The translations under genes were made by a program, and so were the position numbers. The notes under the pieces were generated by a model. That model was not told the DNA's origin. It saw only the letters and a list, made by a program, of their open reading frames with translations, and made no database searches. A stretch of DNA of 64,000 bases, taken from the NCBI RefSeq assembly GCF_000238775.2, contig NZ_AFEJ02000001.1:3162001-3226000 (forward strand). The letters run 5' to 3'. Below, piece after piece: positions 1 through 64,000 of the stretch (position 1 is the stretch's first letter; each line of letters starts with the position of its first letter). This DNA comes from Acaryochloris sp. CCMEE 5410. Lineage in GTDB: Bacteria; Cyanobacteriota; Cyanobacteriia; Thermosynechococcales; Thermosynechococcaceae.

Positions 1-126
1 AAGAATGGCGTAAAAATGGCCATTTGAAATGATGTTAGATATTAGAGCCTTGCATGAATTAGACAGCTCAGTTTTAGAACAATCATCTTTTTTATTTCCC
101 ATTTGTGGAACCTGGAGATCTAGACA

Positions 127-471
127 ATGCCAACTGTAGATTCACTTCCCATCGAACAAAAAGTTGCTTTCCGCCGAAAGTCCGTTCAAGTTATGCGAGA
201 TCTGTTCGATCTCTCTGCATTGATGGTTTCAGTAGAAGACTATCAAAAAGCAAAAGATAATTTCTTTTCCCCTGCTCAAAAAATCTGGTTTATGTTCGGT
301 GGTACTATCAAGCGCTTGGAGCCAGGCTTAGGCAACCAAATCGAATCCCACATCAATGCCATCAACCCTCTGTTGGATCAAGCTGCTCCCAATCGTGCTT
401 TGACCGCTAGTCTAGATGAGCTGAATCGATTGATGGCATCAGCTGTAACGATTAGCGATGCCAAGCTTTAG
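127..471 (+). CDS. Hypothetical protein, 114 aa
   Basis: I recognise no family. The ATG at 127 has a GGAG ribosome-binding motif at 114-117 with a normal 9-base gap, which supports it as a real gene. The product is a small soluble, probably all-helical protein with no signal peptide, membrane segment or cysteine pairs; its middle contains an aromatic stretch (KIWFMFGG) and the C-terminal half is rich in Leu, Asn and Ala. It lies about 190 bases upstream of the lipoxygenase fusion on the same strand, so it could share its regulation, but a functional link is only positional. Confidence 0.6.
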   Translation: MPTVDSLPIEQKVAFRRKSVQVMRDLFDLSALMVSVEDYQKAKDNFFSPAQKIWFMFGGTIKRLEPGLGNQIESHINAINPLLDQAAPNRALTASLDELNRLMASAVTISDAKL

Positions 472-662
472 TACTGCTGTCAAACTAGACTGAAATTCTT
501 TTCAATCCTAGAGATTAGGAGCAATTTCAGCAGGTGAGGCAATCGATCAGATTTCAAAACTGAATTTCGTATCAACCTATCTCAAATTTATCTTTCTGGC
601 GGTAGATAGGTTGTTTTGTGCTCTTTAATGATCAAACCATCAAACCCTTAAGGTAATTAACC

Positions 663-3080
663 ATGGATAGTCGTGATCCGCGAACTGAACATGTTGATGA
701 TGAATTTAAAAAACTAATTTCAAATATTGCCCGAGCCTTTGGACGTACCGCACAAATTAAAGGACGGCGAGCGACCCACTCCTACGGCACCGTCGCCAAA
801 GGGGTTTTGAAAGTTCTAGATACCCTGGATATCCCTCAACATCAAACATTTAGCGCAGGCAAACAATACCCAGTCTTACTACGCCACGCCAATATCAAAG
901 GGTTCCGCGATGACGCCATCCTCGATGGGCGCGGTGCGACAGTCAGGATCCTAGCGGGCGATGCCCAAGCGCCGCTATCAGATTTAAACCTAGATGAAGG
1001 CATTGTCGATATCCTGATGAGCACTGGACGCTCCTTTATTTTGGCAGAGGCGCTTTCCTTTGCTCGCTGGGCAGCAGGGCCCATGAAATCGCGAGCCGCC
1101 ATGCTGCAGGAATTTCCCAAGATTGCACCCATCTTCCATGAAATTATCCGCGACCCAGACTCCTACACTCAACTCCACTACTATTCTGAGACAACCTACA
1201 GTTTTACTAGCCTCGATCAGCAGTCATTTTTTCTCCGATATCGCTTGGTTAACCGCCAAAACCCATCTGCAGACACGGGATGGCTGAAGCCTGAAGAGGT
1301 GAAACTACCTTTAGATTACTTACCTCGCGTCGCCAGCGATACCCGGCCCGAGACTTATCTACAGGACGATTTTCGCCAACAGGTTCGCAGTACAGGGGTC
1401 AGCTATCTGCTACAGATTCAGCTGCAGCCCGTTTCTGATGATGCTGCAGTGAATGAAACAGCCAAAGACTGCACAATTCCCTGGGAAGAAGAAGACCATC
1501 CGTTCCATGATGTTGCGGTGTTGGACTTGGATAGCATTTTGCCCGATGAACTCGCGGAAGCCCTGGAATTTAATCCCTATAATGCACCACCAGAATTGAG
1601 CTTAATTTTGGCGAAGACAGCGCGTGAAACAGCTTCTGTCAACCATCTTCGCTCTGTTGTCTATCAGATCTCTGCCAATATGCGTAAATATCAAACTCCT
1701 AGCTCCAGCCTAGTGGATTGGGGCAGCGGTCACCAGCCGTCCCTCCATGAACAATACCCTTACGGCACGGGCAAAACTCCGAGCTTTGATAATACAAAGC
1801 CGTTGCCCGCGAGAGTAAAGCCAAAACCACGCTACTGGGCTAACTTTGGCCTCAAGCTGATTCCCAATCAACAGCTAGATCCGGCTTTACCTGAATTAGG
1901 CATTACAGGGGCCTTAGATCTGATGGGTACCAGTGTGGTTTCCTATATGCCGCCCAACCTAACCCGCAACCGATTGGATAAATTTAGCGATGATTTCTTT
2001 GTAGAGCGCCGTCTGAATGGATTTAATCCAGGCAAACTCAACCGAGTGACGGGACATGCCTGGCAATATCAGGTGTGCTACGACTGCAGCAGACACCAGG
2101 TGGAACCTGCGGGCCTTCTCCCGTCAAAGATTACAGCCCGGTTTCATTTCTGTGGACAATACCTGCATCCCCATTCCATTCAATTTACTCTGAACGGCCA
2201 AACAGAGACTCAGCAACCCGGTGATGAAAATTGGGAATGGAGTAAGCGCCTGTTCCGCTGCGCAGAATTCGTCTTCCAGGAGGCTCAATCTCATCTAGGA
2301 CGAACCCACATGAACCTGGATCAATATGCCATGGCGTATTACCGGAATGTGGTGAATAATCCCATTCATTTACTGCTAGAACCCCATCTAGAAGGTCTCT
2401 TAAGTATCAATAAATTAGGAGCCAACCTCATTAGTGGACCGACAGGCTTTATTCCAGAAGCCTCCTCTCTAACGCCAGAGGGCGTGGATGATGTCCTTAG
2501 AGATGAAATCAGTCACCTCAGCTATCATTGGACGCCCCACCGTCAGGCCCTGCCCGATCGGGTACTGAATAACCATTATGATCCGGCTGCGATCGCAATG
2601 TGGAATCTCTTGACGCAGTATGTCAGGGAGTTCTTCGAAGACCATCAGGCAGGTATTGAGGAATACTGGTCTGAGATCCAAGCCATGTCCCACGATCTGG
2701 TCACTCACTCGATTCTCAAACCAGAATTAGGAACACTCGCCGTTCAAAACAATGCTGACTTACAACAGCTTTGTGTATACGTTATCTTTCTTAGCTCTTT
2801 TTTCCATTCATGGGTTAATAACAAGCAGTACGAAGACGGTGGCGATGTCAGCTATAGCACCATTGGCATTTGGGACACCCATCATCCAGAGTATAACCCT
2901 GAACATGTTGCTAAACGGGAAGAACAGCAGGTTAAACTTCTCTGGACACTATCCCATGTTCGCTACAACCCCATCATGGATGTGGGGCCAACAGCCCTTA
3001 AAAACTTACTTTGGCAACAGCGGCAGCACATTGAACCAGGCATTCCCCTAGCCAATCTTATGATGAGCACCAATATCTAA
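663..3080 (+). CDS. Catalase-related allene oxide synthase / lipoxygenase fusion
   Basis: An 805-aa bifunctional oxylipin enzyme. The N-terminal part (about 1-380) is a catalase-related haem domain: distal His39 in the motif RATHSYG and proximal Tyr334 in LRSVVY with Arg eight residues later, as in catalase RxxxYxxxxxxR. The C-terminal part (about 390-805) is a lipoxygenase: iron ligands His544 and His549 in HLGRTH, His715 in FFHSWVNN, Asn719 and the C-terminal Ile805. Lipoxygenases make a fatty-acid hydroperoxide; catalase-related partners convert it to an allene oxide. A fusion of this type from Acaryochloris marina has been characterised as a 12R-lipoxygenase plus allene oxide synthase (recalled literature). 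Gly586, at the stereocontrol (Coffa) position, fits R specificity. The ATG at 663 has a weak AAGG motif upstream. A second lipoxygenase and a haem peroxidase lie downstream on the other strand. Confidence 0.93.
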   Translation: MDSRDPRTEHVDDEFKKLISNIARAFGRTAQIKGRRATHSYGTVAKGVLKVLDTLDIPQHQTFSAGKQYPVLLRHANIKGFRDDAILDGRGATVRILAGDAQAPLSDLNLDEGIVDILMSTGRSFILAEALSFARWAAGPMKSRAAMLQEFPKIAPIFHEIIRDPDSYTQLHYYSETTYSFTSLDQQSFFLRYRLVNRQNPSADTGWLKPEEVKLPLDYLPRVASDTRPETYLQDDFRQQVRSTGVSYLLQIQLQPVSDDAAVNETAKDCTIPWEEEDHPFHDVAVLDLDSILPDELAEALEFNPYNAPPELSLILAKTARETASVNHLRSVVYQISANMRKYQTPSSSLVDWGSGHQPSLHEQYPYGTGKTPSFDNTKPLPARVKPKPRYWANFGLKLIPNQQLDPALPELGITGALDLMGTSVVSYMPPNLTRNRLDKFSDDFFVERRLNGFNPGKLNRVTGHAWQYQVCYDCSRHQVEPAGLLPSKITARFHFCGQYLHPHSIQFTLNGQTETQQPGDENWEWSKRLFRCAEFVFQEAQSHLGRTHMNLDQYAMAYYRNVVNNPIHLLLEPHLEGLLSINKLGANLISGPTGFIPEASSLTPEGVDDVLRDEISHLSYHWTPHRQALPDRVLNNHYDPAAIAMWNLLTQYVREFFEDHQAGIEEYWSEIQAMSHDLVTHSILKPELGTLAVQNNADLQQLCVYVIFLSSFFHSWVNNKQYEDGGDVSYSTIGIWDTHHPEYNPEHVAKREEQQVKLLWTLSHVRYNPIMDVGPTALKNLLWQQRQHIEPGIPLANLMMSTNI

Positions 3081-3140
3081 TGTTAGCTGCATGGTGAAGG
3101 CTGCGATAGTTTAACAGTAGCGAGAAAATCAAATTCATAG

Positions 3141-3171
3141 CCAACCAGGATTAGTATTCAATCCTGGTTGG
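3141..3171. terminator. Perfect hairpin between convergent genes
   Basis: A 12-base perfect stem (3141-3152 with 3160-3171) and a 7-base loop sit in the 103-base gap between the lipoxygenase fusion and the convergent peroxidase. The position suits a bidirectional terminator, although no strong T tract follows on the plus strand. Confidence 0.65.
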
Positions 3172-3183
3172 AGTTATCTAGTC

Positions 3184-4881
3184 TTAACCTAAATTACCCA
3201 ACGGGTTTAGATCGTCCACTGCAGCCAGCAGTTCAGGCATAGAGAAGCGTAAATCTTGGTTCTCTTTGAGAACCGAGATAGGGCTATTGGCAATCAACCC
3301 AACAAATACTTCTGCAATAATCCGACTCCCTACTGGTCCTAGCTTATTGCCATTATTGCGGATTTTAGCTTCCCGCAAGATGTAGTACCACAGCGGAGTT
3401 TGCTGATCTAAACCGTGTTTCAACAGAATGTCACTATGAGGACCATTAGCAATTTCAGCAGCGGTAATTGGCGTAAATTTTAAACCCGCATTTTGCATCG
3501 CTTGAGCTACAGCTTGCCCTGACGGTAACTTCATCAAGCGTCCTCGCAATAAGTTACGAGTCGCCAAAGAAATCATAAAATCGGGTAAATTCATGCGCTG
3601 AAATTCAGGTAGTGTCTTCAGGGCAAAGGAGAGTCTCGCATCAATCTGTCGAGCAAAGTTGAGAGTCGGATCGCTATCGATATCTGGAATGCCTGAGAAA
3701 TCATATAGACGAGTCCAATCCACAATCCAGTTAGTCGGTACAGTGGGTTTATCAAAGAAAGGAGTATCCTCTGGATTAGCAGATCGAACACCACTACCAC
3801 CAGAAAACTCAAATAATAGGTCTAAGGTTGCCTGTCGCTCTTGATCCGAGTTGAAAACTCTATTCCATTCATACACCGTACGGATCATGCTGTGCCCCAA
3901 ACGATAAGCAGCTACAGAAAATTCAATCGGCATACATTCTGCCAAATCATCCGTATAGAACTTACGGCCATACGTCAGAACATCTTTAAGAACATCTACC
4001 TCGATTAAACGAGGCAAGAAATCCTTGAGAACAATTGATTGATACAAAAAGACCACCTGCCGTCTAGCTTTCTCATACAATGCCTCCCCTTGTAAGGTAG
4101 AACCTTCTGCTACTAACCGATCTACCACCGCATTGTGAAATTTAATAAATGCGAGGTGGGTTTGAGCAACAGCTAGATTTTCATCATTGCGCGAATCACC
4201 AATAATGGCCGACATATCTTCTCTACGGGGCAGATCATTGGGCAGCGATTGATCAATGCCAGGAATCTCGCCACCTGGTTCACCATCAACGGTGGGACTG
4301 GTCATGCCCACTCGGAGATGTACACCATCTGATTCAAATAACTCAGCGCTTAGTTTGGGACCACTCCCATACAGGCAATCCAAATCTAAAGCCGGGGTAC
4401 GCACATTCATAATGTCCGTCGGATCCACGCTGTCATCCATCAAATCAGAGGAATCATCCCGGGTAATATCGTGATCAATAAATTGGCCTAAGTAGGTATA
4501 GCCCGCCGGAATATTGGAATCACCTTCTGAAATAATATCTTGCATCTCTGATTCCATAGCTAAGCCAAGCTCGATCAAAGCCTCGGTACTAGGTTGTGCT
4601 CCCTCGCCGAAGAGACGACAAAATATTCGCCGCGGCTTGGTCGGCGGATCTCCTGGGCTAGGATCGATTGGATCAGGAACTGGAACAGGGAATTTATCCG
4701 CAAATTTTTTAAAGACATTTGTAATGTCCGGTAGAGGGATAAGAGATCCTGATACCCAACCAAAATTTTTAAGAAAGTAACTTTCTCGTCCATGTTTCAT
4801 GGTTTTAAACCTATAAGAATATTCACTTGGCACATAAGCTAATTGCGCCATCAAGCGTTTAGAAGCACTCACGCCAGACAA
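3184..4881 (-). CDS. Animal-type haem peroxidase / fatty-acid dioxygenase-like
   Basis: A 565-aa member of the animal haem peroxidase (myeloperoxidase/cyclooxygenase) superfamily. Visible signatures are the distal loop GQFIDHDITRD with the catalytic His137, the downstream GDSRNDEN segment carrying the catalytic Arg followed by FIKFHN, and the proximal-haem motif YRLGHSMI. The core fills the length from about residue 85 to the end. There is no signal peptide and no obvious membrane anchor. Bacterial members include linoleate dioxygenases encoded beside catalase-related hydroperoxidases in Nostoc (recalled), which makes fatty-acid dioxygenation plausible; halide oxidation is the alternative. 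Neighbours are two lipoxygenases, one fused to an allene-oxide-synthase-type domain, so an oxylipin role is favoured by context. It is 240 AT-rich bases from the second lipoxygenase on the same strand and could be co-transcribed with it. Confidence 0.88.
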   Translation of the reverse strand: MSGVSASKRLMAQLAYVPSEYSYRFKTMKHGRESYFLKNFGWVSGSLIPLPDITNVFKKFADKFPVPVPDPIDPSPGDPPTKPRRIFCRLFGEGAQPSTEALIELGLAMESEMQDIISEGDSNIPAGYTYLGQFIDHDITRDDSSDLMDDSVDPTDIMNVRTPALDLDCLYGSGPKLSAELFESDGVHLRVGMTSPTVDGEPGGEIPGIDQSLPNDLPRREDMSAIIGDSRNDENLAVAQTHLAFIKFHNAVVDRLVAEGSTLQGEALYEKARRQVVFLYQSIVLKDFLPRLIEVDVLKDVLTYGRKFYTDDLAECMPIEFSVAAYRLGHSMIRTVYEWNRVFNSDQERQATLDLLFEFSGGSGVRSANPEDTPFFDKPTVPTNWIVDWTRLYDFSGIPDIDSDPTLNFARQIDARLSFALKTLPEFQRMNLPDFMISLATRNLLRGRLMKLPSGQAVAQAMQNAGLKFTPITAAEIANGPHSDILLKHGLDQQTPLWYYILREAKIRNNGNKLGPVGSRIIAEVFVGLIANSPISVLKENQDLRFSMPELLAAVDDLNPLGNLG

Positions 4882-5121
4882 AGCACATAGCTGTACCTAT
4901 ACATCATTTAGGTCAAGAATTTTTACGTCTTTCTTATTACAACTTATATAATCCAAGCAGTATTTTTAAATACAAAATCCTACTAATAAATCGACTTTGT
5001 TAAGTAAAATATATATATTTTTATTCATAGCTAAAACTACAGTTATCAGCTCTAACCCTCTATCTAATCTGCGGTCAAAAGGTTATAGATTTAGGCATTA
5101 GAGCTGAGACACATCTAAAAT

Positions 5122-6837
5122 CTAAATATTGATCCGCGATCTTAAATCCCGCAAATCATACCCCAGTGCTTCAAAGTTTTGCCATTCTCTCTTTAGGATT
5201 GAAATAAATTCTCTTGGAATATCATTCTCTTCATTCTTGGTTAAATATCCATGTTTGACATCAACTAGAATATTGACGATAAACAACTGAAATGCGGCAT
5301 CTTCAACAGAATAATCAATTGCTAGACGAGCATAATCAATTTCTCCACCATAGTTGGCTTGATTATCATTGCGCCAATCATGCCAAATCGTTGCATGATA
5401 GATCGCATAGGCACAGGCTTGTTTGAGATTCTGGATATCCTGTTCACCAGGATGAGTCATCGTTTCTGTGATTAGACTAATTGCCTTTTGATTCGCTGGT
5501 CTTTCGACACTGACTTCATTATTATCAACATACTGTTCTCCATCTGCGATGGATGGAGGAACCAATGGAACGCTATGGTTTTCTAAATCTTTGGAGAAGT
5601 AATAAATTTCTTTCCAGTCTAATTTGATTTTGTCTTCATAAAGCGAAAAGAATTTATCAACGTATTCATTCAGAATATTCCAATATAAATTCTGAATTTT
5701 CGAATAGGAATGCTGGCCAGTAGAATTCACCTCACTTCTGGGCGACCAGTTCTTCCAATTACATTGACCCAGATCATCTCTCATCACATCGATTAAAGAA
5801 GCTGAGTTGAGGGGGGAAAGCGCAAGGACTCCTTGATCTCCAAAAATAATATCTTTCCCAAATGTATTAATTGCAGAAACACTCTTTAAATGGGGATGAA
5901 GAAGTTTAAGGATGGGACTTTTTTGAATATTTCGATAGAGGGCAATAGCATACTGCCCCACATTCAAATGCCCTCTGCCTAAATGTCCCTTGACCTGTCC
6001 ATCAATAAACTCAGCAATACGGAAATACAGCTTCGCTTGCTCCCACTTTGCCCCATCTCCAGGCTCAGCCGAACCATCATCGACAAATTCAGGAGGGAAA
6101 GACGCAATTTTCCTTAGTTTCCATTCAATTTTTTGGGGAATCAGCTGATCGTTCCCATCTTTCACCATTGTTAAATGAACACTAGGTGCTTGATGAATTT
6201 CATCCCATCTATATTGATCTAAGTTGTAGCGAACATGAAATTGTCCATTGCTATCTCGGGTCATTAGCGCTGGCGCAAAACCATTTAAAGTGGCATCAAT
6301 AAAGAACTTATCGTCTCTAGATTTACCATTCTCGATGGTGAGGTTTTCTGGGAAAACAGTTTGCGCTGCTTCAATCGAATCCTGTTGTCCAGCATTCCGT
6401 CTTTTTATGCCCCATGGGACTGATTTAAGCAGTATTTTACGAGTCTGTGGTGCGACAAAATTCTGGGGAGAGGCAAAGATTCCTGCTCCTTCCGAACGTA
6501 TCAGTGGGACTGCATAATCGGGATCATATTCCCAATCAGCAATCAAAATAGTACCGAAATCATAGTTTCCTTTTACATTCCTAGGACCATCTTCCTCGTA
6601 GATCACATGAGGCTGACTTTGATAGTCCAATCGGATGACCTTAACGGTTAGATCGGGGGTGTCACCAGCATCATCCGTATCATATTCAATGTTGAACTCG
6701 CCCTTGTCGTTCGTTCTATCTGAACCGACTAGGTCGTCTAGCCCAAAATCTCGGTCCCAAATTTCAATTAATGTATCTCTAAAGGGCGATTGATCAAATT
6801 GTCGAGAAATTTTGCCGGAAACCGTTTGCTTAACCAT
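5122..6837 (-). CDS. Lipoxygenase with N-terminal transthyretin-like domain
   Basis: A 571-aa lipoxygenase. Residues 1-110 form a beta-rich transthyretin/Cna-B-like module (GKISRQF, DTLIEIWDRD, TNDKGEFNIEYD), unlike the usual PLAT domain of eukaryotic enzymes. Residues about 150-571 are the catalytic domain: iron ligands His285 and His290 in HLGRGH, His486 in IWHDW, and the C-terminal Ile571. Gly327 in SAINTFGKD occupies the Coffa stereocontrol position, predicting an R-hydroperoxide product. It is clearly diverged from the lipoxygenase half of the neighbouring fusion but shares its layout, so the two are paralogues. The substrate would be polyunsaturated fatty acid released from membranes. 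The ATG at 6837 begins the beta domain directly (MVKQTVSGK). Located upstream of, and co-oriented with, the haem peroxidase gene. Confidence 0.9.
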   Translation of the reverse strand: MVKQTVSGKISRQFDQSPFRDTLIEIWDRDFGLDDLVGSDRTNDKGEFNIEYDTDDAGDTPDLTVKVIRLDYQSQPHVIYEEDGPRNVKGNYDFGTILIADWEYDPDYAVPLIRSEGAGIFASPQNFVAPQTRKILLKSVPWGIKRRNAGQQDSIEAAQTVFPENLTIENGKSRDDKFFIDATLNGFAPALMTRDSNGQFHVRYNLDQYRWDEIHQAPSVHLTMVKDGNDQLIPQKIEWKLRKIASFPPEFVDDGSAEPGDGAKWEQAKLYFRIAEFIDGQVKGHLGRGHLNVGQYAIALYRNIQKSPILKLLHPHLKSVSAINTFGKDIIFGDQGVLALSPLNSASLIDVMRDDLGQCNWKNWSPRSEVNSTGQHSYSKIQNLYWNILNEYVDKFFSLYEDKIKLDWKEIYYFSKDLENHSVPLVPPSIADGEQYVDNNEVSVERPANQKAISLITETMTHPGEQDIQNLKQACAYAIYHATIWHDWRNDNQANYGGEIDYARLAIDYSVEDAAFQLFIVNILVDVKHGYLTKNEENDIPREFISILKREWQNFEALGYDLRDLRSRINI

Positions 6838-7020
6838 GACATTAGGCAGTAGTTCTACATATTACTCATCATTTATATCCATGGTTTTTATGCATCATTA
6901 TCAAGAGTTAATACGTTAGAGTTGCTCGAATATTTCACAGGAGAACGTTATTTTTTAGGCATAAGCCTGACAGCATACTTGGCACAATCGGGTGGGCAAA
7001 TTAGGCATCTTTACATCAAC

Positions 7021-8016
7021 TTATGGAGTTGTGAGGCTTAGGCTCCAGCGGTGACACGTCGTCATCAAAACTCGCTTAATCAAATGTGGATAGGTTAGGT
7101 TTTGGGCTTGGGCGATTTGGGCGAGCGATCGCAAAGGATGTAACGTCGCATCGGCATTCACATCCACCAGATAGGCTTGCCTCTGTTGGTCTAATCGAAA
7201 ATCAAAAGTTGCATAATCCAAAGGTTGCAGCAGATTCATCAATTTCCAAGCCGCACTCCGCAGGGGCTGTAAGTCTGAATCGGCCAAGCTAACATTGACT
7301 TTCTGAAACCCACCCTGACGCTTTGCTTGCAAATCCAAAACCTGCTCCTGCAGTGCCTGACCTGAAGGGGTCAAAGTTTCCACGGCACCTAGTAAACTCG
7401 GTTCGAGATTGCCAACCACCCCGACCGTGATTTCTCGCCCCACAATCAACGGTTCACAAATTACTGCAGTTTGGAACTGGGATTGAAGCTGCTGCACCTG
7501 TTTCTGCAATACCGCCAGCCCATCCTGGGTCTCGAACCTTTGAAGTCCTAAAGAATAACCTTCACAGGTGGGTTTCAGTAGCGATACGGGCCAAGGAGGT
7601 AATTCTGTAATCGACTCCCCCAAACCAAAGCGACGCCAAGGTGGCGTGGCAATGTTGCACCAGTCCAGAACTGGCTTAAGCCAGTCTTTGTTTAAGGTCA
7701 AACTTTTGGTGGCTGCATCACCCCCGGTATAGGGAATGCCTAGGTGTTCTAACAGTGCGGGGGCTAGGGCTGTGCGATTGCGGGACAGAGCCCCAACGGA
7801 TAGATTCCACACTAGATCAGGCAGATCTTGCTGCTGCCAACGGTGCAGTAAATTATCCAGAGACCCAATAGCATCGACGGTATGACCTAAATCCGTGAGG
7901 GCTTGGGTCACCGCAGCTACTTCTTCCGGTTCGCGCCAATGGTAGTGAGTGTTAACTTGGGCCTCTGGTGCAGCCATCAGCTCCACTTGGGAGTCAAACA
8001 AGAGGCCAATCTTCAT
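7021..8016 (-). CDS. ATP-grasp ligase, D-Ala-D-Ala ligase-like
   Basis: A 331-aa ATP-grasp protein resembling D-alanine-D-alanine ligases: N-terminal Rossmann-like part starting MKIGLLFDSQ, then LGIPYTGGDA, the ATP-binding lysine segment LLKPTCEGYSLG, EPLIVGREITVGV, and the metal-binding end YLVDVNADATLHP. The start is set at 8016 because that ATG overlaps the TGA of the upstream radical SAM gene (ATGA), a classic sign of translational coupling; an in-frame start at 8040 also exists. It differs from a housekeeping Ddl in lacking several canonical stretches, so it more likely ligates another amino acid or peptide. Its partner gene encodes a KamA-like enzyme, which raises the possibility of a beta-amino-acid substrate; that is inference. 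Confidence 0.78.
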   Translation of the reverse strand: MKIGLLFDSQVELMAAPEAQVNTHYHWREPEEVAAVTQALTDLGHTVDAIGSLDNLLHRWQQQDLPDLVWNLSVGALSRNRTALAPALLEHLGIPYTGGDAATKSLTLNKDWLKPVLDWCNIATPPWRRFGLGESITELPPWPVSLLKPTCEGYSLGLQRFETQDGLAVLQKQVQQLQSQFQTAVICEPLIVGREITVGVVGNLEPSLLGAVETLTPSGQALQEQVLDLQAKRQGGFQKVNVSLADSDLQPLRSAAWKLMNLLQPLDYATFDFRLDQQRQAYLVDVNADATLHPLRSLAQIAQAQNLTYPHLIKRVLMTTCHRWSLSLTTP

Positions 8017-9194
8017 GATGGCAGGGCATCTGGTAGCCACATCGTTTGTGAATCAATCGGCAAAAACAGAATGTCAGGATAATCATTGCCCCGCCGCCGC
8101 TGGTGCCAGCGCCCGATCAGCTGTGGCTCAGGGCCAGGGGTGAGCCCAACAAGTTCTAGCTTGCCGTCTTCATGGGTGAGGATATAACGAAATCGCTTAA
8201 CGGAGCCATTGCAGCGTTGGCGCAGTCCTTCGACTAGCTTAAGTCCCTCCAGAATTGGCAGTTGAAAATGGAGGGCATGTTTAACCGGGCGAGGATGGAA
8301 TAGATATTGAGGCAGGACGCTGAGGCGATGCAGTCGTTTAAATAAGGTTTCCATCACATCAACGGAACTGTTGACCCCCTGCATCAAAGGGATTTGAGCC
8401 GTGAGCAGACAGCCTGCTTCTTGCAAGACGGCGAGGGCCTGCTCTGCCGCTGGGGTAATTTCACGGGGATGATCGAAGTGGCACTGAAAAATGATTTGAA
8501 ATCGCTCTTGATACTGAGCTAATACCTGAAGCAACTCTGGATCGGAAGTAAAGCGGCTGGGGAGGAAGGCGGGCAGTTTGGTGCTAATGCGAATTTGCCA
8601 GAGATGGGGAATCTCGGCCAGGGCTGCGAGTAAATTAGCCAGACGGCGGGTACTGGACACCATGGGGTCCCCCCCGGACATCAGCACATTGTCGATTTCA
8701 GGATGGGTTTGGATATATGCGATCGCAACCTGCAAATCCTCAATGGTTTCCTTAGTCATCACATCCTTGCTCATTAGGCGGCGACGAAAGCAATAGCGGC
8801 AATGTCCCGCACAGGCTTGGGTGACGATCAAGACGGCAGTCTGTTCGTACTTATGCTGTAATCCAGGCACCACCGTTGATAAGGCTTCACCACTGGTATC
8901 GAGAGAGCCGTGGTCATCCTGTTCATACACCGACGGTAAGAGCAGCTGCCGCAGCGGATCGGTGGGGTCTTGCCAGTCGATCAGTTGGGCATAGCCCTCC
9001 GGCACCATAAAGGGGAAATGGGTTTGGGCAGCGGTGATGCGATCGCAATCCTCCTCCCCCAGAGGTAAAGTCGTTGCCGCCGTTTGCGAAAAATGCAGAC
9101 TCGCTTTGAGTTCATCCCGCCAGGCCAGGCGCTTAGGCGTCGATAATGTCATCCCCTCACATTCCCCAGATAAATCTTTGAGAATCAGCCACAC
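8013..9194 (-). CDS. KamA-like radical SAM protein (lysine 2,3-aminomutase family)
   Basis: A 393-aa radical SAM enzyme of the lysine 2,3-aminomutase family. The cluster-binding CxxxCxxC motif is in CAGHCRYCFRRRL, followed by MSGGDPM, which binds SAM. The C-terminal segment where true aminomutases carry a glycine-rich loop before the PLP lysine reads ILTHEDGKLEL here: a Lys aligns but the Gly loop is absent, so aminomutase activity is uncertain. KamA paralogues can supply beta-lysine for compatible solutes or elongation factor P. The GTG at 9194 is taken as start; an ATG at 9152 is an alternative. The gene overlaps the next one by the ATGA junction and is divergent from the vanW unit across a short promoter gap of 65 bases. 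Confidence 0.85.
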   Translation of the reverse strand: MWLILKDLSGECEGMTLSTPKRLAWRDELKASLHFSQTAATTLPLGEEDCDRITAAQTHFPFMVPEGYAQLIDWQDPTDPLRQLLLPSVYEQDDHGSLDTSGEALSTVVPGLQHKYEQTAVLIVTQACAGHCRYCFRRRLMSKDVMTKETIEDLQVAIAYIQTHPEIDNVLMSGGDPMVSSTRRLANLLAALAEIPHLWQIRISTKLPAFLPSRFTSDPELLQVLAQYQERFQIIFQCHFDHPREITPAAEQALAVLQEAGCLLTAQIPLMQGVNSSVDVMETLFKRLHRLSVLPQYLFHPRPVKHALHFQLPILEGLKLVEGLRQRCNGSVKRFRYILTHEDGKLELVGLTPGPEPQLIGRWHQRRRGNDYPDILFLPIDSQTMWLPDALPS

Positions 9195-9259
9195 CTCAGA
9201 TCCTCGGTTTACAATAATGCCCTAACAACGGATGCCCTAACAACAATGGAGCTGAACGA

Positions 9260-10045
9260 TTGACGGCCTCCTTTTGGCGAACCCCACTACGACTGCTGAA
9301 GTGCCGACTGCGTCAATCCCTCAAAGAGATGCGGCGGGGCTATGGCCAGCCGTATGCGCAGCAGCAAACGCCGATAAACTCCTCCAGATTTAACCATCTC
9401 TGGAGCCAATGTCAAACCCCCATCAAGCAACGGTCTACCGCTAATAACCTCCACCAGAATCGGCTGATCAATATGAGCTTAGCCGCTCAATTCGTAGATG
9501 GCCTGATTCTTCAACCCCAGCAAATCTTCGGCTTTTGGCGATGCATCCCTCAACCGACCATTCAAAATGGCTTTCAAGCTGGCCCCATGCTGATCCGAGG
9601 ACAACTAACAACGGATGCTGGCGGGGGGCTGTGCCAAATTTCTACCACCTTGTTTGGCGCTTTTCTGGCGGGCAATTTGGAGATTTTAGAACGGTCCAAT
9701 CACAGTGTTGATACCTATGGCGACGATCGCTTTTTTACCCTGGGCCAAGATGCAGCCGTTGTGTATGGCTATAAGGATCTGGTCGTTCGCAATCTCCATC
9801 CCGTTCCCCTCCAGCTGCGCCTGCAAGTGGATCAAGCTCAATTGACCGCCACTGCCAGTCTTTGGGGACCAACCCCCATTTCTGACGCTATCTCGCTAAA
9901 CTCTGAGGTGATCCAATCTTTACCGGCTCCCCCAGATGGCATTCCAGGCTGGCGGGTGCGCACCCAACGATGGGTCCAACCTCCTGAATCACCCAAAATC
10001 CTCACCTACCAAACCGAAGATACCTACCAGCCCTCCCCCCTATGA
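9260..10045 (+). CDS. VanW family protein
   Basis: A 261-aa VanW-like protein. The diagnostic segment TTDAGGGLCQISTTLFGA is present near residue 117, followed by ERSNHSVDTYG and GQDAAVVYGYKDL. VanW domains occur in glycopeptide-resistance clusters and in many cell-wall-associated proteins, but their biochemical role is unresolved. The TTG start at 9260 has GGAG eight bases upstream (9248-9251), which decides the start. No signal peptide is evident, although residues 1-25 are strongly basic. The stop overlaps the ATG of the Ldh-type dehydrogenase (ATGA at 10042-10045), so the two are translationally coupled. The unit is divergent from kamA-like/ATP-grasp. Confidence 0.85.
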   Translation: MTASFWRTPLRLLKCRLRQSLKEMRRGYGQPYAQQQTPINSSRFNHLWSQCQTPIKQRSTANNLHQNRLINMSLAAQFVDGLILQPQQIFGFWRCIPQPTIQNGFQAGPMLIRGQLTTDAGGGLCQISTTLFGAFLAGNLEILERSNHSVDTYGDDRFFTLGQDAAVVYGYKDLVVRNLHPVPLQLRLQVDQAQLTATASLWGPTPISDAISLNSEVIQSLPAPPDGIPGWRVRTQRWVQPPESPKILTYQTEDTYQPSPL

Positions 10046-11109
10046 ACCCACCGATTCAGGTTTCTGCCGCTCAGCTTCGCGCCTTTCTTACCGCTGTTTT
10101 AGCAAACTATCCCCTGCAGCCTGACGCTGCCACTGCCATCACCGATCATTTAGTCCAAGCCAATTTATGGGGCATGGATTCCCACGGGTTGCAGCAAATT
10201 ATGGGGTATGACAAAAGTCTGCGGAGCGGTCGGATTAATCCTCAGCCCAAGTTACACATCCAAACAGATCGCCCCACCATGAGCCGGATTGAAGCCGATC
10301 GTGCGCCTGGACAGTATGCCGGTCAGATCGCCATGCAACAGGCGATTACAAAGGCTCAGGAGATGGGCATGGCCGTGGTGGGCGTCACTAACAGTAATCA
10401 CTTTGGCATGGCGGGCTACTATACGCGGATGGCCGCTGCTGCCGGGATGATCGGTTTCGCTACCAGCGACACCAATGTCGTAGACTTAGCTCCCTATGGC
10501 GGCAAAGAAGCCCGACTCGGCAATGATCCTTTTTCCTGGGGCATCCCTAACGGGGACATGCCCATCGTCTTGGATATGGCGGCAGGAACCGTGAGTGGCG
10601 GCAAAATTAAACATTTCGGTTATCAAGGACGGCCCATTCCACCCGAGTGGGGCTTAACGGCGGCAGGAGACACCACCTCTGAAGCGCAAGCAGTGGCGGT
10701 CAATCAAGCCGCTTCGCCCAAAGGAGCGGGGATGGCCCTAGTTGCGGATCTGCTCTGTGGTCCGCTTTTGGGAACGGCGGCAGCTCTATTTAAAACCAAA
10801 TCCAGGCACGATCACATGAACGGTACGGGGCATTTTTTCTGGGTGATGGATCTGGCGGTCTGGTCTGATCCAGAGGAATTTGCGGAGCGGGTGGGGGATG
10901 CGATCGCAACTCTAAAACAAACCCCACGCCTTGACCCCCAACAGCCCATCTATTTCCCCGGCGAGTTGGAAGTTTTAACAGAGCAAACTCGCACCCAACA
11001 GGGAATTCCTGTACCCTATGCTCTAATCCAGGATTTGGCCCGTCACTTCGGCCCTGACTTGGTCACTCAACACCTAACGCCTGATCTGTCTCTCTCCCTG
11101 AACGCTTGA
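10042..11109 (+). CDS. Ldh family (malate/L-lactate/ureidoglycolate-type) dehydrogenase
   Basis: A 355-aa NAD(P)-dependent 2-hydroxyacid dehydrogenase of the Ldh2/MDH2 family, unrelated to Rossmann-fold lactate dehydrogenases. Landmarks are DSHGLQQIMGY near residue 46, VGVTNSNHFGMAGYY (residues about 112-126, with the catalytic-loop His), LAPYGGKEARLGNDPFSWG, and MALVADLLCGPLLG. The family includes malate, L-lactate, sulfolactate, ureidoglycolate and delta-piperideine-2-carboxylate reductases; the substrate cannot be read from sequence. The start ATG overlaps the vanW stop by four bases and the stop overlaps the TTG start of the MFS gene (TTGA), so vanW, this gene and the transporter form one coupled operon. 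A transported hydroxyacid or cyclic imino acid as substrate is an inference. Confidence 0.88.
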   Translation: MNPPIQVSAAQLRAFLTAVLANYPLQPDAATAITDHLVQANLWGMDSHGLQQIMGYDKSLRSGRINPQPKLHIQTDRPTMSRIEADRAPGQYAGQIAMQQAITKAQEMGMAVVGVTNSNHFGMAGYYTRMAAAAGMIGFATSDTNVVDLAPYGGKEARLGNDPFSWGIPNGDMPIVLDMAAGTVSGGKIKHFGYQGRPIPPEWGLTAAGDTTSEAQAVAVNQAASPKGAGMALVADLLCGPLLGTAAALFKTKSRHDHMNGTGHFFWVMDLAVWSDPEEFAERVGDAIATLKQTPRLDPQQPIYFPGELEVLTEQTRTQQGIPVPYALIQDLARHFGPDLVTQHLTPDLSLSLNA

Positions 11110-12197
11110 ATCAATCCACCCCAACGAACCAGAGCCGTTTAACGGCGGCAGGCTTTCTCGGTCTCTACCTCCACGGCATTGTAGTCGCCATGCCCGGTGC
11201 GTTCCTTCAGCAGTGGACCGACACCTTTGGCGCAGGCGTCAATATTGGTCTGTTTTATACTCTCTTTTTGATCAGCAGCCTAGGGGGATTAATCTGGGTC
11301 TCTCGCCAAAAATATCGCCATCCCGTCTTTGCCTTCGCCTTTGCTGCCATTGGCATTGCCTTTATCGCCGCCGCTTGTGCCCCTCAGTTTGCATGGATTG
11401 GGGGTGCTGCCCTTCTACTGGGTTGGGGAGATGGCATTCTCAACTTCCACTGCAATAACTTGGTGGGAGAGCTACATCCTCGTCGCAAAATCACCATCTT
11501 AAATTGGGCCAATGCCACCTTTGGGGTCGGGGCTCTGAGTGCTCCTCTGATCAATGCCGCATTACCGTGGCGCTGGGCCTTTGGCTTCGTGGCAATGGGA
11601 GCCATGTTAGCCATTGGCCTGGCATGGCAAGCCCCCCCAGTTCAAAATTTTCAGCCTCGCCATGATCGCGTTCAGTGGAATATTGCTTGGCCATTTCTGC
11701 TGGTAATTTTGCTTTATGTGGGTTTGGAAAGCTCGATTGGGACTTGGAGTGGGTCTTACCTCAGCAGTCTGGGCTGGAGTAAGGGATGGCAAAATGCTTT
11801 GCTCTCGGCTTACTGGGGTGGTTTGACCCTAGGTCGCCTAACATTGGGCGTTTGGGTCGGCCCTCGCCCAGTACAACGGTTGCAGATGTTATTTCTGGTG
11901 GGTGTGGGTGCCATTGCACTGACGTTTTTTCCCAGCTTTGGCTTTCTGTTTCCAGTGGCTGCCATTCTCTATGGCCCTACGTTTGCAACCATCTTTGCCC
12001 TTTTGCAAGGGCGTTGCGGTCATGTGGCTTTGGGCTATATGTTCTACGCTGCCTATCTGGGCAAAACCCTATTCCCTACGGTCTTAGATCAAATCCCTGA
12101 TCCGATTAACCTCCGCTTTGGGTTTCTCAGTCTTGCCCTACTTCTTGTGCTGAGCAGTCAGTTTTTACCAAGCACATCAGCAAAAGATCATGGTTAA
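11106..12197 (+). CDS. MFS transporter
   Basis: A 363-aa polytopic inner-membrane protein of the major facilitator superfamily with about 11-12 hydrophobic helices, for example GVNIGLFYTLFLISSLGGL, FAFAAIGIAFIAAACAP and LLVILLYVGLESSIGTWSG. The pattern of a helix 4/5 region with GWGDGILNFHCNN and the second-half motif SAYWGGLTLGRLTLGVWVG resembles the fucose/sugar or drug-efflux type branch. The TTG start at 11106 overlaps the stop of the upstream dehydrogenase (TTGA), indicating translational coupling. Being the last gene of the vanW-Ldh-MFS operon suggests that it imports a substrate of, or exports a product of, the dehydrogenase; the cargo is unknown. It is slightly shorter than the typical 390-400 aa. 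Confidence 0.85.
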   Translation: MNQSTPTNQSRLTAAGFLGLYLHGIVVAMPGAFLQQWTDTFGAGVNIGLFYTLFLISSLGGLIWVSRQKYRHPVFAFAFAAIGIAFIAAACAPQFAWIGGAALLLGWGDGILNFHCNNLVGELHPRRKITILNWANATFGVGALSAPLINAALPWRWAFGFVAMGAMLAIGLAWQAPPVQNFQPRHDRVQWNIAWPFLLVILLYVGLESSIGTWSGSYLSSLGWSKGWQNALLSAYWGGLTLGRLTLGVWVGPRPVQRLQMLFLVGVGAIALTFFPSFGFLFPVAAILYGPTFATIFALLQGRCGHVALGYMFYAAYLGKTLFPTVLDQIPDPINLRFGFLSLALLLVLSSQFLPSTSAKDHG

Positions 12198-12256
12198 GCC
12201 TTAAGAAGCTGTCGTCATTCCAAACAGCTATACAGAGTCTTTAGGCTTCGATGATG

Positions 12257-12290
12257 GTCATGATAGCTCCATTGCGATCTCTATCATGAC
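12257..12290. other. Perfect 10-bp hairpin after the MFS gene
   Basis: Stem 12257-12266 pairs exactly with 12281-12290 around a 14-base loop. It sits 60 bases after the MFS stop codon and before the convergent TIR-like gene, so it may end transcription, although it is followed by an A run, not a T run, on the plus strand. Confidence 0.45.
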
Positions 12291-12576
12291 TACAAAAAAA
12301 TCTTGTACATGCCAGAAATAATGTCGCCTAACACTGCACTTTGCAGCTGGGTTGAGAATCACTAAGAAAACACAGTTTTAAGGCCTACATGGCCTTATTC
12401 AAATCTACGTTTAAACCTGCGACTTTTAGTTCTTTAGCCAAAGTAAATCGCCAAGCACCTGCTGAATCAATATCAATATACAGAACACCGAGAAAGTCAG
12501 AAGGTATTTCTACATTTCCTTTTCTTAAGACACAGACTCGCTTTCGTCCTATCTTCGCAGCCATATAACCAAGTTC

Positions 12577-12584
12577 AACTAGAA
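12577..12584. repeat. Target-site duplication, left copy
   Basis: AACTAGAA directly abuts the left end of the insertion at 12585 and is repeated exactly at 13729-13736 beyond its right end. Confidence 0.9.
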
Positions 12585-13728
12585 GGGAGCATGTCACCTT
12601 TGCAGATTGTTTTGAAATCGTTCAGGATACAAGTGTTGCCCAGAAGTCTTCATCAATGAACTCCGAAAAAGCAGCTCAACTCAAAGTCCATCTTGATGCG
12701 ATAGCCCAATTACTGTACGAAGAAAGCGATCCAGAGAACCTGAAGACGCTAGAAGGTATTGAGATGACGGTGCGTCAGCAAATTCAGACCCATGTCAGTC
12801 CCGAACTCGGTCATTTTTTATCCGCACAGCTACTGGCACAGCAGCAGGCCGCAACCGACGCCTGAAAAGCACCTTGGGCGTTCTAAGCATTACAACTCAA
12901 CAGGCACAGCATCTAGCCGTTTCCCCCTATCGTCAAATCAGTCCTCATTTAGAGAATTGTTGCTTGCGCATCAGTGCCAATGTCTCCTATGCTCAAACTG
13001 CTAAAGATGTGGCTTATTTAACTGGGATTCAGGTACCAGCCAAAACCCAGCAGCGATTGGTGCATCAACAACGGTTTCCTACCCCCAGGCTCATGAAGCT
13101 TTAACCGAAGTGAGTGTAGATGGTGGCAAAGTGCGCATCCGCACCCCTTTAGGACACCCTTGTCAGTGGAAAGACTATAAAACCCTGGCAACGCATGTGG
13201 GACTCATCGCGGATTATCACAATAATGCCCGGCTCATTGACTGGACTCACCAGCAACCGTTAGCCTCTCCACTGACTTGTTTAGGGGATGGTCATGATGG
13301 CATTTGGAATATCATTCGTCAGCTGAGCATACCTGAGCAACGGCGAGAGATTCTGGACTGGTACCATCTGGTGGAAAATCTTCATAAGGTCGGTGGGTCC
13401 CTCAAACGTCTGCACCAGGCTGAGCAGCTCTTATGGCAGGGGAAGGTTGATGAAACCTTGGCTCTATTTGAGTCATTGAAGAAAAGCAGGCCCAAGTCTT
13501 TGCAACTATGTTCGCAAACATCGGCATCGGATCGTCAATTATGACTATTACCAGAGTGAGCAAATCTGCTCTATTGGGTCTGGGGCTGTTGAATCTGCTA
13601 TCAAGCAGATTAGTCGCAGAGTCAAAATTTCAGGGGCGCAGTGGAATGAAAGTAATGTCCCGCAAGTGCTGGCACATCGGTGTGCTTACCTCAATGGCTT
13701 AATTGGAATGCAAAGGTGACATGCTCCC
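12585..13728 (+). mobile_element. ISKra4-type insertion sequence, 1144 bp
   Basis: The ends are perfect 20-bp inverted repeats (12585-12604 and 13709-13728, beginning GGGAGCATGTCACC) flanked by 8-bp direct repeats AACTAGAA. The interior carries a broken ISKra4 family transposase. The element lies inside the TIR-like gene in opposite orientation. The 8-bp duplication agrees with this family. The intact ends and target duplication show a recent transposition even though the transposase reading frame is not continuous. Confidence 0.9.
12656..13702 (+). pseudogene. ISKra4-type transposase, frame-broken
   Basis: Read across frames, the pieces form one ISKra4-like transposase: an N-terminal segment from 12656 (MNSEKAAQLKVHLDAIAQLL), a middle from 12874, the catalytic core from 13110 (SVDGGKVRIRT, LGDGHDGIWNIIRQL, ILDWYHLVENLHK) and a tail ending with IGSGAVESAIKQISRRVK and GAQWNE near 13560-13660. 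Frame changes occur near 12865-12874, 13100 and 13500. Some members of this family use a programmed shift for the first junction, but three breaks argue for a decayed copy. A functional copy elsewhere would have had to supply transposase, or decay followed insertion. Confidence 0.8.
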
Positions 13729-13736
13729 AACTAGAA
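13729..13736. repeat. Target-site duplication, right copy
   Basis: AACTAGAA matches 12577-12584 exactly and bounds the right end of the ISKra4-type element inside the TIR-like gene. Confidence 0.9.
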
Positions 13737-14539
13737 CGTTTTGTCGAGCACGAGGCATGAGGTCTTCTGGTGATGCAGAGCTTGCTCCAACATCATCTGG
13801 AGTAAATAGAACGACAGCATATGCAGCATCTGTATGTTTTTCAAGCTTTTCGATTATAGTTTGACCTTCATTGGCTTGCTCATGGAGGATGACAGCATTC
13901 AAGCCTAATTTTTCAATGAATCTTGCAGACGACTCTTTGGCTTGTTCATCATGACCATGAATAATAAATACATTATTACTATTTGCAGAAATTACGTTTC
14001 CTTTAGTGTTTATTACCTCTTGTTCTTTAAACAACAGGTCATGTGTATAGTCTTTCCCTTCTGATAAAGGTAATAATCTACGATCTGTTCCCAAATCAGA
14101 TATACCCAAGTGCTTCATGCTGTTGTTGTATTGGTCAGCGTAATAAGATTTTGGCTGCGGAGTATTTGTAATTTTTATTTTTTGGAAATTCTCAATATTT
14201 TTGACAATCATTCCATCAACAGTAAAAACTCTGCCAGAATGCCAAGGTGTTATGATCTGTTGGTTAAGTTCATCAAATGTCAGGTCATTAAATACAGCAG
14301 ATCTATCTCTTTTCTTGATATCTCCTACCAACTCAACATAGCAGTGCCAATATTTATCAGGAAAAATATTTCCTTTTTCCATTTCTCAATTTACCTTTTT
14401 GCTGAGTTGCCCTAACTATGCTTCATGATAGGCATATTATTTATCAAGCTATTTTTTGCTTTTGGAGAGAAAACCTAGCTCTCCAAATTTCTCGGCCCTC
14501 GCTTAGCAGCCCTCATCAGACGTTTTCATAGACTTATCT

Positions 14540-14568
14540 TAAAATGTACTGTAATACCGTACATTTTA
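14540..14568. promoter_or_regulatory. Palindromic operator of the yefM-yoeB pair
   Basis: Inverted repeat TAAAATGTAC (14540-14549) and GTACATTTTA (14559-14568), perfect over 10 bp with a 9-base spacer, ends 12 bases before the antitoxin ATG. Known YefM-YoeB operators are palindromes built on TGTACA-type cores, so this is the likely autoregulatory site; its placement over the promoter would allow repression by the complex. Confidence 0.7.
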
Positions 14569-14580
14569 GCTTGAGTTCCA

Positions 14581-14853
14581 ATGGAAAGTATCAGTGTCAA
14601 CCAATTCAGAGCAGCGCTAAAAGAATGCGTGGAGAAAGTGATTAGCCAACACAATCCGCTAAAAGTGACTCGGCGCAATGGAGCAGACTTTGTAGTGGTC
14701 AGCGCTGAAGACTGGGAGCGAGAGCAAGAAACACTACATATCCTGCAAAGTAGTGACTTGATGCAACAGATTTCTGCCTCCTTTGCCACTCATCTAAACC
14801 AGCAAGGTTACAAACCATCCACCGAGGAAATGGATGAGATCTTTAGTCTTTGA
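14581..14853 (+). CDS. yefM: YefM/Phd family antitoxin
   Basis: A 90-aa type II antitoxin of the Phd/YefM family. The N-terminal DNA-binding fold is visible in MESISVNQFRAALKECVEKV and KVTRRNGADFVVVSAEDWE; the C-terminal region (about 60-90) would wrap around the toxin. The length equals that of known YefM proteins. It overlaps the yoeB start by 20 bases, the usual antitoxin-first, overlapping arrangement that keeps antitoxin in excess. A perfect palindrome directly upstream (14540-14568) is the likely autoregulatory operator. It follows the disrupted TIR-like gene in divergent orientation. Confidence 0.93.
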   Translation: MESISVNQFRAALKECVEKVISQHNPLKVTRRNGADFVVVSAEDWEREQETLHILQSSDLMQQISASFATHLNQQGYKPSTEEMDEIFSL

Positions 14854-15106
14854 AGGTAATACCTGGAGCGCCTATGAAAAGTTGCGAGAGAAAGATAAAA
14901 AACTGCATAAAAATCTCTGTAAAATCCTCAAAGAGATGCTGCGAGGCGATCCTAGCTCAGGACTCGGCAAGCCAGAACCTCTGAAACATAATCTCTCCGG
15001 TCTGTGGTCCCGCAGACTATCGCAAAAAGATAGGCTAGTCTATCGATTTGATGATAACTACATCTACATCTTTGCCATCGGTGGTCATTATGACCAAATC
15101 ACCTAG
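14834..15106 (+). CDS. yoeB: YoeB family ribosome-dependent mRNA endonuclease toxin
   Basis: A 90-aa toxin of the RelE/YoeB superfamily, which cleaves mRNA in the ribosomal A site. Family marks are the start MRSLVFEGNTWSAYEKL, the segment LCKILKEMLRGDPSSGLGKPEPLKH, and the catalytic C-terminal end GLWSRRLSQKDRLVYRF with IFAIGGHYDQ; the Arg, Glu and His residues expected in the active site (Glu48-equivalent PEPLKH, Arg in WSRRLSQ, His in GHYD) are present. It appears intact and full length. It is coupled by a 20-base overlap to the yefM antitoxin gene. Confidence 0.94.
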   Translation: MRSLVFEGNTWSAYEKLREKDKKLHKNLCKILKEMLRGDPSSGLGKPEPLKHNLSGLWSRRLSQKDRLVYRFDDNYIYIFAIGGHYDQIT

Positions 15107-15153
15107 AACTAGCACATTCCGCAATCGGACTGCCATGTACGATAAAAAACGCA

Positions 15154-15933
15154 CTACCAATGGCTTTCTTGATACTGTGAGACTCGATCAACAATCCGTT
15201 TCACATCAGACAAGTAAAAGCGACTCCAGTTAAAACAGTTGCATTCAATAATCCGCCACTGTCGATCAACCCGCCCAACATCAAGAACAAAGACATCAGC
15301 CGGAGTCCAGCTAGCAATACACTGAGCTGCAAAATCTAGAAGCTCTTGCGGTAGAAAAGCTTCTGCAGTAGGGCGATACATTGACCCTGTAATTACCTCA
15401 CCATTGACGATAAAAAGTCGCCATTCTGCATCCACTTCATACCGTTGTCCGACCACAACCTTATCTGATTGGCGATGAGGAACATCTAGCAATTTTCGAT
15501 ACATTCGCCGAATGTCTTCATAGCGAGCAACACAGCCCGTAAAAGCCTTGAGATCATCAGGGGGTTTGATAAAGAAAGCAGCAGATGCATCAGCCGCCAT
15601 TTTCAATAAGGACGACCAGTCCATCACCTGGGCATCGTAATTGAGATAGGCATGACCAAAGCCTTGGGTATAGGCATCATGCGTAAAATTCTGAGAATCG
15701 TAGAAGACGCCTTTTTGAACCTGCGCATCTTCCCTGGCACGGAGAATCAGCGTTGTGACACCGTGAAAGACAAGGGGTGGATCAACCTCAGACATCTTTG
15801 GTAAATGCTTCTGTCCTGGTTGGACCGTGACTGGGTAAAAAGGCTGCTCCAATTGTTCGCAAGCCGCTTGCAAGAGCAATGCAGAATTAGATTTAGGAAT
15901 ATTGGATTGTACAACCCAAGTTGTTTTCTCCAT
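15154..15933 (-). CDS. ATP-grasp domain protein (R2K-like clade)
   Basis: About 259 aa. The sequence resembles small ATP-grasp proteins of the R2K group, which ligate amino acids or peptides in poorly known modification or biosynthetic systems. Visible landmarks are FFIKPPDDLKAFTG (ATP-binding lysine strand, about residue 125), VDAEWRLFIVNGEVITGSMYR, and the metal-binding end VFVLDVGRVDRQWRIIECNCFN. The start ATG at 15933 gives MEKTTWVVQSN; a TTG at 15954 would add seven residues. It is 100 bases downstream of a methyltransferase gene on the same strand, so they may be co-transcribed. The substrate is unknown. Confidence 0.72.
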   Translation of the reverse strand: MEKTTWVVQSNIPKSNSALLLQAACEQLEQPFYPVTVQPGQKHLPKMSEVDPPLVFHGVTTLILRAREDAQVQKGVFYDSQNFTHDAYTQGFGHAYLNYDAQVMDWSSLLKMAADASAAFFIKPPDDLKAFTGCVARYEDIRRMYRKLLDVPHRQSDKVVVGQRYEVDAEWRLFIVNGEVITGSMYRPTAEAFLPQELLDFAAQCIASWTPADVFVLDVGRVDRQWRIIECNCFNWSRFYLSDVKRIVDRVSQYQESHW

Positions 15934-16034
15934 AACTCCAGTGCTAATAGGCAAGATAAGGCATGAAATGATCTAGGAGCACCCTGTGTAAATCCACAAA
16001 CTGTCCTTAGCTTAGCCATATTGCCACAGTTAAA

Positions 16035-16829
16035 CTACTGTTTCTGAGCAACAACGCTTACCGTCGCATAGTAAATGGCCCAGGTATTTGGATCTTCTGC
16101 GAATCGGCCATAATGATCGATATCCGCCTGGGTAACTACACCCGTTGCCAGATATTTCTCTGCCAATTGCACCGTAGACATTTTCATCATGGTCGCCATG
16201 CCCGACCCACCCTGAGAGAGATGAGTATCCACCTCTACAACAAATGACTGTAAATCATAGGCTTGTATTAGAGCAGGCAACTTCGCACCGAGGCTATAAT
16301 CCATTCCCCGCGCTGTAAACATCTGCTCAATCGCCCGGTTCACATTATTCACAGCCTGACAAGTAGCATCCTCACCTGCAATCGCCCGAGCAGCCGCAAA
16401 ATCAGGTTCTTCTAGGACGATCCATCCCCCCGGTTTCACCAACTCCAATACCTTCGAGAGGACTGCATGAGCATCAGGATTATGGATCAAAACATAGCGG
16501 GCATGGACTAAATCAAAGGATTGTTTATCTAAAGGGAGCTGCTGGATATTGCCTTCCAAAACCTCCACATTACTGGCCGCCAGATTAGCTACAAATCGCG
16601 TGTCAAGATCAACCGCAACCACCTGACCGTTCTCTCCCACTGCGCTTGCCATCCATTGTGTAATGGACCCCGCGCCTGCCCCCACTTCCAAACATCTCCA
16701 GTTCGTCGTCATGCCCGTTGACTCCAGTCGTTGACGACTCGTTGGATCAAAGATTTTTTCAATGGCCTGGAGCCGCTCTAGTTCTTGAGCATATTGAGTC
16801 TCAGTAAAAATGTATTTAGCAGTCGACAT
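16035..16829 (-). CDS. Class I SAM-dependent methyltransferase
   Basis: A 264-aa Rossmann-fold methyltransferase. Motif I is CLEVGAGAGSITQWM near residue 45, the acidic end of strand 2 is VVAVDLDTRFV, motif II lies in FDLVHARYVLIHNPD and motif III in LVKPGGWIVLEEPDF. The C-terminal third (GLGAKL, STVQLAEKYLATGVV) would form the substrate lid but does not identify the substrate. The length suits a small-molecule methyltransferase. It precedes an ATP-grasp protein on the same strand by about 100 bases. An A/T-poor leader of 465 bases without genes lies upstream. Confidence 0.85.
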   Translation of the reverse strand: MSTAKYIFTETQYAQELERLQAIEKIFDPTSRQRLESTGMTTNWRCLEVGAGAGSITQWMASAVGENGQVVAVDLDTRFVANLAASNVEVLEGNIQQLPLDKQSFDLVHARYVLIHNPDAHAVLSKVLELVKPGGWIVLEEPDFAAARAIAGEDATCQAVNNVNRAIEQMFTARGMDYSLGAKLPALIQAYDLQSFVVEVDTHLSQGGSGMATMMKMSTVQLAEKYLATGVVTQADIDHYGRFAEDPNTWAIYYATVSVVAQKQ

Positions 16830-17294
16830 TTCTTCCTCCCCTCAGCCATCGAGTCCTGGACAAATCCATATATCCAATGGGGGCAATCCCATAAGCCGTT
16901 ATCCCTTACCCCCATCAGTACATAGCTAAAGATCTAGCTCAGCACAATACCTCAATATATCTATTGCTACATCTCAACGGCTTACCCCCAAATAGCCTAA
17001 CCGACCTCTAGCCTGAGCAGCAGAGGCTAACCACAAGCTCAAGCATTCACAACAGCGCAGGCTATTGCAAAAAGCCAACCCCTTGACCAATTAATAGTAA
17101 TTATGTACTATAAACCTCAGATCTATTTGTAGCTCATTACCTTCACTCAGATCTGATATCACTCAACAAAGCACCCACTTTTCACTCCTATTAGGTGGGT
17201 TTAGAATCATCCCATCATCACTCCGTTTGCAAAATCCACCTCCTGTTTTCCTGCCCAATCCGTTGATTAGGTCATCGATATTTAAGGAACTTCT
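16830..17294. other. Intergenic region without a recognisable gene
   Basis: The 465 bases between the divergent methyltransferase and GST-like genes hold stop codons in all frames. A short imperfect stem (ACCCAC near 17178 with GTGGGT near 17196) is present. Promoters for both flanking genes presumably lie here, but I cannot assign them. Confidence 0.5.
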
Positions 17295-17626
17295 ATGCTG
17301 ACGCTTTACCAGTTTGAGCCTGCCTGGGGTCTGCCCAATGCCAGCCCATTTTGCATGAAGCTAGAAACCTATTTTCGGATGACGGGCCTGGAATATCAGG
17401 TCGATACCAGCGCTGATGTGCGTAAAGCGCCTAAAGGCAAGCTCCCTTATATCGAAGATAAGGGCCAGATTATTGCTGACTCTAATTTGATCATCGAATA
17501 CCTAAAAACTACCTATGGTGATCCGCTGGATAGTCATTTAAGTCCTGCTGATACTGCCATTGCCCTCGCCATGCGAAGGCTAATTGAAGAAAATCTTTAT
17601 TGGGCACTAGTGCTTCACCACAGTGA

Positions 17627-18381
17627 TTATGACAGGGTAGTTTGGGGATAGAGTCGGCTGAGTTTAGTTCGTGCATCATCCACTGTAAATAACCAATTAA
17701 CCGTCGTTTTATCTCGGTTACGCCTTTGTTCCCATGCAGTGACCTCATGCCGGAGTTTTTCAATATCAGGAATTCGTCGATTTAAGCACTGCCTAGAAAG
17801 AGCCGAAAACTCAAACTCAACCATATTGAGCCAACTGCCATGTTTTGGAGTGTAGTGAAACTGGATGCGACTGAGAATCCTCAAAGCTTCATCAGGTTTG
17901 AAGGTTTTGTAGAGTGCAGCGGGAGTATGGGTGTTGAGATTGTCTAAGACAACGTGCACTTGTTGAGCATCAGGAAACAGACCATCTACTAGATACTGCA
18001 TGCACACCCCAAAGTCCTCACTTTTTCGATGCTCAGTCACCTTCAAATGTCGCCAACTTTTAAGCGGTTGAAAAAGCCAAATATATTACAAGTGCCCTTG
18101 CGCTCATATTCATGGTCGTAGCGTTGGGGACGACCGGGCTTTGGTGGACGGGGCACCCGGGTTTCGCCAATCAGTTGGCAAGGCCGTTCATCAAAACAAA
18201 CAACAGGCTCCTCAGGATGGTAGGGTTGGGCATACAAATCTAGAACGTTCTCCATCCGCCAAACAAAGTCTGCGCCTACAGTAGAAAAACACCACTGCTC
18301 TTTTAGCCACGGCTTAAGCTGTTTTTTCGAGCGTGCGTCGCACCGTTTCATCCGATAGGCTTTCGACGACGTTGAGTTCAA
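17627..18381 (-). pseudogene. IS630 transposase catalytic part (orfB), frameshifted
   Basis: The catalytic DDE half of the transposase: VVCFDERPCQLIGE, VHVVLDNLNTHTP and FHYTPKHGSWLNMVE carry the three acidic residues. The frame breaks at a run of five A on the plus strand (18071-18075); the second copy has six there and reads through. The N-terminal part overlaps orfA by about 68 bases in another frame near a run of six A (minus strand, 18322-18327), where many IS630 elements join the two frames. In this copy orfB is therefore inactive unless slippage occurs. Confidence 0.85.
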
Positions 18382-18742
18382 CTAGCCGTTCTGCCAATAG
18401 CTGCATGGTCCACCGGCAACAACCGGTAGGTGGGTCGCTACAAGCTGTCGCAATGAGCAAGGCCTCTGCTTTGCTATCGAGCTTCTTTTGCCCCCCTGGC
18501 CTGGGACGCTCATTGAGGGCGAACTCCACACCACCTTCCACAAATTTCTGGCGAGTACGATGCACGGTAGAGATGCCTGCATTGAGCATTTGAGTAATGG
18601 TGTCGTCTTTGTGTCCCTTATCTGCCAACATCAAAATCTGGGCTCGTTTCATTTTTCGCGCTGACAAGGTTCCACGTCGGGTGAGTTGCATCAGCTCACT
18701 GCGTTCTTCAGGCGTTAGCGTCACAATATATTTATCAGGCAT
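18314..18742 (-). CDS. IS630 transposase N-terminal part (orfA)
   Basis: A 142-aa helix-turn-helix portion: LTPEERSELMQLTRRGT, KRAQILMLADKG, DTITQMLNAGISTVHRTRQKF. It corresponds to the DNA-binding domain of IS630 transposases and normally joins orfB by a frame change at the six-A run. The identical product is encoded at 31826-32254. Confidence 0.9.
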   Translation of the reverse strand: MPDKYIVTLTPEERSELMQLTRRGTLSARKMKRAQILMLADKGHKDDTITQMLNAGISTVHRTRQKFVEGGVEFALNERPRPGGQKKLDSKAEALLIATACSDPPTGCCRWTMQLLAERLVELNVVESLSDETVRRTLEKTA

Positions 18743-19265
18743 GATTGGTTGGCTAAAAACAGCTAGATTGTTTCTAGCTTACCTATCTAATTCAGTGTGG
18801 TCGAGCACTAGTTTATACCCGCTGGATTGATGAAGAGAATTGGCAGAAGACTAAAGCCGTCTATTTCTCCGATTTGCCCTTTCCCCTCCGCCTTTTAGTG
18901 CCCAAGATTGCCCGCAATACTGTGACCCAGAATTTACAAGGGCATGGCATGAGGCGGCATGCCGAAGCAGAAATTTACCAGATCGCGGCTTTGGACATTC
19001 AAGCCCTTTCAGACTTCTTGCAAGACAAACCTTATTTTATGGGTGAGCAACCCACGACGTTAGATGCCTCCGCCTATAGCTGTCTCGCTAATATTTTGAA
19101 TGAAACTCTAATATCCCCTTTAAGGGATAAAGCGGCTCAATTGGAGAACTTGGTAATGTATTGCGATCGCATGCATCAAACCTATTACGCTTAAAATTTC
19201 CAGAACACACCTCTTCACTCAAAAACTAAACCCAAACATGTAGCAATATTCAGGCATTAAAGACT

Positions 19266-20201
19266 ATGGCCCGGTCCCGTCAATTAGAAGAGAACCAACT
19301 TCTCCTAGCTGAATTGCGAGAGTCTCCCCTAACCCCCGAAACTGTTGAACAATGGCGTCAGATCCTACACGATACCCATGCCTCAACCATTACCCAAGCC
19401 GCTAAAATTTTGGGCCAACGGGGACTCACTGACCTCAACTCAGACCTAGCAGAGACCTTCACCCGGTTAATGCAAAAACCCGTTAAACGCGACCCCAACT
19501 GTCTAGCCAAAGCTGCTATTGCCGACACCCTCTACCGCCTAGAATCCCATAATCACACCCTATTCCTCCAAGGGATTCGGCATGTTCAGATGGAGCCCGT
19601 TTGGGGTGGATCTGTGGATACTGCCGCTACCTTACGGGGCAACTGCGCCCTAGGGTTAGTGCGCATGCATTATCCCAATGTAATGACCGAACTAGCCGAT
19701 TTACTCGCCGATCCAGAAGGGCCAGCCCGGATGGTCGCGGCCAGAGCCATTGCCTATACCGAAGATCCTCAAGGGATTCCTCTACTGCGGCTACGAGCCA
19801 AGATAGGCGATGAACCACAAGTTTTATCAGAATATTTAGCAGCTCTATTAAAGTTAGCGCCTCAGCAATCAATGCCTTTCGTATCCGAATTCTTAAGGGA
19901 TACGAATCAGCAGATTCAAGAATTAGTAGCCCTGGTTTTAGGCGAGTCCAGACAGCCAGCAGCACTAGACCCTCTACAACATTGGTGGCAAGGAATCCAA
20001 GATCCTGAACTGCGCATCACCGGACTTCTGGCAATTGCCATGCTTAGAACCGACGAAGCGTTTCAGTTTTTGCTAGGGCTGGTGGCAGATGGCAGTGACA
20101 AAACAGCCCAAGAAGCAATCCAAGCCCTAGAAATTTATCGACAAGATTATGACCTCTGGCAACGGGTCTGTGAGGTACGAGACAATCGCCATCAGAGTTA
20201 A
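19266..20201 (+). CDS. HEAT-repeat protein
   Basis: A 311-aa all-helical protein built of HEAT-type repeats, clearest from residue 100 on: RGNCALGLVRMHYPNVMTEL, LADPEGPARMVAARAIAYTED, GDEPQVLSEYLAALLKLAP, LRDTNQQIQELVALVLGESR and IQDPELRITGLLAIAMLRTD. HEAT arrays act as protein-protein scaffolds; in cyanobacteria relatives serve as bilin lyases or assembly factors, but no lyase signature is visible. There is no membrane segment. The ATG at 19266 follows a 70-base gap after the GST-like gene. A strong hairpin follows the gene. Confidence 0.8.
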   Translation: MARSRQLEENQLLLAELRESPLTPETVEQWRQILHDTHASTITQAAKILGQRGLTDLNSDLAETFTRLMQKPVKRDPNCLAKAAIADTLYRLESHNHTLFLQGIRHVQMEPVWGGSVDTAATLRGNCALGLVRMHYPNVMTELADLLADPEGPARMVAARAIAYTEDPQGIPLLRLRAKIGDEPQVLSEYLAALLKLAPQQSMPFVSEFLRDTNQQIQELVALVLGESRQPAALDPLQHWWQGIQDPELRITGLLAIAMLRTDEAFQFLLGLVADGSDKTAQEAIQALEIYRQDYDLWQRVCEVRDNRHQS

Positions 20202-20326
20202 GAAAGACACAGCTGTGCTTGCACAACATTCCGGCAATATTTCAAACACCAAAATCATCAAGCCTGATATCGCAGCAAACCACGCCATTCTCAGCCGTGA
20301 AACCGATCTTCATCTAACGCTTTTAC

Positions 20327-20363
20327 GGCAATGGGCTTGCATGAAATACACAAGCCCATTGCC
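20327..20363. terminator. Strong hairpin between convergent genes
   Basis: A 13-bp perfect stem (20327-20339 with 20351-20363) and 11-base loop lie between the HEAT-repeat gene and the convergent Cys-rich gene, only 25 bases from the latter's stop. It suits a shared bidirectional terminator. Confidence 0.65.
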
Positions 20364-20387
20364 TCAATCACAACTCTAAGCAGTTAC

Positions 20388-21128
20388 CTAGCTAGCACAG
20401 AGGGGAAGCTTGAACTTCTCAACACCCTTCAGATCAAAGTGAATTGAGTAGCAATAGAGAATCTTAAAGCAATAATCTCCTTCCTTAGCGCCACAGCTAA
20501 CTAAAACAAGTTCCCGTGATAGGCAAGATTGCTTGTCCGGTTTATGAGGATCGCAAGGGGGCAAATCACCAAAACAAACAAACTTAGCGGGCTTAATGTA
20601 AACAGAAGGTGTGCCATCAGGTAACTCCGGTACTGGTGTTCCATCTGCTTTAGTCACAACAGAAATAACGACCGTTAAATCTTTGAAGGTCACATTTGAA
20701 TACGGATTACAAGCAGTAATACATAGACACTCCGTATCTGTGGTTTCAATCATGTCCTTGGGTCCATCACCCCAGTGAATTTGGAAACAGGGTTCCAACT
20801 CTGGGATGTCTGCAGGTTTGCAAACTTTCGCTTTGGGATCTTTAGCGTGTGGATGGGGATGGCCCGCGTCAATAATGCACTCTTTTGCTTCACACTCTTT
20901 ATCGAGTAGCCGATCAGCAAAGTCCTCAGCAAGTTTGCAGATTTTGGGATCTTTACTTTGCGGAAAGTCTGCAACAAAGTCTGAAAGGCTAGTTATTTTG
21001 GTAGTTGTGGGGTTGGTGGCTGGATTAACCATCTTTTGTGTCTCCTGATTAGTGAATTCATGAGTCACTGGCTTGTCAATAAACCAGGACTTAAGTTGTT
21101 GACATAATTGGCTAAGAAAATTGTTCAT
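20388..21128 (-). CDS. Cys-rich hypothetical protein, 246 aa
   Basis: I recognise no family. The first 60 residues are low in structure (Thr, Asn and Lys rich, with NPATNPTTTK). From residue 60 the protein has about 17 cysteines, many spaced in pairs such as DKECEAKECIID, ECLCITAC, GDLPPCDPHKPDKQSC and YCFKILYC. The His-Pro segment GHPHPHAKDP lies between them. There is no signal peptide, so disulfides in an exported protein are not indicated; metal binding or a zinc-ribbon-like fold is possible. An ATG at 21030 (MVNPATNP) could be the true start, dropping 33 residues. No same-strand neighbour suggests a role. Confidence 0.6.
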   Translation of the reverse strand: MNNFLSQLCQQLKSWFIDKPVTHEFTNQETQKMVNPATNPTTTKITSLSDFVADFPQSKDPKICKLAEDFADRLLDKECEAKECIIDAGHPHPHAKDPKAKVCKPADIPELEPCFQIHWGDGPKDMIETTDTECLCITACNPYSNVTFKDLTVVISVVTKADGTPVPELPDGTPSVYIKPAKFVCFGDLPPCDPHKPDKQSCLSRELVLVSCGAKEGDYCFKILYCYSIHFDLKGVEKFKLPLCAS

Positions 21129-21386
21129 TTCTGCAGTAGCCTCTGTTCCGAATGACTATAAAAATCTGCTTCGGTAGAGAAAATGCCTGAAGATTTTTCT
21201 GAACTACTCAATGGTCATAGCAGTCCAAATCTCAAGCAATATTGACTAACTGAGAACACACTAGTAAGTGTGCTAATCCATTCTTTACTATGTCTATAGC
21301 AGCGAGTGGATTGCACCTTGATATCGAGACAAAAACCGATCAATCATCAGTACTAAGTTTCTCTCGAATCATCCATTTCTTCGGCT

Positions 21387-21411
21387 GAGACTCTTGATAA
21401 AAGAGAGTCTC
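21387..21411 (+). terminator. Terminator-like hairpin followed by T run
   Basis: GAGACTCT (21387-21394) pairs with AGAGTCTC (21404-21411) around a 9-base loop and is followed by TACATTTTT. It has the form of an intrinsic terminator on the plus strand, but no gene directly precedes it. Confidence 0.4.
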
Positions 21412-21911
21412 TACATTTTTAAAAAATCAACACAAACCCATACTGATCAGTAGTTTTAGAGATAGTTCTTAAACAGCTTGACCTCTATCAACCAGTGCAA
21501 GAGAGTCGCTAAATCAACCTAGCCTTGTTGAAAAAGGCTAACGTCATGCAATACTTTGGTTATTTTTTGAGAATCTAGTATTTCAACTGGAGTCATCTTT
21601 TCTCAATTAACCAAACTGGTTAGAAAGCTGCATTAGCGCTAAATTTTTTAGAACTATGTTTATTTATCATTTTTTATATTTAACTTTACGCAAACGCAAC
21701 ATATCCTTAACATTTTTTCGAAGTATTTTTTATGCAGATGCAATGATAATGAGCCAAAAAATTAATAGATATTTTTATGCTTAAATCAAAATTTTCCATC
21801 AAAAATTCAGTCAATCTTTTCTGGCTTTGACTTTGCATAGAACACTTAACATGCATGCTGTAAGTAGCTTTTCTAAAGCTACTGAATATAAATTTTGAGC
21901 ATTCCTGAATA

Positions 21912-21919
21912 TCTGATTC
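21912..21919. repeat. Target-site duplication, left copy (ISKra4-type copy A)
   Basis: TCTGATTC abuts the IS end at 21920 and is repeated at 23405-23412. Confidence 0.88.
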
Positions 21920-23404
21920 GGGCGTAAGCACAGAATCGGGGATGTATGGCTCAAAGAAAAACGGGTCAAGGACAATAGATCCTGTACCCGAATCAAAAAC
22001 TTGTCATGAGCCTAACATCGCAATTGCCAACCGTACTAGAGCATCACGAATTTCTAGAACAGGTCGAAGCACTCAAAGAAGCACCCAGCCTGAGTCAGAT
22101 GGTTTATATCGTTCTGCAAATGGGTTTGTTTTTGGCTCGCTGGCTTCTGGAGGATGAACTCTCACGGCGAGCAAAACAGTATTGGAATGGCCGAGGTGTC
22201 CCACTTGCGGAACCCGCTTGCACTCGAAGGGATGGGAATCTCGTCAGATGCAGACACTGGTGGGAAATATTGCCTGAAAGCGACGGGTGGGTCGTTGTCC
22301 CCACAGGTGTCCAGGTAGTCTATCCGCTCCTTTGGATCAATCCATTGGGATTACCTCCTATCAGCACAGCAGTGAAGAATTGGTTCGTCTAGGCTGCTTG
22401 TTAAGTCTATTTATGCCCTATGAACTGGCCAGTTGGATGCTGAGTCAGTGGAGTGGTTTATCCGTCAGCTCATCAAGCTTGTGGAGTTGGGTGCAAGTCA
22501 TGGGCAACAAAGCTTATCAGGAGCTAGAGACTCAACTCAAAGCTCAAGCCTCAGGTGACCAGACTCCTTGTGAAGCGATTTCAGAGGTGTTGTCTGTTCT
22601 ACCTTTGGCCATTGCTGCTGACGGTGTGATGGTGCCCTTTCGCCCCACCCCGAAAACCCCCAAGGGAAAAATCCAGTGGCGAGAAGTCAAAGTTGCTATC
22701 TTAGCCCGCCTAGGAACACGGGGCACCCGAGCACAAAAGCGTGTCCCCCAACTACTACGTCGAAGACTGGTGGCAGTATTGGGCGATATCGACCAGTTCA
22801 TCCCCTTACTGCACCTCGAAGCCCGCAAACAAGACTTTGAATCAGCCCCAAGCGTCATCTGGTTGAGTGATGGGGGGCGAGGCTTCTGGCGAGTCTACCG
22901 CACCTTGTTCTCTCACTGTGCTGTGGCAGTTCTCGATTTCTTTCATGCAGCAGGCCATCTTGCACGAGCAACAAAAGCGATGTTTGGGGATGCTCGCTCT
23001 GCTCAAGCCCAAGCCTGGTTCCGGCGCTGGCGACACCAATTGCGACATGGGCAACACCTATTAGTATTGCGGTCCTTGACGATGTTGATTCACTCACAAT
23101 TGTTTACGGGCAAATCTTTTACGACGTTGCTCCAGGTACAGGCTTATTTCCAGCGCCATCTGCGACACATCCAATATCGCCACTTTGAACAACTACAGAT
23201 ACCGCTGGGGTCAGGAATGGTCGAAAGTGCTTGTAAGTGGCTGATTCAACAGCGCTTTAAGGGGGTTGGTATGCGCTGGAGTGAGGATGGTTTCAATCAT
23301 CTACTCATGCTGCGGCTTGCCTGGGTCAATCAACGGTTTGACTCCCTATTCCCAGGGGTAACCATTCCGAAGTCTAAGGCATCCCCGATCCATTAGCTAC
23401 GCCC
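21920..23404 (+). mobile_element. ISKra4-type insertion sequence, copy A, 1485 bp
   Basis: The ends begin GGGCGTAAGCACAG and close TTAGCTACGCCC, with the matching inner block ATCGGGGATG / CATCCCCGAT, and are flanked by the 8-bp repeat TCTGATTC. A sister copy lies at 27931-29409. The right end is only 71 bases from the purL start codon, so the insertion has replaced or displaced sequence upstream of the purL promoter. Confidence 0.9.
22006..23396 (+). pseudogene. ISKra4-type transposase, frame-broken (copy A)
   Basis: The N-terminal 60-odd residues read from 22006 (MSLTSQLPTVLEHHEFLEQ); the frame then changes near 22190, so that the zinc-finger segment WPRCPTCGTRLHSKGWESRQ is readable only in another frame. 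That frame meets TGA at 22275-22277, where relatives are expected to have Trp, just before KRRVGRCPHRCPG. From 22287 the rest is open to 23396 and carries the catalytic part: PLAIAADGVMVPFRP, IWLSDGGRGFWRVYR, VAVLDFFHAAGHL and IPLGSGMVESACKW. The same shift and the same TGA occur in copy B. Confidence 0.82.
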
Positions 23405-23412
23405 TCTGATTC
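23405..23412. repeat. Target-site duplication, right copy (ISKra4-type copy A)
   Basis: TCTGATTC, identical to 21912-21919. Confidence 0.88.
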
Positions 23413-23475
23413 AGCCTGCATCGATACTCTAGATCAACCTGTACAATAGGGACTTGTGCGATTGGTATAGAGTAC

Positions 23476-25827
23476 ATGGCAAGCCCTGGATCTTCTCCCT
23501 TTTCCCCTGAAGAAATTGCTGCTGAAGGGCTAAAGCCCGAAGAATACGACGATATCGTTCAACGATTGGGTCGCCATCCCAATCGAGCCGAGCTGGGCAT
23601 GTTTGGCGTCATGTGGTCCGAGCATTGCTGCTACAAGAATTCCCGGCCTTTACTCTCGCAATTTCCCACGGAAGGCAAGCATGTATTAGTCGGTCCTGGA
23701 GAGAATGCTGGAGTTGTCGATTTAGGCAATGGCCTCCAGCTCGCCTTCAAAGTTGAGTCCCATAACCATCCTTCTGCCGTTGAACCGTTTCAGGGTGCGG
23801 CAACGGGAGTCGGCGGCATCTTACGAGATATTTTCACCATGGGCGCCCGCCCTATTGCCGTCCTCAATTCCCTGCGATTTGGTGATCTAGACGATGCTCG
23901 CACCCGCCGTTTATTTAGTGGGGTGGTGGCCGGAATTGCCCACTATGGCAACTGTGTGGGCGTGCCGACCGTGGGTGGTGAAGTTTATTTTGATCCTGCC
24001 TACACGGGCAATCCCCTCGTCAACGCCATGGCTATGGGCCTGATGGAGACCGCTGAGATTGTCAAAGCTGGGGCATCAGGCGTGGGTAATCCGGTGCTTT
24101 ATGTGGGATCTACCACCGGGCGAGACGGTATGGGAGGGGCGAGCTTTGCCAGTGCTGAACTGGATGCCACCTCTGAAGTAGAAGATCGACCCGCTGTTCA
24201 AGTCGGTGACCCATTTTTAGAAAAATCTTTAATTGAAGCCTGTCTAGAAGCCTTCCAAACCGGAGCGGTGGTTGCTGCTCAAGATATGGGGGCAGCTGGC
24301 CTGACCTGCTCCACTGCCGAAATGGCAGAGAAAGGCGGCGTGGGGATTGATCTGGATTTAGATCTAATTCCCAACCGAGAAACGGGGATGGTGCCCTACG
24401 AATATTTGCTCTCCGAATCCCAAGAGCGGATGTTGTTTGTGGCCGAAAAAGGTCGGGAACAGGAGCTGATTGATATCTTCCACCGTTGGGGTCTACAGGC
24501 CGTCGTTGCCGGTTCAGTCATTGCTGAACCCATTGTCAAGATTCGGTTCCAAGGAGAAGTAGCGGCAGAAATTCCCGCGACCGCCTTATCCGACAATACG
24601 CCAATCTATAAGCGTGAGGTGTTAGCTGAACCCCCTGAGTATGTCCAGAAAGCACGGGAGTGGAGTTGCGATCGCATCCCCCCTTGCACCGCTGAAGGCA
24701 TCGAAATCCAAGGCCAGCAAAACTCTTGGTCAGATATCCTCCTCCAGCTTTTACAAGTCCCCACGATTGCCAGCAAACGCTGGGTGTATCGCCAGTACGA
24801 TCACCAAGTCCAAAACAACACCGTCGTCTTGCCCGGTGATGCCGATGCCACCATCGTTCGCCTTCGTCCCGTCGCCCACCAAGAAACCCCTGACCCAGGC
24901 GTAGAGTCTAAAACCGCCGTCGCCGCCACCATCGACTGCAACGCTCGCTATGTCTATTTAGATCCCTATGAAGGGGCCAAGATGACTGTCGCCGAAGCCG
25001 CTCGCAACTTGAGTTGTGTGGGCGCTGAGCCGATTGCTGTGACCGATAACCTCAACTTTGGCAGCCCCGAAAAACCTATTGGCTATTGGCAGCTAGCAGA
25101 AGCCTGCCGAGGACTCTCAGAAGCCTGTCGCCATTTACAAACTCCTGTCACTGGCGGTAATGTTTCCCTCTACAACGAAACCTTTGATGCCGATGGTCAG
25201 CCCCAGCCCATCTATCCCACCCCTGTGATTGGCATGGTGGGATTAGTGCCCGATCTCACCAAGACCTGTGTCCAGGGCTGGCAAGCAGACGGCGATCTGA
25301 TTTATCTACTCGGAATTCCCCTCGACGCCCAAAGTGACCTCGTTACCCTCGGAGCCACGGAATATTTAGCCAGCATTCATCATCAGGTAGCGGGTGAACC
25401 ACCCCATGCCGATTTAAATCTAGAAGCCCAAGTCCAAGCTGCCTGCCGCCACGGTATTCAACAGGGCTGGCTCCACTCGGCCCATGACTGTGCAGAAGGG
25501 GGAATAGCCGTCGCCCTAGCCGAGTCCTGCATCAGTGGTCAACGAGGGGCTGACATTCAAGTTCCTACCGGTTCAAACCGTTGGGACCAGGTCTTATTTG
25601 GTGAAGGGGGGGCCAGGATTGTCGTTTCTGTCAGCGCAACTCATCAAGCAGCCTGGGAATCCTATTTACAAGAACATCTACCTCAATATTGGCAACAGAT
25701 AGGAACCGTCACCACCCCCAATTCAGAGCTCACCCTCACAACAAATGTTCATCAAACCTTAATCAAGGTTAGGATTGAAGAGGCCACTCAACGATGGTCT
25801 CAAGCCATTGAGTCCAAGCTGGCGTAA
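23476..25827 (+). CDS. purL: Phosphoribosylformylglycinamidine synthase subunit II
   Basis: A 783-aa PurL of the small, multi-subunit type, catalysing the ATP-dependent conversion of FGAR to FGAM in de novo purine synthesis together with PurS and the glutaminase PurQ. Landmarks are [40 protein letters not shown] (ATP site), [15 protein letters not shown] and the second half starting [15 protein letters not shown] with [10 protein letters not shown]. The length is normal. A possible -10 box TACAAT lies at 23442-23447; the insertion ends at 23404, so any -35 element sits just inside native sequence. purF follows 86 bases downstream on the same strand, a common cyanobacterial arrangement. Confidence 0.97.
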
Positions 25828-25913
25828 ATCCAGGCTGCTTGAGGCTGAATAAGGACAAATGTTTGTAATGTGTCAGTTTTTCTGGTTTATTCAGTTTACT
25901 TAACGACTTAAAT

Positions 25914-27422
25914 ATGTTTCCTGCTGCTTCTGCTCCATCGATTCCCACTGGCAACGATCCCGTTGATCCCCACCTTTCCACCGAATCGTGGTCCGAAGAC
26001 AAACCAGAAGAAGCCTGTGGCGTGTTTGGCGTGTTTGCGCCCGGTTTAGAAGCCGCCAAGCTAGCTTACTTTGGTCTCTATGCCCTCCAACATCGAGGTC
26101 AAGAATCGGCAGGGATTACCACTTACACCCCAGAGGGGAAAACCCACACCTACAAAAACATGGGTTTGGTCTCTCAAGTCTTCTCAGAACCGATTTTGAA
26201 TGACTTACCCGGCCATATTGCCGTTGGTCATACCCGCTACTCCACGACTGGTTCAAGCCGAGTCGCTAACGCTCAACCCGTCGTCGTTGAAACCCCTAAA
26301 GGCTCAATCGCCCTGGCCCATAACGGCAATTTAGTGAATACCGTCGAGTTTCGCAAAACGTTACTGGTCAAAAACTGTCCCCTGGAAACCACTACAGATT
26401 CTGAAGTGATTGCCTATGCCATTGGCGAAGCAGTCAAAGCGGGCAAGGACTGGTACTCCAGTGTGATTGAAGCTTGTCAGCAATGCGAAGGGGCCTTCAG
26501 TCTAGTGATTGGCACACCGACCGGCATCCTCGGCGTTCGCGACCCCCAGGGAATTCGCCCTTTGGTTCTCGGCACCATTGACACGGATAATCCCGATAAA
26601 CCCCATTACGTCCTCGCCTCCGAAACCTGTGCCCTCGACATCATCGGGGCAACCCACGTTCGTGAAATCGAGCCAGGGGAAATTGTTCATATCACGGCTG
26701 ACGGCATTACCTCCGATACCTGGGCTCCTAAGCCTGAGCGGAAATTGTGCATCTTTGAGATGATTTACTTTGCTCGCCCCGATAGCCATATGAAAGGCGA
26801 AAGTCTCTATAGCTACCGCTTGCGTCTGGGTCACCATCTCGGCAAGGAATCTCCCATCGATGCAGATATGGTGATTGCAGTCCCCGATTCTGGTGTGCCT
26901 GCCGCCATTGGCTATTCCCAAACCAGTGGCATTCCCTATGCCGAAGGCTTGATTAAAAATCGCTATGTGGGCCGAACCTTTATTCAACCCACCCAAGCCA
27001 TGCGCGAAATCGGGATTCGCATGAAGCTCAATCCACTCCGGGATGTCTTGGAAGGAAAGCGGATTATCATTGTCGATGATTCGATTGTTCGAGGCACCAC
27101 CAGCTACAAAATTGTCCGTGCCCTCCGAGAGGCAGGCGCCACAGAAGTCCATATGCGAGTTTCTTCACCACCTGTGACGCATCCCTGCTTTTATGGCATT
27201 GACACGGATGATCAAGATCAGCTGATCGCAGCCACCACCTCGACCTCAGATATTGCTCAAAAAATTGGGGTTGACTCCCTTCACTATCTCAGTTGGGAAG
27301 GCATGTTAGCGGCAACCGGACGTAACCCTGAAAATTACTGTTCAGCCTGCTTTACAGGAGATTATCCCATCTCCATTCCTGAACCCCTGAAACGTACAAA
27401 GCTAATGCTGGAAAAGGCCTGA
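25914..27422 (+). CDS. purF: Amidophosphoribosyltransferase
   Basis: A 502-aa PurF, the first committed enzyme of purine synthesis, forming 5-phosphoribosylamine from PRPP and glutamine. The N-terminal nucleophile Cys35 (EEACGVFGVFAPG) would be exposed by removal of a 34-residue propeptide; the Ntn-glutaminase domain continues with HRGQESAGI, VGHTRYSTTGSS and LAHNGNLVN. The phosphoribosyltransferase domain has the PRPP loop RIIIVDDSIVRGTTSYKI. Near the C-terminus CSACFTGDYP matches the cysteine pattern of iron-sulfur containing PurF. It directly follows purL. A remnant of a PIN-domain gene abuts its 3' end on the other strand. Confidence 0.97.
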   Translation: MFPAASAPSIPTGNDPVDPHLSTESWSEDKPEEACGVFGVFAPGLEAAKLAYFGLYALQHRGQESAGITTYTPEGKTHTYKNMGLVSQVFSEPILNDLPGHIAVGHTRYSTTGSSRVANAQPVVVETPKGSIALAHNGNLVNTVEFRKTLLVKNCPLETTTDSEVIAYAIGEAVKAGKDWYSSVIEACQQCEGAFSLVIGTPTGILGVRDPQGIRPLVLGTIDTDNPDKPHYVLASETCALDIIGATHVREIEPGEIVHITADGITSDTWAPKPERKLCIFEMIYFARPDSHMKGESLYSYRLRLGHHLGKESPIDADMVIAVPDSGVPAAIGYSQTSGIPYAEGLIKNRYVGRTFIQPTQAMREIGIRMKLNPLRDVLEGKRIIIVDDSIVRGTTSYKIVRALREAGATEVHMRVSSPPVTHPCFYGIDTDDQDQLIAATTSTSDIAQKIGVDSLHYLSWEGMLAATGRNPENYCSACFTGDYPISIPEPLKRTKLMLEKA

Positions 27423-27575
27423 TTAAACTTCAGCAGGAAGAATAATCAATGGGATAATCTCCCTACGGTTTTTGCGATAAATATGGAAGTCACTATCCAG
27501 GGTAAAGATAGACCGATAAAGGTATAGTTTTGCCATTCTCACTAATTCTGCAAACGTTGCAATAACGTATTGCGA
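27423..27575 (-). pseudogene. PIN-domain (VapC-like) toxin, C-terminal remnant
   Basis: Minus-strand translation from 27575 to the TAA at 27423-27425 gives about 50 residues: ATFAELVRMAKLYLYRSIFT, then LDSDFHIYRKNRREIIPLI. This matches the last third of PIN-domain toxins, where LVRMA...FTLDSDF...YR carries the late acidic residues of the active site. An in-frame TGA at 27576-27578 precedes it and no upstream part is recognisable, so it is a decayed fragment. The stop abuts the purF stop codon from the opposite strand. Confidence 0.72.
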
Positions 27576-27921
27576 TCATTGTTCACTGCAAAAGGAGCCA
27601 ATTTTTAGAAAGCACAGCCTCACAGATCACTAATGGAACTGAAATGTGGCGCAACTGCTCTGCACATCAAAAATGATAAACATCACGGCGGTTAACGAGG
27701 GTAAATTAGTAAACATATACCAATAATGACCTGATTCAGTATTGTTGGTAGCAATTATAAAGCGGGAATGGGCTAACCCCATGCCAGACATTTTTACCCT
27801 TCAAAAGAACGTACTTAGCTAGAATTAGAAGACCAGGGTCCAGCCTCTAAAAATTTTGGGTTTGCAATTATTGTATTGTTAGCCATAACATCCAATTGGT
27901 CATTGGCCAAGCAAAGGAGTA
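27576..27921. other. Intergenic region without a recognisable gene
   Basis: About 350 bases between the PIN remnant and the next insertion sequence. No open frame or strong hairpin is evident; it may include further decayed sequence of the toxin-antitoxin module. Confidence 0.45.
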
Positions 27922-27930
27922 CATTGACAA
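27922..27930. repeat. Target-site duplication, left copy (ISKra4-type copy B)
   Basis: CATTGACAA abuts the IS end at 27931 and is repeated at 29410-29418. Confidence 0.85.
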
Positions 27931-29409
27931 GGGCGTAAGCACAGAATCGGGGATGTATGGCTCAAAGAAAAACGGGTCAAGGACAATAGATCCTGTACCC
28001 GAATCAAAAACTTGTCATGAGCCTAACATCGCAATTGCCAACCGTACTAGAGCATCACGAATTTCTAGAACAGGTCGAAGCACTCAAAGAATCACCCAGC
28101 CTGAGTCAGATGGTTTATATCGTTCTGCAAATGGGTTTGTATTTGGCTCGATGGCTTCTGGAGGATGAACTCTCACGGCGAGCAAAACAGTATTTGAATG
28201 GCCTAGGTGTAGCACCTGCGGAACCCGCTTGCACTCGAAGGGATGGGAATCTCGTCAGATGCAGACACTGGTGGGAAATATTTACTGAAAGCGACGGGTG
28301 GGTCGTTGTCCAAAAGGGTGTCCAGGTAGTCTATCAGCTCCTCTGGACCAATCCATTGGGATTACCTCTTACCAGCACAGCAGTAAAGAACTGGTGCGTC
28401 TAGGCTGCTTGTTAAGTCTATTTATGCCCTATGAACTGGCCAGTTGGATGCTGAGTCAGTGGAGTGGTTTATCCGTCAGTTCATCAAGCTTGTGGAATTG
28501 GGTGCAAGTCATGGGCAACAAAGCTTATCAGGAGCTAGAGGCTCAACTCAAAGCTCAAGCATCAGGTGAACAGGCTCCTAGTGAAGCGATTTCAGAGGTG
28601 TTGTCTGCTCTGCCTTTGGCCATTGCTGCTGACGGTGTGATGGTGCCCTTTCGCCCCACTCCGAAAACCCCAAGGGAAAATCCAGTGGCGAGAAGTTAAA
28701 GTCGCTATCTTAGCCCGCCTGGGAACACGGCTCACCCGAGCTAAAAGAGTGTCCCCAACTACTGCGTCGAAGACTGGTAGCAGTATTGGGCGATATCGAC
28801 CAGTTCATCCCTTACTGCAACTCGAAGCCCGCAAACAAGACTTTGAATCGGCCCCAAGCGTCATCTGGTTGAGTGATGGGGGGCGAGGCTTCTGGCGAGT
28901 CTACCGCACCTTGTTCTCTCACTGTGCTGTGGCAGTTCTCGATTTTTTCATGCAGCAGGCCATCTTGCACGAGCAACAAAAGTGATGTTTGGGGATGTTC
29001 GCTCTGCTCAAGCCCAAGCCTGGTTTCGGCGCTGGCGACACCAATTGCGACATGGGCAACACCTATTAGTATTGCGGTCCTTGACGATGTTGATTCACTC
29101 ACAATTGTTTACGGGCAAATCTTTTACGACGTTGCTCCAGGTACAGGCTTATTTCCAGCGCCATCTGCGACACATCCAATATCGCCACTTTGAACAACTA
29201 CAGATACCGCTGGGGTCAGGAATGGTCGAAAGTGCTTGTAAGTGGCTGATTCAACAGCGCTTTAAGGGGGTTGGTATGCGCTGGAGTGAGGATGGTTTCA
29301 ATCATCTACTCATGCTGCGGCTTGCCTGGGTCAATCAACGGTTTGACTCCCTATTCCCAGGGGTAACCATTCCGAAGTCTAAGGCATCCCCGATCCATTA
29401 GCTACGCCC
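27931..29409 (+). mobile_element. ISKra4-type insertion sequence, copy B, 1479 bp
   Basis: The same terminal sequences as copy A (GGGCGTAAGCACAG ... TTAGCTACGCCC) and close identity throughout, with small indels that make it six bases shorter. It is flanked by CATTGACAA repeats, one base longer than the duplication at copy A. Copies A and B bracket purL-purF in direct orientation, 6 kb apart. Confidence 0.9.
28017..29401 (+). pseudogene. ISKra4-type transposase, multiply frameshifted (copy B)
   Basis: Carries the same N-terminal frame change and the same in-frame TGA before KRRVGRCP as copy A. In addition it has private lesions: missing bases in the CCCCC and AAAAA runs near 28670, a further frame change near 28740-28750, loss of one base in the run at about 28945, and a TGA in place of CGA at 28983-28985. 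Catalytic-region fragments IWLSDGGRGFWRVYR and IPLGSGMVESACKW are still recognisable. It cannot make a transposase. Confidence 0.85.
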
Positions 29410-29418
29410 CATTGACAA
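29410..29418. repeat. Target-site duplication, right copy (ISKra4-type copy B)
   Basis: CATTGACAA, identical to 27922-27930. Confidence 0.85.
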
Positions 29419-29699
29419 GACTATTAGCACAAAAACTACTAGACTTTGCTGAAGCAAGCGGCAAAGGGCATCTATGTGCTGTTAGAGCCTTCGTTATCTA
29501 GGCGAGCAGTCATGCCGATTAACTACCTATGATGGGAACGATAAAGAGAGGTTTGAGGAGTCGTGGACCCATATTACTGGGCGAGGGATGACCTACAAAC
29601 AGTTGGCAGAGAAGGTTTATCAACGTATTTTCTGCGAAATCACGGCCCCTTGCATTAGAATTGAAGATTGTGTGTATATAGTTTGATGGCAATAAATGA
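29419..29699. other. Unassigned sequence with decayed coding traces
   Basis: Two short open stretches on the plus strand, one around 29425-29500 (LLDFAEASGKGHL) and one around 29530-29685 (RFEESWTHITGRGMTYKQLA), look like fragments of lost genes. I cannot assign either to a family. A weak promoter for the following AT-rich cassette should lie at the right end. Confidence 0.35.
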
Positions 29700-30341
29700 A
29701 TGTCTAGTGGGATACCTTCAGAACACATTAAAGCAATAGATACATTGATCAGAATTAGTGATGCTGATTTTGATCAATTATTGACAATATTTCAAGAAAC
29801 AAATTTGGGAGTAGATCTTGAAGATTTCATTCAAAATGCGTCCTTAAATATAAATAATCTAGATATTAGTGAGTCAAGAACTGAAGAGATTATAAGCTTT
29901 CTATCCTCGTTATATATAGCCAGCGAAATCTATTCATTGCCTTTATCAGAAATAATTGAATCACTTCAAGAAAAAATTATTGAATCACAAGATTTCACCA
30001 ACATTCCTTTAAGTGAGAAAGAAAATACAAAAAATAGAATTCAGCAACTTTTAACCCAATGTCCTTCTTTGCAAGTTGCATCAAAACGAAATAACCTTAA
30101 ATATGAATATGAAAATATTTTTTCAAATTCAAGGGTTTTCACAGATATTAGACCTATTTTTTTCGAAAAAATATCAGAAGGAGTAATTTCAGAGGTTGTT
30201 GTAAATGTACTTAAAATAACGTATTTTAAAAACAGAAAACAAGAGGAAATTTATCTCAGTATTGACGAAAATGATATAGAGCAGTTGAGTGAGCAGCTAG
30301 AAAGAGCAAAACGCAAAATCAAGGCAATTAAAGATAGATAG
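29700..30341 (+). CDS. Hypothetical protein of an AT-rich cassette, 213 aa
   Basis: I recognise no named family. The protein is acidic and helical. Its last 60 residues (VVNVLKITYFKNRKQEEIYL, then LSEQLERAKRKIKAIKDR) form a beta-hairpin plus coiled-coil end of a kind seen in many uncharacterised bacterial proteins. No membrane segment or signal peptide is seen. The base composition is clearly more AT-rich than that of flanking housekeeping genes, suggesting horizontal acquisition. The next gene begins 10 bases after the stop, so the two are an operon, with a third, membrane, gene behind them. Confidence 0.65.
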   Translation: MSSGIPSEHIKAIDTLIRISDADFDQLLTIFQETNLGVDLEDFIQNASLNINNLDISESRTEEIISFLSSLYIASEIYSLPLSEIIESLQEKIIESQDFTNIPLSEKENTKNRIQQLLTQCPSLQVASKRNNLKYEYENIFSNSRVFTDIRPIFFEKISEGVISEVVVNVLKITYFKNRKQEEIYLSIDENDIEQLSEQLERAKRKIKAIKDR

Positions 30342-30351
30342 CATAGATATT

Positions 30352-30801
30352 ATGGCGCAAGCGAGTAATGCAACATATCCAGATCCTACAGGTGTAAAAT
30401 GGGTGTTCGAAGGTAGAAATAGCACAGGAAAAAGACTCTTTGGTAATTCATTATCATTTAATGAAACTCTATCAAATAATCCGAAAAATAAAACACTACC
30501 AATTCTTGATGATAATTCTTTGCTTAAGGCTAAGAAGAAAATATTATTGTCCACTTCAAAAGTAATTAATGCTCTCAATAACCCTGAATGGGATTTCAGA
30601 ACTATCCAAGGGCTGAGTAAAGAGCTGAATTTAGAAGCAAGCGAAGTTCAAAAAATTCTTGAAAATAATTTACATCTTGTAAGAGAGGCATTAGTTCCTG
30701 ACAGCAAAGGTCGGATTTTATATACAGCAAGAAATAGGCCAAAAAAGCTCAAAGAATACTGTGCTTTTGCATGGGTTCTGATTACAAGAACCTTTAAATA
30801 G
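30352..30801 (+). CDS. Hypothetical winged-helix-like protein, 149 aa
   Basis: Unnamed. Residues 68-140 have the look of a winged helix-turn-helix domain: STSKVINALNNPEWDFRTIQ, then GLSKELNLEASEVQKILE and LVPDSKGRILYTARNR, a pattern found in small uncharacterised proteins that accompany effector genes. The N-terminal 60 residues are Asn/Ser rich and probably disordered. The start ATG at 30352 lies 10 bases after the upstream stop. The gene belongs to the AT-rich three-gene cassette; a DNA-binding or sensor role is only a guess. Confidence 0.62.
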   Translation: MAQASNATYPDPTGVKWVFEGRNSTGKRLFGNSLSFNETLSNNPKNKTLPILDDNSLLKAKKKILLSTSKVINALNNPEWDFRTIQGLSKELNLEASEVQKILENNLHLVREALVPDSKGRILYTARNRPKKLKEYCAFAWVLITRTFK

Positions 30802-31138
30802 ACGCTGCTTTAGAAACTAGCTTACTCATGAAGCAAGAAATAGGCGCTATAGAGATATTTGCATGGGGTTTCTTTGGTGGAGCTGCAAGTTATTTATTAG
30901 GATTTATAAAGCTAGATTCACAAACTTCATCTGGGATTAGTGAATGGATGTTTGATGCCCAAAGAAGAATAAGCGTAATTGTTGTAACTATTTTGATTGG
31001 AGTGATAGGCGGATTTCTAGATTTTGCTTATATGAGGGCCGGGCAAGAACTTAGCCCTCCGCTCGCAATATACTTTGGTTTCTCCGCTCCAGCAATAATT
31101 GGATCTATGTTTGACAAACTACTGCTTCACCACAGTGA

Positions 31139-31893
31139 TTATGACAGGGTAGTTTGGGGATAGAGTCGGCTGAGTTTAGTTCGTGCATCATCCACTGTAA
31201 ATAACCAATTAACCGTCGTTTTATCTCGGTTACGCCTTTGTTCCCATGCGGTGACCTCATGCCGGAGTTTTTCAATATCAGGAATTCGTCGATTTAAGCA
31301 CTGCCTAGAAAGAGCCGAAAACTCAAACTCAACCATATTGAGCCAACTGCCATGTTTTGGAGTGTAGTGAAACTGGATGCGACTGAGAATCCTCAAGCTT
31401 CATCAGGTTTGAAGGTTTTGTAGAGTGCAGCGGGAGTATGGGTGTTGAGATTGTCTAAGACAACGTGCACTTGTTGAGCATCAGGAAACAGACCATCTAC
31501 TAGATACTGCATGCACACCCCAAAGTCCTCACTTTTTCGATGCTCAGTCACCTTCAAATGTCGCCAACTTTTAAGCGGTTGAAAAAAGCCAAATATATTA
31601 CAAGTGCCCTTGCGCTCATATTCATGGTCGTAGCGTTGGGGACGACCGGGCTTTGGTGGACGGGGCACCCGGGTTTCGCCAATCAGTTGGCAAGGCCGTT
31701 CATCAAAACAAACAACAGGCTCCTCAGGATGGTAGGGTTGGGCATACAAATCTAGAACGTTCTCCATCCGCCAAACAAAGTCTGCGCCTACAGTAGAAAA
31801 ACACCACTGCTCTTTTAGCCACGGCTTAAGCTGTTTTTTCGAGCGTGCGTCGCACCGTTTCATCCGATAGGCTTTCGACGACGTTGAGTTCAA
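31139..31893 (-). pseudogene. IS630 transposase catalytic part (orfB), frameshifted
   Basis: The same DDE transposase half as in copy 1, but broken at a different place: AAA becomes AA near 31395, so the frame shifts just after FKPDEA. The six-A run at 31582-31587 that is defective in copy 1 is intact here. Together the two copies show what the uninterrupted orfB looks like. Confidence 0.85.
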
Positions 31894-32254
31894 CTAGCCG
31901 TTCTGCCAATAGCTGCATGGTCCACCGGCAACAACCGGTAGGTGGGTCGCTACAAGCTGTCGCAATGAGCAAGGCCTCTGCTTTGCTATCGAGCTTCTTT
32001 TGCCCCCCTGGCCTGGGACGCTCATTGAGGGCGAACTCCACACCACCTTCCACAAATTTCTGGCGAGTACGATGCACGGTAGAGATGCCTGCATTGAGCA
32101 TTTGAGTAATGGTGTCGTCTTTGTGTCCCTTATCTGCCAACATCAAAATCTGGGCTCGTTTCATTTTTCGCGCTGACAAGGTTCCACGTCGGGTGAGTTG
32201 CATCAGCTCACTGCGTTCTTCAGGCGTTAGCGTCACAATATATTTATCAGGCAT
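31826..32254 (-). CDS. IS630 transposase N-terminal part (orfA)
   Basis: 142 aa, identical in translation to the copy 1 product: helix-turn-helix region with LTPEERSELMQLTRRGT and DTITQMLNAGISTVHRTRQ. It overlaps orfB at a six-A run in a different frame. Confidence 0.9.
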   Translation of the reverse strand: MPDKYIVTLTPEERSELMQLTRRGTLSARKMKRAQILMLADKGHKDDTITQMLNAGISTVHRTRQKFVEGGVEFALNERPRPGGQKKLDSKAEALLIATACSDPPTGCCRWTMQLLAERLVELNVVESLSDETVRRTLEKTA

Positions 32255-32460
32255 GATTGGTTGGCTAAAAACAGCTAGATTGTTTCTAGCTTACCTATCT
32301 AATTCAGTGTGGTCGAGCACTACCCTTTAAATCGGTATTTCGAGAACCAGGGGACAAGATAGATTAGCTAGACTAGTGTCTTGTATCCAATGTCTATTCC
32401 TCGCTTACACCCTCTCAGGTAGCTCTCTAATTCAGACTTTTTGAAAAAGGCACCCTTACG

Positions 32461-32539
32461 AATTCATGGAATTTTGCAGCTATACGAACAATATAGAGCA
32501 AGTTAAAGTCGCTTCAAATGCTGCAAAATTCCATGAATT
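32461..32539. repeat. 79-bp perfect inverted-repeat structure
   Basis: A 20-bp arm (32461-32480) is repeated exactly in inverse at 32520-32539 around a 39-base centre. It lies between two insertion sequences, 9 bases from the third IS630-type element. It has no reading frame. No flanking duplication is visible. It may be a miniature element or the relic of one. Confidence 0.7.
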
Positions 32540-32548
32540 GGCCTTGTA

Positions 32549-33502
32549 TAGCAGTCGCCATATTGAGAAGGACTTAAACTAGAGAAGTTATGTATTCCTT
32601 CTCCTGTGTGATGCCCAAAATTTACAGTTACGATCTCCGTTGCAAAGTGATAGATGCGATTGAGCTAGATGGGATGCGCCCTTCAGAAGCGAGTGAGCTG
32701 TTCCATATCAGTCGTAACACGATTAACCAATGGCAACACCTCAAGGCGGAAACGGGTGATTTGCATCCCAAGCCAGTCCATCATCCTGGCCATAGTCATA
32801 AAATTACAGACTGGGATAAGTTTCGAGCGTTTGCCCACAAGCATCGGCATAAAACCCAAGCTCAGATGGCTCAACTATGGGATGGAGAGATTAGTGATCG
32901 AACCATCTCAAGAGCCCTCCAGAAAATCGGATTTACTCGAAAAAAAAACATATGGGTACCGAGAACGAGATGAGCATAAACGGGCAGAGTTCATCGAACG
33001 GGTAAGTACCGTGGACCCAGAGGATATCGTCTATGCGGATGAGTCGGGCATGGATCATCGAGACGAGTATGACTACGCTTATGGTCCCAAAGGTGAGCGG
33101 GTTTATGCTTTGAAGACTGGGCGTAGAAGTGGTCGAGTCAATATGATTGCAGCATTGAGGGCCAAGCAGTTGATGGCGCCGTTCACTATCGAAGGGGCTT
33201 GCAATCGGACCATATTTGAAATTTGGCTAGAGCGTTGCTTGATACCCGTTCTCAAACCTGGGCAGAAGTTGGTGATTGATAATGCCACATTTCACAAGGG
33301 AGGACGAATACAGGAATTAGTGGAAAAAGCAGGTTGTGAGGTTTGGTATTTACCCCCTTATTCCCCTGATTTGAATAAGATTGAGCGGTCTTGGTCTTGG
33401 ATTAAAAGTCGCATCCGCCACCAATTAGAACATTTTGGGTCTCTAAGAGAAACGATGGAGTATGTATTACACTGCGCGTCCTGAATAAATTGGCGACTGC
33501 TA
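32549..33502 (+). mobile_element. IS630-type element (distinct from copies 1 and 2), 954 bp
   Basis: The terminal repeats TAGCAGTCGCCA (32549-32560) and its complement ending at 33502 are flanked by TA on both sides, as expected for IS630/Tc1-type elements. The interior encodes a two-frame transposase. It is unrelated in sequence to the two 1197-bp copies nearby. Confidence 0.85.
32590..33484 (+). CDS. IS630-type transposase, two frames joined at an A9 run
   Basis: The helix-turn-helix half is open from about 32590 (MPKIYSYDLRCKVIDAIELD, ASELFHISRNTINQWQ) and the DDE half continues in another frame from about 32945 (YGYRERDEHKRAEF, DIVYADESGMDHR, LVIDNATFHKGGR, YLPPYSPDLNKIE). The switch is at a run of nine A at 32940-32948, a typical site for programmed slippage, so the element may be active. 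All catalytic acidic residues (DE, DN, E) are present. The product would be about 297 aa. Confidence 0.82.
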
Positions 33503-33660
33503 TATATATAAATAAAGTTATTGGCTATAACAGCCCTATATCAATACTTTCAACTTTCTCGGCAAGCCCTAATTCACCCATACAGCGAAAAAATAAGCGA
33601 TTGTTGCTGATAAAGATGTATGAATGTTGAGTTATAGGGAGGCGAAATAGCGCTCCTTTG

Positions 33661-34530
33661 CTAAGAAAGTGGCACTTCCAACGTCACTTTCCCCAATAGA
33701 CCTTTGCGAAAATCATTGAGGACTTGCTGGGCCATCCGCTCTAAATCCCCTTGATGTCGTTGTTCTGCTGCGGTAGCTAAATAATCTGCGGCGGTTATAG
33801 ACGTAGGATCGAGCTGGTAGCGAGTTTGCAAAACTTGGTTGGGCAAGAATCCAGGCTTCGGCTCAGAAGACTCTAACCCTTGGATCAGCTCAATTAAGGC
33901 CGTCGCTACCAACTGATTCTCATAGGCAGCAGTGCCGATATCATCACAAATGGCCAATTTATAAGCGGCTTCTTGATTATTTAATTTGGCCGGTAATACA
34001 CCGGGGGTATCTAATAGTTCTAAATCTTGAGAGACCCGTACCCAGCGGAGTTGGCGAGTCACCCCTGGACGGCGAGCACTTTCAACAATGCGACGCTTCA
34101 ACAGACGATTGATTAAAGCAGATTTACCCACATTCGGGAACCCCAACACCACCGCACGCACAGGGCGAGGTCGCATACCACGACTGCGCCGTCGTTGATT
34201 GATACTAACGCCCACTTTTTCGGCTGCTTTGATCACCGCTTTAATGCCCTTACCATGCTGAGCATCTGTACAGTAGGGTACCTGGCCTTCGGCCTTAAAA
34301 GCATCGAGCCAGAGCTGATGAGAGACCGGGGTAACCAAGTCAATGCGATTCAGGACCAGCACATGGGGCTTATCTCCAATCCATTTCTGGATCTGCGGGT
34401 GATGACTGGAGTGGGGAATGCGAGCATCCCGAACTTCCAGCACCACATCTACCTTTTTGAGCTGCTCAATTAAGGCTTTTTCAGCCTTGGCGATATGACC
34501 GGGATACCATTGAATCGGGGGAGTGGACAT
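33661..34530 (-). CDS. ylqF: Ribosome biogenesis GTPase YlqF/RbgA
   Basis: A 289-aa circularly permuted GTPase needed for late assembly of the 50S subunit. The permuted motif order is visible: G4 in VLNRIDLV near residue 58, then G1 in GFPNVGKSALINRLL near 130, and G3 in LLDTPGVLP near 173. The N-terminal start STPPIQWYPGHIAKAEKAL is typical of the family, and the C-terminal domain is normal in length. It begins four bases after the valS stop on the same strand, so the two are co-transcribed; both serve translation. Confidence 0.95.
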   Translation of the reverse strand: MSTPPIQWYPGHIAKAEKALIEQLKKVDVVLEVRDARIPHSSHHPQIQKWIGDKPHVLVLNRIDLVTPVSHQLWLDAFKAEGQVPYCTDAQHGKGIKAVIKAAEKVGVSINQRRRSRGMRPRPVRAVVLGFPNVGKSALINRLLKRRIVESARRPGVTRQLRWVRVSQDLELLDTPGVLPAKLNNQEAAYKLAICDDIGTAAYENQLVATALIELIQGLESSEPKPGFLPNQVLQTRYQLDPTSITAADYLATAAEQRHQGDLERMAQQVLNDFRKGLLGKVTLEVPLS

Positions 34531-34534
34531 AAAC

Positions 34535-37500
34535 CTAGAGTCGCTCTAGGCGATCGCGCAAGATCTCAGCTTGTTTCTCAGCTTCAGCTAGGGTATCGCG
34601 TGCCCCCTGAACAACTGCAGGTGGGGCTTGGTCTACAAAATTGGCATTGTTCAAGCGACCGCTACAGGACCGAATTTCAGCTTCTGCCTTTTTCAGATCT
34701 TTGTCTAGCTTAGCTTTGAGAATTTCCACATCTACGACACCGCTGAGGGGAAGGAGGACTTGAACCGTACCTACTACACCGATAATGGTCTGTTTGACTT
34801 CCCCTTCAACGGTTGGAGTAATGCTCAAGGACTCGACTCTAGCCAAATCTTGGAGATAGGTTTGACCCGCTGTGAGGATTTGCCGTTCGAGATCGCTTTC
34901 GCTTTGCAAAATAACTTTAATCGGTTGCTTAGGCTTAATACTGGCTTCTGCCCGCAGGTTACGAATGGTGCGAATGGTCTCAATCACCAGCTCAAACTGC
35001 TCTTCTAGTCCCGGATCGACCCAGGCTGTGAACTGTTCTGACATTGCACCTAAAATTTCTGTGGGCTCGGGCGGTGAATTTTTAGGTGCACTATCATCTA
35101 CAGCATCGATATCGACATGGGTCTCTGGATCATCATGGGCCTCTGGCGTTGTCGGTTCCGCCAAGGCCAAATCTCCGCCTAGGGCTTCAGCAGTCGTCTC
35201 CAACGTCTTGGCATCATTCAGCAGCGGTAAAATTTCTTCTGTTTTCTTTTGCAAGGATTCAACCCAGGCTTTGCGATCGTCGTACCAAAGCAGGCGACGA
35301 TAAGCAAAGTTAAGGGAATATCCCAACCCCACCAATTCAAAGAAACTGCCCAAGAAGGGAACGTGATTAATGGCCCCTAACACGGCTGCAACAACCGCCA
35401 AACTGACGATGCCCAAGAAGAACGCACTGCTCCAGAGGAAAATCGTTTGATTCGCGTTCAGAAAACGCCCGACGCTAGCAGGCAATTCTCCAAAGGCCAG
35501 GAAGGCATCCCGCCAACTGAAATCACGAATTTCGGGTTCAGGCTCTGACGCCTCGTCAGCTTGAGCAGTCGGCTCTGGCTCCGGTATCGTTTCAGGTTCA
35601 GGCGCTGCTGCTTTAGCAGGTGCATTTGCACTATCTGCAGTCAGTGGTACCGTTTCAGTCACCAACTGGATATCAGCAGCTTCTGGGTAAGGCTGGCTGG
35701 CTAAATACTGCTCTGACGTCGGTTGAGTCAGGGTCTGCCAAATCTCTTCCGTAATATGAGGCATAAACGGATGAAATAGCTTCAGGGTTCCTTCCAAGAC
35801 ATAGGCCAGGGTTTGCTGGGCCACTCGCTGGGAGGTTGTGCCTTCCTGACGGAGGCGAGGCTTGACCAGTTCGATATACCAGTCACAGAAATCACCCCAA
35901 ATAAACTCATACAGACCTTTGGCCGCTTCACCCAAACCATAGGCATCCACTTGATTGCGGGTCTGTTGCACCAAGCGATGATATCGAGACAAAATCCAGC
36001 GATCGGCCAGTTCTAGATCGGCGATCGCAGATTGCCCCAGCTGCTCAGGCGTTTGTCCATTCAGGTTCATCAACACAAACCGCGAGGCATTCCACAACTT
36101 ATTGGCAAAGTTACGAGAGGCTTCTACAGAGGTGGATTCATCGGTTTTGCGGTTGTATTCCAGGCGAATATCTTGTCCTGCACCGGCCACTTCTCGAATC
36201 AGGGTATAGCGAAGAGCGTCCGTGCCATATTTGTCGATCAAGATCAGCGGATCGATGCCGTTATTAGACGACTTGGACATTTTCTTATTGTTCTCGTCCC
36301 GCACCAAGCCGTGGATATAGACATCTTTAAAAGGCATCTCTCCCGTGAAATGCCCTGCCATCAGCGTCATACGGGCGACCCAGAAGAAAATAATGTCAAA
36401 GCCGGTTACCAAGGTGGCGGTGGGGTAATAGGTGGATAAATCCGCCGTTTCCTCTGGCCAGCCCAAGGTGGAAAAGGGCCACAAGCCAGATGAGAACCAG
36501 GTATCTAAAACATCTGGATCTTGAAGCAGCTGTACATCAGGTCCAAACTGTTCCACCGCTTTTTGCTGTGCCGATGCCGCATTTTCCGCCACCACAAACG
36601 GCGTATCTTCGCGAATTTCGCCCTCAGTTTCACTAATAGCGTACCAGGCCGGGATTTGATGTCCCCACCACAGTTGGCGAGAAATACACCAGTCTCGCAG
36701 ATTCACTAGCCAATCTCGGTAGACCTTCGTCCAACGTTCAGGAATAAATTCGGGTGAATTCTGGTCATCTAGGAACGCCAAGGTGCGTTTGGCGAGGGGC
36801 TCTGTTTTGACAAACCACTGGGTGGAGATTAAGGGTTCAACAGGTACCTTGCCGCGATCGCTATAGGGAACGCTATGGCGATACGCTTCTGTTTTCACCA
36901 GACAGCCGTCTTCTTCCAGACGAGCCACCACGCGTTTACGGGCTTCAAACCGATCTAAGCCGGCAAAAACGTTGCCGTTTTCATTGAGAGAGCCGTCCTT
37001 ATTAAGGATGTTAATGAAGGGCAGATGATGTCGCTGACCCATGGCAAAGTCATTCGGGTCATGGGCAGGCGTGACCTTAACACAGCCCGTGCCAAATTCT
37101 GGGTCGACCAACTCATCGGCAATCACCGGAATTTCCCGTTCTGTAATTGGCAGCTTGATGGTTTTACCAATCAGATCTTGGTAGCGTTCATCTTTCGGAT
37201 TTACCGCTACCGCCGTATCTCCCAGCATCGTTTCTGGGCGCGTGGTAGCAACTTCTACAGCACCAGAACCATCACTGAGGGGATAGCGGAAATGCCAGAG
37301 ATGACCATCTACCTCTTTATTCTCGACTTCTTGATCAGAGACGGCGGATTGGCTGGCAGGACACCAATTAACCATATAGTTGCCCCGATAGATCAGTCCC
37401 TCTTCATGCATCTGGACAAAGGCTTTATTCACCGCTTTGGACAAGCCTTCATCCATGGTGAACCGCTCGCGGGTCCAGTCCACCGAAACGCCTAATCGCC

Positions 37501-37906
37501 GCTGCTGATGGACAATTTTGCCCCCCGATTCAGCTTTCCAGCGCTTCGCCCGTTCTAAAAATTCATCCCGGCCAATGTCATAGCGGGTTTTACCTTCTGC
37601 CTGCAGCTGCTTCTCCAGAATGGTATGCACGGCAATGCTGGCATGGTCCGTTCCCGGTAACCACAGGGTATTATCACCAATCATGCGATGGTAACGAATC
37701 AGCACATCAATTAACGCCGCCTCAAAGGCATGACCCATATGCAAGCTGCCCGTCACATTCGGCGGAGGAATGACGATGCAATAGGGAGCACCCTCATGAT
37801 TTGGATCTGCTTTAAAGACGTTGTTCGCTTCCCAAGTCTCTTGCCATTTGGCTTCGGTGGCCGCGGGATCATATTGGCTAGATAGGGACGGAGCGGTGGC
37901 AATCAT
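34535..37906 (-). CDS. valS: Valyl-tRNA synthetase with membrane CAAD insertion
   Basis: An 1123-aa ValRS, about 200 residues longer than usual. The class I signatures are [15 protein letters not shown] (HIGH-type) near residue 50 and KKMSKSSNN (KMSKS) near 545. The anticodon-binding domain ends around residue 745. Between it and the C-terminal coiled coil (from about 956) lies an inserted CAAD domain: an acidic Pro/Glu linker, [16 protein letters not shown] near 797, and two membrane helices at about 819-843 ([18 protein letters not shown]) and 849-873. CAAD domains are known from several cyanobacterial aminoacyl-tRNA synthetases and anchor them to thylakoid membranes. The C-terminal arm is intact. 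ylqF follows directly. Confidence 0.96.
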
Positions 37907-38191
37907 AAACTTAAAATACTCTGAAGAGGAGAATACGAGCCTGTAAACTAAGGCAGCATTAGATTAAATTCTGCCATATTTACCTGTGCCTGTCGGTCTT
38001 TCCTTACAAGGATCGATCAATTGCCTCTTTGAACTTGGCGGCAGTAACGCTAGAATAACCGGAGAGACCAAACGTCGGTAGGCCAAGTTTTGGCTAGATT
38101 CAAGAAGATTTATCCTTTCGTCCTGAGTTAGTTGACTTACCTCCGCATCCCAATCTCGATACATTGTTCATTTGATTTTTGAAGGTAAGGT

Positions 38192-38479
38192 ATGACAGTT
38201 TACATCGGTAACCTATCTTATGAGGTTACAGAGGACGATCTAAGCGCAGTTTTTGCGGAATATGGAGAAGTCAAGCAGGTCAAGCTTCCTGTGGATCGTG
38301 AGTCAGGTCGCAAACGTGGATTTGGATTTGTAGAAATGCAAGACGAATCTAACGAAGAGAAAGCCATCGAAGAATTGGATGGGGCTGAGTGGATGGGCCG
38401 GACCTTGAAGGTCAACAAAGCCAAGCCTCGTACCCCCAGACCCACTAGCAGTGGATGGGGCGGCAACCAAAGATATTAA
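38192..38479 (+). CDS. Cyanobacterial RRM RNA-binding protein
   Basis: A 95-aa single RNA-recognition-motif protein of the cyanobacterial Rbp group. RNP2 is VYIGNLSY at residues 3-10 and RNP1 is RGFGFVEM around residue 43. A short Gly/Ser/Pro tail (PRPTSSGWGGNQRY) follows the domain, as in cold-inducible Rbp proteins. Such proteins bind RNA and, in some species, help localise photosynthesis mRNAs at thylakoids. It is followed by a hairpin and then rpsU, a linkage found in many cyanobacteria. The 270-base leader upstream of the ATG is free of plus-strand genes. Confidence 0.93.
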   Translation: MTVYIGNLSYEVTEDDLSAVFAEYGEVKQVKLPVDRESGRKRGFGFVEMQDESNEEKAIEELDGAEWMGRTLKVNKAKPRTPRPTSSGWGGNQRY

Positions 38480-38545
38480 TCCAAATATCATTTATGGGGT
38501 TGAGGCAAACTCAATCCTAGCAACGGTAACTGTTGCAAGCCTTAT

Positions 38546-38580
38546 CAGGTAAGGGTAGCGACCCCATCCTCCCTTACCTG
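38546..38580 (+). promoter_or_regulatory. Hairpin between rbp and rpsU
   Basis: A 10-bp perfect stem (38546-38555 with 38571-38580) closes a 15-base loop and is followed by CTTTTG. It lies 70 bases upstream of rpsU and could be an attenuator, processing site or weak terminator of rbp. Confidence 0.6.
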
Positions 38581-38650
38581 CTTTTGATGTCTAGGTATAC
38601 AGTATTGTCTGGCATCTAAACGTTCAACCATATTAGTTGGAGAATCTTGA

Positions 38651-38842
38651 ATGACCCAAGTGGTCCTCGGAGACGATGAGCAATTAGAATCCGCGCTGCG
38701 TCGATTTAAACGGAAAGTATCTAGAGCCGGCATCTTTGCCGACATGAAAAAAAACCGCCATTTTGAGACTCCCGCTCAAAAGCGACAGCGAAAAATGACT
38801 GCCAGACATCGAGAACGACGTAGAATGCGTGGCCGTAGGTAA
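38651..38842 (+). CDS. rpsU: 30S ribosomal protein S21
   Basis: A 63-aa S21. Family marks are [20 protein letters not shown] and the highly basic tail [19 protein letters not shown]. It helps the 30S subunit base-pair with mRNA leaders during initiation. The ATG at 38651 follows GGAGA at 38639-38643. The gene sits downstream of the rbp gene with a hairpin between them, as in other cyanobacteria where the pair is temperature-regulated. Confidence 0.96.
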
Positions 38843-38928
38843 ATAAAGGTGTTCATTGCACTTGTGACCCAGTGGGCAAATAATGCGTTAGTCCACTGGT
38901 GCCGTTCATTCATCTCAGGAGCAGAATC

Positions 38929-39366
38929 ATGGCAGCAGCCAAAGTCGGAGATACCGTATCAATTCACTATACGGGCAAACTGGATGATGGTTCCGTCTTC
39001 GACTCTTCCTTAGAGCGCGAGCCTTTAAAATTCTCCATTGGGGGGCAACAAGTTATTCCAGGATTTGAACAAGCCGTCATTGGCATGAATCCAGGTGAGT
39101 CCAAAACTGAGACGATTGTCTGCGATCAAGCCTATGGTCCCCGCCATGAAGATATGGTGGTTACCGTCCTCCGGGAGCAAATTCCCAGCGATTTTGAATT
39201 AGAAGTGGGGCAACAATTGCAGATCAGAAACCCCGAAGGACAGGTCATTCCGGTGATGGTCAGCGAGATTATTGAAGATCAAGTCACCCTAGATGGTAAT
39301 CATCCTCTCGCTGGTGAAGATCTAACCTTTGACATTGAGCTAGTCAGCATTGCTGAATCCGCATAA
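38929..39366 (+). CDS. FKBP-type peptidyl-prolyl isomerase, SlyD-like
   Basis: A 145-aa FKBP with an insert-in-flap domain, the SlyD architecture. The start at 38929 is chosen because AGGAG at 38917-38921 precedes it; a GTG at 38899 is open but has no such site. Landmarks are VSIHYTGKLDDGSVFDSS, VIPGFEQAVIGMNPGE, the flap insert (AYGPRHEDMVVTVLREQIP) and HPLAGEDLTFDIELVSI. The metal-binding His/Cys tail of E. coli SlyD is missing, which is common. It catalyses prolyl isomerisation and acts as a folding chaperone in the cytoplasm. Confidence 0.92.
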   Translation: MAAAKVGDTVSIHYTGKLDDGSVFDSSLEREPLKFSIGGQQVIPGFEQAVIGMNPGESKTETIVCDQAYGPRHEDMVVTVLREQIPSDFELEVGQQLQIRNPEGQVIPVMVSEIIEDQVTLDGNHPLAGEDLTFDIELVSIAESA

Positions 39367-39370
39367 CCTC

Positions 39371-40435
39371 TTAAGGAGATGGCGCTGAGGGGGCAAGGGG
39401 CACCAGGAGCAAACTGCCTGTCTGTGAAGCTGAATTAAACCGCCAATATTGCTGATAATGGCGCAGAAAATTTTGCCCCAGAATACCGTCCACTTTCAGT
39501 ACTTTGAGAATGCTGGAAGATAAGACAATCACGTCTAAATTTCGCTGCTGATAACGATGCAGGGTAACGGAGTCCAGTTGAGATCGCATCGCGTCTTCCA
39601 AACCACAAAATCCCCGGATTTGAATCGGGCTCAGCGTCGCTGCATCCAAGTTGAGCTTTGCTGCCACTTGCTTAGAAATAAAGGTGCTGTCCGCCGCCGT
39701 ATCTAGCAACACCCGAAATGGACCTTTCCCGTTCATGTAGAGCTGGGCCACCATCACCCCTAGTTTTTCCTGGAGGGGTACTGCAGTTGCGATCGCATCA
39801 ACAGGCAATGGCGTTGGCGGTAATAAGCTCAGGGTTGCTTTGCCGGGGTGCAAATGTAAATCAAACTGCCTGAGTACATCCATTCCTAAGACCCCAGACA
39901 ATTCTGCCGGAATGACCGTATTGGCAAACTGCAGACTATGCAGTCCTTTGACCTGGAGCTGGCCCAACGCTAGTGGGGGGAGCTGCTGGAGCGTCGCATT
40001 CATATTGGGACAGTCATTCCCCGCCACGGCAAAGGACAGCCGTCGGTTGGGGATAGGCTTGCCTTGTAAACCCAGTGCCTCAACAACAGGTGTGGCCACC
40101 ATTGAGGTAGACGCTCCAGTATCCACTAACCACCGGGTTGACAGCCCCCGCAATTGAGCATTCACGGTATAAACGGACGTGCCCGGCAACGCAAACAGGG
40201 GCAGCCGAGCGCCTCCCTGCACCTGAGGCTCAGGCACCTTCAGTCCTTGCAACTGGACTATGGCCGATACTAAAGCAGGATCCATCGGAGTCATCGCTTT
40301 CTCTTCCGACCGAACCCCCATCTGATCCGCCATCTCTCCTGGGAGAATCGGCTGGGCTAACGCCCCGCCCATGGCATTCCCCCATAGGCACAAGGCCATG
40401 CAACTTTGCCAAACCCATCTTGTTTTCAGACTCAT
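39371..40435 (-). CDS. Secreted retropepsin-like aspartic protease
   Basis: A 354-aa protein with two aspartyl-protease-like repeats. The first active-site motif is WLVDTGASTSMVATP (about residue 100) and the second is VLLDTAADSTFISKQ (about 244), each followed by a hydrophobic-hydrophobic-Gly flap region (SGVLGMDVL, DGILGQNFL). The N-terminus (CMALCLWGNAMGGALAQP) reads as a signal peptide, so the protein is likely periplasmic. The second motif has Ala in place of Gly (DTA), also used by functional pepsin-like enzymes. Substrate unknown. Its stop lies five bases from the FKBP stop, convergent. Confidence 0.85.
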   Translation of the reverse strand: MSLKTRWVWQSCMALCLWGNAMGGALAQPILPGEMADQMGVRSEEKAMTPMDPALVSAIVQLQGLKVPEPQVQGGARLPLFALPGTSVYTVNAQLRGLSTRWLVDTGASTSMVATPVVEALGLQGKPIPNRRLSFAVAGNDCPNMNATLQQLPPLALGQLQVKGLHSLQFANTVIPAELSGVLGMDVLRQFDLHLHPGKATLSLLPPTPLPVDAIATAVPLQEKLGVMVAQLYMNGKGPFRVLLDTAADSTFISKQVAAKLNLDAATLSPIQIRGFCGLEDAMRSQLDSVTLHRYQQRNLDVIVLSSSILKVLKVDGILGQNFLRHYQQYWRFNSASQTGSLLLVPLAPSAPSP

Positions 40436-40719
40436 AGCTCCCTGATTATCGATACCCTAATGAGCTACCTCCAGCCTGCCCAAATCGTTTAACTTCTCTT
40501 GCAAAATGGGCATACAAGATTATGAAGCCTAGGTCGTTTTAGCGCTTCATCTGCAGAAAAAGTGATATTGTTGACTTTTTTATAGTTTCTTGACGTATAT
40601 GATCTTTATAAGTAGATATTAGTGTCTACACCTTGACGTCATTCTCAAGGGATTTGTACCCATCCATATGGCTGCTGGACCCTTAATTCTGCAAATTCAG
40701 TTGGGAAGACCTATCAACC

Positions 40720-41615
40720 ATGACTAAAAGCAACGTTTTCCTAACCCTTGTTTTATCCATTGCTGCTGGCCTCATTACCAGTGCGTTCGGGTTTTGGAGT
40801 GTGACTGAAAAAGAATCTGCTTCCACATCAGCCGCCCCCAAAGGCCCCACTCCCTCAACTCTCTCCGCTCCCACACCGGAGAACTTGCCTGACGTGCAGT
40901 CAGATATTGTCTTGGCTGATCCAGAGGTTGTCCCCCGACCGCCCCTCTTACCCCTGAACCAGCCCCCAGTAATCCAGCGCCCATTACGCCCCAGCCTCCT
41001 GTTCCTCAGCGTCCTCTGACTAGTGTTTCTTCTGCCTTTGCGCAACCTAGAGAGGTGAAAGCAACCGTTCATCCCACGAACTACGGAGAACGATTCGCCA
41101 AAAACGTTCAAGGCCAATCGGTACAAAATAACTGGCTGATTGTTCTACATGAGACGGTGGGTTCTGGCATGAGCGCCATCCGTCACTTTCAAACGCCTCA
41201 TCCTCGGGATGAAGACCAAGCCAGTTACCATGCCTTAATTTTTCTCGATGGGACTATCGTCTATCTTGTCCCCCCAGAGCATCGAGCCTTTGGTGCGGGC
41301 AACTCCGTATTTGTCGGTGCTAATGGTCCTGAAGCCGTCAAAACCAATCCAGACCTACCGGCCTCCGTCAATAACTTCGCCTATCACATTGCCTTGGAAA
41401 CCCCGCCGGACGGTAATCACAATGGCCCTAGCCACGGAGGCTATTCAGAAGCTCAGTACCAATCCCTGGCCTGGCTCATTGCTCGCACAGGGGTTCCCAG
41501 TCAGCGCGTCACCACCCATGCAAAAGTGGACCGTTCTGGCGAGCGATCTGATCCCCGGAGCTTTGATTTTGCCAAATTCAACACGATGCTTCAGCAGTTC
41601 TATGCTCGATCCTAA
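40720..41615 (+). pseudogene. N-acetylmuramoyl-L-alanine amidase with a frameshift in a C run
   Basis: Two frames make one gene. From 40720 an N-terminal membrane anchor (FLTLVLSIAAGLITSAFGFW) is followed by a Pro-rich linker. At a run of five C (40932-40936) the frame is lost; one added C would continue as PTAPLTPEPAPSNPAPITP into the catalytic domain, giving about 298 aa. The domain, clear from 41055, is amidase_2: WLIVLHETVGSG with a zinc-ligand His, YHALIFLDGTIVYLVPPEHRA, YHIALETPPDGNHN and VTTHAKVDRSGERSDP. Such enzymes cleave peptidoglycan stem peptides. The catalytic part could be made separately from a GTG at 41055. A sequencing error or phase variation are alternatives. Confidence 0.75.
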
Positions 41616-41823
41616 TCTTTTAATTTAACCCAGCGTTAATTACCTAAAACCTTATATAGCATGGCTTTTAGTATTTCTACTCTTTTCATCTTCCCCACCC
41701 TAGGCTGACAACACCATCAACCGCCAGACGATACACTAGCTTAGAGACCAGTCATCCCGATCGCTTTGCCAAAGCACCTCATCAAGGAACTGGCCCTGTC
41801 GTCTGCCTTTTTTTCTAACTGTC

Positions 41824-43401
41824 ATGGACAATGTGCCGATTATTCGAACGGTGTCAGGACTGCGTCATTTCTTGCGCTGTTTGCCTGGCAACCTTAATAC
41901 AGGCGCCAGCCCTTCCAGTACAGTCATTGGTCAGATTGGGTTGGTGCCGACCATGGGAGCATTGCATGCAGGGCATCTCAGCTTGATTCAGCGGGCTCGT
42001 CAAGAAAATCAATGTGTGATTGTTAGCATTTTCGTCAACCCGCTTCAGTTTGCCGCCCATGAAGACCTGGCCGAATATCCGCAAACTTTAAATCAAGATC
42101 AAGCCTTGTGCCAAGCGCAGGGGGTCAATGCTATTTTCGCCCCATCTACAGACACCCTCCTCTCCGATGCTCCCTTCACCCAGGTGATTCCGCCTGCGTC
42201 TCTTACAGAATATCTCTGTGGGCCCCATCGCCCCGATCATTTCACCGGGGTAGCAACCATTGTCTTGAAGTTGCTGAATATCGTCCAGCCGACTCGGGCC
42301 TACTTTGGCCAAAAAGATGCTCAACAGCTGGCAATTATTCAACGTCTGGTTCAGGACTTCAATCTAGATGTCACAATTGTCCCCTGCAAGCTGATTCGGG
42401 ATGCGGCAGGCTTAGCTTTAAGTTCTCGTAATCAGTACTTAAATCCCCAAGAAGCACAACAAGCCACCATTTTGCACCATAGTTTGCAAGCTGCTAGGCA
42501 CACCTTTCAGGGGGGAAGTTGCGATCGCAACGCTGTCCTTACCACCGTGGCCCAAACCTTAGCCAAAGAACCCCAGGTGGAGGTGGAGTATATCGATCTG
42601 GTCGATCCTGCAACGTTGCAGCCCCTAGAACAGATCACCACCCAAGGTCTAGTTGCCATTGCCGCCCGCGTCGGCTCGGCCCGACTGATCGACAATCTGA
42701 TTTTGGATGCCCGCTTACCCATCCTGGCCATTGATGGGCCTGCTGGGGCGGGCAAATCAACGGTCACCCGTCGCTGTGCCCAAGCCTTGGGATTGCAATA
42801 TCTAGACACGGGAGCCATGTATCGAGCCGTCGCTTGGCTGGCCCTAGACCAGCAGGTTGAGGTATCAGACCCATTTGCGATCGCAGATCTCGTCGAAGAT
42901 TGTCAGATCGAACTCAAGCCCCATTCAGACCCTCAACAACCGCCCCAAGTCTGGGTCAATCAACAGGAAGTCACCCAAGCCATTCGGACCCCAGACGTGA
43001 CTGCCCTGGTGTCCGCCGTTGCTGCACAACCCCCAGTGCGAGAAGCCCTCGTTAAACAACAGCAACGATTAGGGCGTCAGGGGGGCCTGATTGCCGAAGG
43101 GCGAGATATTGGCACCCATGTCTTTCCTGAAGCAGGCCTCAAAATCTTCTTAACGGCTTCCATAGAAGAACGGGCTCGCCGTCGGCATCAGGATCAAAAA
43201 AATCAGAACTTACCCCCCCAGACACAAGCTGAATTAGAAGACCTAATTGCCAGTCGCGATCAGCAGGACAGTCAACGAGAATTTGCTCCCCTGCGAAAAG
43301 CGTACGATGCCGTAGAAATCAATACGGATGGCATGACCATCGAGCAGGTGATCCATCACATCACGGCCCTTTACCAAGAGCGATTTTCAGACAGATCATA
43401 A
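41824..43401 (+). CDS. panC/cmk: Bifunctional pantothenate synthetase / cytidylate kinase
   Basis: A 525-aa fusion typical of cyanobacteria. Residues about 1-290 are PanC, joining pantoate and beta-alanine: GLVPTMGALHAGHLSLIQRA, VSIFVNPLQFAA, FGQKDAQQLAII and LSSRNQYLN. Residues about 295-525 are cytidylate kinase: P-loop AIDGPAGAGKSTVTRR, YLDTGAMYRAVAW and GLIAEGRDIGTHVFPEA. Both active sites look complete. The pairing of coenzyme A and nucleotide metabolism in one polypeptide is conserved but unexplained. A G-poor 200-base gap upstream separates it from the amidase. Confidence 0.96.
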   Translation: MDNVPIIRTVSGLRHFLRCLPGNLNTGASPSSTVIGQIGLVPTMGALHAGHLSLIQRARQENQCVIVSIFVNPLQFAAHEDLAEYPQTLNQDQALCQAQGVNAIFAPSTDTLLSDAPFTQVIPPASLTEYLCGPHRPDHFTGVATIVLKLLNIVQPTRAYFGQKDAQQLAIIQRLVQDFNLDVTIVPCKLIRDAAGLALSSRNQYLNPQEAQQATILHHSLQAARHTFQGGSCDRNAVLTTVAQTLAKEPQVEVEYIDLVDPATLQPLEQITTQGLVAIAARVGSARLIDNLILDARLPILAIDGPAGAGKSTVTRRCAQALGLQYLDTGAMYRAVAWLALDQQVEVSDPFAIADLVEDCQIELKPHSDPQQPPQVWVNQQEVTQAIRTPDVTALVSAVAAQPPVREALVKQQQRLGRQGGLIAEGRDIGTHVFPEAGLKIFLTASIEERARRRHQDQKNQNLPPQTQAELEDLIASRDQQDSQREFAPLRKAYDAVEINTDGMTIEQVIHHITALYQERFSDRS

Positions 43402-43447
43402 TCTTGGGTTTGCCTGGATAGCGTCGGTCTTGCCCTATCGTTTACCC

Positions 43448-43480
43448 CCCTCTCAAAAGAAGATTCAATTCTTAAGAGGG
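43448..43480 (+). terminator. Weak hairpin after panC/cmk
   Basis: CCCTCT at 43448-43453 pairs with AGAGGG at 43475-43480, with additional AAGAA/TTCTT pairing inside. It lies about 45 bases after the stop and before aspC; no T tract follows. Confidence 0.35.
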
Positions 43481-43554
43481 AATTCTGATTTGCTCCTTCA
43501 GAGGGTGCGGTATGCTATTCCAAATAGCCCCCCATCCTCAATCTCGGAGTCAGC

Positions 43555-44724
43555 ATGAAACTGGCAGACCGCATTGGTCAGGTGTCTGCATCTTTGACCT
43601 TAGCCATCTCAGCAAAAGCAAAAGCAATGCGGGCTGACGGTATTGATGTTTTAAGTTTTAGTGCTGGCGAACCCGATTTTGATACCCCTGATCACATCAA
43701 AGCTGCCGCGAAACAAGCGTTAGATCAAGGAAAAACCAAGTATGGCCCTGCCCCAGGCGAGCCCCAATTGCGAGCAGCCATTGCCCATAAATTACAGCAA
43801 GAGAATCGCTTAAATTTCCAAGCAGAGAACGTGCTGGTGACGAACGGGGGCAAGCAATCTCTCTATAACTTAATGCAGGTTCTCCTCAATCCTGGTGATG
43901 AGGTGCTTATTCCCGCCCCCTACTGGCTCAGTTATCCCGAAATGGTGAAATTGGCTGGAGGCGTCCCGGTCACCTTGGCCACCGATGCCCATTCCGGCTT
44001 TAAAATCACGCCTTCGCAGCTACAAGCAGCCATTACTCCCCACACACGCCTCGTCATCCTCAATTCTCCGTCTAATCCCACGGGGATGGTCTATACCCCT
44101 GCCGAAATTGCAGCCCTAGCAGAGATTATCGTTACAGCCAACCTTTGGGTCGTATCAGACGAAATCTACGAGAGAATTTTATATGATGGCGCTGAACAGC
44201 TGAGTATAGGCGCAGTGAGTGAGGCCGCCTTTCAACACACGATTATCAGCAATGGATTTGCCAAAGCGTATTCGATGACGGGATGGCGGATTGGGTATCT
44301 CGCGGGTCCATTAGAGCTGATTCAAGCAGTGGGGCGCTTGCAAAGCCACAGCACATCTAATGTTTGCACCTTTGCGCAATACGGTGCCATCGCTGCCCTT
44401 GAAGGGCCTCAAGATTGCGTAGAAACCATGCGCCAAGCCTTTGATCAACGGCGTCAGCTGATGTTTCAGCTCTTGACGGCTATTCCCGGTGTTACCTGTC
44501 CCCAACCGCAAGGGGCATTTTATATGTTTCCGGATATTAGCTTTACGGGGTTAGGATCGATTGCTTTTTGCGAAGCCTTGCTGGAACAGTGTCATGTGGC
44601 GGCTGTTCCCGGCATCGCCTTCGGGGCCGACCAATGCATTCGGCTTTCCTACGCCACTGACCAAACGAGTATCGAACAAGGCATCGAACGTCTGGCCCAG
44701 TTTATCACCACCGTTAGCCGCTAA
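43555..44724 (+). CDS. aspC: Class I/II pyridoxal-phosphate aminotransferase (aspartate type)
   Basis: A 389-aa fold-type I aminotransferase of the aspartate/prephenate subgroup. Landmarks are [66 protein letters not shown] and the PLP Schiff-base Lys237 in [20 protein letters not shown], with Arg in [12 protein letters not shown] binding the substrate carboxylate. Aspartate with 2-oxoglutarate is the expected reaction; prephenate transamination is common in this subgroup. The ATG at 43555 starts the standard [13 protein letters not shown]-terminus. Confidence 0.93.
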
Positions 44725-44967
44725 ATTCTATCTCTTGAGGCATTCTATCTACCTGAAAGTGGTGCGCACATAGCTCTCAAGCCCCAGCAAATGTGTCAAA
44801 GCTTAGCAATCTCCGCCGTTGTTTCCGATGAAACGGTATGCTTTGCATAAGATTCACTGATTAATGGATAACTGCTTTGCCCCTCCACTCCTTTGGGTCA
44901 GATGCTCGTATTTTATGGGCGTCGCGAGACACCCCAAAGCCGTGCTGTTTAGTGGCTTGCCCAACTC

Positions 44968-47064
44968 ATGAAACAACTTCTTTACCTGGAAATTCCCACG
45001 CCGGATCTGGCAGTCGTTCAAACGTGGTTGCATCAGCAAACCGCGAACACGCTGGGCTTAGGCACGAGCGTTGTCACACCCACCACTTCAGGGATCCACA
45101 TCACAGCAGGTTCAGCACAATTAGTTGTATTTCTGTGGCGGCATCTAAACACCACCTATTTAAAGGTGATGCAATGGTCAGATCAGCCCTTATCTGGACA
45201 ACAAGAGTGGATCCGTTCCTTTGAAGCCACCCTCAAATCCGCTTTTCCCTACGCACCTAAACCTTTTCCAGAGATTGATCTCGCCCAAACAGATATTTTT
45301 TCTGCTTTAGCCCCGCATTATCCACTGACCGCTAAGTACTTCCAGAATATTCCCAATGGTGAGGCAGACTTGCAGCGCGCCTATTGGTGGGAAAAACGCT
45401 GGCGAGATACGGTCAAACTCGGTCCTCAACCCCCTACCGTTCAACCCATCGTCCATACTGCCCCCCCTGCTGAACCAGATTCAACCTGGGACATGGTGAT
45501 TGTGGGCGGTGCCCTAGGGGCTTTAACCGCAGCGATGATGGCTCGCTTGGGCTACAAAGTGGCCTTAGTGGAACGCATCAAATTTGGCCGCATGAACCGG
45601 GAGTGGAATATTTCTCGTAGCGAACTACAAACCCTAGTGGATGTCGGTTTATTAACCGCAGACGAGCTAGAAACGTTAATTGCTCGCGAATATCAAGATA
45701 ATTTCAATCTATTTTTTAGCGGCAATAATCCACCAGCCGCTCGATCTTCCGTTCTCTATACGCCGACCGTCCTCAATGTCGCGATGGATTGTGATCGGCT
45801 GCTGCAGCTTTGTGGAGAAAAGCTGCAGGCCGCTGGTGGACAAATCTTTGAATGCACAGAGTTTGAACAAGCCTTTTTAGAGTCAGACTCGGTTACCGTT
45901 CAGGTCCGTGAACTCAACACCGATCAAGTGTCTTATATGCAGTCTCGACTGTTGATCGATGCTATGGGGACTGCCTCGCAAATTGCCCAGCAAATTAATG
46001 GCGGACAGGCTTTTGATAGTGTTTGTCCGACGATTGGTGGCGTGGTTAAAAATGGCTTTGCCCCGGGTGTCTGGGATCAAAATTATGGTGAGCCTTTATT
46101 CACCAATGGCGATACCAGTCGCGGTCGCCAACTGATTTGGGAAATGTTTCCTGGCGAAGGCAACGATATCACCATTTATTTGTTCTATTACCATCAAATT
46201 TCCAAAGAGAATCCAGGGTCCCTACTAGAGCTATTTGAAGATTTCTTTGCCTGTTTACCAGACTATCGTCGCTGCGATTTAGACCAGTTGGAATGGCGTA
46301 AGGCTGCCTTTGGCTATATTCCAGGACGGTTTAGTCGCAATGCTCAAGATCGGTTACCGGGGTGCGATCGCATCCTCTCCATTGGCGATGCCGCTTCCCT
46401 CAATTCTCCCCTCATCTTTACCGGGTTTGGCTCATTAGTCCGCAACCTCCCTCGAGTCACCCATTTATTGCACACCGCTCTACAAAATAATCTCTTGTCC
46501 GGCAAAGATCTCGGACTGGTCAATGCCTACCAAGACAATCTGGCCGCCACCTGGATTTTCTCGCGCGGGATGATGGCTAAGCCCCAAAGCACCCTACCCC
46601 CCTATTGGATTAACGCCATCCTCAATGCCTTTTTTGGCGTTCTCAGCACCGAACCTCCCGATCAAGTTGACGACTTCATCAAAGATCGTGGGGGCTGGCT
46701 CTTTATGACCCGCACCATTCTCAAAGCGGGCATACGCATGCCCAAAATCCCCTGGTGGGTCGCCCGTGCCATTGGCCTGAAAGAATTACTCAGCTGGGTC
46801 CCCACTTACCTCACCTTCACCTGGACCGCCATTCTCGCCTTTCTTTTTAGCGGCTGGTTACCCCAACTTTTACAGCGTTGGCAAGAACCTTTATCTCGGC
46901 ATTGGCCCCATCTATGGCTACAGCTTTTGAGCTGGTGTTACCGTTTAACCTACGGCATGGGTAAGCCCCACCTTCTCTTACGGCTGCCGCCCCTCAAAGA
47001 TCCACCCGTCAATGCTGGGGGAACCGAGCTTACCAGTGAAACCGTCTCCAGCCTCTCGGGTTAA
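44968..47064 (+). CDS. cruA: Lycopene cyclase CruA/CruP family flavoprotein
   Basis: A 698-aa FAD-dependent protein. A 150-residue N-terminal extension precedes the dinucleotide-binding motif DMVIVGGALGALTAAMMARL, then VALVERIKFGRMNREWNISR, a second FAD region DRILSIGDAASLNSPLIFTG, and hydrophobic C-terminal helices (TYLTFTWTAILAFLFSGW). REWNISR and the GDA..S segment are typical of the CruA/CruP cyclases that close the beta rings of lycopene. Cyanobacteria without CrtL-type cyclase use CruA; CruP is the paralogue and cannot be fully excluded, but the length favours CruA. The product would feed zeaxanthin and alpha/beta-carotene synthesis. The ATG at 44968 has no strong ribosome-binding site. 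Confidence 0.68.
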   Translation: MKQLLYLEIPTPDLAVVQTWLHQQTANTLGLGTSVVTPTTSGIHITAGSAQLVVFLWRHLNTTYLKVMQWSDQPLSGQQEWIRSFEATLKSAFPYAPKPFPEIDLAQTDIFSALAPHYPLTAKYFQNIPNGEADLQRAYWWEKRWRDTVKLGPQPPTVQPIVHTAPPAEPDSTWDMVIVGGALGALTAAMMARLGYKVALVERIKFGRMNREWNISRSELQTLVDVGLLTADELETLIAREYQDNFNLFFSGNNPPAARSSVLYTPTVLNVAMDCDRLLQLCGEKLQAAGGQIFECTEFEQAFLESDSVTVQVRELNTDQVSYMQSRLLIDAMGTASQIAQQINGGQAFDSVCPTIGGVVKNGFAPGVWDQNYGEPLFTNGDTSRGRQLIWEMFPGEGNDITIYLFYYHQISKENPGSLLELFEDFFACLPDYRRCDLDQLEWRKAAFGYIPGRFSRNAQDRLPGCDRILSIGDAASLNSPLIFTGFGSLVRNLPRVTHLLHTALQNNLLSGKDLGLVNAYQDNLAATWIFSRGMMAKPQSTLPPYWINAILNAFFGVLSTEPPDQVDDFIKDRGGWLFMTRTILKAGIRMPKIPWWVARAIGLKELLSWVPTYLTFTWTAILAFLFSGWLPQLLQRWQEPLSRHWPHLWLQLLSWCYRLTYGMGKPHLLLRLPPLKDPPVNAGGTELTSETVSSLSG

Positions 47065-47180
47065 ATCAGCTAAATATTCGCCACCGAAGATTTGGAATTG
47101 TCGGTATCCACGCCGTATAGTAAGGCTAATTCCCACGACTATCACAACATCACTGTAGATATCCTAGGTGAGGAGTTGGT

Positions 47181-47669
47181 ATGGGTTTTCAGCCAATGAG
47201 CTTCGCAATTAATCCTGTCCAAACTGCCTTAGACAGGTGGTTTCAAAGCTTATCCACCAGCTACCCAGCCCTCTCTTGGATGGTGGGTCACCCTATCCTG
47301 GCCGTTATCAGCCTTTTAGTCTTATTAGCAATTATCCAAATTCTCTTGGGATGGATTAGCAGCGGTATCAAGCATCTCCTGTTTACTATCTTCAAATCGC
47401 CCTATTCTTTGGTGCGATGGCTCTTAGGGAAAACGGCAGCCCCCTTAAGTCCTGCCAAGCCCAACAAATGGCCTAAAGGTAAAAGCTCTGAACACGTCTC
47501 AACCCTCTTAAAGCGCCTAGACCACCACCACCGAGAACAAGAAAAATTAATCTCAGAACTCAAGACCCTGATTGCCCATACCAGTTCTGACCTCCGCCAC
47601 ATTGAAGGGTCACGAGACAATTCCGCTTCTGCTGCTGATATCCCACCTTCCAAAATTTCATCTCCATAA
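47181..47669 (+). CDS. Hypothetical membrane protein, 162 aa
   Basis: One clear hydrophobic stretch, HPILAVISLLVLLAIIQILL (residues about 37-57), with a second weaker one (SGIKHLLFTIFKSPYSLVRW), is followed by a basic linker and a coiled-coil region (LLKRLDHHHREQEKLISEL). The layout of anchor plus coiled coil is common in small cyanobacterial proteins of unknown role. GTG and ATG starts are both possible; the ATG at 47181 follows GAGGAG at 47170-47175, which supports it. Upstream is the lycopene cyclase on the same strand, 116 bases away; a functional link is not evident. Confidence 0.7.
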   Translation: MGFQPMSFAINPVQTALDRWFQSLSTSYPALSWMVGHPILAVISLLVLLAIIQILLGWISSGIKHLLFTIFKSPYSLVRWLLGKTAAPLSPAKPNKWPKGKSSEHVSTLLKRLDHHHREQEKLISELKTLIAHTSSDLRHIEGSRDNSASAADIPPSKISSP

Positions 47670-47787
47670 CCCGCAAGCTGCAGGTCCAAGCCTATGAGGC
47701 AATTTAGAAAGTGTTCTATAGGGTCCTCAATTTAGGGAAGATTTCGATCTAGAATGGTGGCCCAAAGCAGCAGGTAGATGAGTATAA

Positions 47788-47979
47788 ATGACTAGCCAAA
47801 CCATCATTTCTAAACCAGCCGCAACTCAGCAGTCTGATCCAACCAGTTCTATCAACAGCAACGACGCTCGCCTGTTTGAGACTGTCAAGCATGTCTATAA
47901 ATCAGATCACCAAGCTGAGTACTTAGAAATTAAAGCTCAAATCGAGTCCTTACTTCAGCAACTCCAGACGGAAACTTAA
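47788..47979 (+). CDS. Small conserved-type hypothetical protein, 63 aa
   Basis: A short soluble protein with a disordered, Ser/Thr-rich N-terminal half and an amphipathic helical C-terminal half (RLFETVKHVYKSDHQAEY, EIKAQIESLLQQLQ). Compact genes with this pattern occur in many cyanobacteria, but I cannot name the family. The ATG is preceded by an AGGTAGATGAG stretch that may serve for ribosome binding. Its orientation agrees with the neighbouring genes. Confidence 0.55.
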   Translation: MTSQTIISKPAATQQSDPTSSINSNDARLFETVKHVYKSDHQAEYLEIKAQIESLLQQLQTET

Positions 47980-48175
47980 GCTTAATCCTCAAAAATAGAG
48001 AAAAGCTGATTCAACTCTAGCCTTGGTGAGACAGGTAACTCCAGGCAGGCCTTTCACCTATTGTTTAAGCTAAGCGACCAGCTGTTAAGTCAGGTTGGAT
48101 TCCGTATCTGATGGAACGGCTATTACTCAACGATAGGTGTAATATTGGTGATGGCCTCTTACCGGCATCCTCACC

Positions 48176-48640
48176 ATGGCTCAAATCTTCCCTGCAAAGT
48201 TGGATTATGAACAGAGCTATCCTTGTCCGGTCTGTCGTAAGGGAAAATTAGACCGCCTAGTTTTAATGGATGCCTTTGCTTGTAGCACCTGCCATCACAT
48301 TTTTTCAGCCAACCTCAACCAGCAATCCATTTGTTTAGCCGATCAGACCCCAGCCCTTGGCTGGCGCTGGGCTCACCAACACTGGCGTCCTCTTCATCAC
48401 CCCGATATTGATTTTCCGTTGGGAATCTGGATTCTTTGTGGCGGTCTTACGGTACTTCCCCCAACGGTCTTATGGCTGATGCACCATACGTTTCCACCGT
48501 TAGACAGCTCTGCTCAGACATTTCCACTCCTCTGGATTGGCATTGTAGGCTTAATCCATGGCTTCATCGCCTTATGGGTTTTGGCAGAGTTCTACCAATT
48601 GCCTCTCTATTTATCCTGGAAGTTTCGCTGGCAATCTTGA
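48176..48640 (+). CDS. Membrane protein with N-terminal zinc ribbon, 154 aa
   Basis: Residues 17-43 contain two CxxC pairs (CPVCRKGKL and CSTCHHIF), a zinc-ribbon fold. Two hydrophobic segments follow, IWILCGGLTVLPPTVLWLM and LLWIGIVGLIHGFIALWVL, giving a small inner-membrane protein with the ribbon on the cytosolic face. I recognise no named family. The ATG starts MAQIFPAKLDYEQSYPC. It converges with bioD; the two stop codons are only a base or two apart. Confidence 0.72.
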   Translation: MAQIFPAKLDYEQSYPCPVCRKGKLDRLVLMDAFACSTCHHIFSANLNQQSICLADQTPALGWRWAHQHWRPLHHPDIDFPLGIWILCGGLTVLPPTVLWLMHHTFPPLDSSAQTFPLLWIGIVGLIHGFIALWVLAEFYQLPLYLSWKFRWQS

Positions 48641-48641
48641 G

Positions 48642-49337
48642 TCACATCGCATAGCTAAGCGAGCCTAACATCTCTAAATCTAACCCAGAGGCTACCTCAG
48701 CCAGTGCTGTTCGATTCGTTGGATCAGACAAATGAGGCACCTGTCCAATCACTGGCACCTGGGTTAAGGTTTGTATCATATCGGCCGGTGCCCATTGCTG
48801 AATTTCTTCCGTGGATAATACCCCCGTAGCATTCAAAACAATGCCCTTGATATCCAGCCCAAACTGTCGTGCTAAAGTCACATGGGCAACCGCTTGTCCC
48901 ACACACCCCAATCGAATTGGCACCACTAAGACAATGGGCAATTGCCAATCTCGGGCAATATCCGCCACAATCAACTCATCTGTCACTGGAGAGCCTAAAC
49001 TACCAACCCCTTCAACTAACACCCAGTCAAACTGAGACTGCAACTGTTGAACCGCTTGCCAAGCAGGTAATAAATCCACAACCTGTCCAGCTCGTTTTGC
49101 CGCCAAGGGAGGCGCTAGCGGTTGCTCAAAATAAAGAGGGTTCAAGGTTTCCGGGGGCTGGTTCAGATCAAAGACCTCGATATACCATTCCCGATCTCCC
49201 AATCCAGATTGCACTGGCTTACAGACTGCAATCTTCTCATTTGGTCGATAGATCTGCCAATAGGCCAATAAGGCAGATGTAACAATGGTTTTGCCAATTT
49301 CTGTATCTGAACCACTAATTAAAAGAGTTTGTGCCAC
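48642..49337 (-). CDS. bioD: Dethiobiotin synthase
   Basis: A 231-aa ATP-dependent carboxylase that closes the ureido ring of dethiobiotin from 7,8-diaminopelargonate and CO2. The P-loop is LLISGSDTEIGKTIVTSALL at the N-terminus; VCKPVQSGLGD and FDWVLVEGVGSLGSPV (with the substrate-binding EGVG loop) and VLVVPIRLGCVGQAV follow. Family length is normal. The remaining biotin genes are not in the window. The upstream gene psiE is 22 bases away on the same strand and may be co-transcribed. Confidence 0.94.
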   Translation of the reverse strand: MAQTLLISGSDTEIGKTIVTSALLAYWQIYRPNEKIAVCKPVQSGLGDREWYIEVFDLNQPPETLNPLYFEQPLAPPLAAKRAGQVVDLLPAWQAVQQLQSQFDWVLVEGVGSLGSPVTDELIVADIARDWQLPIVLVVPIRLGCVGQAVAHVTLARQFGLDIKGIVLNATGVLSTEEIQQWAPADMIQTLTQVPVIGQVPHLSDPTNRTALAEVASGLDLEMLGSLSYAM

Positions 49338-49359
49338 AGCAATAATATCCTTAGATTGA

Positions 49360-49815
49360 CTATTTTTTAAGTTGACACACTAACCAATAACTGACCGATA
49401 GGGAGAAGATGGCTGCTGCCAACCCTAACAGATCGAAACCGGACGATTTCGCAAAGTCGAAAATAATCAATTTGCGCGCTACAGCGATTAAAGCAGTCGC
49501 AACCACCAACTGAACCTGAACGCCCTGATGATCGAGATAGGCTTGAACATTTTCTAACAGCTCTAAAGCAATCAGGATATTAAGGAATAAGCCAAAAATC
49601 TCTAGTAGGGTTGACTGAAAGAAGCCAACAGGTTCCGTCCATAATTCCTGAATAACCTTAAATCCAAGATCGAAAAGCGCGAAAAAAATAACAATGATCA
49701 GCGCTAGGGACAAAATCTTAGCAACAGTCCCTTGAAACCAATGCAACACCTGGAGAAAAGACGCATCGCTAAAAACCTTAGCCATACGGTTCGATGTTCG
49801 ATGATTTCGCTTCAT
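49360..49815 (-). CDS. PsiE-type membrane protein
   Basis: A 151-aa protein with four hydrophobic helices: ILSLALIIVIFFALFDLGF, LEIFGLFLNILIALELLE, VVATALIAVARKLIIFD and LLGLAAAIFSLSVSYWLV. The central segment LELLENVQAYLDHQG and VATALIAVARKLII are typical of the phosphate-starvation-inducible PsiE family, whose function is unknown. The start ATG at 49815 gives KRNHRTSNRMAKVF; an internal ATG at 49785 would drop ten residues. It is upstream of bioD on the same strand with a 22-base gap. Confidence 0.75.
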   Translation of the reverse strand: MKRNHRTSNRMAKVFSDASFLQVLHWFQGTVAKILSLALIIVIFFALFDLGFKVIQELWTEPVGFFQSTLLEIFGLFLNILIALELLENVQAYLDHQGVQVQLVVATALIAVARKLIIFDFAKSSGFDLLGLAAAIFSLSVSYWLVCQLKK

Positions 49816-50015
49816 AGGAGATGTTGCGGACCTACTTACGGTAATAAAGGTAACGATGAATCATATTACAGAAACTTGATTCGGTCGCCCTCGCACCAGA
49901 TAATAAAAAAGCTGGAGTAGTACAGTAAATTTATGCTTAGACTCTTAGCCTTTTTTTGCTAAGTTTGCTAGATGATCTGTATTATCGTTTTGCCCATTTT
50001 CATAGGACTTTGATT

Positions 50016-50120
50016 ATGATCAGCGACATTTTACCTGCAATTATGACGCCTCTAGTTGTTTTAATCGGTGGCGGAGCTGCTATGACGGCCTTCTTTTATT
50101 ATGTTGAGCGTGAAGGATAA
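50016..50120 (+). CDS. PsaI-like photosystem I small subunit, candidate Psa27
   Basis: A 34-aa single-helix peptide, MISDILPAIMTPLVVL... ending YYVEREG. Its plan is that of PsaI: a short N-terminus with LP and P before a hydrophobic helix, then an acidic end (YVEREG compared with YIE.. in PsaI). Acaryochloris photosystem I is reported to carry a subunit called Psa27 at the PsaI position (recalled literature), and this peptide is the natural candidate. It lies alone, divergent from psiE and facing the psbJLFE block across a strong palindromic terminator. It is too short to be called by ordinary gene finders. Confidence 0.72.
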   Translation: MISDILPAIMTPLVVLIGGGAAMTAFFYYVEREG

Positions 50121-50224
50121 TGGACGGGGCTTAATCCATCAACTCATGCCATGTATTTCATATAGCCGACCTTGCTTACTGGACGGCTACGTATAGCAAG
50201 AAGCCATAACAAGCATCTTAACTA

Positions 50225-50256
50225 AAAAGGGGAGTCAGTTAACTGACTCCCCTTTT
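50225..50256. terminator. 32-bp perfect palindrome, bidirectional terminator
   Basis: AAAAGGGGAGTCAGTT and its exact complement form a fully symmetric stem ending in TTTT on both strands. It lies between the stop of the PsaI-like gene and the stop of psbJ, so it can end transcription from both sides. Confidence 0.85.
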
Positions 50257-50277
50257 AGATATCGCAAAAATGCTAGC

Positions 50278-50394
50278 TTACAGGGAAGAACCCAAGCCTG
50301 CATATGCTCCATAGAAAAAGAGACCTACAATTGCAATGAGGGCGGTCCCTGCGACTGTCCCTACTAGCCATAATGGAACTTTTCCATCTGCCAC
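50278..50394 (-). CDS. psbJ: Photosystem II protein J
   Basis: A 38-aa single-helix subunit of photosystem II, near cytochrome b559 and involved in electron flow at the acceptor side and in assembly. The sequence [18 protein letters not shown] ends with [16 protein letters not shown], which is diagnostic. The start is GTG, chosen because AGGAGG lies nine bases upstream and the resulting length matches the family. Last gene of the psbE-F-L-J operon, 91 bases after psbL. Confidence 0.95.
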
Positions 50395-50485
50395 AGACTT
50401 TTCCTCCTAAAATTACCAGCAAAGTTTATGCATAGAATAGTTTGTTCTCAAAAACGCTTATCAAATGGATAAACGGAATTTTATG

Positions 50486-50602
50486 TTAGTTAAAAAAGTA
50501 GCTTGAGAACAATAAAGCTAAAACAAGAACAAGCAGCAAGCCAATAAAGAGCGATGCACGATTCAACTCTACGGGTTGCTTATTCGGATTGGGTGTTGCC
50601 AT
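50486..50602 (-). CDS. psbL: Photosystem II protein L
   Basis: A 38-aa single-helix subunit needed for correct electron transfer from pheophytin to QA and for dimer formation. [15 protein letters not shown] and LFSSYFFN at the ends are diagnostic. ATG start with GGAG just upstream at 50608-50611 on the minus strand. It begins nine bases after the psbF stop in the psbE-F-L-J operon. Confidence 0.96.
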
Positions 50603-50611
50603 TAACGTCTC

Positions 50612-50746
50612 CTATCTCTGAATGAACTGCATAGCTGCGATTGCACCCAGGAAGAAGGTAACCGGGACACCTAGGGTATGAACAGCCAACCAACGCACTG
50701 TAAAAACTGGATATGTTACCGGTTCTTTTGAAAGTCTACTGGTCAT
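50612..50746 (-). CDS. psbF: Cytochrome b559 beta subunit
   Basis: A 44-aa subunit. The haem-ligand His is in [13 protein letters not shown], followed by the membrane helix [16 protein letters not shown]. With PsbE it binds the b559 haem at the photosystem II core. The ATG at 50746 lies eight bases after the psbE stop. N-terminus [14 protein letters not shown] is somewhat unlike the common TSNNPNQPVTYPIFTVRW start but the core is unmistakable. Confidence 0.96.
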
Positions 50747-50754
50747 TGTTATAA

Positions 50755-51006
50755 CTATAATCCTTTTGTAAATTCATCAATTTGTTGCTTACCTTCATAA
50801 CGGTCAGTAACCAAAGGTAGCCCTTGTCGAGCTTGGTCAAAGTACTCGTTAGGTCTTGGCGTTCCAAACACGTCATAAGCCAGACCTGTGCTTACGAATA
50901 GCCATCCTGCTAAAAACAGCATAGGTACCGTAATGGTATGGATAATCCAATAACGAATGCTTGTAACGATATCACCAAAGGGTCGTTCACCAGTTCTACC
51001 AGACAA
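50755..51006 (-). CDS. psbE: Cytochrome b559 alpha subunit
   Basis: An 83-aa subunit: [20 protein letters not shown] with the haem-ligand His, then [19 protein letters not shown] and the lumenal tail [12 protein letters not shown]. The start is TTG at 51006, giving [10 protein letters not shown], because AGGAGGT (51014-51020) lies seven bases upstream; an in-frame GTG at 51015 would overlap the ribosome-binding site. First gene of psbE-F-L-J, 121 bases after ycf48, the usual cyanobacterial order. Confidence 0.96.
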
Positions 51007-51135
51007 TTCAAACACCTCCTATGAACACAGTCATGATACTTAATCATACGAAACCATCGGACGTCCCACAAGTAAAACCTGAAGTTTACTTCCGCCAACT
51101 ATCAAAATAAGAAGAAAGCGGAGGACTTTTACCCT

Positions 51136-52149
51136 CTAAGCAGATGCTTTAGGGGGAGCAATGAAACGCAATAGCGTTCCAGATTGCCCAATAATGAACC
51201 CTTGATCAGATGAAACAAAAATAATCTTGTAGAGGTTGGATGGCACATCCTCTACCGTCGAATCTTTCTGCCAAGTTTGGCCACCGTCTAGGCTACACAG
51301 TAATGTGCCACTCCCCCCTGAAATCCAAACTTCATCAGGAGTCCGATAAGCCAAATCTAAGAGTCCAATTTTGTTAGTGCCAGGGGTAAAGGCTTCATCC
51401 CAGGCATAATCTCCATTCTCAAGAAAACCAGTACTAAATTGAACCTGTCCGCCTTTGTTCAAAATCCAGGGGTTACCATTGGGATCAAATCCCATGGTTT
51501 GAATCCGCCTAGCACCATTTCGATCATGGCTTTGCCAAGAGGTCTCACTAGGATCAAAGGTGGTATAAAAACTTCCCCGAGAAGAAATGGCGACATATTT
51601 ACCGTCTTCAGATCGGTTAATATTGCGCGTTGCCCCTGTAGCCTCTTCAACTAAGGCTGTCCAATGCTGAGCCTCATCTTGAGTACGGTAAATAGCACCG
51701 AGGTCGGTGATCATCTCGACCGATTTTGGACCTAAGGCAGTCACTTGATAGGGAGTCCCAGGAAGTTGAGTACTTAGAGATACCCGTGACCAAGACTTTC
51801 CACCATCCGTTGTATGGAGCAAAATAGAGGGTTCACCCACAATCCAACCTTCATCACCAGAAAAGCTGATGGATGAAAAGCGATAATCTAAGTCTCCTAG
51901 GGCAAGAGGACGCTGCTCCCAAGATTTACCCCCATCAAAGGTTTCTAACAGAGCAGAGTTGGTTCCCACGAGCCAGCCATGGTCTGGGGACGCAAAACTG
52001 ACGTCTAAGACAGTAGAGTCAGTCGGCAATGCGACGGTTTCCCAAGAGAGGGAATCCAAAACTGGCAGGCTATTGCAGGCAGTTAAGAAAAATAGAGCGG
52101 CAAAGATAGATATCCATTGCCTTGAAGTCTTTAGAATTGCTTTTATCAT
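51136..52149 (-). CDS. ycf48: Photosystem II assembly factor Ycf48
   Basis: A 337-aa beta-propeller lipoprotein (HCF136 in plants) that binds the newly made D1 precursor and assists assembly of the photosystem II reaction centre. The N-terminus IFAALFFLTACNSLPVLD carries a lipobox (LTAC), so the protein is a thylakoid-lumen lipoprotein. Repeated blades show the DHGWLVGTNSALLETFDGG, EGWIVGEPSILLHTTDGGKSW and DEVWISGGSGTLLCSLDGG patterns. It lies between rubA and psbE, as in most cyanobacteria. Confidence 0.97.
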   Translation of the reverse strand: MIKAILKTSRQWISIFAALFFLTACNSLPVLDSLSWETVALPTDSTVLDVSFASPDHGWLVGTNSALLETFDGGKSWEQRPLALGDLDYRFSSISFSGDEGWIVGEPSILLHTTDGGKSWSRVSLSTQLPGTPYQVTALGPKSVEMITDLGAIYRTQDEAQHWTALVEEATGATRNINRSEDGKYVAISSRGSFYTTFDPSETSWQSHDRNGARRIQTMGFDPNGNPWILNKGGQVQFSTGFLENGDYAWDEAFTPGTNKIGLLDLAYRTPDEVWISGGSGTLLCSLDGGQTWQKDSTVEDVPSNLYKIIFVSSDQGFIIGQSGTLLRFIAPPKASA

Positions 52150-52257
52150 CTTGTTTTTGAACGGGCGATAGCGTACTAGCCAATTGATTACTTAGGATTT
52201 CTGCAATCGGCACAAAGCATCTCTTCGCGGATGGGTAAGGGAACGAATCGTTACAAC

Positions 52258-52602
52258 TTAGCCTGAAGAATAGAAGCTGAGTAAAAATAGGAATATCAGC
52301 AGCAACGTGCCAAAAATTAGCAAGTTTTTCTTGCCTGGAGTCATTGCATTAACCCCAAAGCCATAACCTAGATTTTCAGGAAACCCCGAGGGGGCACCTA
52401 CCGGCCCAATATTGACAAATTGCTCCATAGGAGTTCGGCATACAGGGCATTTCCAATCGTTAGGAAGTTGATCAAACAACGTTCCTGGCGGAATTTTACG
52501 GCGTTTGTCACCTTCATCAGGCTCATAAATGTACCCGCAGGATCGGCATTCAAACCGATCAACAGGTACTACTTCTTCATTTGAATCCGTCTCAGTAGAC
52601 AT
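52258..52602 (-). CDS. rubA: Membrane-anchored rubredoxin
   Basis: A 114-aa protein. The rubredoxin iron site has two Cys pairs, FECRSCGYIYEPDEGDKRRK and WKCPVCRTPM, in residues 18-58. A linker leads to a C-terminal membrane helix (NLLIFGTLLLIFLFLLSFY). RubA of this anchored type is required for photosystem II (and in some species photosystem I) assembly. It is first in the rubA-ycf48-psbEFLJ arrangement; ycf48 starts 108 bases downstream. Confidence 0.96.
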   Translation of the reverse strand: MSTETDSNEEVVPVDRFECRSCGYIYEPDEGDKRRKIPPGTLFDQLPNDWKCPVCRTPMEQFVNIGPVGAPSGFPENLGYGFGVNAMTPGKKNLLIFGTLLLIFLFLLSFYSSG

Positions 52603-52806
52603 GACCTAAATTCGTGGAATTTCCACAATCCTAGAAATCTTTGTGAATTATTATGACATGGAACTTAATCACCTTGTGCAGGCTTCTCTGTCTAAACCCA
52701 AAATTTAACCCTCATTGATCAGTCCAGACCCAAGAACATGACACCCGAGTATGCTTAACTGAATATTGAGCAATGATTTTGGAATAAGTTTTAGGATCGA
52801 TTAATT

Positions 52807-52905
52807 ATGGCCGGAGAAATTTTCACTACAGCATTTCTTTGTTTTTCGCTGATCTTAGTGGGTATTGGTCTGGGATATTTGCTATTAAAGGTAGCTCCCG
52901 ACTAA
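52807..52905 (+). CDS. petM: Cytochrome b6f complex subunit PetM
   Basis: A 32-aa single-helix peptide, [17 protein letters not shown] followed by [15 protein letters not shown]. The MAGEIF start and GLGYLLLK end match PetM, the subunit VII of cytochrome b6f. It lies alone between rubA (divergent) and ychF (convergent). Its usual location in cyanobacteria is also near rubA/psbE in some genomes. It is too short for routine gene calling. Confidence 0.85.
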
Positions 52906-52983
52906 ATCCTAAGCACTTGTTGGGGCTTTGAGATGCCATTCCTTCTAGATCTGAGCGAAGAGCCCAAGGAATGGAACGCACGG

Positions 52984-54075
52984 TTAAACGTTAAACCGAA
53001 AGAGCATCACATCTCCTTCTTGCACAAGATAATCTTTACCCTCACTGCGGACTAATCCTTTTTCCTTAGCAGCAGTGAGGGAGCCGTTTTCGACTAAGTC
53101 TTGATAACCAACTGTTTCCGCCCGAATAAATCCCCGCTCAAAATCGGTATGAATCACCCCAGCAGCCTGAGGAGCTTTTGTGCCGATGGGTATGGTCCAT
53201 GCTCGGCTTTCTTGAGGACCAGACGTGAAGTAGGTTCGTAGTCCCAAGAGTTTATAGGTAGCATGGATAAGGGATGTTAAGCCCCCCTCCCCAACCCCTA
53301 AGGCTTCCAGAAAATCATGACGCTCTTCATCCGTTAGCTCCACTAATTCAGATTCAACTTGAGCTGACATAATCACGGTTTCCGCTGACTCAGCCGTTGC
53401 AATCCCTCGCACCTGTTCTACCCATTTATTTCCTGTTGCCAAATCATCTTCAGACACATTGGTTGCATAAATAATTGGCTTCAGAGTCAGCAAGCCCAAG
53501 TACTTAATCACCTCTTTCTCTTCAGGACTTAAATCAGCCTGACGGGCTGGCTGTCCTGCATCCAGCGTGGCTCTGAGCTTTTCTAAGATTTCTAGTTCGG
53601 CTTGAGCCTCTTTGTTATTACGAGCAGTCTTTTTAGTTCGCTCCATTCGTCGCTCAATTTGAGCTAAATCTGCCAAGCTCAGCTCCAAGTTAATCACTTC
53701 TATATCGCGCACGGGGTCTACTGACCCTGCAACATGAATAATGTCATCACTATCAAAACAACGCACCACATGCACAATGGCATCAACTTCACGGATATTG
53801 GCCAAGAACTGATTTCCTAAACCTTCTCCTTGGCTAGCTCCCTGCACCAGCCCAGCAATATCCACAAACTCGATCCGGGTGGGCACCGTTTTGGCCGAAT
53901 TCGACAATTCAGATAAAATTTGTAAGCGCTGATCAGGAACAGAGACCACGCCCACATTGGGCTCAATCGTACAAAAAGGGAAATTAGCAGCTTCAGCTTT
54001 GGCATTCGCGACTAAGGCATTAAACAGGGTTGATTTACCAACGTTGGGTAGCCCAACAATACCAGCTCTTAACAT
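52984..54075 (-). CDS. ychF: Redox-regulated ATPase YchF
   Basis: A 363-aa Obg-family P-loop protein that prefers ATP. The P-loop is LRAGIVGLPNVGKSTLFNAL at the start; the G3 motif is FVDIAGLVQGASQGEGLGN; the G4 position reads YATNVSEDDL (NxxE-type, not NKxD), which accounts for ATP preference. The C-terminal TGS-like domain (AETVGYQDLV, KDYLVQEGDVMLFRFNV) is complete. It binds ribosomes and affects stress and oxidative responses. Convergent with petM. Confidence 0.96.
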   Translation of the reverse strand: MLRAGIVGLPNVGKSTLFNALVANAKAEAANFPFCTIEPNVGVVSVPDQRLQILSELSNSAKTVPTRIEFVDIAGLVQGASQGEGLGNQFLANIREVDAIVHVVRCFDSDDIIHVAGSVDPVRDIEVINLELSLADLAQIERRMERTKKTARNNKEAQAELEILEKLRATLDAGQPARQADLSPEEKEVIKYLGLLTLKPIIYATNVSEDDLATGNKWVEQVRGIATAESAETVIMSAQVESELVELTDEERHDFLEALGVGEGGLTSLIHATYKLLGLRTYFTSGPQESRAWTIPIGTKAPQAAGVIHTDFERGFIRAETVGYQDLVENGSLTAAKEKGLVRSEGKDYLVQEGDVMLFRFNV

Positions 54076-54200
54076 GGGAAGGGATGACTCAAATCATGGG
54101 CTCAAACACATTATGAAGACAGCATATGCAGAGCATCTCTAAAAGTGATGCAAATGTGACTCATAATCCTTTGCCATTAAAACATGCATGAACCCTTTAC

Positions 54201-55655
54201 ATGAGCGTAAATCAACAGCAAGCTCCTTTATGGCAAGCGCTACAGGACAGTGCCCACTCCAATCAAATTGCGTTTCACACTCCTGGCCATAAACGAGGAC
54301 GGGGGCTGCCCGGTGCTATTCTTCAGCATTTTGGATCTGCTCTAGGTTCAGCCGATCTGCCAGAACTACCCGAATTAGACAATCTCTTTGCCCCTGAAGC
54401 AGCGATTCAAGAGGCTCAGGTCCTCGCTGCCCAACTCTTTGGAGCCGAGCAGACCTGGTTTTTAACCAACGGTTCGACCTGTGGCATTCTGGCAGCATTG
54501 CTTACTGTCTGTCGCTCGGGTGAACAGATTATCGTACCGAGAAATCTTCATACATCCGTTATTTCCGGGCTAGTGTTGTCTGGCGCAGTCCCCATTTTTG
54601 TGCAACCGACATTGGATAGTCAGCTCAACTTAGCCTATAGTTTATCGGTTCAGGATATTCAGCTGGCGTTCGAGACCTATCCTCAGGCCAAGGCTATCCT
54701 CTTAGTCCATCCGACCTATGAGGGAATTTGTGGAGATGTTGCAGCTATCGCCACGTTTGCCCATGATCATGGCATCCCGTTAATTGTCGATGAAGCCCAT
54801 GGCCCCCATTTTGCTTTTCATCCTCAATTCCCTCAATCTGCTCTCGCTGCCGGTGCAGACCTGGCCGTACAATCCACCCACAAAATGTTAGGAGCCCTGA
54901 CACAAGCGGCTATGCTTCATGTTCAGGGTCCTCTTATCGATCGACCTCGGCTGAGTCAAACCCTACAGCTCGTGCAGTCTACCAGTCCCAATTATCTGCT
55001 GTTGGCCTCTTTGGATGCGGCCCGCCACCAATTAGCCCATGCTGGCCTGAACGTCATGGAGCAGGTCTTAACTCTCGCCAATAAAGCTCATACTCAACTG
55101 AACGATTTGCCAAACTATCGTCCATGGGATCCAATAGACACTACCCCCGGCTGTATTGCTCTCGATCAAACGCGCCTCACCATTCCTGTTGATCCATTTG
55201 GTGCTCAAGCCTATAATCTCGATCAAACCCTCATCGATACCTATCGCATCTCAGCAGAGCTGATCACGCCAGACCATCTCACCTTCTTGATTACGTTGGG
55301 AAATACCGAGGATGATATTAATCGATTACTCTTAGCATTACGAGAGTTATACCAACCTCCTTTACAGCTCAGCTCTCTGACCTACTCCACACACAAAACG
55401 CCTATTTCTGTACCTGCGCTTTCACCCAGGGAGGCCTATTGGCATCCTGCTGACGCCGTTCCAATCCTAGAGGCTGTCGACCGGATCAGTACTGAAAGTA
55501 TTTGTCCCTATCCACCGGGCATCCCTATTCTGCTCCCTGGAGAAAAAATTCAGAAGCAAGATTTAGACTGGCTCTTACAACTCAAACAACAAGGGGGCAT
55601 CATTACGGGGTGTAGCGATCCGCGCTTTCAGACCTTAAAGGTTGTGAGAGAGTAG
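54201..55655 (+). CDS. Orn/Lys/Arg decarboxylase family PLP enzyme
   Basis: A 484-aa fold-type I decarboxylase-like protein. Landmarks are AFHTPGHKRGRGLP near residue 24, DLPELPELDNLFAPEA, TWFLTNGSTCGILAALL, LLVHPTYEGICGD, VDEAHGPHFAFHP and the PLP Lys228 in STHKMLGALTQAAML. The C-terminal domain has YPPGIPILLPGEKI, typical of the family. This short type lacks the N-terminal wing domain of the inducible enterobacterial enzymes; arginine or lysine decarboxylation is expected, giving agmatine or cadaverine. cbiT follows 4 bases after the stop, so they are co-transcribed. Confidence 0.92.
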   Translation: MSVNQQQAPLWQALQDSAHSNQIAFHTPGHKRGRGLPGAILQHFGSALGSADLPELPELDNLFAPEAAIQEAQVLAAQLFGAEQTWFLTNGSTCGILAALLTVCRSGEQIIVPRNLHTSVISGLVLSGAVPIFVQPTLDSQLNLAYSLSVQDIQLAFETYPQAKAILLVHPTYEGICGDVAAIATFAHDHGIPLIVDEAHGPHFAFHPQFPQSALAAGADLAVQSTHKMLGALTQAAMLHVQGPLIDRPRLSQTLQLVQSTSPNYLLLASLDAARHQLAHAGLNVMEQVLTLANKAHTQLNDLPNYRPWDPIDTTPGCIALDQTRLTIPVDPFGAQAYNLDQTLIDTYRISAELITPDHLTFLITLGNTEDDINRLLLALRELYQPPLQLSSLTYSTHKTPISVPALSPREAYWHPADAVPILEAVDRISTESICPYPPGIPILLPGEKIQKQDLDWLLQLKQQGGIITGCSDPRFQTLKVVRE

Positions 55656-55659
55656 TAGC

Positions 55660-56280
55660 GTGAGCACACAGGGACAACCTATGCCTTCTCCTCCTTGGCC
55701 CTATACCAGTCCTGGCATCCCAGATGAACTGTTTGAGCGTTTACCTGGAATCCCCATGACTCAGCGAGATACACGCTTATTATTAATCTCACAATTGCGA
55801 CTCACGACGGATACAGTCCTGTGGGACATTGGAGCAGGAACTGGCACCATTCCTGTCGAAGCAGGTTTACTTTGTCCCCAGGGACAAATTATTGCCATCG
55901 AACGGGATGAAGAAGTGGTTAATCTGATCCAAGCGAATTGTGATCGATTTGCAGTCAAAAATGTCGATATTATTCAAGGCAATGCGCCCGGCTGTTTGGA
56001 TGACCTCCAACCTCAACCCACCCGAATTTGTATAGAAGGAGGGCACCCCATGCAAGACCTGCTGAAAACAGCATGGAGTCATCTACAAACCAATGGCCGC
56101 TTGGTAGCGTCTGCATCTAGTCTAGAAACGCTGTATGTCGTTTCTGAAACCTTTTCTTCCCTGCATGCTCGCAACATTGAAGTCGTTCAGTCCGTCATCA
56201 ATCGTTTAGAGACCCGTGGCACACGTCAATTGTTTGCCGCTGTCGATCCAATGTTTATCTTAAGCGGCGAGAAACTTTGA
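55660..56280 (+). CDS. cbiT: Cobalt-precorrin C15-methyltransferase/decarboxylase CbiT-like
   Basis: A 206-aa methyltransferase. GIPDELFERLPGIPMTQRDTR is the typical CbiT start; motif I is VLWDIGAGTGTIPVEAGLL, then IIAIERDEEVVNLIQANC and IEGGHPMQDLLK. CbiT methylates C15 and decarboxylates the acetate side chain of the corrin ring on the way to cobalamin. The start is GTG at 55660. No other cobalamin genes lie nearby; it is in a two-gene unit with the upstream decarboxylase. Confidence 0.9.
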   Translation: MSTQGQPMPSPPWPYTSPGIPDELFERLPGIPMTQRDTRLLLISQLRLTTDTVLWDIGAGTGTIPVEAGLLCPQGQIIAIERDEEVVNLIQANCDRFAVKNVDIIQGNAPGCLDDLQPQPTRICIEGGHPMQDLLKTAWSHLQTNGRLVASASSLETLYVVSETFSSLHARNIEVVQSVINRLETRGTRQLFAAVDPMFILSGEKL

Positions 56281-57013
56281 ATCTGGACATGGCTAAGGCA
56301 TCATTTTTTCTGGACTAACTGGAAACTTAAAATAATTTCCTTTTAATATATAGAAAAACAACTCAATCCAGATCAAACTCAAACTTTATCTTCCAAGAAG
56401 ATATTATTTAATCTAATTCTTTTAGCACTTTTGTTTATTAATAAGCTGCAATTATGTATAGCGATATATAAAATCTCTATGGTGTGAAGTCAAGCTATAA
56501 TGGCAGCTCCATATCAGACATAATCTGAGTTCGGGATAAGCTAAAACTCTTAATCTTACGCAGCCTAAAATTTATATTTTTTCCTAGAAGAGGCCCCAAA
56601 ATGTCACAATAACCTTTGATAGCTCTGAAGAGCTGAAGAGCTTAATATCTAAAAATCACTCGAAATAATTATTCACAAGACTGTTTAGCATTCTTAACCA
56701 TTAGTATCTCATTGAACTACTGGTTTGCTTCAGAATTCCACTTCAAACTGACAGTGTAAGGATTGACTAGAGTTTTTTCACAAGCACAAATAGAGATGAC
56801 TATAGAATCCTCTCTATCTCCATCGAAATCTATAAATGTAGAGATGCATTCTTCCTATCAATATTTTAAAAATTGCTAGGATTTATAAGTAGTGAACTAT
56901 TCAAAACAGATGCTGCTGAAAATTATTCTGAGCTATACTTGTCAAGGCAATTAAAGCTTCTATGGGTACATAGAAAGAATGCCTGGATTGATGTTTCTGA
57001 GATCGTTGACGGA
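56281..57013. other. AT-rich intergenic region
   Basis: About 730 bases between cbiT and the DUF3370 gene. A stretch from 56873 is open in the DUF3370 frame, but has neither a ribosome-binding site nor family similarity. I see no RNA gene. The promoter of the downstream pair should lie in its right part. Confidence 0.5.
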
Positions 57014-58573
57014 ATGCTGCCTCTGTTTGCAACTTTATGGATCCAACAGCCCAACTTATCTTTAGAGACCCCTCAACCTTTATCCCAGGCAAATATCCAA
57101 CCCCAACTCTCTTCAGATCGGGATGGGTGGGTTGCCCAAGCGTCTCGCCCTTCTTTGAAGCGCCAAACGAATCGGCAAGCATCACGGCAAGGGATTGAGT
57201 TTCGCACCTTGCCTGGCCGGCTCGATACAGTCCCTGTTTTCAACAGCAATAGTCCTGAAGTAGTCAGACGGTCCGGGATTTTGCTGTCCACATTTCCACC
57301 CCGAGGTAAGCACCAAGCCAAGGCCCATCTCAATTTTGCCTTTAACGGTCGATTTGATATTTTTGCCCATCATGTTGCCAAGACCAATCGCCCGGATGAT
57401 ACCCCTACTCTTTATAAAGGCATCTTGTTATTTAACCCCAGCCGCACCCGCAGTATTACGATTAAGGTCTTGCATTCAGCAACCTTTCTAGGCAATCCTG
57501 ATGCGCCTTATATTGCCCTACCACCTCAGGTCAGCAATGATTTGGGCAAGGTTTTTTCTGGACCAGGTGGACGAGTCGTCGATCAAATCCTAAGAGGACG
57601 CCGCCAAACCCATTGGCCACCAGTCATTTACTTACGCCCTGGCCAAAGTAAAATGCTGATGAACTTACCTATTCCCGTGCCCAGCTTATCGGCCAAAAAG
57701 CCAGTCCGGGGTCCAAAAGCCCAAAAATTACTGAAGCTAAATGCGGCGAAATCTCCTCTCAAAAATATTGCGCCGTCTTCCAATACTCGCTCAACCCTGG
57801 CTCATTTACAAAGCAGTGGCCCTGTATATGCCGCCAGTATGGCCATGTTAGCGCCCCTAAATCAAAATGGAACTGAAAAAATTCCGACCAAGAAAGATTG
57901 GGAAAAACTGTTAATTAATGGTGAGCTCCTCTCTCCTCGGGACAAGCCCCCTTCCCCTTTGAGTCAAAGAACCGATCCATTTTTTTATGGTCGCGTTGCG
58001 GGTGTCAGTAGAGGTTCTCTCTGGAAAGCACAAATCACAGATGATTTCACCAGCAAGCAGTTAACCATACCTAGGCCCGGTCGTACGTTTGCCTATGGAT
58101 TGAGCACGCTACAGCGAGGAACGTTTGGGACTGGGCAGGTTCAAAGTGCACCGATGCTTGTGAGATACCCTGATACTGCTTACTTAGCCCATGGGAATTA
58201 TGGCGTCCACTACGATTTAACCCTACCGTTCCATAACCCCAGTAAAAAGCCTCAGCAGGTTGATATTGCAATTCAAACGCCCCTTAAACATGACCGCAAA
58301 GGGGTGGGTCTTAATTTTTGGCGATCAAAAACTGCTCCTGTCTTTTTCCGGGGTACCGTACGGGTACGGTACAAAGACGATGACGGCAACTCTCAAGTGC
58401 GTTATTTTCATCTTGTTCAAAAACAAGGTGAAAAAAGTCAGCCTCTTGTGACGTTAAAGCTCAAACCAGACGAACGGCGGTTGGTCCAGGTGGACTATGT
58501 TTATCCACCGGATGCTACTCCACCTCAAGTGCTAACGGTTAAAACGGATCTTTTCTTTGGCAGTCGGAGCTAA
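57014..58573 (+). CDS. DUF3370 family protein
   Basis: A 519-aa member of the cyanobacterial DUF3370 family, of unknown function. The start is set at the ATG 57014 because the family begins with MLPL-type residues; the frame is also open from a TTG at 56873. Conserved stretches are EFRTLPGRLDTVPVFNSNSP, GILLSTFPPRGK, LYKGILLFNPS and LAHGNYGVHYDLTLPFHNP. A hydrophobic N-terminus (MLPLFATLWIQ) is short for a signal peptide but export is likely, given the beta-rich content. pgl starts four bases after its stop. Confidence 0.85.
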   Translation: MLPLFATLWIQQPNLSLETPQPLSQANIQPQLSSDRDGWVAQASRPSLKRQTNRQASRQGIEFRTLPGRLDTVPVFNSNSPEVVRRSGILLSTFPPRGKHQAKAHLNFAFNGRFDIFAHHVAKTNRPDDTPTLYKGILLFNPSRTRSITIKVLHSATFLGNPDAPYIALPPQVSNDLGKVFSGPGGRVVDQILRGRRQTHWPPVIYLRPGQSKMLMNLPIPVPSLSAKKPVRGPKAQKLLKLNAAKSPLKNIAPSSNTRSTLAHLQSSGPVYAASMAMLAPLNQNGTEKIPTKKDWEKLLINGELLSPRDKPPSPLSQRTDPFFYGRVAGVSRGSLWKAQITDDFTSKQLTIPRPGRTFAYGLSTLQRGTFGTGQVQSAPMLVRYPDTAYLAHGNYGVHYDLTLPFHNPSKKPQQVDIAIQTPLKHDRKGVGLNFWRSKTAPVFFRGTVRVRYKDDDGNSQVRYFHLVQKQGEKSQPLVTLKLKPDERRLVQVDYVYPPDATPPQVLTVKTDLFFGSRS

Positions 58574-58577
58574 TTGA

Positions 58578-59309
58578 ATGAAACCTAATATTGAAGTTTT
58601 TGCTGATCAATCCCAGTTAATTGAACGTGCCTTGGAACTAACTCTCGCTGAAATCAAAGATGCGATCGCACAACGAGGACGCTGCACAATGGCTTTAGCC
58701 GGAGGCAATACGCCCAAACCTTTGTATGAGCAACTCGCCCAACAGGATTTACCGTGGCAAAATATCCACATTTTTTGGGGAGACGAGCGGTATGTGCCGA
58801 TTTCTGATCCGCAAAGTAACGCCGGAATGGCCACTAAAGCCTGGCTCAACCATGTGGCCATTCCTCCCACCAACATCTATCCCATGCCAACTCAAGCCGC
58901 CGATCCAGCGGAGGCGGCTCAAACCTATGACCAACAACTACAGACGTTTTTTGGCACAGGCCCCAAGGAATTCCCCAGCTTTGATCTTGTCTTGCTAGGC
59001 TTGGGGCCTGATGGACATACCGCCAGTTTATTTCCCCATACTGATGCATTACAGGTGTGCGATCGCAACGTTACCGTTGGCAATAAAGACGGTCAACCTC
59101 GATTAACGTTAACCGTTCCCGTTCTCAACCAAGCTCGACGCATTTTCTTTTTAGCAACCGGCGCAAATAAACAAGACGCATTAACGGAAATTTTTGCGGA
59201 GACAGCTGATGCAACCCACTATCCCGCTCGTTTAATCCAACCAATTCACGGTAAACTCTCATGGCTACTGGACACTGCGGCAGGAGAACCTCTACAGAAG
59301 TATCTATAG
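58578..59309 (+). CDS. pgl: 6-phosphogluconolactonase
   Basis: A 243-aa enzyme hydrolysing 6-phosphogluconolactone in the oxidative pentose phosphate pathway. Landmarks are MALAGGNTPKPLYEQLA, IFWGDERYVP with the catalytic acidic residues, VLLGLGPDGHTASLFP and VPVLNQARRIFFLATG. Length is typical. The ATG lies four bases after the DUF3370 stop, so the two are co-transcribed; a metabolic link between them is unknown. Confidence 0.94.
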   Translation: MKPNIEVFADQSQLIERALELTLAEIKDAIAQRGRCTMALAGGNTPKPLYEQLAQQDLPWQNIHIFWGDERYVPISDPQSNAGMATKAWLNHVAIPPTNIYPMPTQAADPAEAAQTYDQQLQTFFGTGPKEFPSFDLVLLGLGPDGHTASLFPHTDALQVCDRNVTVGNKDGQPRLTLTVPVLNQARRIFFLATGANKQDALTEIFAETADATHYPARLIQPIHGKLSWLLDTAAGEPLQKYL

Positions 59310-59655
59310 CTGATTCCTGATACAGACCGCCTTGGCCCTAGAAACCCTATCAAATCTGAGGATCAGATTAAGCACTACAAATGGGTACACTCAATGAGGC
59401 AAGATCAAAACGTCTGAAGACAGAGTTGCTGAGTGGCTGTAGGGTTTAACAACCCAGGCTGCAGACCATAGTTGCCATGAATATCTCGTGTACTATGTGA
59501 AAAGCAGTCTTTTTTGTATCTCAAAAAGCCTCTCTTGTACAGACATTGCTGGGACGTTTTATCGCCTATTGAGCTAACGATTCGATAAGTCTTATCGGCC
59601 GCCTAAATTTGACTATGATCGGGGAATTTTTTGACGGGGGAAATAACTACAACCT
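59310..59655. other. Intergenic region without a recognisable gene
   Basis: About 345 bases between pgl and the first FHA gene. No frame or strong hairpin is evident. The promoter of the FHA pair presumably lies near the right end. Confidence 0.45.
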
Positions 59656-60411
59656 ATGATTATTTGTCCCAATTGTCTCCACCAAAATCCCGATGGCGCA
59701 GCGACCTGTGAGGCCTGTCATACTGCCTTACCTGCCACCAGCAGCTGTCCCAACTGTGGTGCATCCATACAGGTAGGCGCACAATTCTGCGGCCAATGTG
59801 GTTTTAATCTACAAGACGATCCCAACGACTTAGATGAAATTATCGCTCTCACCACCGAAACAGCAAAATCCGAACCCGTCTCTCCAGAGAACCCGTTCAT
59901 TTTTCCCGATCCTCAACCCCCTGATCCGCTCGTCATGCCGGATTTAGTATCGCAGGAACCCTCATTAGCCACAGATTTACCTGTCCTGGACAACAATTTG
60001 TCTCCGTTTGAAGAAACGCCACCTCCTTCTTCAGCCTATGGGGATAACGAGTCGCCGGGTACGCCCAGAACTCAACTCCAACAGCAAACCATTCAGCTAG
60101 TCCATGTTCAGACCAACACAGTGATTGATCTGCCTTTGACACTGGATAAAATTCATATGGGAAAGCCGAACGATCGAGTGCCGCCCGACATCGACGTGTC
60201 AGGGTTCCCAAATGCTGAAGTTGTTTCTCGCGTTCATGCGGATATTCGGGTTGAAGGGGGTCATTATTTTATTGAAGATGTCGGCAGCTCAAATGGGACC
60301 TACATCAACAGTATTCCTTTGTTACCTGGTAATCGGCATCGTCTACGCGTCGGTGATCGAATCGCCCTGGGTAAAGGCAATCTAGTCACTTTTCTATTCC
60401 AACTTAACTGA
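59656..60411 (+). CDS. Double zinc-ribbon FHA-domain protein
   Basis: A 251-aa protein. The N-terminus has four CxxC pairs (IICPNCLHQ, TCEACHTAL, SCPNCGASI, FCGQCGF), a double zinc ribbon. A Pro/Glu-rich linker (about 55-155) leads to an FHA domain at 165-250: ISGFP-type entry, EVVSRVHADIRVEGGHYF, EDVGSSNGTYINSIPL and LRVGDRIALG. FHA domains bind phosphothreonine, so this is a reader of Ser/Thr kinase signalling. The next gene, with FHA and a kinase-like domain, starts five bases after the stop; the two form an operon and may be partners. Confidence 0.9.
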   Translation: MIICPNCLHQNPDGAATCEACHTALPATSSCPNCGASIQVGAQFCGQCGFNLQDDPNDLDEIIALTTETAKSEPVSPENPFIFPDPQPPDPLVMPDLVSQEPSLATDLPVLDNNLSPFEETPPPSSAYGDNESPGTPRTQLQQQTIQLVHVQTNTVIDLPLTLDKIHMGKPNDRVPPDIDVSGFPNAEVVSRVHADIRVEGGHYFIEDVGSSNGTYINSIPLLPGNRHRLRVGDRIALGKGNLVTFLFQLN

Positions 60412-60415
60412 TAAC

Positions 60416-61822
60416 GTGATTACTCTAACGCTCTTACATCCTGTCCAATCCACTCCCGTTCAAAGTTGGAGCTTTGAGCAAGATCCCGTCATCCGAATTG
60501 GTCGAGCGGTAGACAACCATGTTGTCTTGTATAGCGCCGTTGTCTCCCGCTATCATGTCGAACTGCGACAAACCGGAGCCCAATGGGAAGTCGTGAATAT
60601 TGGCACCAACGGTACCTATCTAGATGGCAAACGGGTCCATCAAGCTCCTCTGGCTGATGGCAACATCATGCGACTCGCACGATCGGGACCTAATATTCAA
60701 ATTCACATTGATGGAAGTGGTGCGGTAAGCGAACAGTACAATCACCCTGAAGTAACTGCAGCTCCTAGTTCAGTGAAGATACAATCTCAAGTTTCAGTAG
60801 AGGAGTCTGCCGAAGCTGTTGCCGTATCACCCAGCTCGGAGCCACACGCTCAAAGCGCCGATCAAAAATTTCAAGTGACGGGGCAAACCTCTTTTCCTAA
60901 ACATCCTCAAGATGAACAGCGTCGCTTTCAGTATCCCTGCACGAATGACGGATCACAACCTGCTGCCAGCTGTCAAAACTCACCTGCGAACAAAGGATCG
61001 TTAGTTTGCACCGATTGTGGTTTACCCCTCAAAGTCTGGCGGCAAATCGGCCAGTACCATATTCTTAAACCGCTAGGGACCGGGGATAATACTTTTATTG
61101 CCTGGCGAGATGGTCACATGGTGGTTCTCAAAACCCTCCAGCAAGAGTGGCTTGACCATGAAGATGCGTTGATCGCCTTCCAAGACCAGGCAGCCCAGCT
61201 CTGTCAGATCAGTCACCCAGGAATTCCCAAAATCTACGAAGCCTTTGAAGTAGACGGACACCCCTATCTCGTCAGCGAGATGATTTATGGGCAAAATCTC
61301 AAGCAATGGGTGGCAGAGCGAGGCCCCCTCTCTCAGGAACAGACCATTTTATGGATTTCAGATATTTGTGAGGTTTTAGACTATCTGCATCAACAGACCC
61401 CAGCGATTATTCACCGCAATCTTAAGCCTGCCAATCTTTTACGTCCTACCATTCCCCATGGTTTCAAAGAAGTGGTCTTAGTAAATTTTGGCGAGATGCA
61501 GCTGCTCAGCCCCGAAGCCGGCACATTTATTGGCTCGGTGGGCTACACAGCACCCGAGTTACAGGCTGGCAAAGCTGCCCCAGCCTCAGATCTCTATGCC
61601 CTGGGGGCAACTTTGGTCTATATTTTGACCGGGCAAGAACCCGATGCCTTTTATCGATTGGGAGATGAAGAATTCCGCCTGCATGTCGAAGATGTGCCTC
61701 GCCTCAGCCCTGAAATGGCAGACGTGATTCAACGCCTGACCCATCCGCAACCCCAAAAGCGATATTCCTCGGCGTCCCAAGTCGCTGAAGCGATGAGAGA
61801 ATTGCTACCCGCATCCATTTGA
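60416..61822 (+). CDS. FHA domain fused to a Ser/Thr pseudokinase
   Basis: A 468-aa protein. The FHA domain (about 1-105) reads VIRIGRAVDNHVVLYSAVVS, SRYHVEL and NIGTNGTYLDGKRVH. A disordered Ser/Glu/Gln linker and a Cys-pair segment follow. The kinase-like domain covers 206-465: Lys239 in MVVLKTLQ is present, but the glycine loop is degraded, the helix C Glu is Gln (FQDQAAQL), HRD is HRN at 333-335 and DFG is NFG at 357-359. Without the catalytic and metal-binding Asp, phosphotransfer is unlikely, so it is probably a scaffold or ATP-sensing pseudokinase. The start is GTG at 60416. Confidence 0.88.
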   Translation: MITLTLLHPVQSTPVQSWSFEQDPVIRIGRAVDNHVVLYSAVVSRYHVELRQTGAQWEVVNIGTNGTYLDGKRVHQAPLADGNIMRLARSGPNIQIHIDGSGAVSEQYNHPEVTAAPSSVKIQSQVSVEESAEAVAVSPSSEPHAQSADQKFQVTGQTSFPKHPQDEQRRFQYPCTNDGSQPAASCQNSPANKGSLVCTDCGLPLKVWRQIGQYHILKPLGTGDNTFIAWRDGHMVVLKTLQQEWLDHEDALIAFQDQAAQLCQISHPGIPKIYEAFEVDGHPYLVSEMIYGQNLKQWVAERGPLSQEQTILWISDICEVLDYLHQQTPAIIHRNLKPANLLRPTIPHGFKEVVLVNFGEMQLLSPEAGTFIGSVGYTAPELQAGKAAPASDLYALGATLVYILTGQEPDAFYRLGDEEFRLHVEDVPRLSPEMADVIQRLTHPQPQKRYSSASQVAEAMRELLPASI

Positions 61823-61934
61823 TTTAGAGCCAGCTGTCCCTTTACGATATCAGCAGGAATGTGACATCAGCTTCTAGGGTTGTACTCCAGCGCCTAGGAG
61901 TAATGATGGTTGTTTTAAACTCTCCCTGCGGACA

Positions 61935-62885
61935 TTGCTACTCCCCTCCAACAATCCCTGGACCTCTCGATTACGACAGCTCAGCATTCGGCTGGCCCAA
62001 GGTTTAGTAGCTAGCACCCTCTTGGTCTATTCAGGGATCTGTATCTTCTTTTTTGTGCGGCAAGAAGCACTACTCTACGATTCCGAACTAACCCTTGAAA
62101 CGGTACCCAGCGATCAACCCTTTCAATTACCGTTCCAAACCGTCAAAATTCCGGTGGGGTCAACCTCTGAGCACTTGAATAGTTGGTGGGTACCTGCCCC
62201 TCACCCCTTAGAAGACACCATTGCTCTACCCGAAGAACCTCACGATATCCTGGCCGAACCGAAAGTGATTCTGTATTTCAACGGACGGGCAGGCAACAAG
62301 GGGTCTCGCAGTCACTTAGAACGCGTCAAAGGTTTCCGTCAGCTGGGCTTTTCTGTCTTGCTCGTTGATTATCGGGGCTATGGGAATAGCTCGCCTCGCC
62401 AACCTAGTGAGGCCAGCTTGTACGAAGATAGCCAAGCCGCCTGGCGCTATCTGACTCAAACCCGGGGCATGGCTGCCCATCAAATTGTGATTTATGGCGA
62501 ATCCTTGGGCGGAGCCGTCGCCATCGACTTAGCGGTTAAGCAGCCCAATGCAGCTGGCGTTATTGTCCAAAGTTCTTTTACGACGCTACCCGCAGCAGCG
62601 AGGGAGATGGACTGGTTTCGGTTTCTCCCTGTCGATTGGATCCTCACCCAACGGTTTAATTCCCTAGCTAAGGTGCGGTCTTTGAAAACCCCTGTCCTTT
62701 TCCTCCATGGCACCGCAGATCAGATTGTGCCGGTATGGATGAGTCATAGGCTGTATCAGGCAGTGCCTTCAGAGACCCCTAAAGAATTAGTGGTAGTGCC
62801 CGATGCTAACCATTTCCGTATTTATCGTCCGGGTCAGCATTCTTATCTGAAAGCCATACAGCGATTGGTAACCAAGATGCAATAA
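61935..62885 (+). CDS. Membrane-anchored alpha/beta hydrolase
   Basis: A 316-aa serine hydrolase. An N-terminal helix (LAQGLVASTLLVYSGICIFF) anchors it; the catalytic domain follows with VILYFNGRAGNKGSRSHLER (oxyanion-side strand), LLVDYRGYGNSS, the nucleophile elbow IVIYGESLGGAVAI, acid VLFLHGTADQIVP and His in PDANHFRIY. The layout matches the ABHD13/BEM46-type family. Substrate unknown. The start is TTG at 61935, and several alternatives are possible. Confidence 0.88.
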   Translation: MLLPSNNPWTSRLRQLSIRLAQGLVASTLLVYSGICIFFFVRQEALLYDSELTLETVPSDQPFQLPFQTVKIPVGSTSEHLNSWWVPAPHPLEDTIALPEEPHDILAEPKVILYFNGRAGNKGSRSHLERVKGFRQLGFSVLLVDYRGYGNSSPRQPSEASLYEDSQAAWRYLTQTRGMAAHQIVIYGESLGGAVAIDLAVKQPNAAGVIVQSSFTTLPAAAREMDWFRFLPVDWILTQRFNSLAKVRSLKTPVLFLHGTADQIVPVWMSHRLYQAVPSETPKELVVVPDANHFRIYRPGQHSYLKAIQRLVTKMQ

Positions 62886-62949
62886 CGCTGCTTCCCTCTC
62901 CATTGATGGGCCTTGAGCTGACATTTGTGCTGAACTTCATGCTAACTCA

Positions 62950-63654
62950 TCAAGACTGAGAGAGCTGTCTGACAGTGATTTGCACCTTCATACTGATTTG
63001 TAAGGCTTCTTGAATCAGATCTTGATAGTCCTGGGCTTGATCCTGTAACTCTAAAGCTTGCAGGTTGATCAAGGCTTGATCCAAATCCAGCAGAGCTTGA
63101 TGCCGGTGAATCAGTTGTTGATGCTGGCGAATCAGCCTTTCTAGATTTAATGCCGTGACTAAACTGGTGCGACTAGCGTGTAAGGCATCCAAGATGAGCG
63201 TGTGATCGGACGTCAGGGCTGAGGGATTCACGTGGGTCAGACCGTCCAACAGGATGACCGTCTCCACTAGCTGATTATATTGGTCAATATCATCCAGTAA
63301 CTGCAACAGAGGTCGTAAATTGCGAGTTCGATGCCAGAGATAGAGATGCCAGCTGGCAAACATCAGCCCCGTTGCTGTTCCTGTAACCTGAAGAAATCGG
63401 TGGGGGTGGGCCGTATCCCGTAATGGGATCAGACCAACGGGCACCGACAACATACCGAGCAAGGCCAAAGCAATCATTTCTACCCCCAATACTCGCAGCC
63501 AATGTTGGGGTTGACGCCAAACCGATAGGCGGTAAACGCCTCCCCATAAGCTGCCGACCCAAAAGGAAGTGGTGGTAAAACCCGTTTGGGCTTCAAGATC
63601 ATCGGTGGTCAAGCGTAGGGCTTGTAGGTTATCTAAGTTGCGGGTACCGGTCAT
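62950..63654 (-). CDS. Hypothetical membrane protein with helical tail
   Basis: About 234 aa from the ATG at 63654 (MTGTRNLDNLQAL); the frame is open further, to 63705. Two hydrophobic segments, WLRVLGVEMIALALLGMLS and TGTATGLMFASWHLYLW, are followed by a long Gln/Leu-rich helical region (LIRQHQQLIHRHQALLDL, QALELQDQAQDYQDLIQE) that probably forms a coiled coil. I recognise no family. It begins five bases after the preceding gene's stop on the same strand, so they are an operon. Confidence 0.65.
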   Translation of the reverse strand: MTGTRNLDNLQALRLTTDDLEAQTGFTTTSFWVGSLWGGVYRLSVWRQPQHWLRVLGVEMIALALLGMLSVPVGLIPLRDTAHPHRFLQVTGTATGLMFASWHLYLWHRTRNLRPLLQLLDDIDQYNQLVETVILLDGLTHVNPSALTSDHTLILDALHASRTSLVTALNLERLIRQHQQLIHRHQALLDLDQALINLQALELQDQAQDYQDLIQEALQISMKVQITVRQLSQS

Positions 63655-63659
63655 GCGCT

Positions 63660-64000
63660 TTAGCCCTGCATCAGATTTGCGATCGCATCTAGAACCCCTG
63701 TCCAAAAATTCCCTTCCCGAGGGCGAAACAGCTCAAAGGCTCCCGGTGAACCAAAGAAGGGACGAAGGGTCCAGCCCAACTGACTGCCAACAAACCCATA
63801 GAGCCCCAACCAAAAGCGAAGCACCGTAGACCGAAGTTGGACGTTAGTATCCGTCTCTGATTGGGCGACGGGACGCATAGCCTGATAGAGGAACGACACC
63901 CCAAACATGCCCGTCATCGCAAAAATCACCACGTTGAGTAGCAGGTAAAAGGAATAGTCTTGAACAGGGGAAATGGTGATCACAAAAAACAAAGTAATCG
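63660..64000 (-). CDS. Membrane protein, C-terminal part (runs off the window)
   Basis: The frame is open to the window edge; a TTG at 63992 is the first internal start, but the protein probably begins outside. The visible 110 residues hold two hydrophobic helices (LLLNVVIFAMTGMFGVSFLY and LRFWLGLYGFVGSQLGW) and the end GSPGAFELFRPREGNFW, a stretch found at the C-terminus of several uncharacterised cyanobacterial membrane proteins. It precedes the gene at 62950-63654. Confidence 0.6.
   Translation of the reverse strand, partial: ITLFFVITISPVQDYSFYLLLNVVIFAMTGMFGVSFLYQAMRPVAQSETDTNVQLRSTVLRFWLGLYGFVGSQLGWTLRPFFGSPGAFELFRPREGNFWTGVLDAIANLMQG

Follow-up and report, generated by a model that had tools for sequence, protein, structure and literature searches.

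The closest described counterpart of the gene reported here is Psa27 of Acaryochloris marina photosystem I. In the passages that treat this subunit, the study of strain MBIC11017 (PMC8058080, Hamaguchi et al. 2021) judged Psa27 to be in effect PsaI rather than a separate subunit: it sits where PsaI sits, is 29.4% identical to PsaI of T. elongatus and adds to the stability of the trimer, and the pigments near Psa27 and PsaL lie in an arrangement specific to A. marina. Both that study and PMC13251853 give 7COY as photosystem I of MBIC11017; the relevant parts of the latter assign 9SK3 and 9S6P to photosystem I of strain NIES-2412 and describe an added chlorophyll d adjoining PsaI at the monomer interface. 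Its authors, writing in 2026, gathered PsaI by tblastn and used blastp where a subunit was neither PsaI nor PsaX2, and the passage on psaI in a 2017 review gave the gene as absent from the genome (PMC5438491). PsaZ of Gloeobacter is described as another diverged PsaI that goes under a different name (PMC10694217, in the part that discusses it); it belongs to a different lineage and is likened to Psa27 by description.

The window, the whole 64,000-nucleotide stretch of Acaryochloris sp. CCMEE 5410 DNA that was analysed, carries an intact short gene (Table 1) with the product MISDILPAIMTPLVVLIGGGAAMTAFFYYVEREG, 34 residues followed by a stop. An earlier note had read this frame as having the PsaI plan but a diverged sequence, had named it a candidate Psa27 and had proposed comparison with the published sequence. 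That comparison was run and the match was complete. The best PDB match was the Psa27/PsaI chain 7coy_aI of 7COY, identical at 34 of 34 residues with an E value of 2.9e-18, which is more than chance would give. The same chain sequence occurs in 7dwq, 9s6p and 9sk3, making four PDB entries in all, and the photosystem I structures of MBIC11017 and NIES-2412 contain a chain that does not differ from the window peptide, so that the sequence does not tell the strains apart. The gene is real, the name Psa27 is right and the protein, named earlier, was already known. At E<=10 the search listed 47 distinct sequences, nearly all of them PsaI chains, with CoA disulfide reductases and a thioredoxin reductase as the few exceptions; PsaI chains other than Psa27 matched from E 5e-4, and the four PsaI alignments shown were all free of gaps.

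Table 1. Features of the psa27 locus and its neighbours, in window coordinates
Feature	Position	Strand	Evidence
psa27 (psaI) CDS, 34 codons + stop	50016..50120	+	translation; 34/34 against PDB 7coy_aI; orthologues; dN/dS
conserved leader with AGGA, putatively ribosome-binding	50001..50015	+	5' of the ATG in 6/6 genus loci
perfect palindrome of 32 nt; TTAA loop on a 14-bp stem; A and T tract ends	50225..50256		sequence; RNA fold
psbJ, convergent neighbour of psa27	50278..50394	-	PF01788 E 4.8e-21
psbL	50486..50602	-	PF02419 E 1.5e-24
psbF	50612..50746	-	PF00283 E 4.9e-15
psbE	50755..51015	-	PF00284 E 7.9e-24; PF00283 E 2.1e-16
ycf48, photosystem II assembly factor	51136..52149	-	PF14870 E 6.1e-139

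Orthologues of psa27 were sought in 39 genomes, including the window's own, at E<=1e-8. They were found in the window's genome, in five of the six other genomes of the genus and in one genome of another genus of the same family (G014), whose peptide is 66% identical to Psa27 over 32 residues and 62% over the alignment. In the sixth genus genome (G004) the contig ends inside psbF and the place is not assembled. Six named records with psa27 are Acaryochloris or related metagenome bins. Besides the usual psbE and psbF, G004 has an extra, diverged copy of both genes on contig C50 (L135, 1501-1923), 57-58% and 63% identical to psbE and psbF of the window; this pair may be a paralogue or contamination.

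The mechanical list of open reading frames contains an alternative, longer frame with a TTG start at 49956; the ATG given in Table 1 is common to the five other genus copies examined. The leader before it, CATAGGANNNTGATT in the genus, has the counterpart aataggattttcatt in G014, and three stops were present in the one antisense frame tried. The RNA fold of 50205-50270, which spans the palindrome, has an energy of -24.9 kcal/mol (z -7.1). Judged by its sequence and its position between two convergent genes, the palindrome is probably a two-way terminator; it was absent from the output of a simple terminator scan, and Rfam gave no match at the gathering threshold over 49300-51300.

Curated family models placed Psa27 below their cut-offs, with 19 bits against 38.2 for TIGR03052 (the NCBIfam PsaI model) and 16.1 against 50 for a second NCBIfam PsaI model. 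The TIGR03052 alignment pairs residues 6-33 with model positions 3-30 of 31 (E 9e-4), giving homology across the helix. A Pfam search of the peptide at E<=1 returned B12D (E 0.43) and no PsaI match. The suggestion in the earlier note that ordinary gene callers overlook so short a gene is plausible. A search of the whole genome with the PsaI model at E<=10 did not list psa27; its single match lay elsewhere, scored 11.9 bits and contained an internal stop, and chance matches of this kind occurred in 9 of 14 control genomes. This search found no psaI above the family cut-off anywhere in the window's genome, where psa27 is the only copy found and where psaL, on contig C2, has no psaI within about 3 kb. 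With the PsaX model the genome of the window gave a single match, whose 15.8 bits fall short of the threshold of 25, and 8 of the 14 controls also gave one. The petM gene of the window (52807-52905) is also very short, encoding 32 residues, and scores above its family cut-offs.

We consider it very probable that the peptide is both Psa27, a single-helix subunit of Acaryochloris photosystem I, and PsaI changed in place, which sits beside PsaL in the trimer and helps to hold the trimer and the nearby pigments. The gene neighbourhood was surveyed at 76 loci (6 from the genus, 30 best-scoring and 40 stretches picked across families, with some genomes repeated), 15 of which had neither psaL nor psbJ within the flanks covered. 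In all six genus loci and in G014, psa27 lies head-on to psbJ of psbEFLJ (psbEFLJ-ycf48 in the window). The same place, convergent with psbJ, is taken by accepted psaI genes: within the family, G007, G009 and G017 each have a cut-off-passing psaI there, and outside it such a psaI directly faces psbJ in five genomes from five families, G232 among them. A further seven genomes from two families have psaI facing psbJ with psaL between, and in G026 psbEFLJ, psaL and psaI all run in one direction. Since psa27 stands beside psbJ as accepted psaI genes do, Psa27 is taken to be PsaI by descent. Gene order receives no mention in those passages on Psa27 of Acaryochloris that were consulted, and we claim no priority for it. 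Copy counts weigh against change in place: of the 22 genomes that belong to the family but to other genera, 19 have a psaL-then-psaI copy, 5 (including G014) a psbJ-linked one and 2 have both, and gain and loss of psaI therefore occur.

Several unusual psaI genes were encountered. G009 and G017 have two each, the first being psbJ-linked and the second following psaL. At the psbJ place of G010 the psaI is sub-cut-off and frame-broken, its frame being lost mid-helix (L125, contig C88, about 3529-3700) through either real loss or assembly error. At the same place in G232 (L095, contig C4, 2507-2617) lies a peptide of the psaL-psaI kind, which suggests an exchange between the two kinds of psaI. 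Variants without the mid-helix proline, one residue shorter and divergent from the adjoining psaL, are present in G032 (L017/L132) and G012 (L059/L124).

Psa27 was compared pairwise with 41 PsaI peptides grouped by gene neighbourhood. The mean number of residues identical to Psa27 was 12.7 for the psbJ-linked group (n=9, frame-broken L125 included), 12.9 for the psaI-psaL-psbJ group (n=7), 10.4 for the psaI-psaL group (n=10, three far-diverged peptides included) and 9.1 for the psaL-psaI group (n=15). Psa27 shares with psbJ-linked PsaI a single helix, the LPxxxxP motif, the gene place and a gap-free alignment; on average some 13 of its 34 residues agree with that group. It differs in having lost the mid-helix proline and in lacking the DPSGI-like tail of many members. 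PsaI of the psaL-then-psaI kind (the G011 peptide, as in PDB 1jb0) takes the same position in the complex according to the account of Psa27 in PMC8058080, whereas its gene place is different, its identities are fewer and its profile scores are lower. Profiles were built without L125, with L084, L087 and L104 left out of the psaI-psaL profile and the odd L095 kept in. The seven psa27-type peptides scored 27.2-36.7 bits with the psbJ-linked profile and 13.3-27.2 bits with the psaL-then-psaI profile, the former exceeding the latter by 7.8 to 15.5 bits for each peptide.

An alternative is replacement, in which the psbJ-linked psaI gave way to the gene of a separate subunit or to a different kind of psaI. 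That Psa27 is just 29.4% identical to the PsaI of T. elongatus (the comparison given in PMC8058080) and scores below the family cut-offs would fit such a replacement, as would the peptide at the psbJ place of G232, where gene place and sequence kind have parted company. Further results count against change in place: the psaI-then-psaL profile fits the psa27-type peptides as well as the psbJ-linked one does, and the G014 peptide scores nearly alike with the psbJ-linked and the psaL-then-psaI kinds (pairwise means 66.8 and 62.5). A tree of 43 distinct PsaI peptides, without L125 and with L084, L087 and L104, joined the six distinct psa27-type peptides in a single clade (97.9/100), whose long branch of 0.68 would also fit replacement, and set this clade tentatively beside L131 (73.4/85), outside the psbJ-linked group. 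When the psbJ-linked PsaI of G009 was used as a PDB query, Psa27 was absent among the matches listed (60 of 69). Against replacement, psa27 occupies a psaI place, its homology to PsaI chains is gap-free, and the PsaI model gives the G014 peptide 31.2 bits, more than the listed genus copies (21.1-26.1) and less than the cut-off-passing ones. On this balance we regard replacement as very unlikely.

Slighter still is the chance that Psa27 derives from PsaI2, the far-red isoform of the FaRLiP cluster. Both proteins occur in photosystems with far-red chlorophylls, Chl f with PsaI2 (PMC10694217, where it treats this isoform) and Chl d in Acaryochloris (PMC8058080). However, psa27 lies at the psbJ place, and PsaI2 chains have 63-70 residues (6kmx, 6pnj and 7s3d) against 34; on length and gene place this origin is held unlikely. 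Of these entries, 6kmx and 6pnj are presumably far-red forms. PsaI2 chains were not listed in the PDB search with Psa27 at E<=10, which weighs little because the PsaI of 1jb0, which we take to be that of T. elongatus, was missing too. The proline-less peptides of G032 and G012 were considered as links to PsaI2 and dropped on their PDB results: with the G032 peptide no PsaI2 chain was listed at E<=1, and with the G012 peptide PsaI2 chains had E values of 0.006-0.07 against 5e-8 for the best PsaI.

Five genus copies and G014, each compared with the window copy, gave totals of 34, 15 and 74 differences at codon positions 1, 2 and 3. Among the six genus copies dN/dS was 0-0.21 in 14 of 15 pairs, dS being saturated in the remaining one, and psa27 is under purifying selection in the genus relatives. 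That a frame of merely 105 bases might be a chance opening or a decaying remnant is refuted by this selection and by the presence of the same chain in solved structures.

Taken together, these observations favour descent of psa27 from a psaI gene at the psbJ place that most likely changed where it stood. The one transmembrane helix of Psa27, beside PsaL, would help to hold the photosystem I trimer and nearby pigments, a role drawn from the published structures, and the loss of the mid-helix proline, the FFYYVE end and the short tail may suit the surrounding pigments. More tentatively, and with the odds somewhat against it, the psa27 form could be a fast-evolved, in-place psaI older than the split between Acaryochloris and G014, and so perhaps older than the dominance of chlorophyll d; its published distinctness would then stem partly from the use of a T. 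elongatus psaI, which sits at another gene place, as the reference. Of the earlier description of Psa27 as a distinct subunit, the name stands and the separateness does not: the discussion of Psa27 in PMC8058080 equates it with PsaI, and gene order and most profile scores agree. The small frame thus encodes an already known subunit of photosystem I that falls below the curated cut-offs of its family, and its gene order backs, independently of structure, the view that Psa27 is PsaI by descent.
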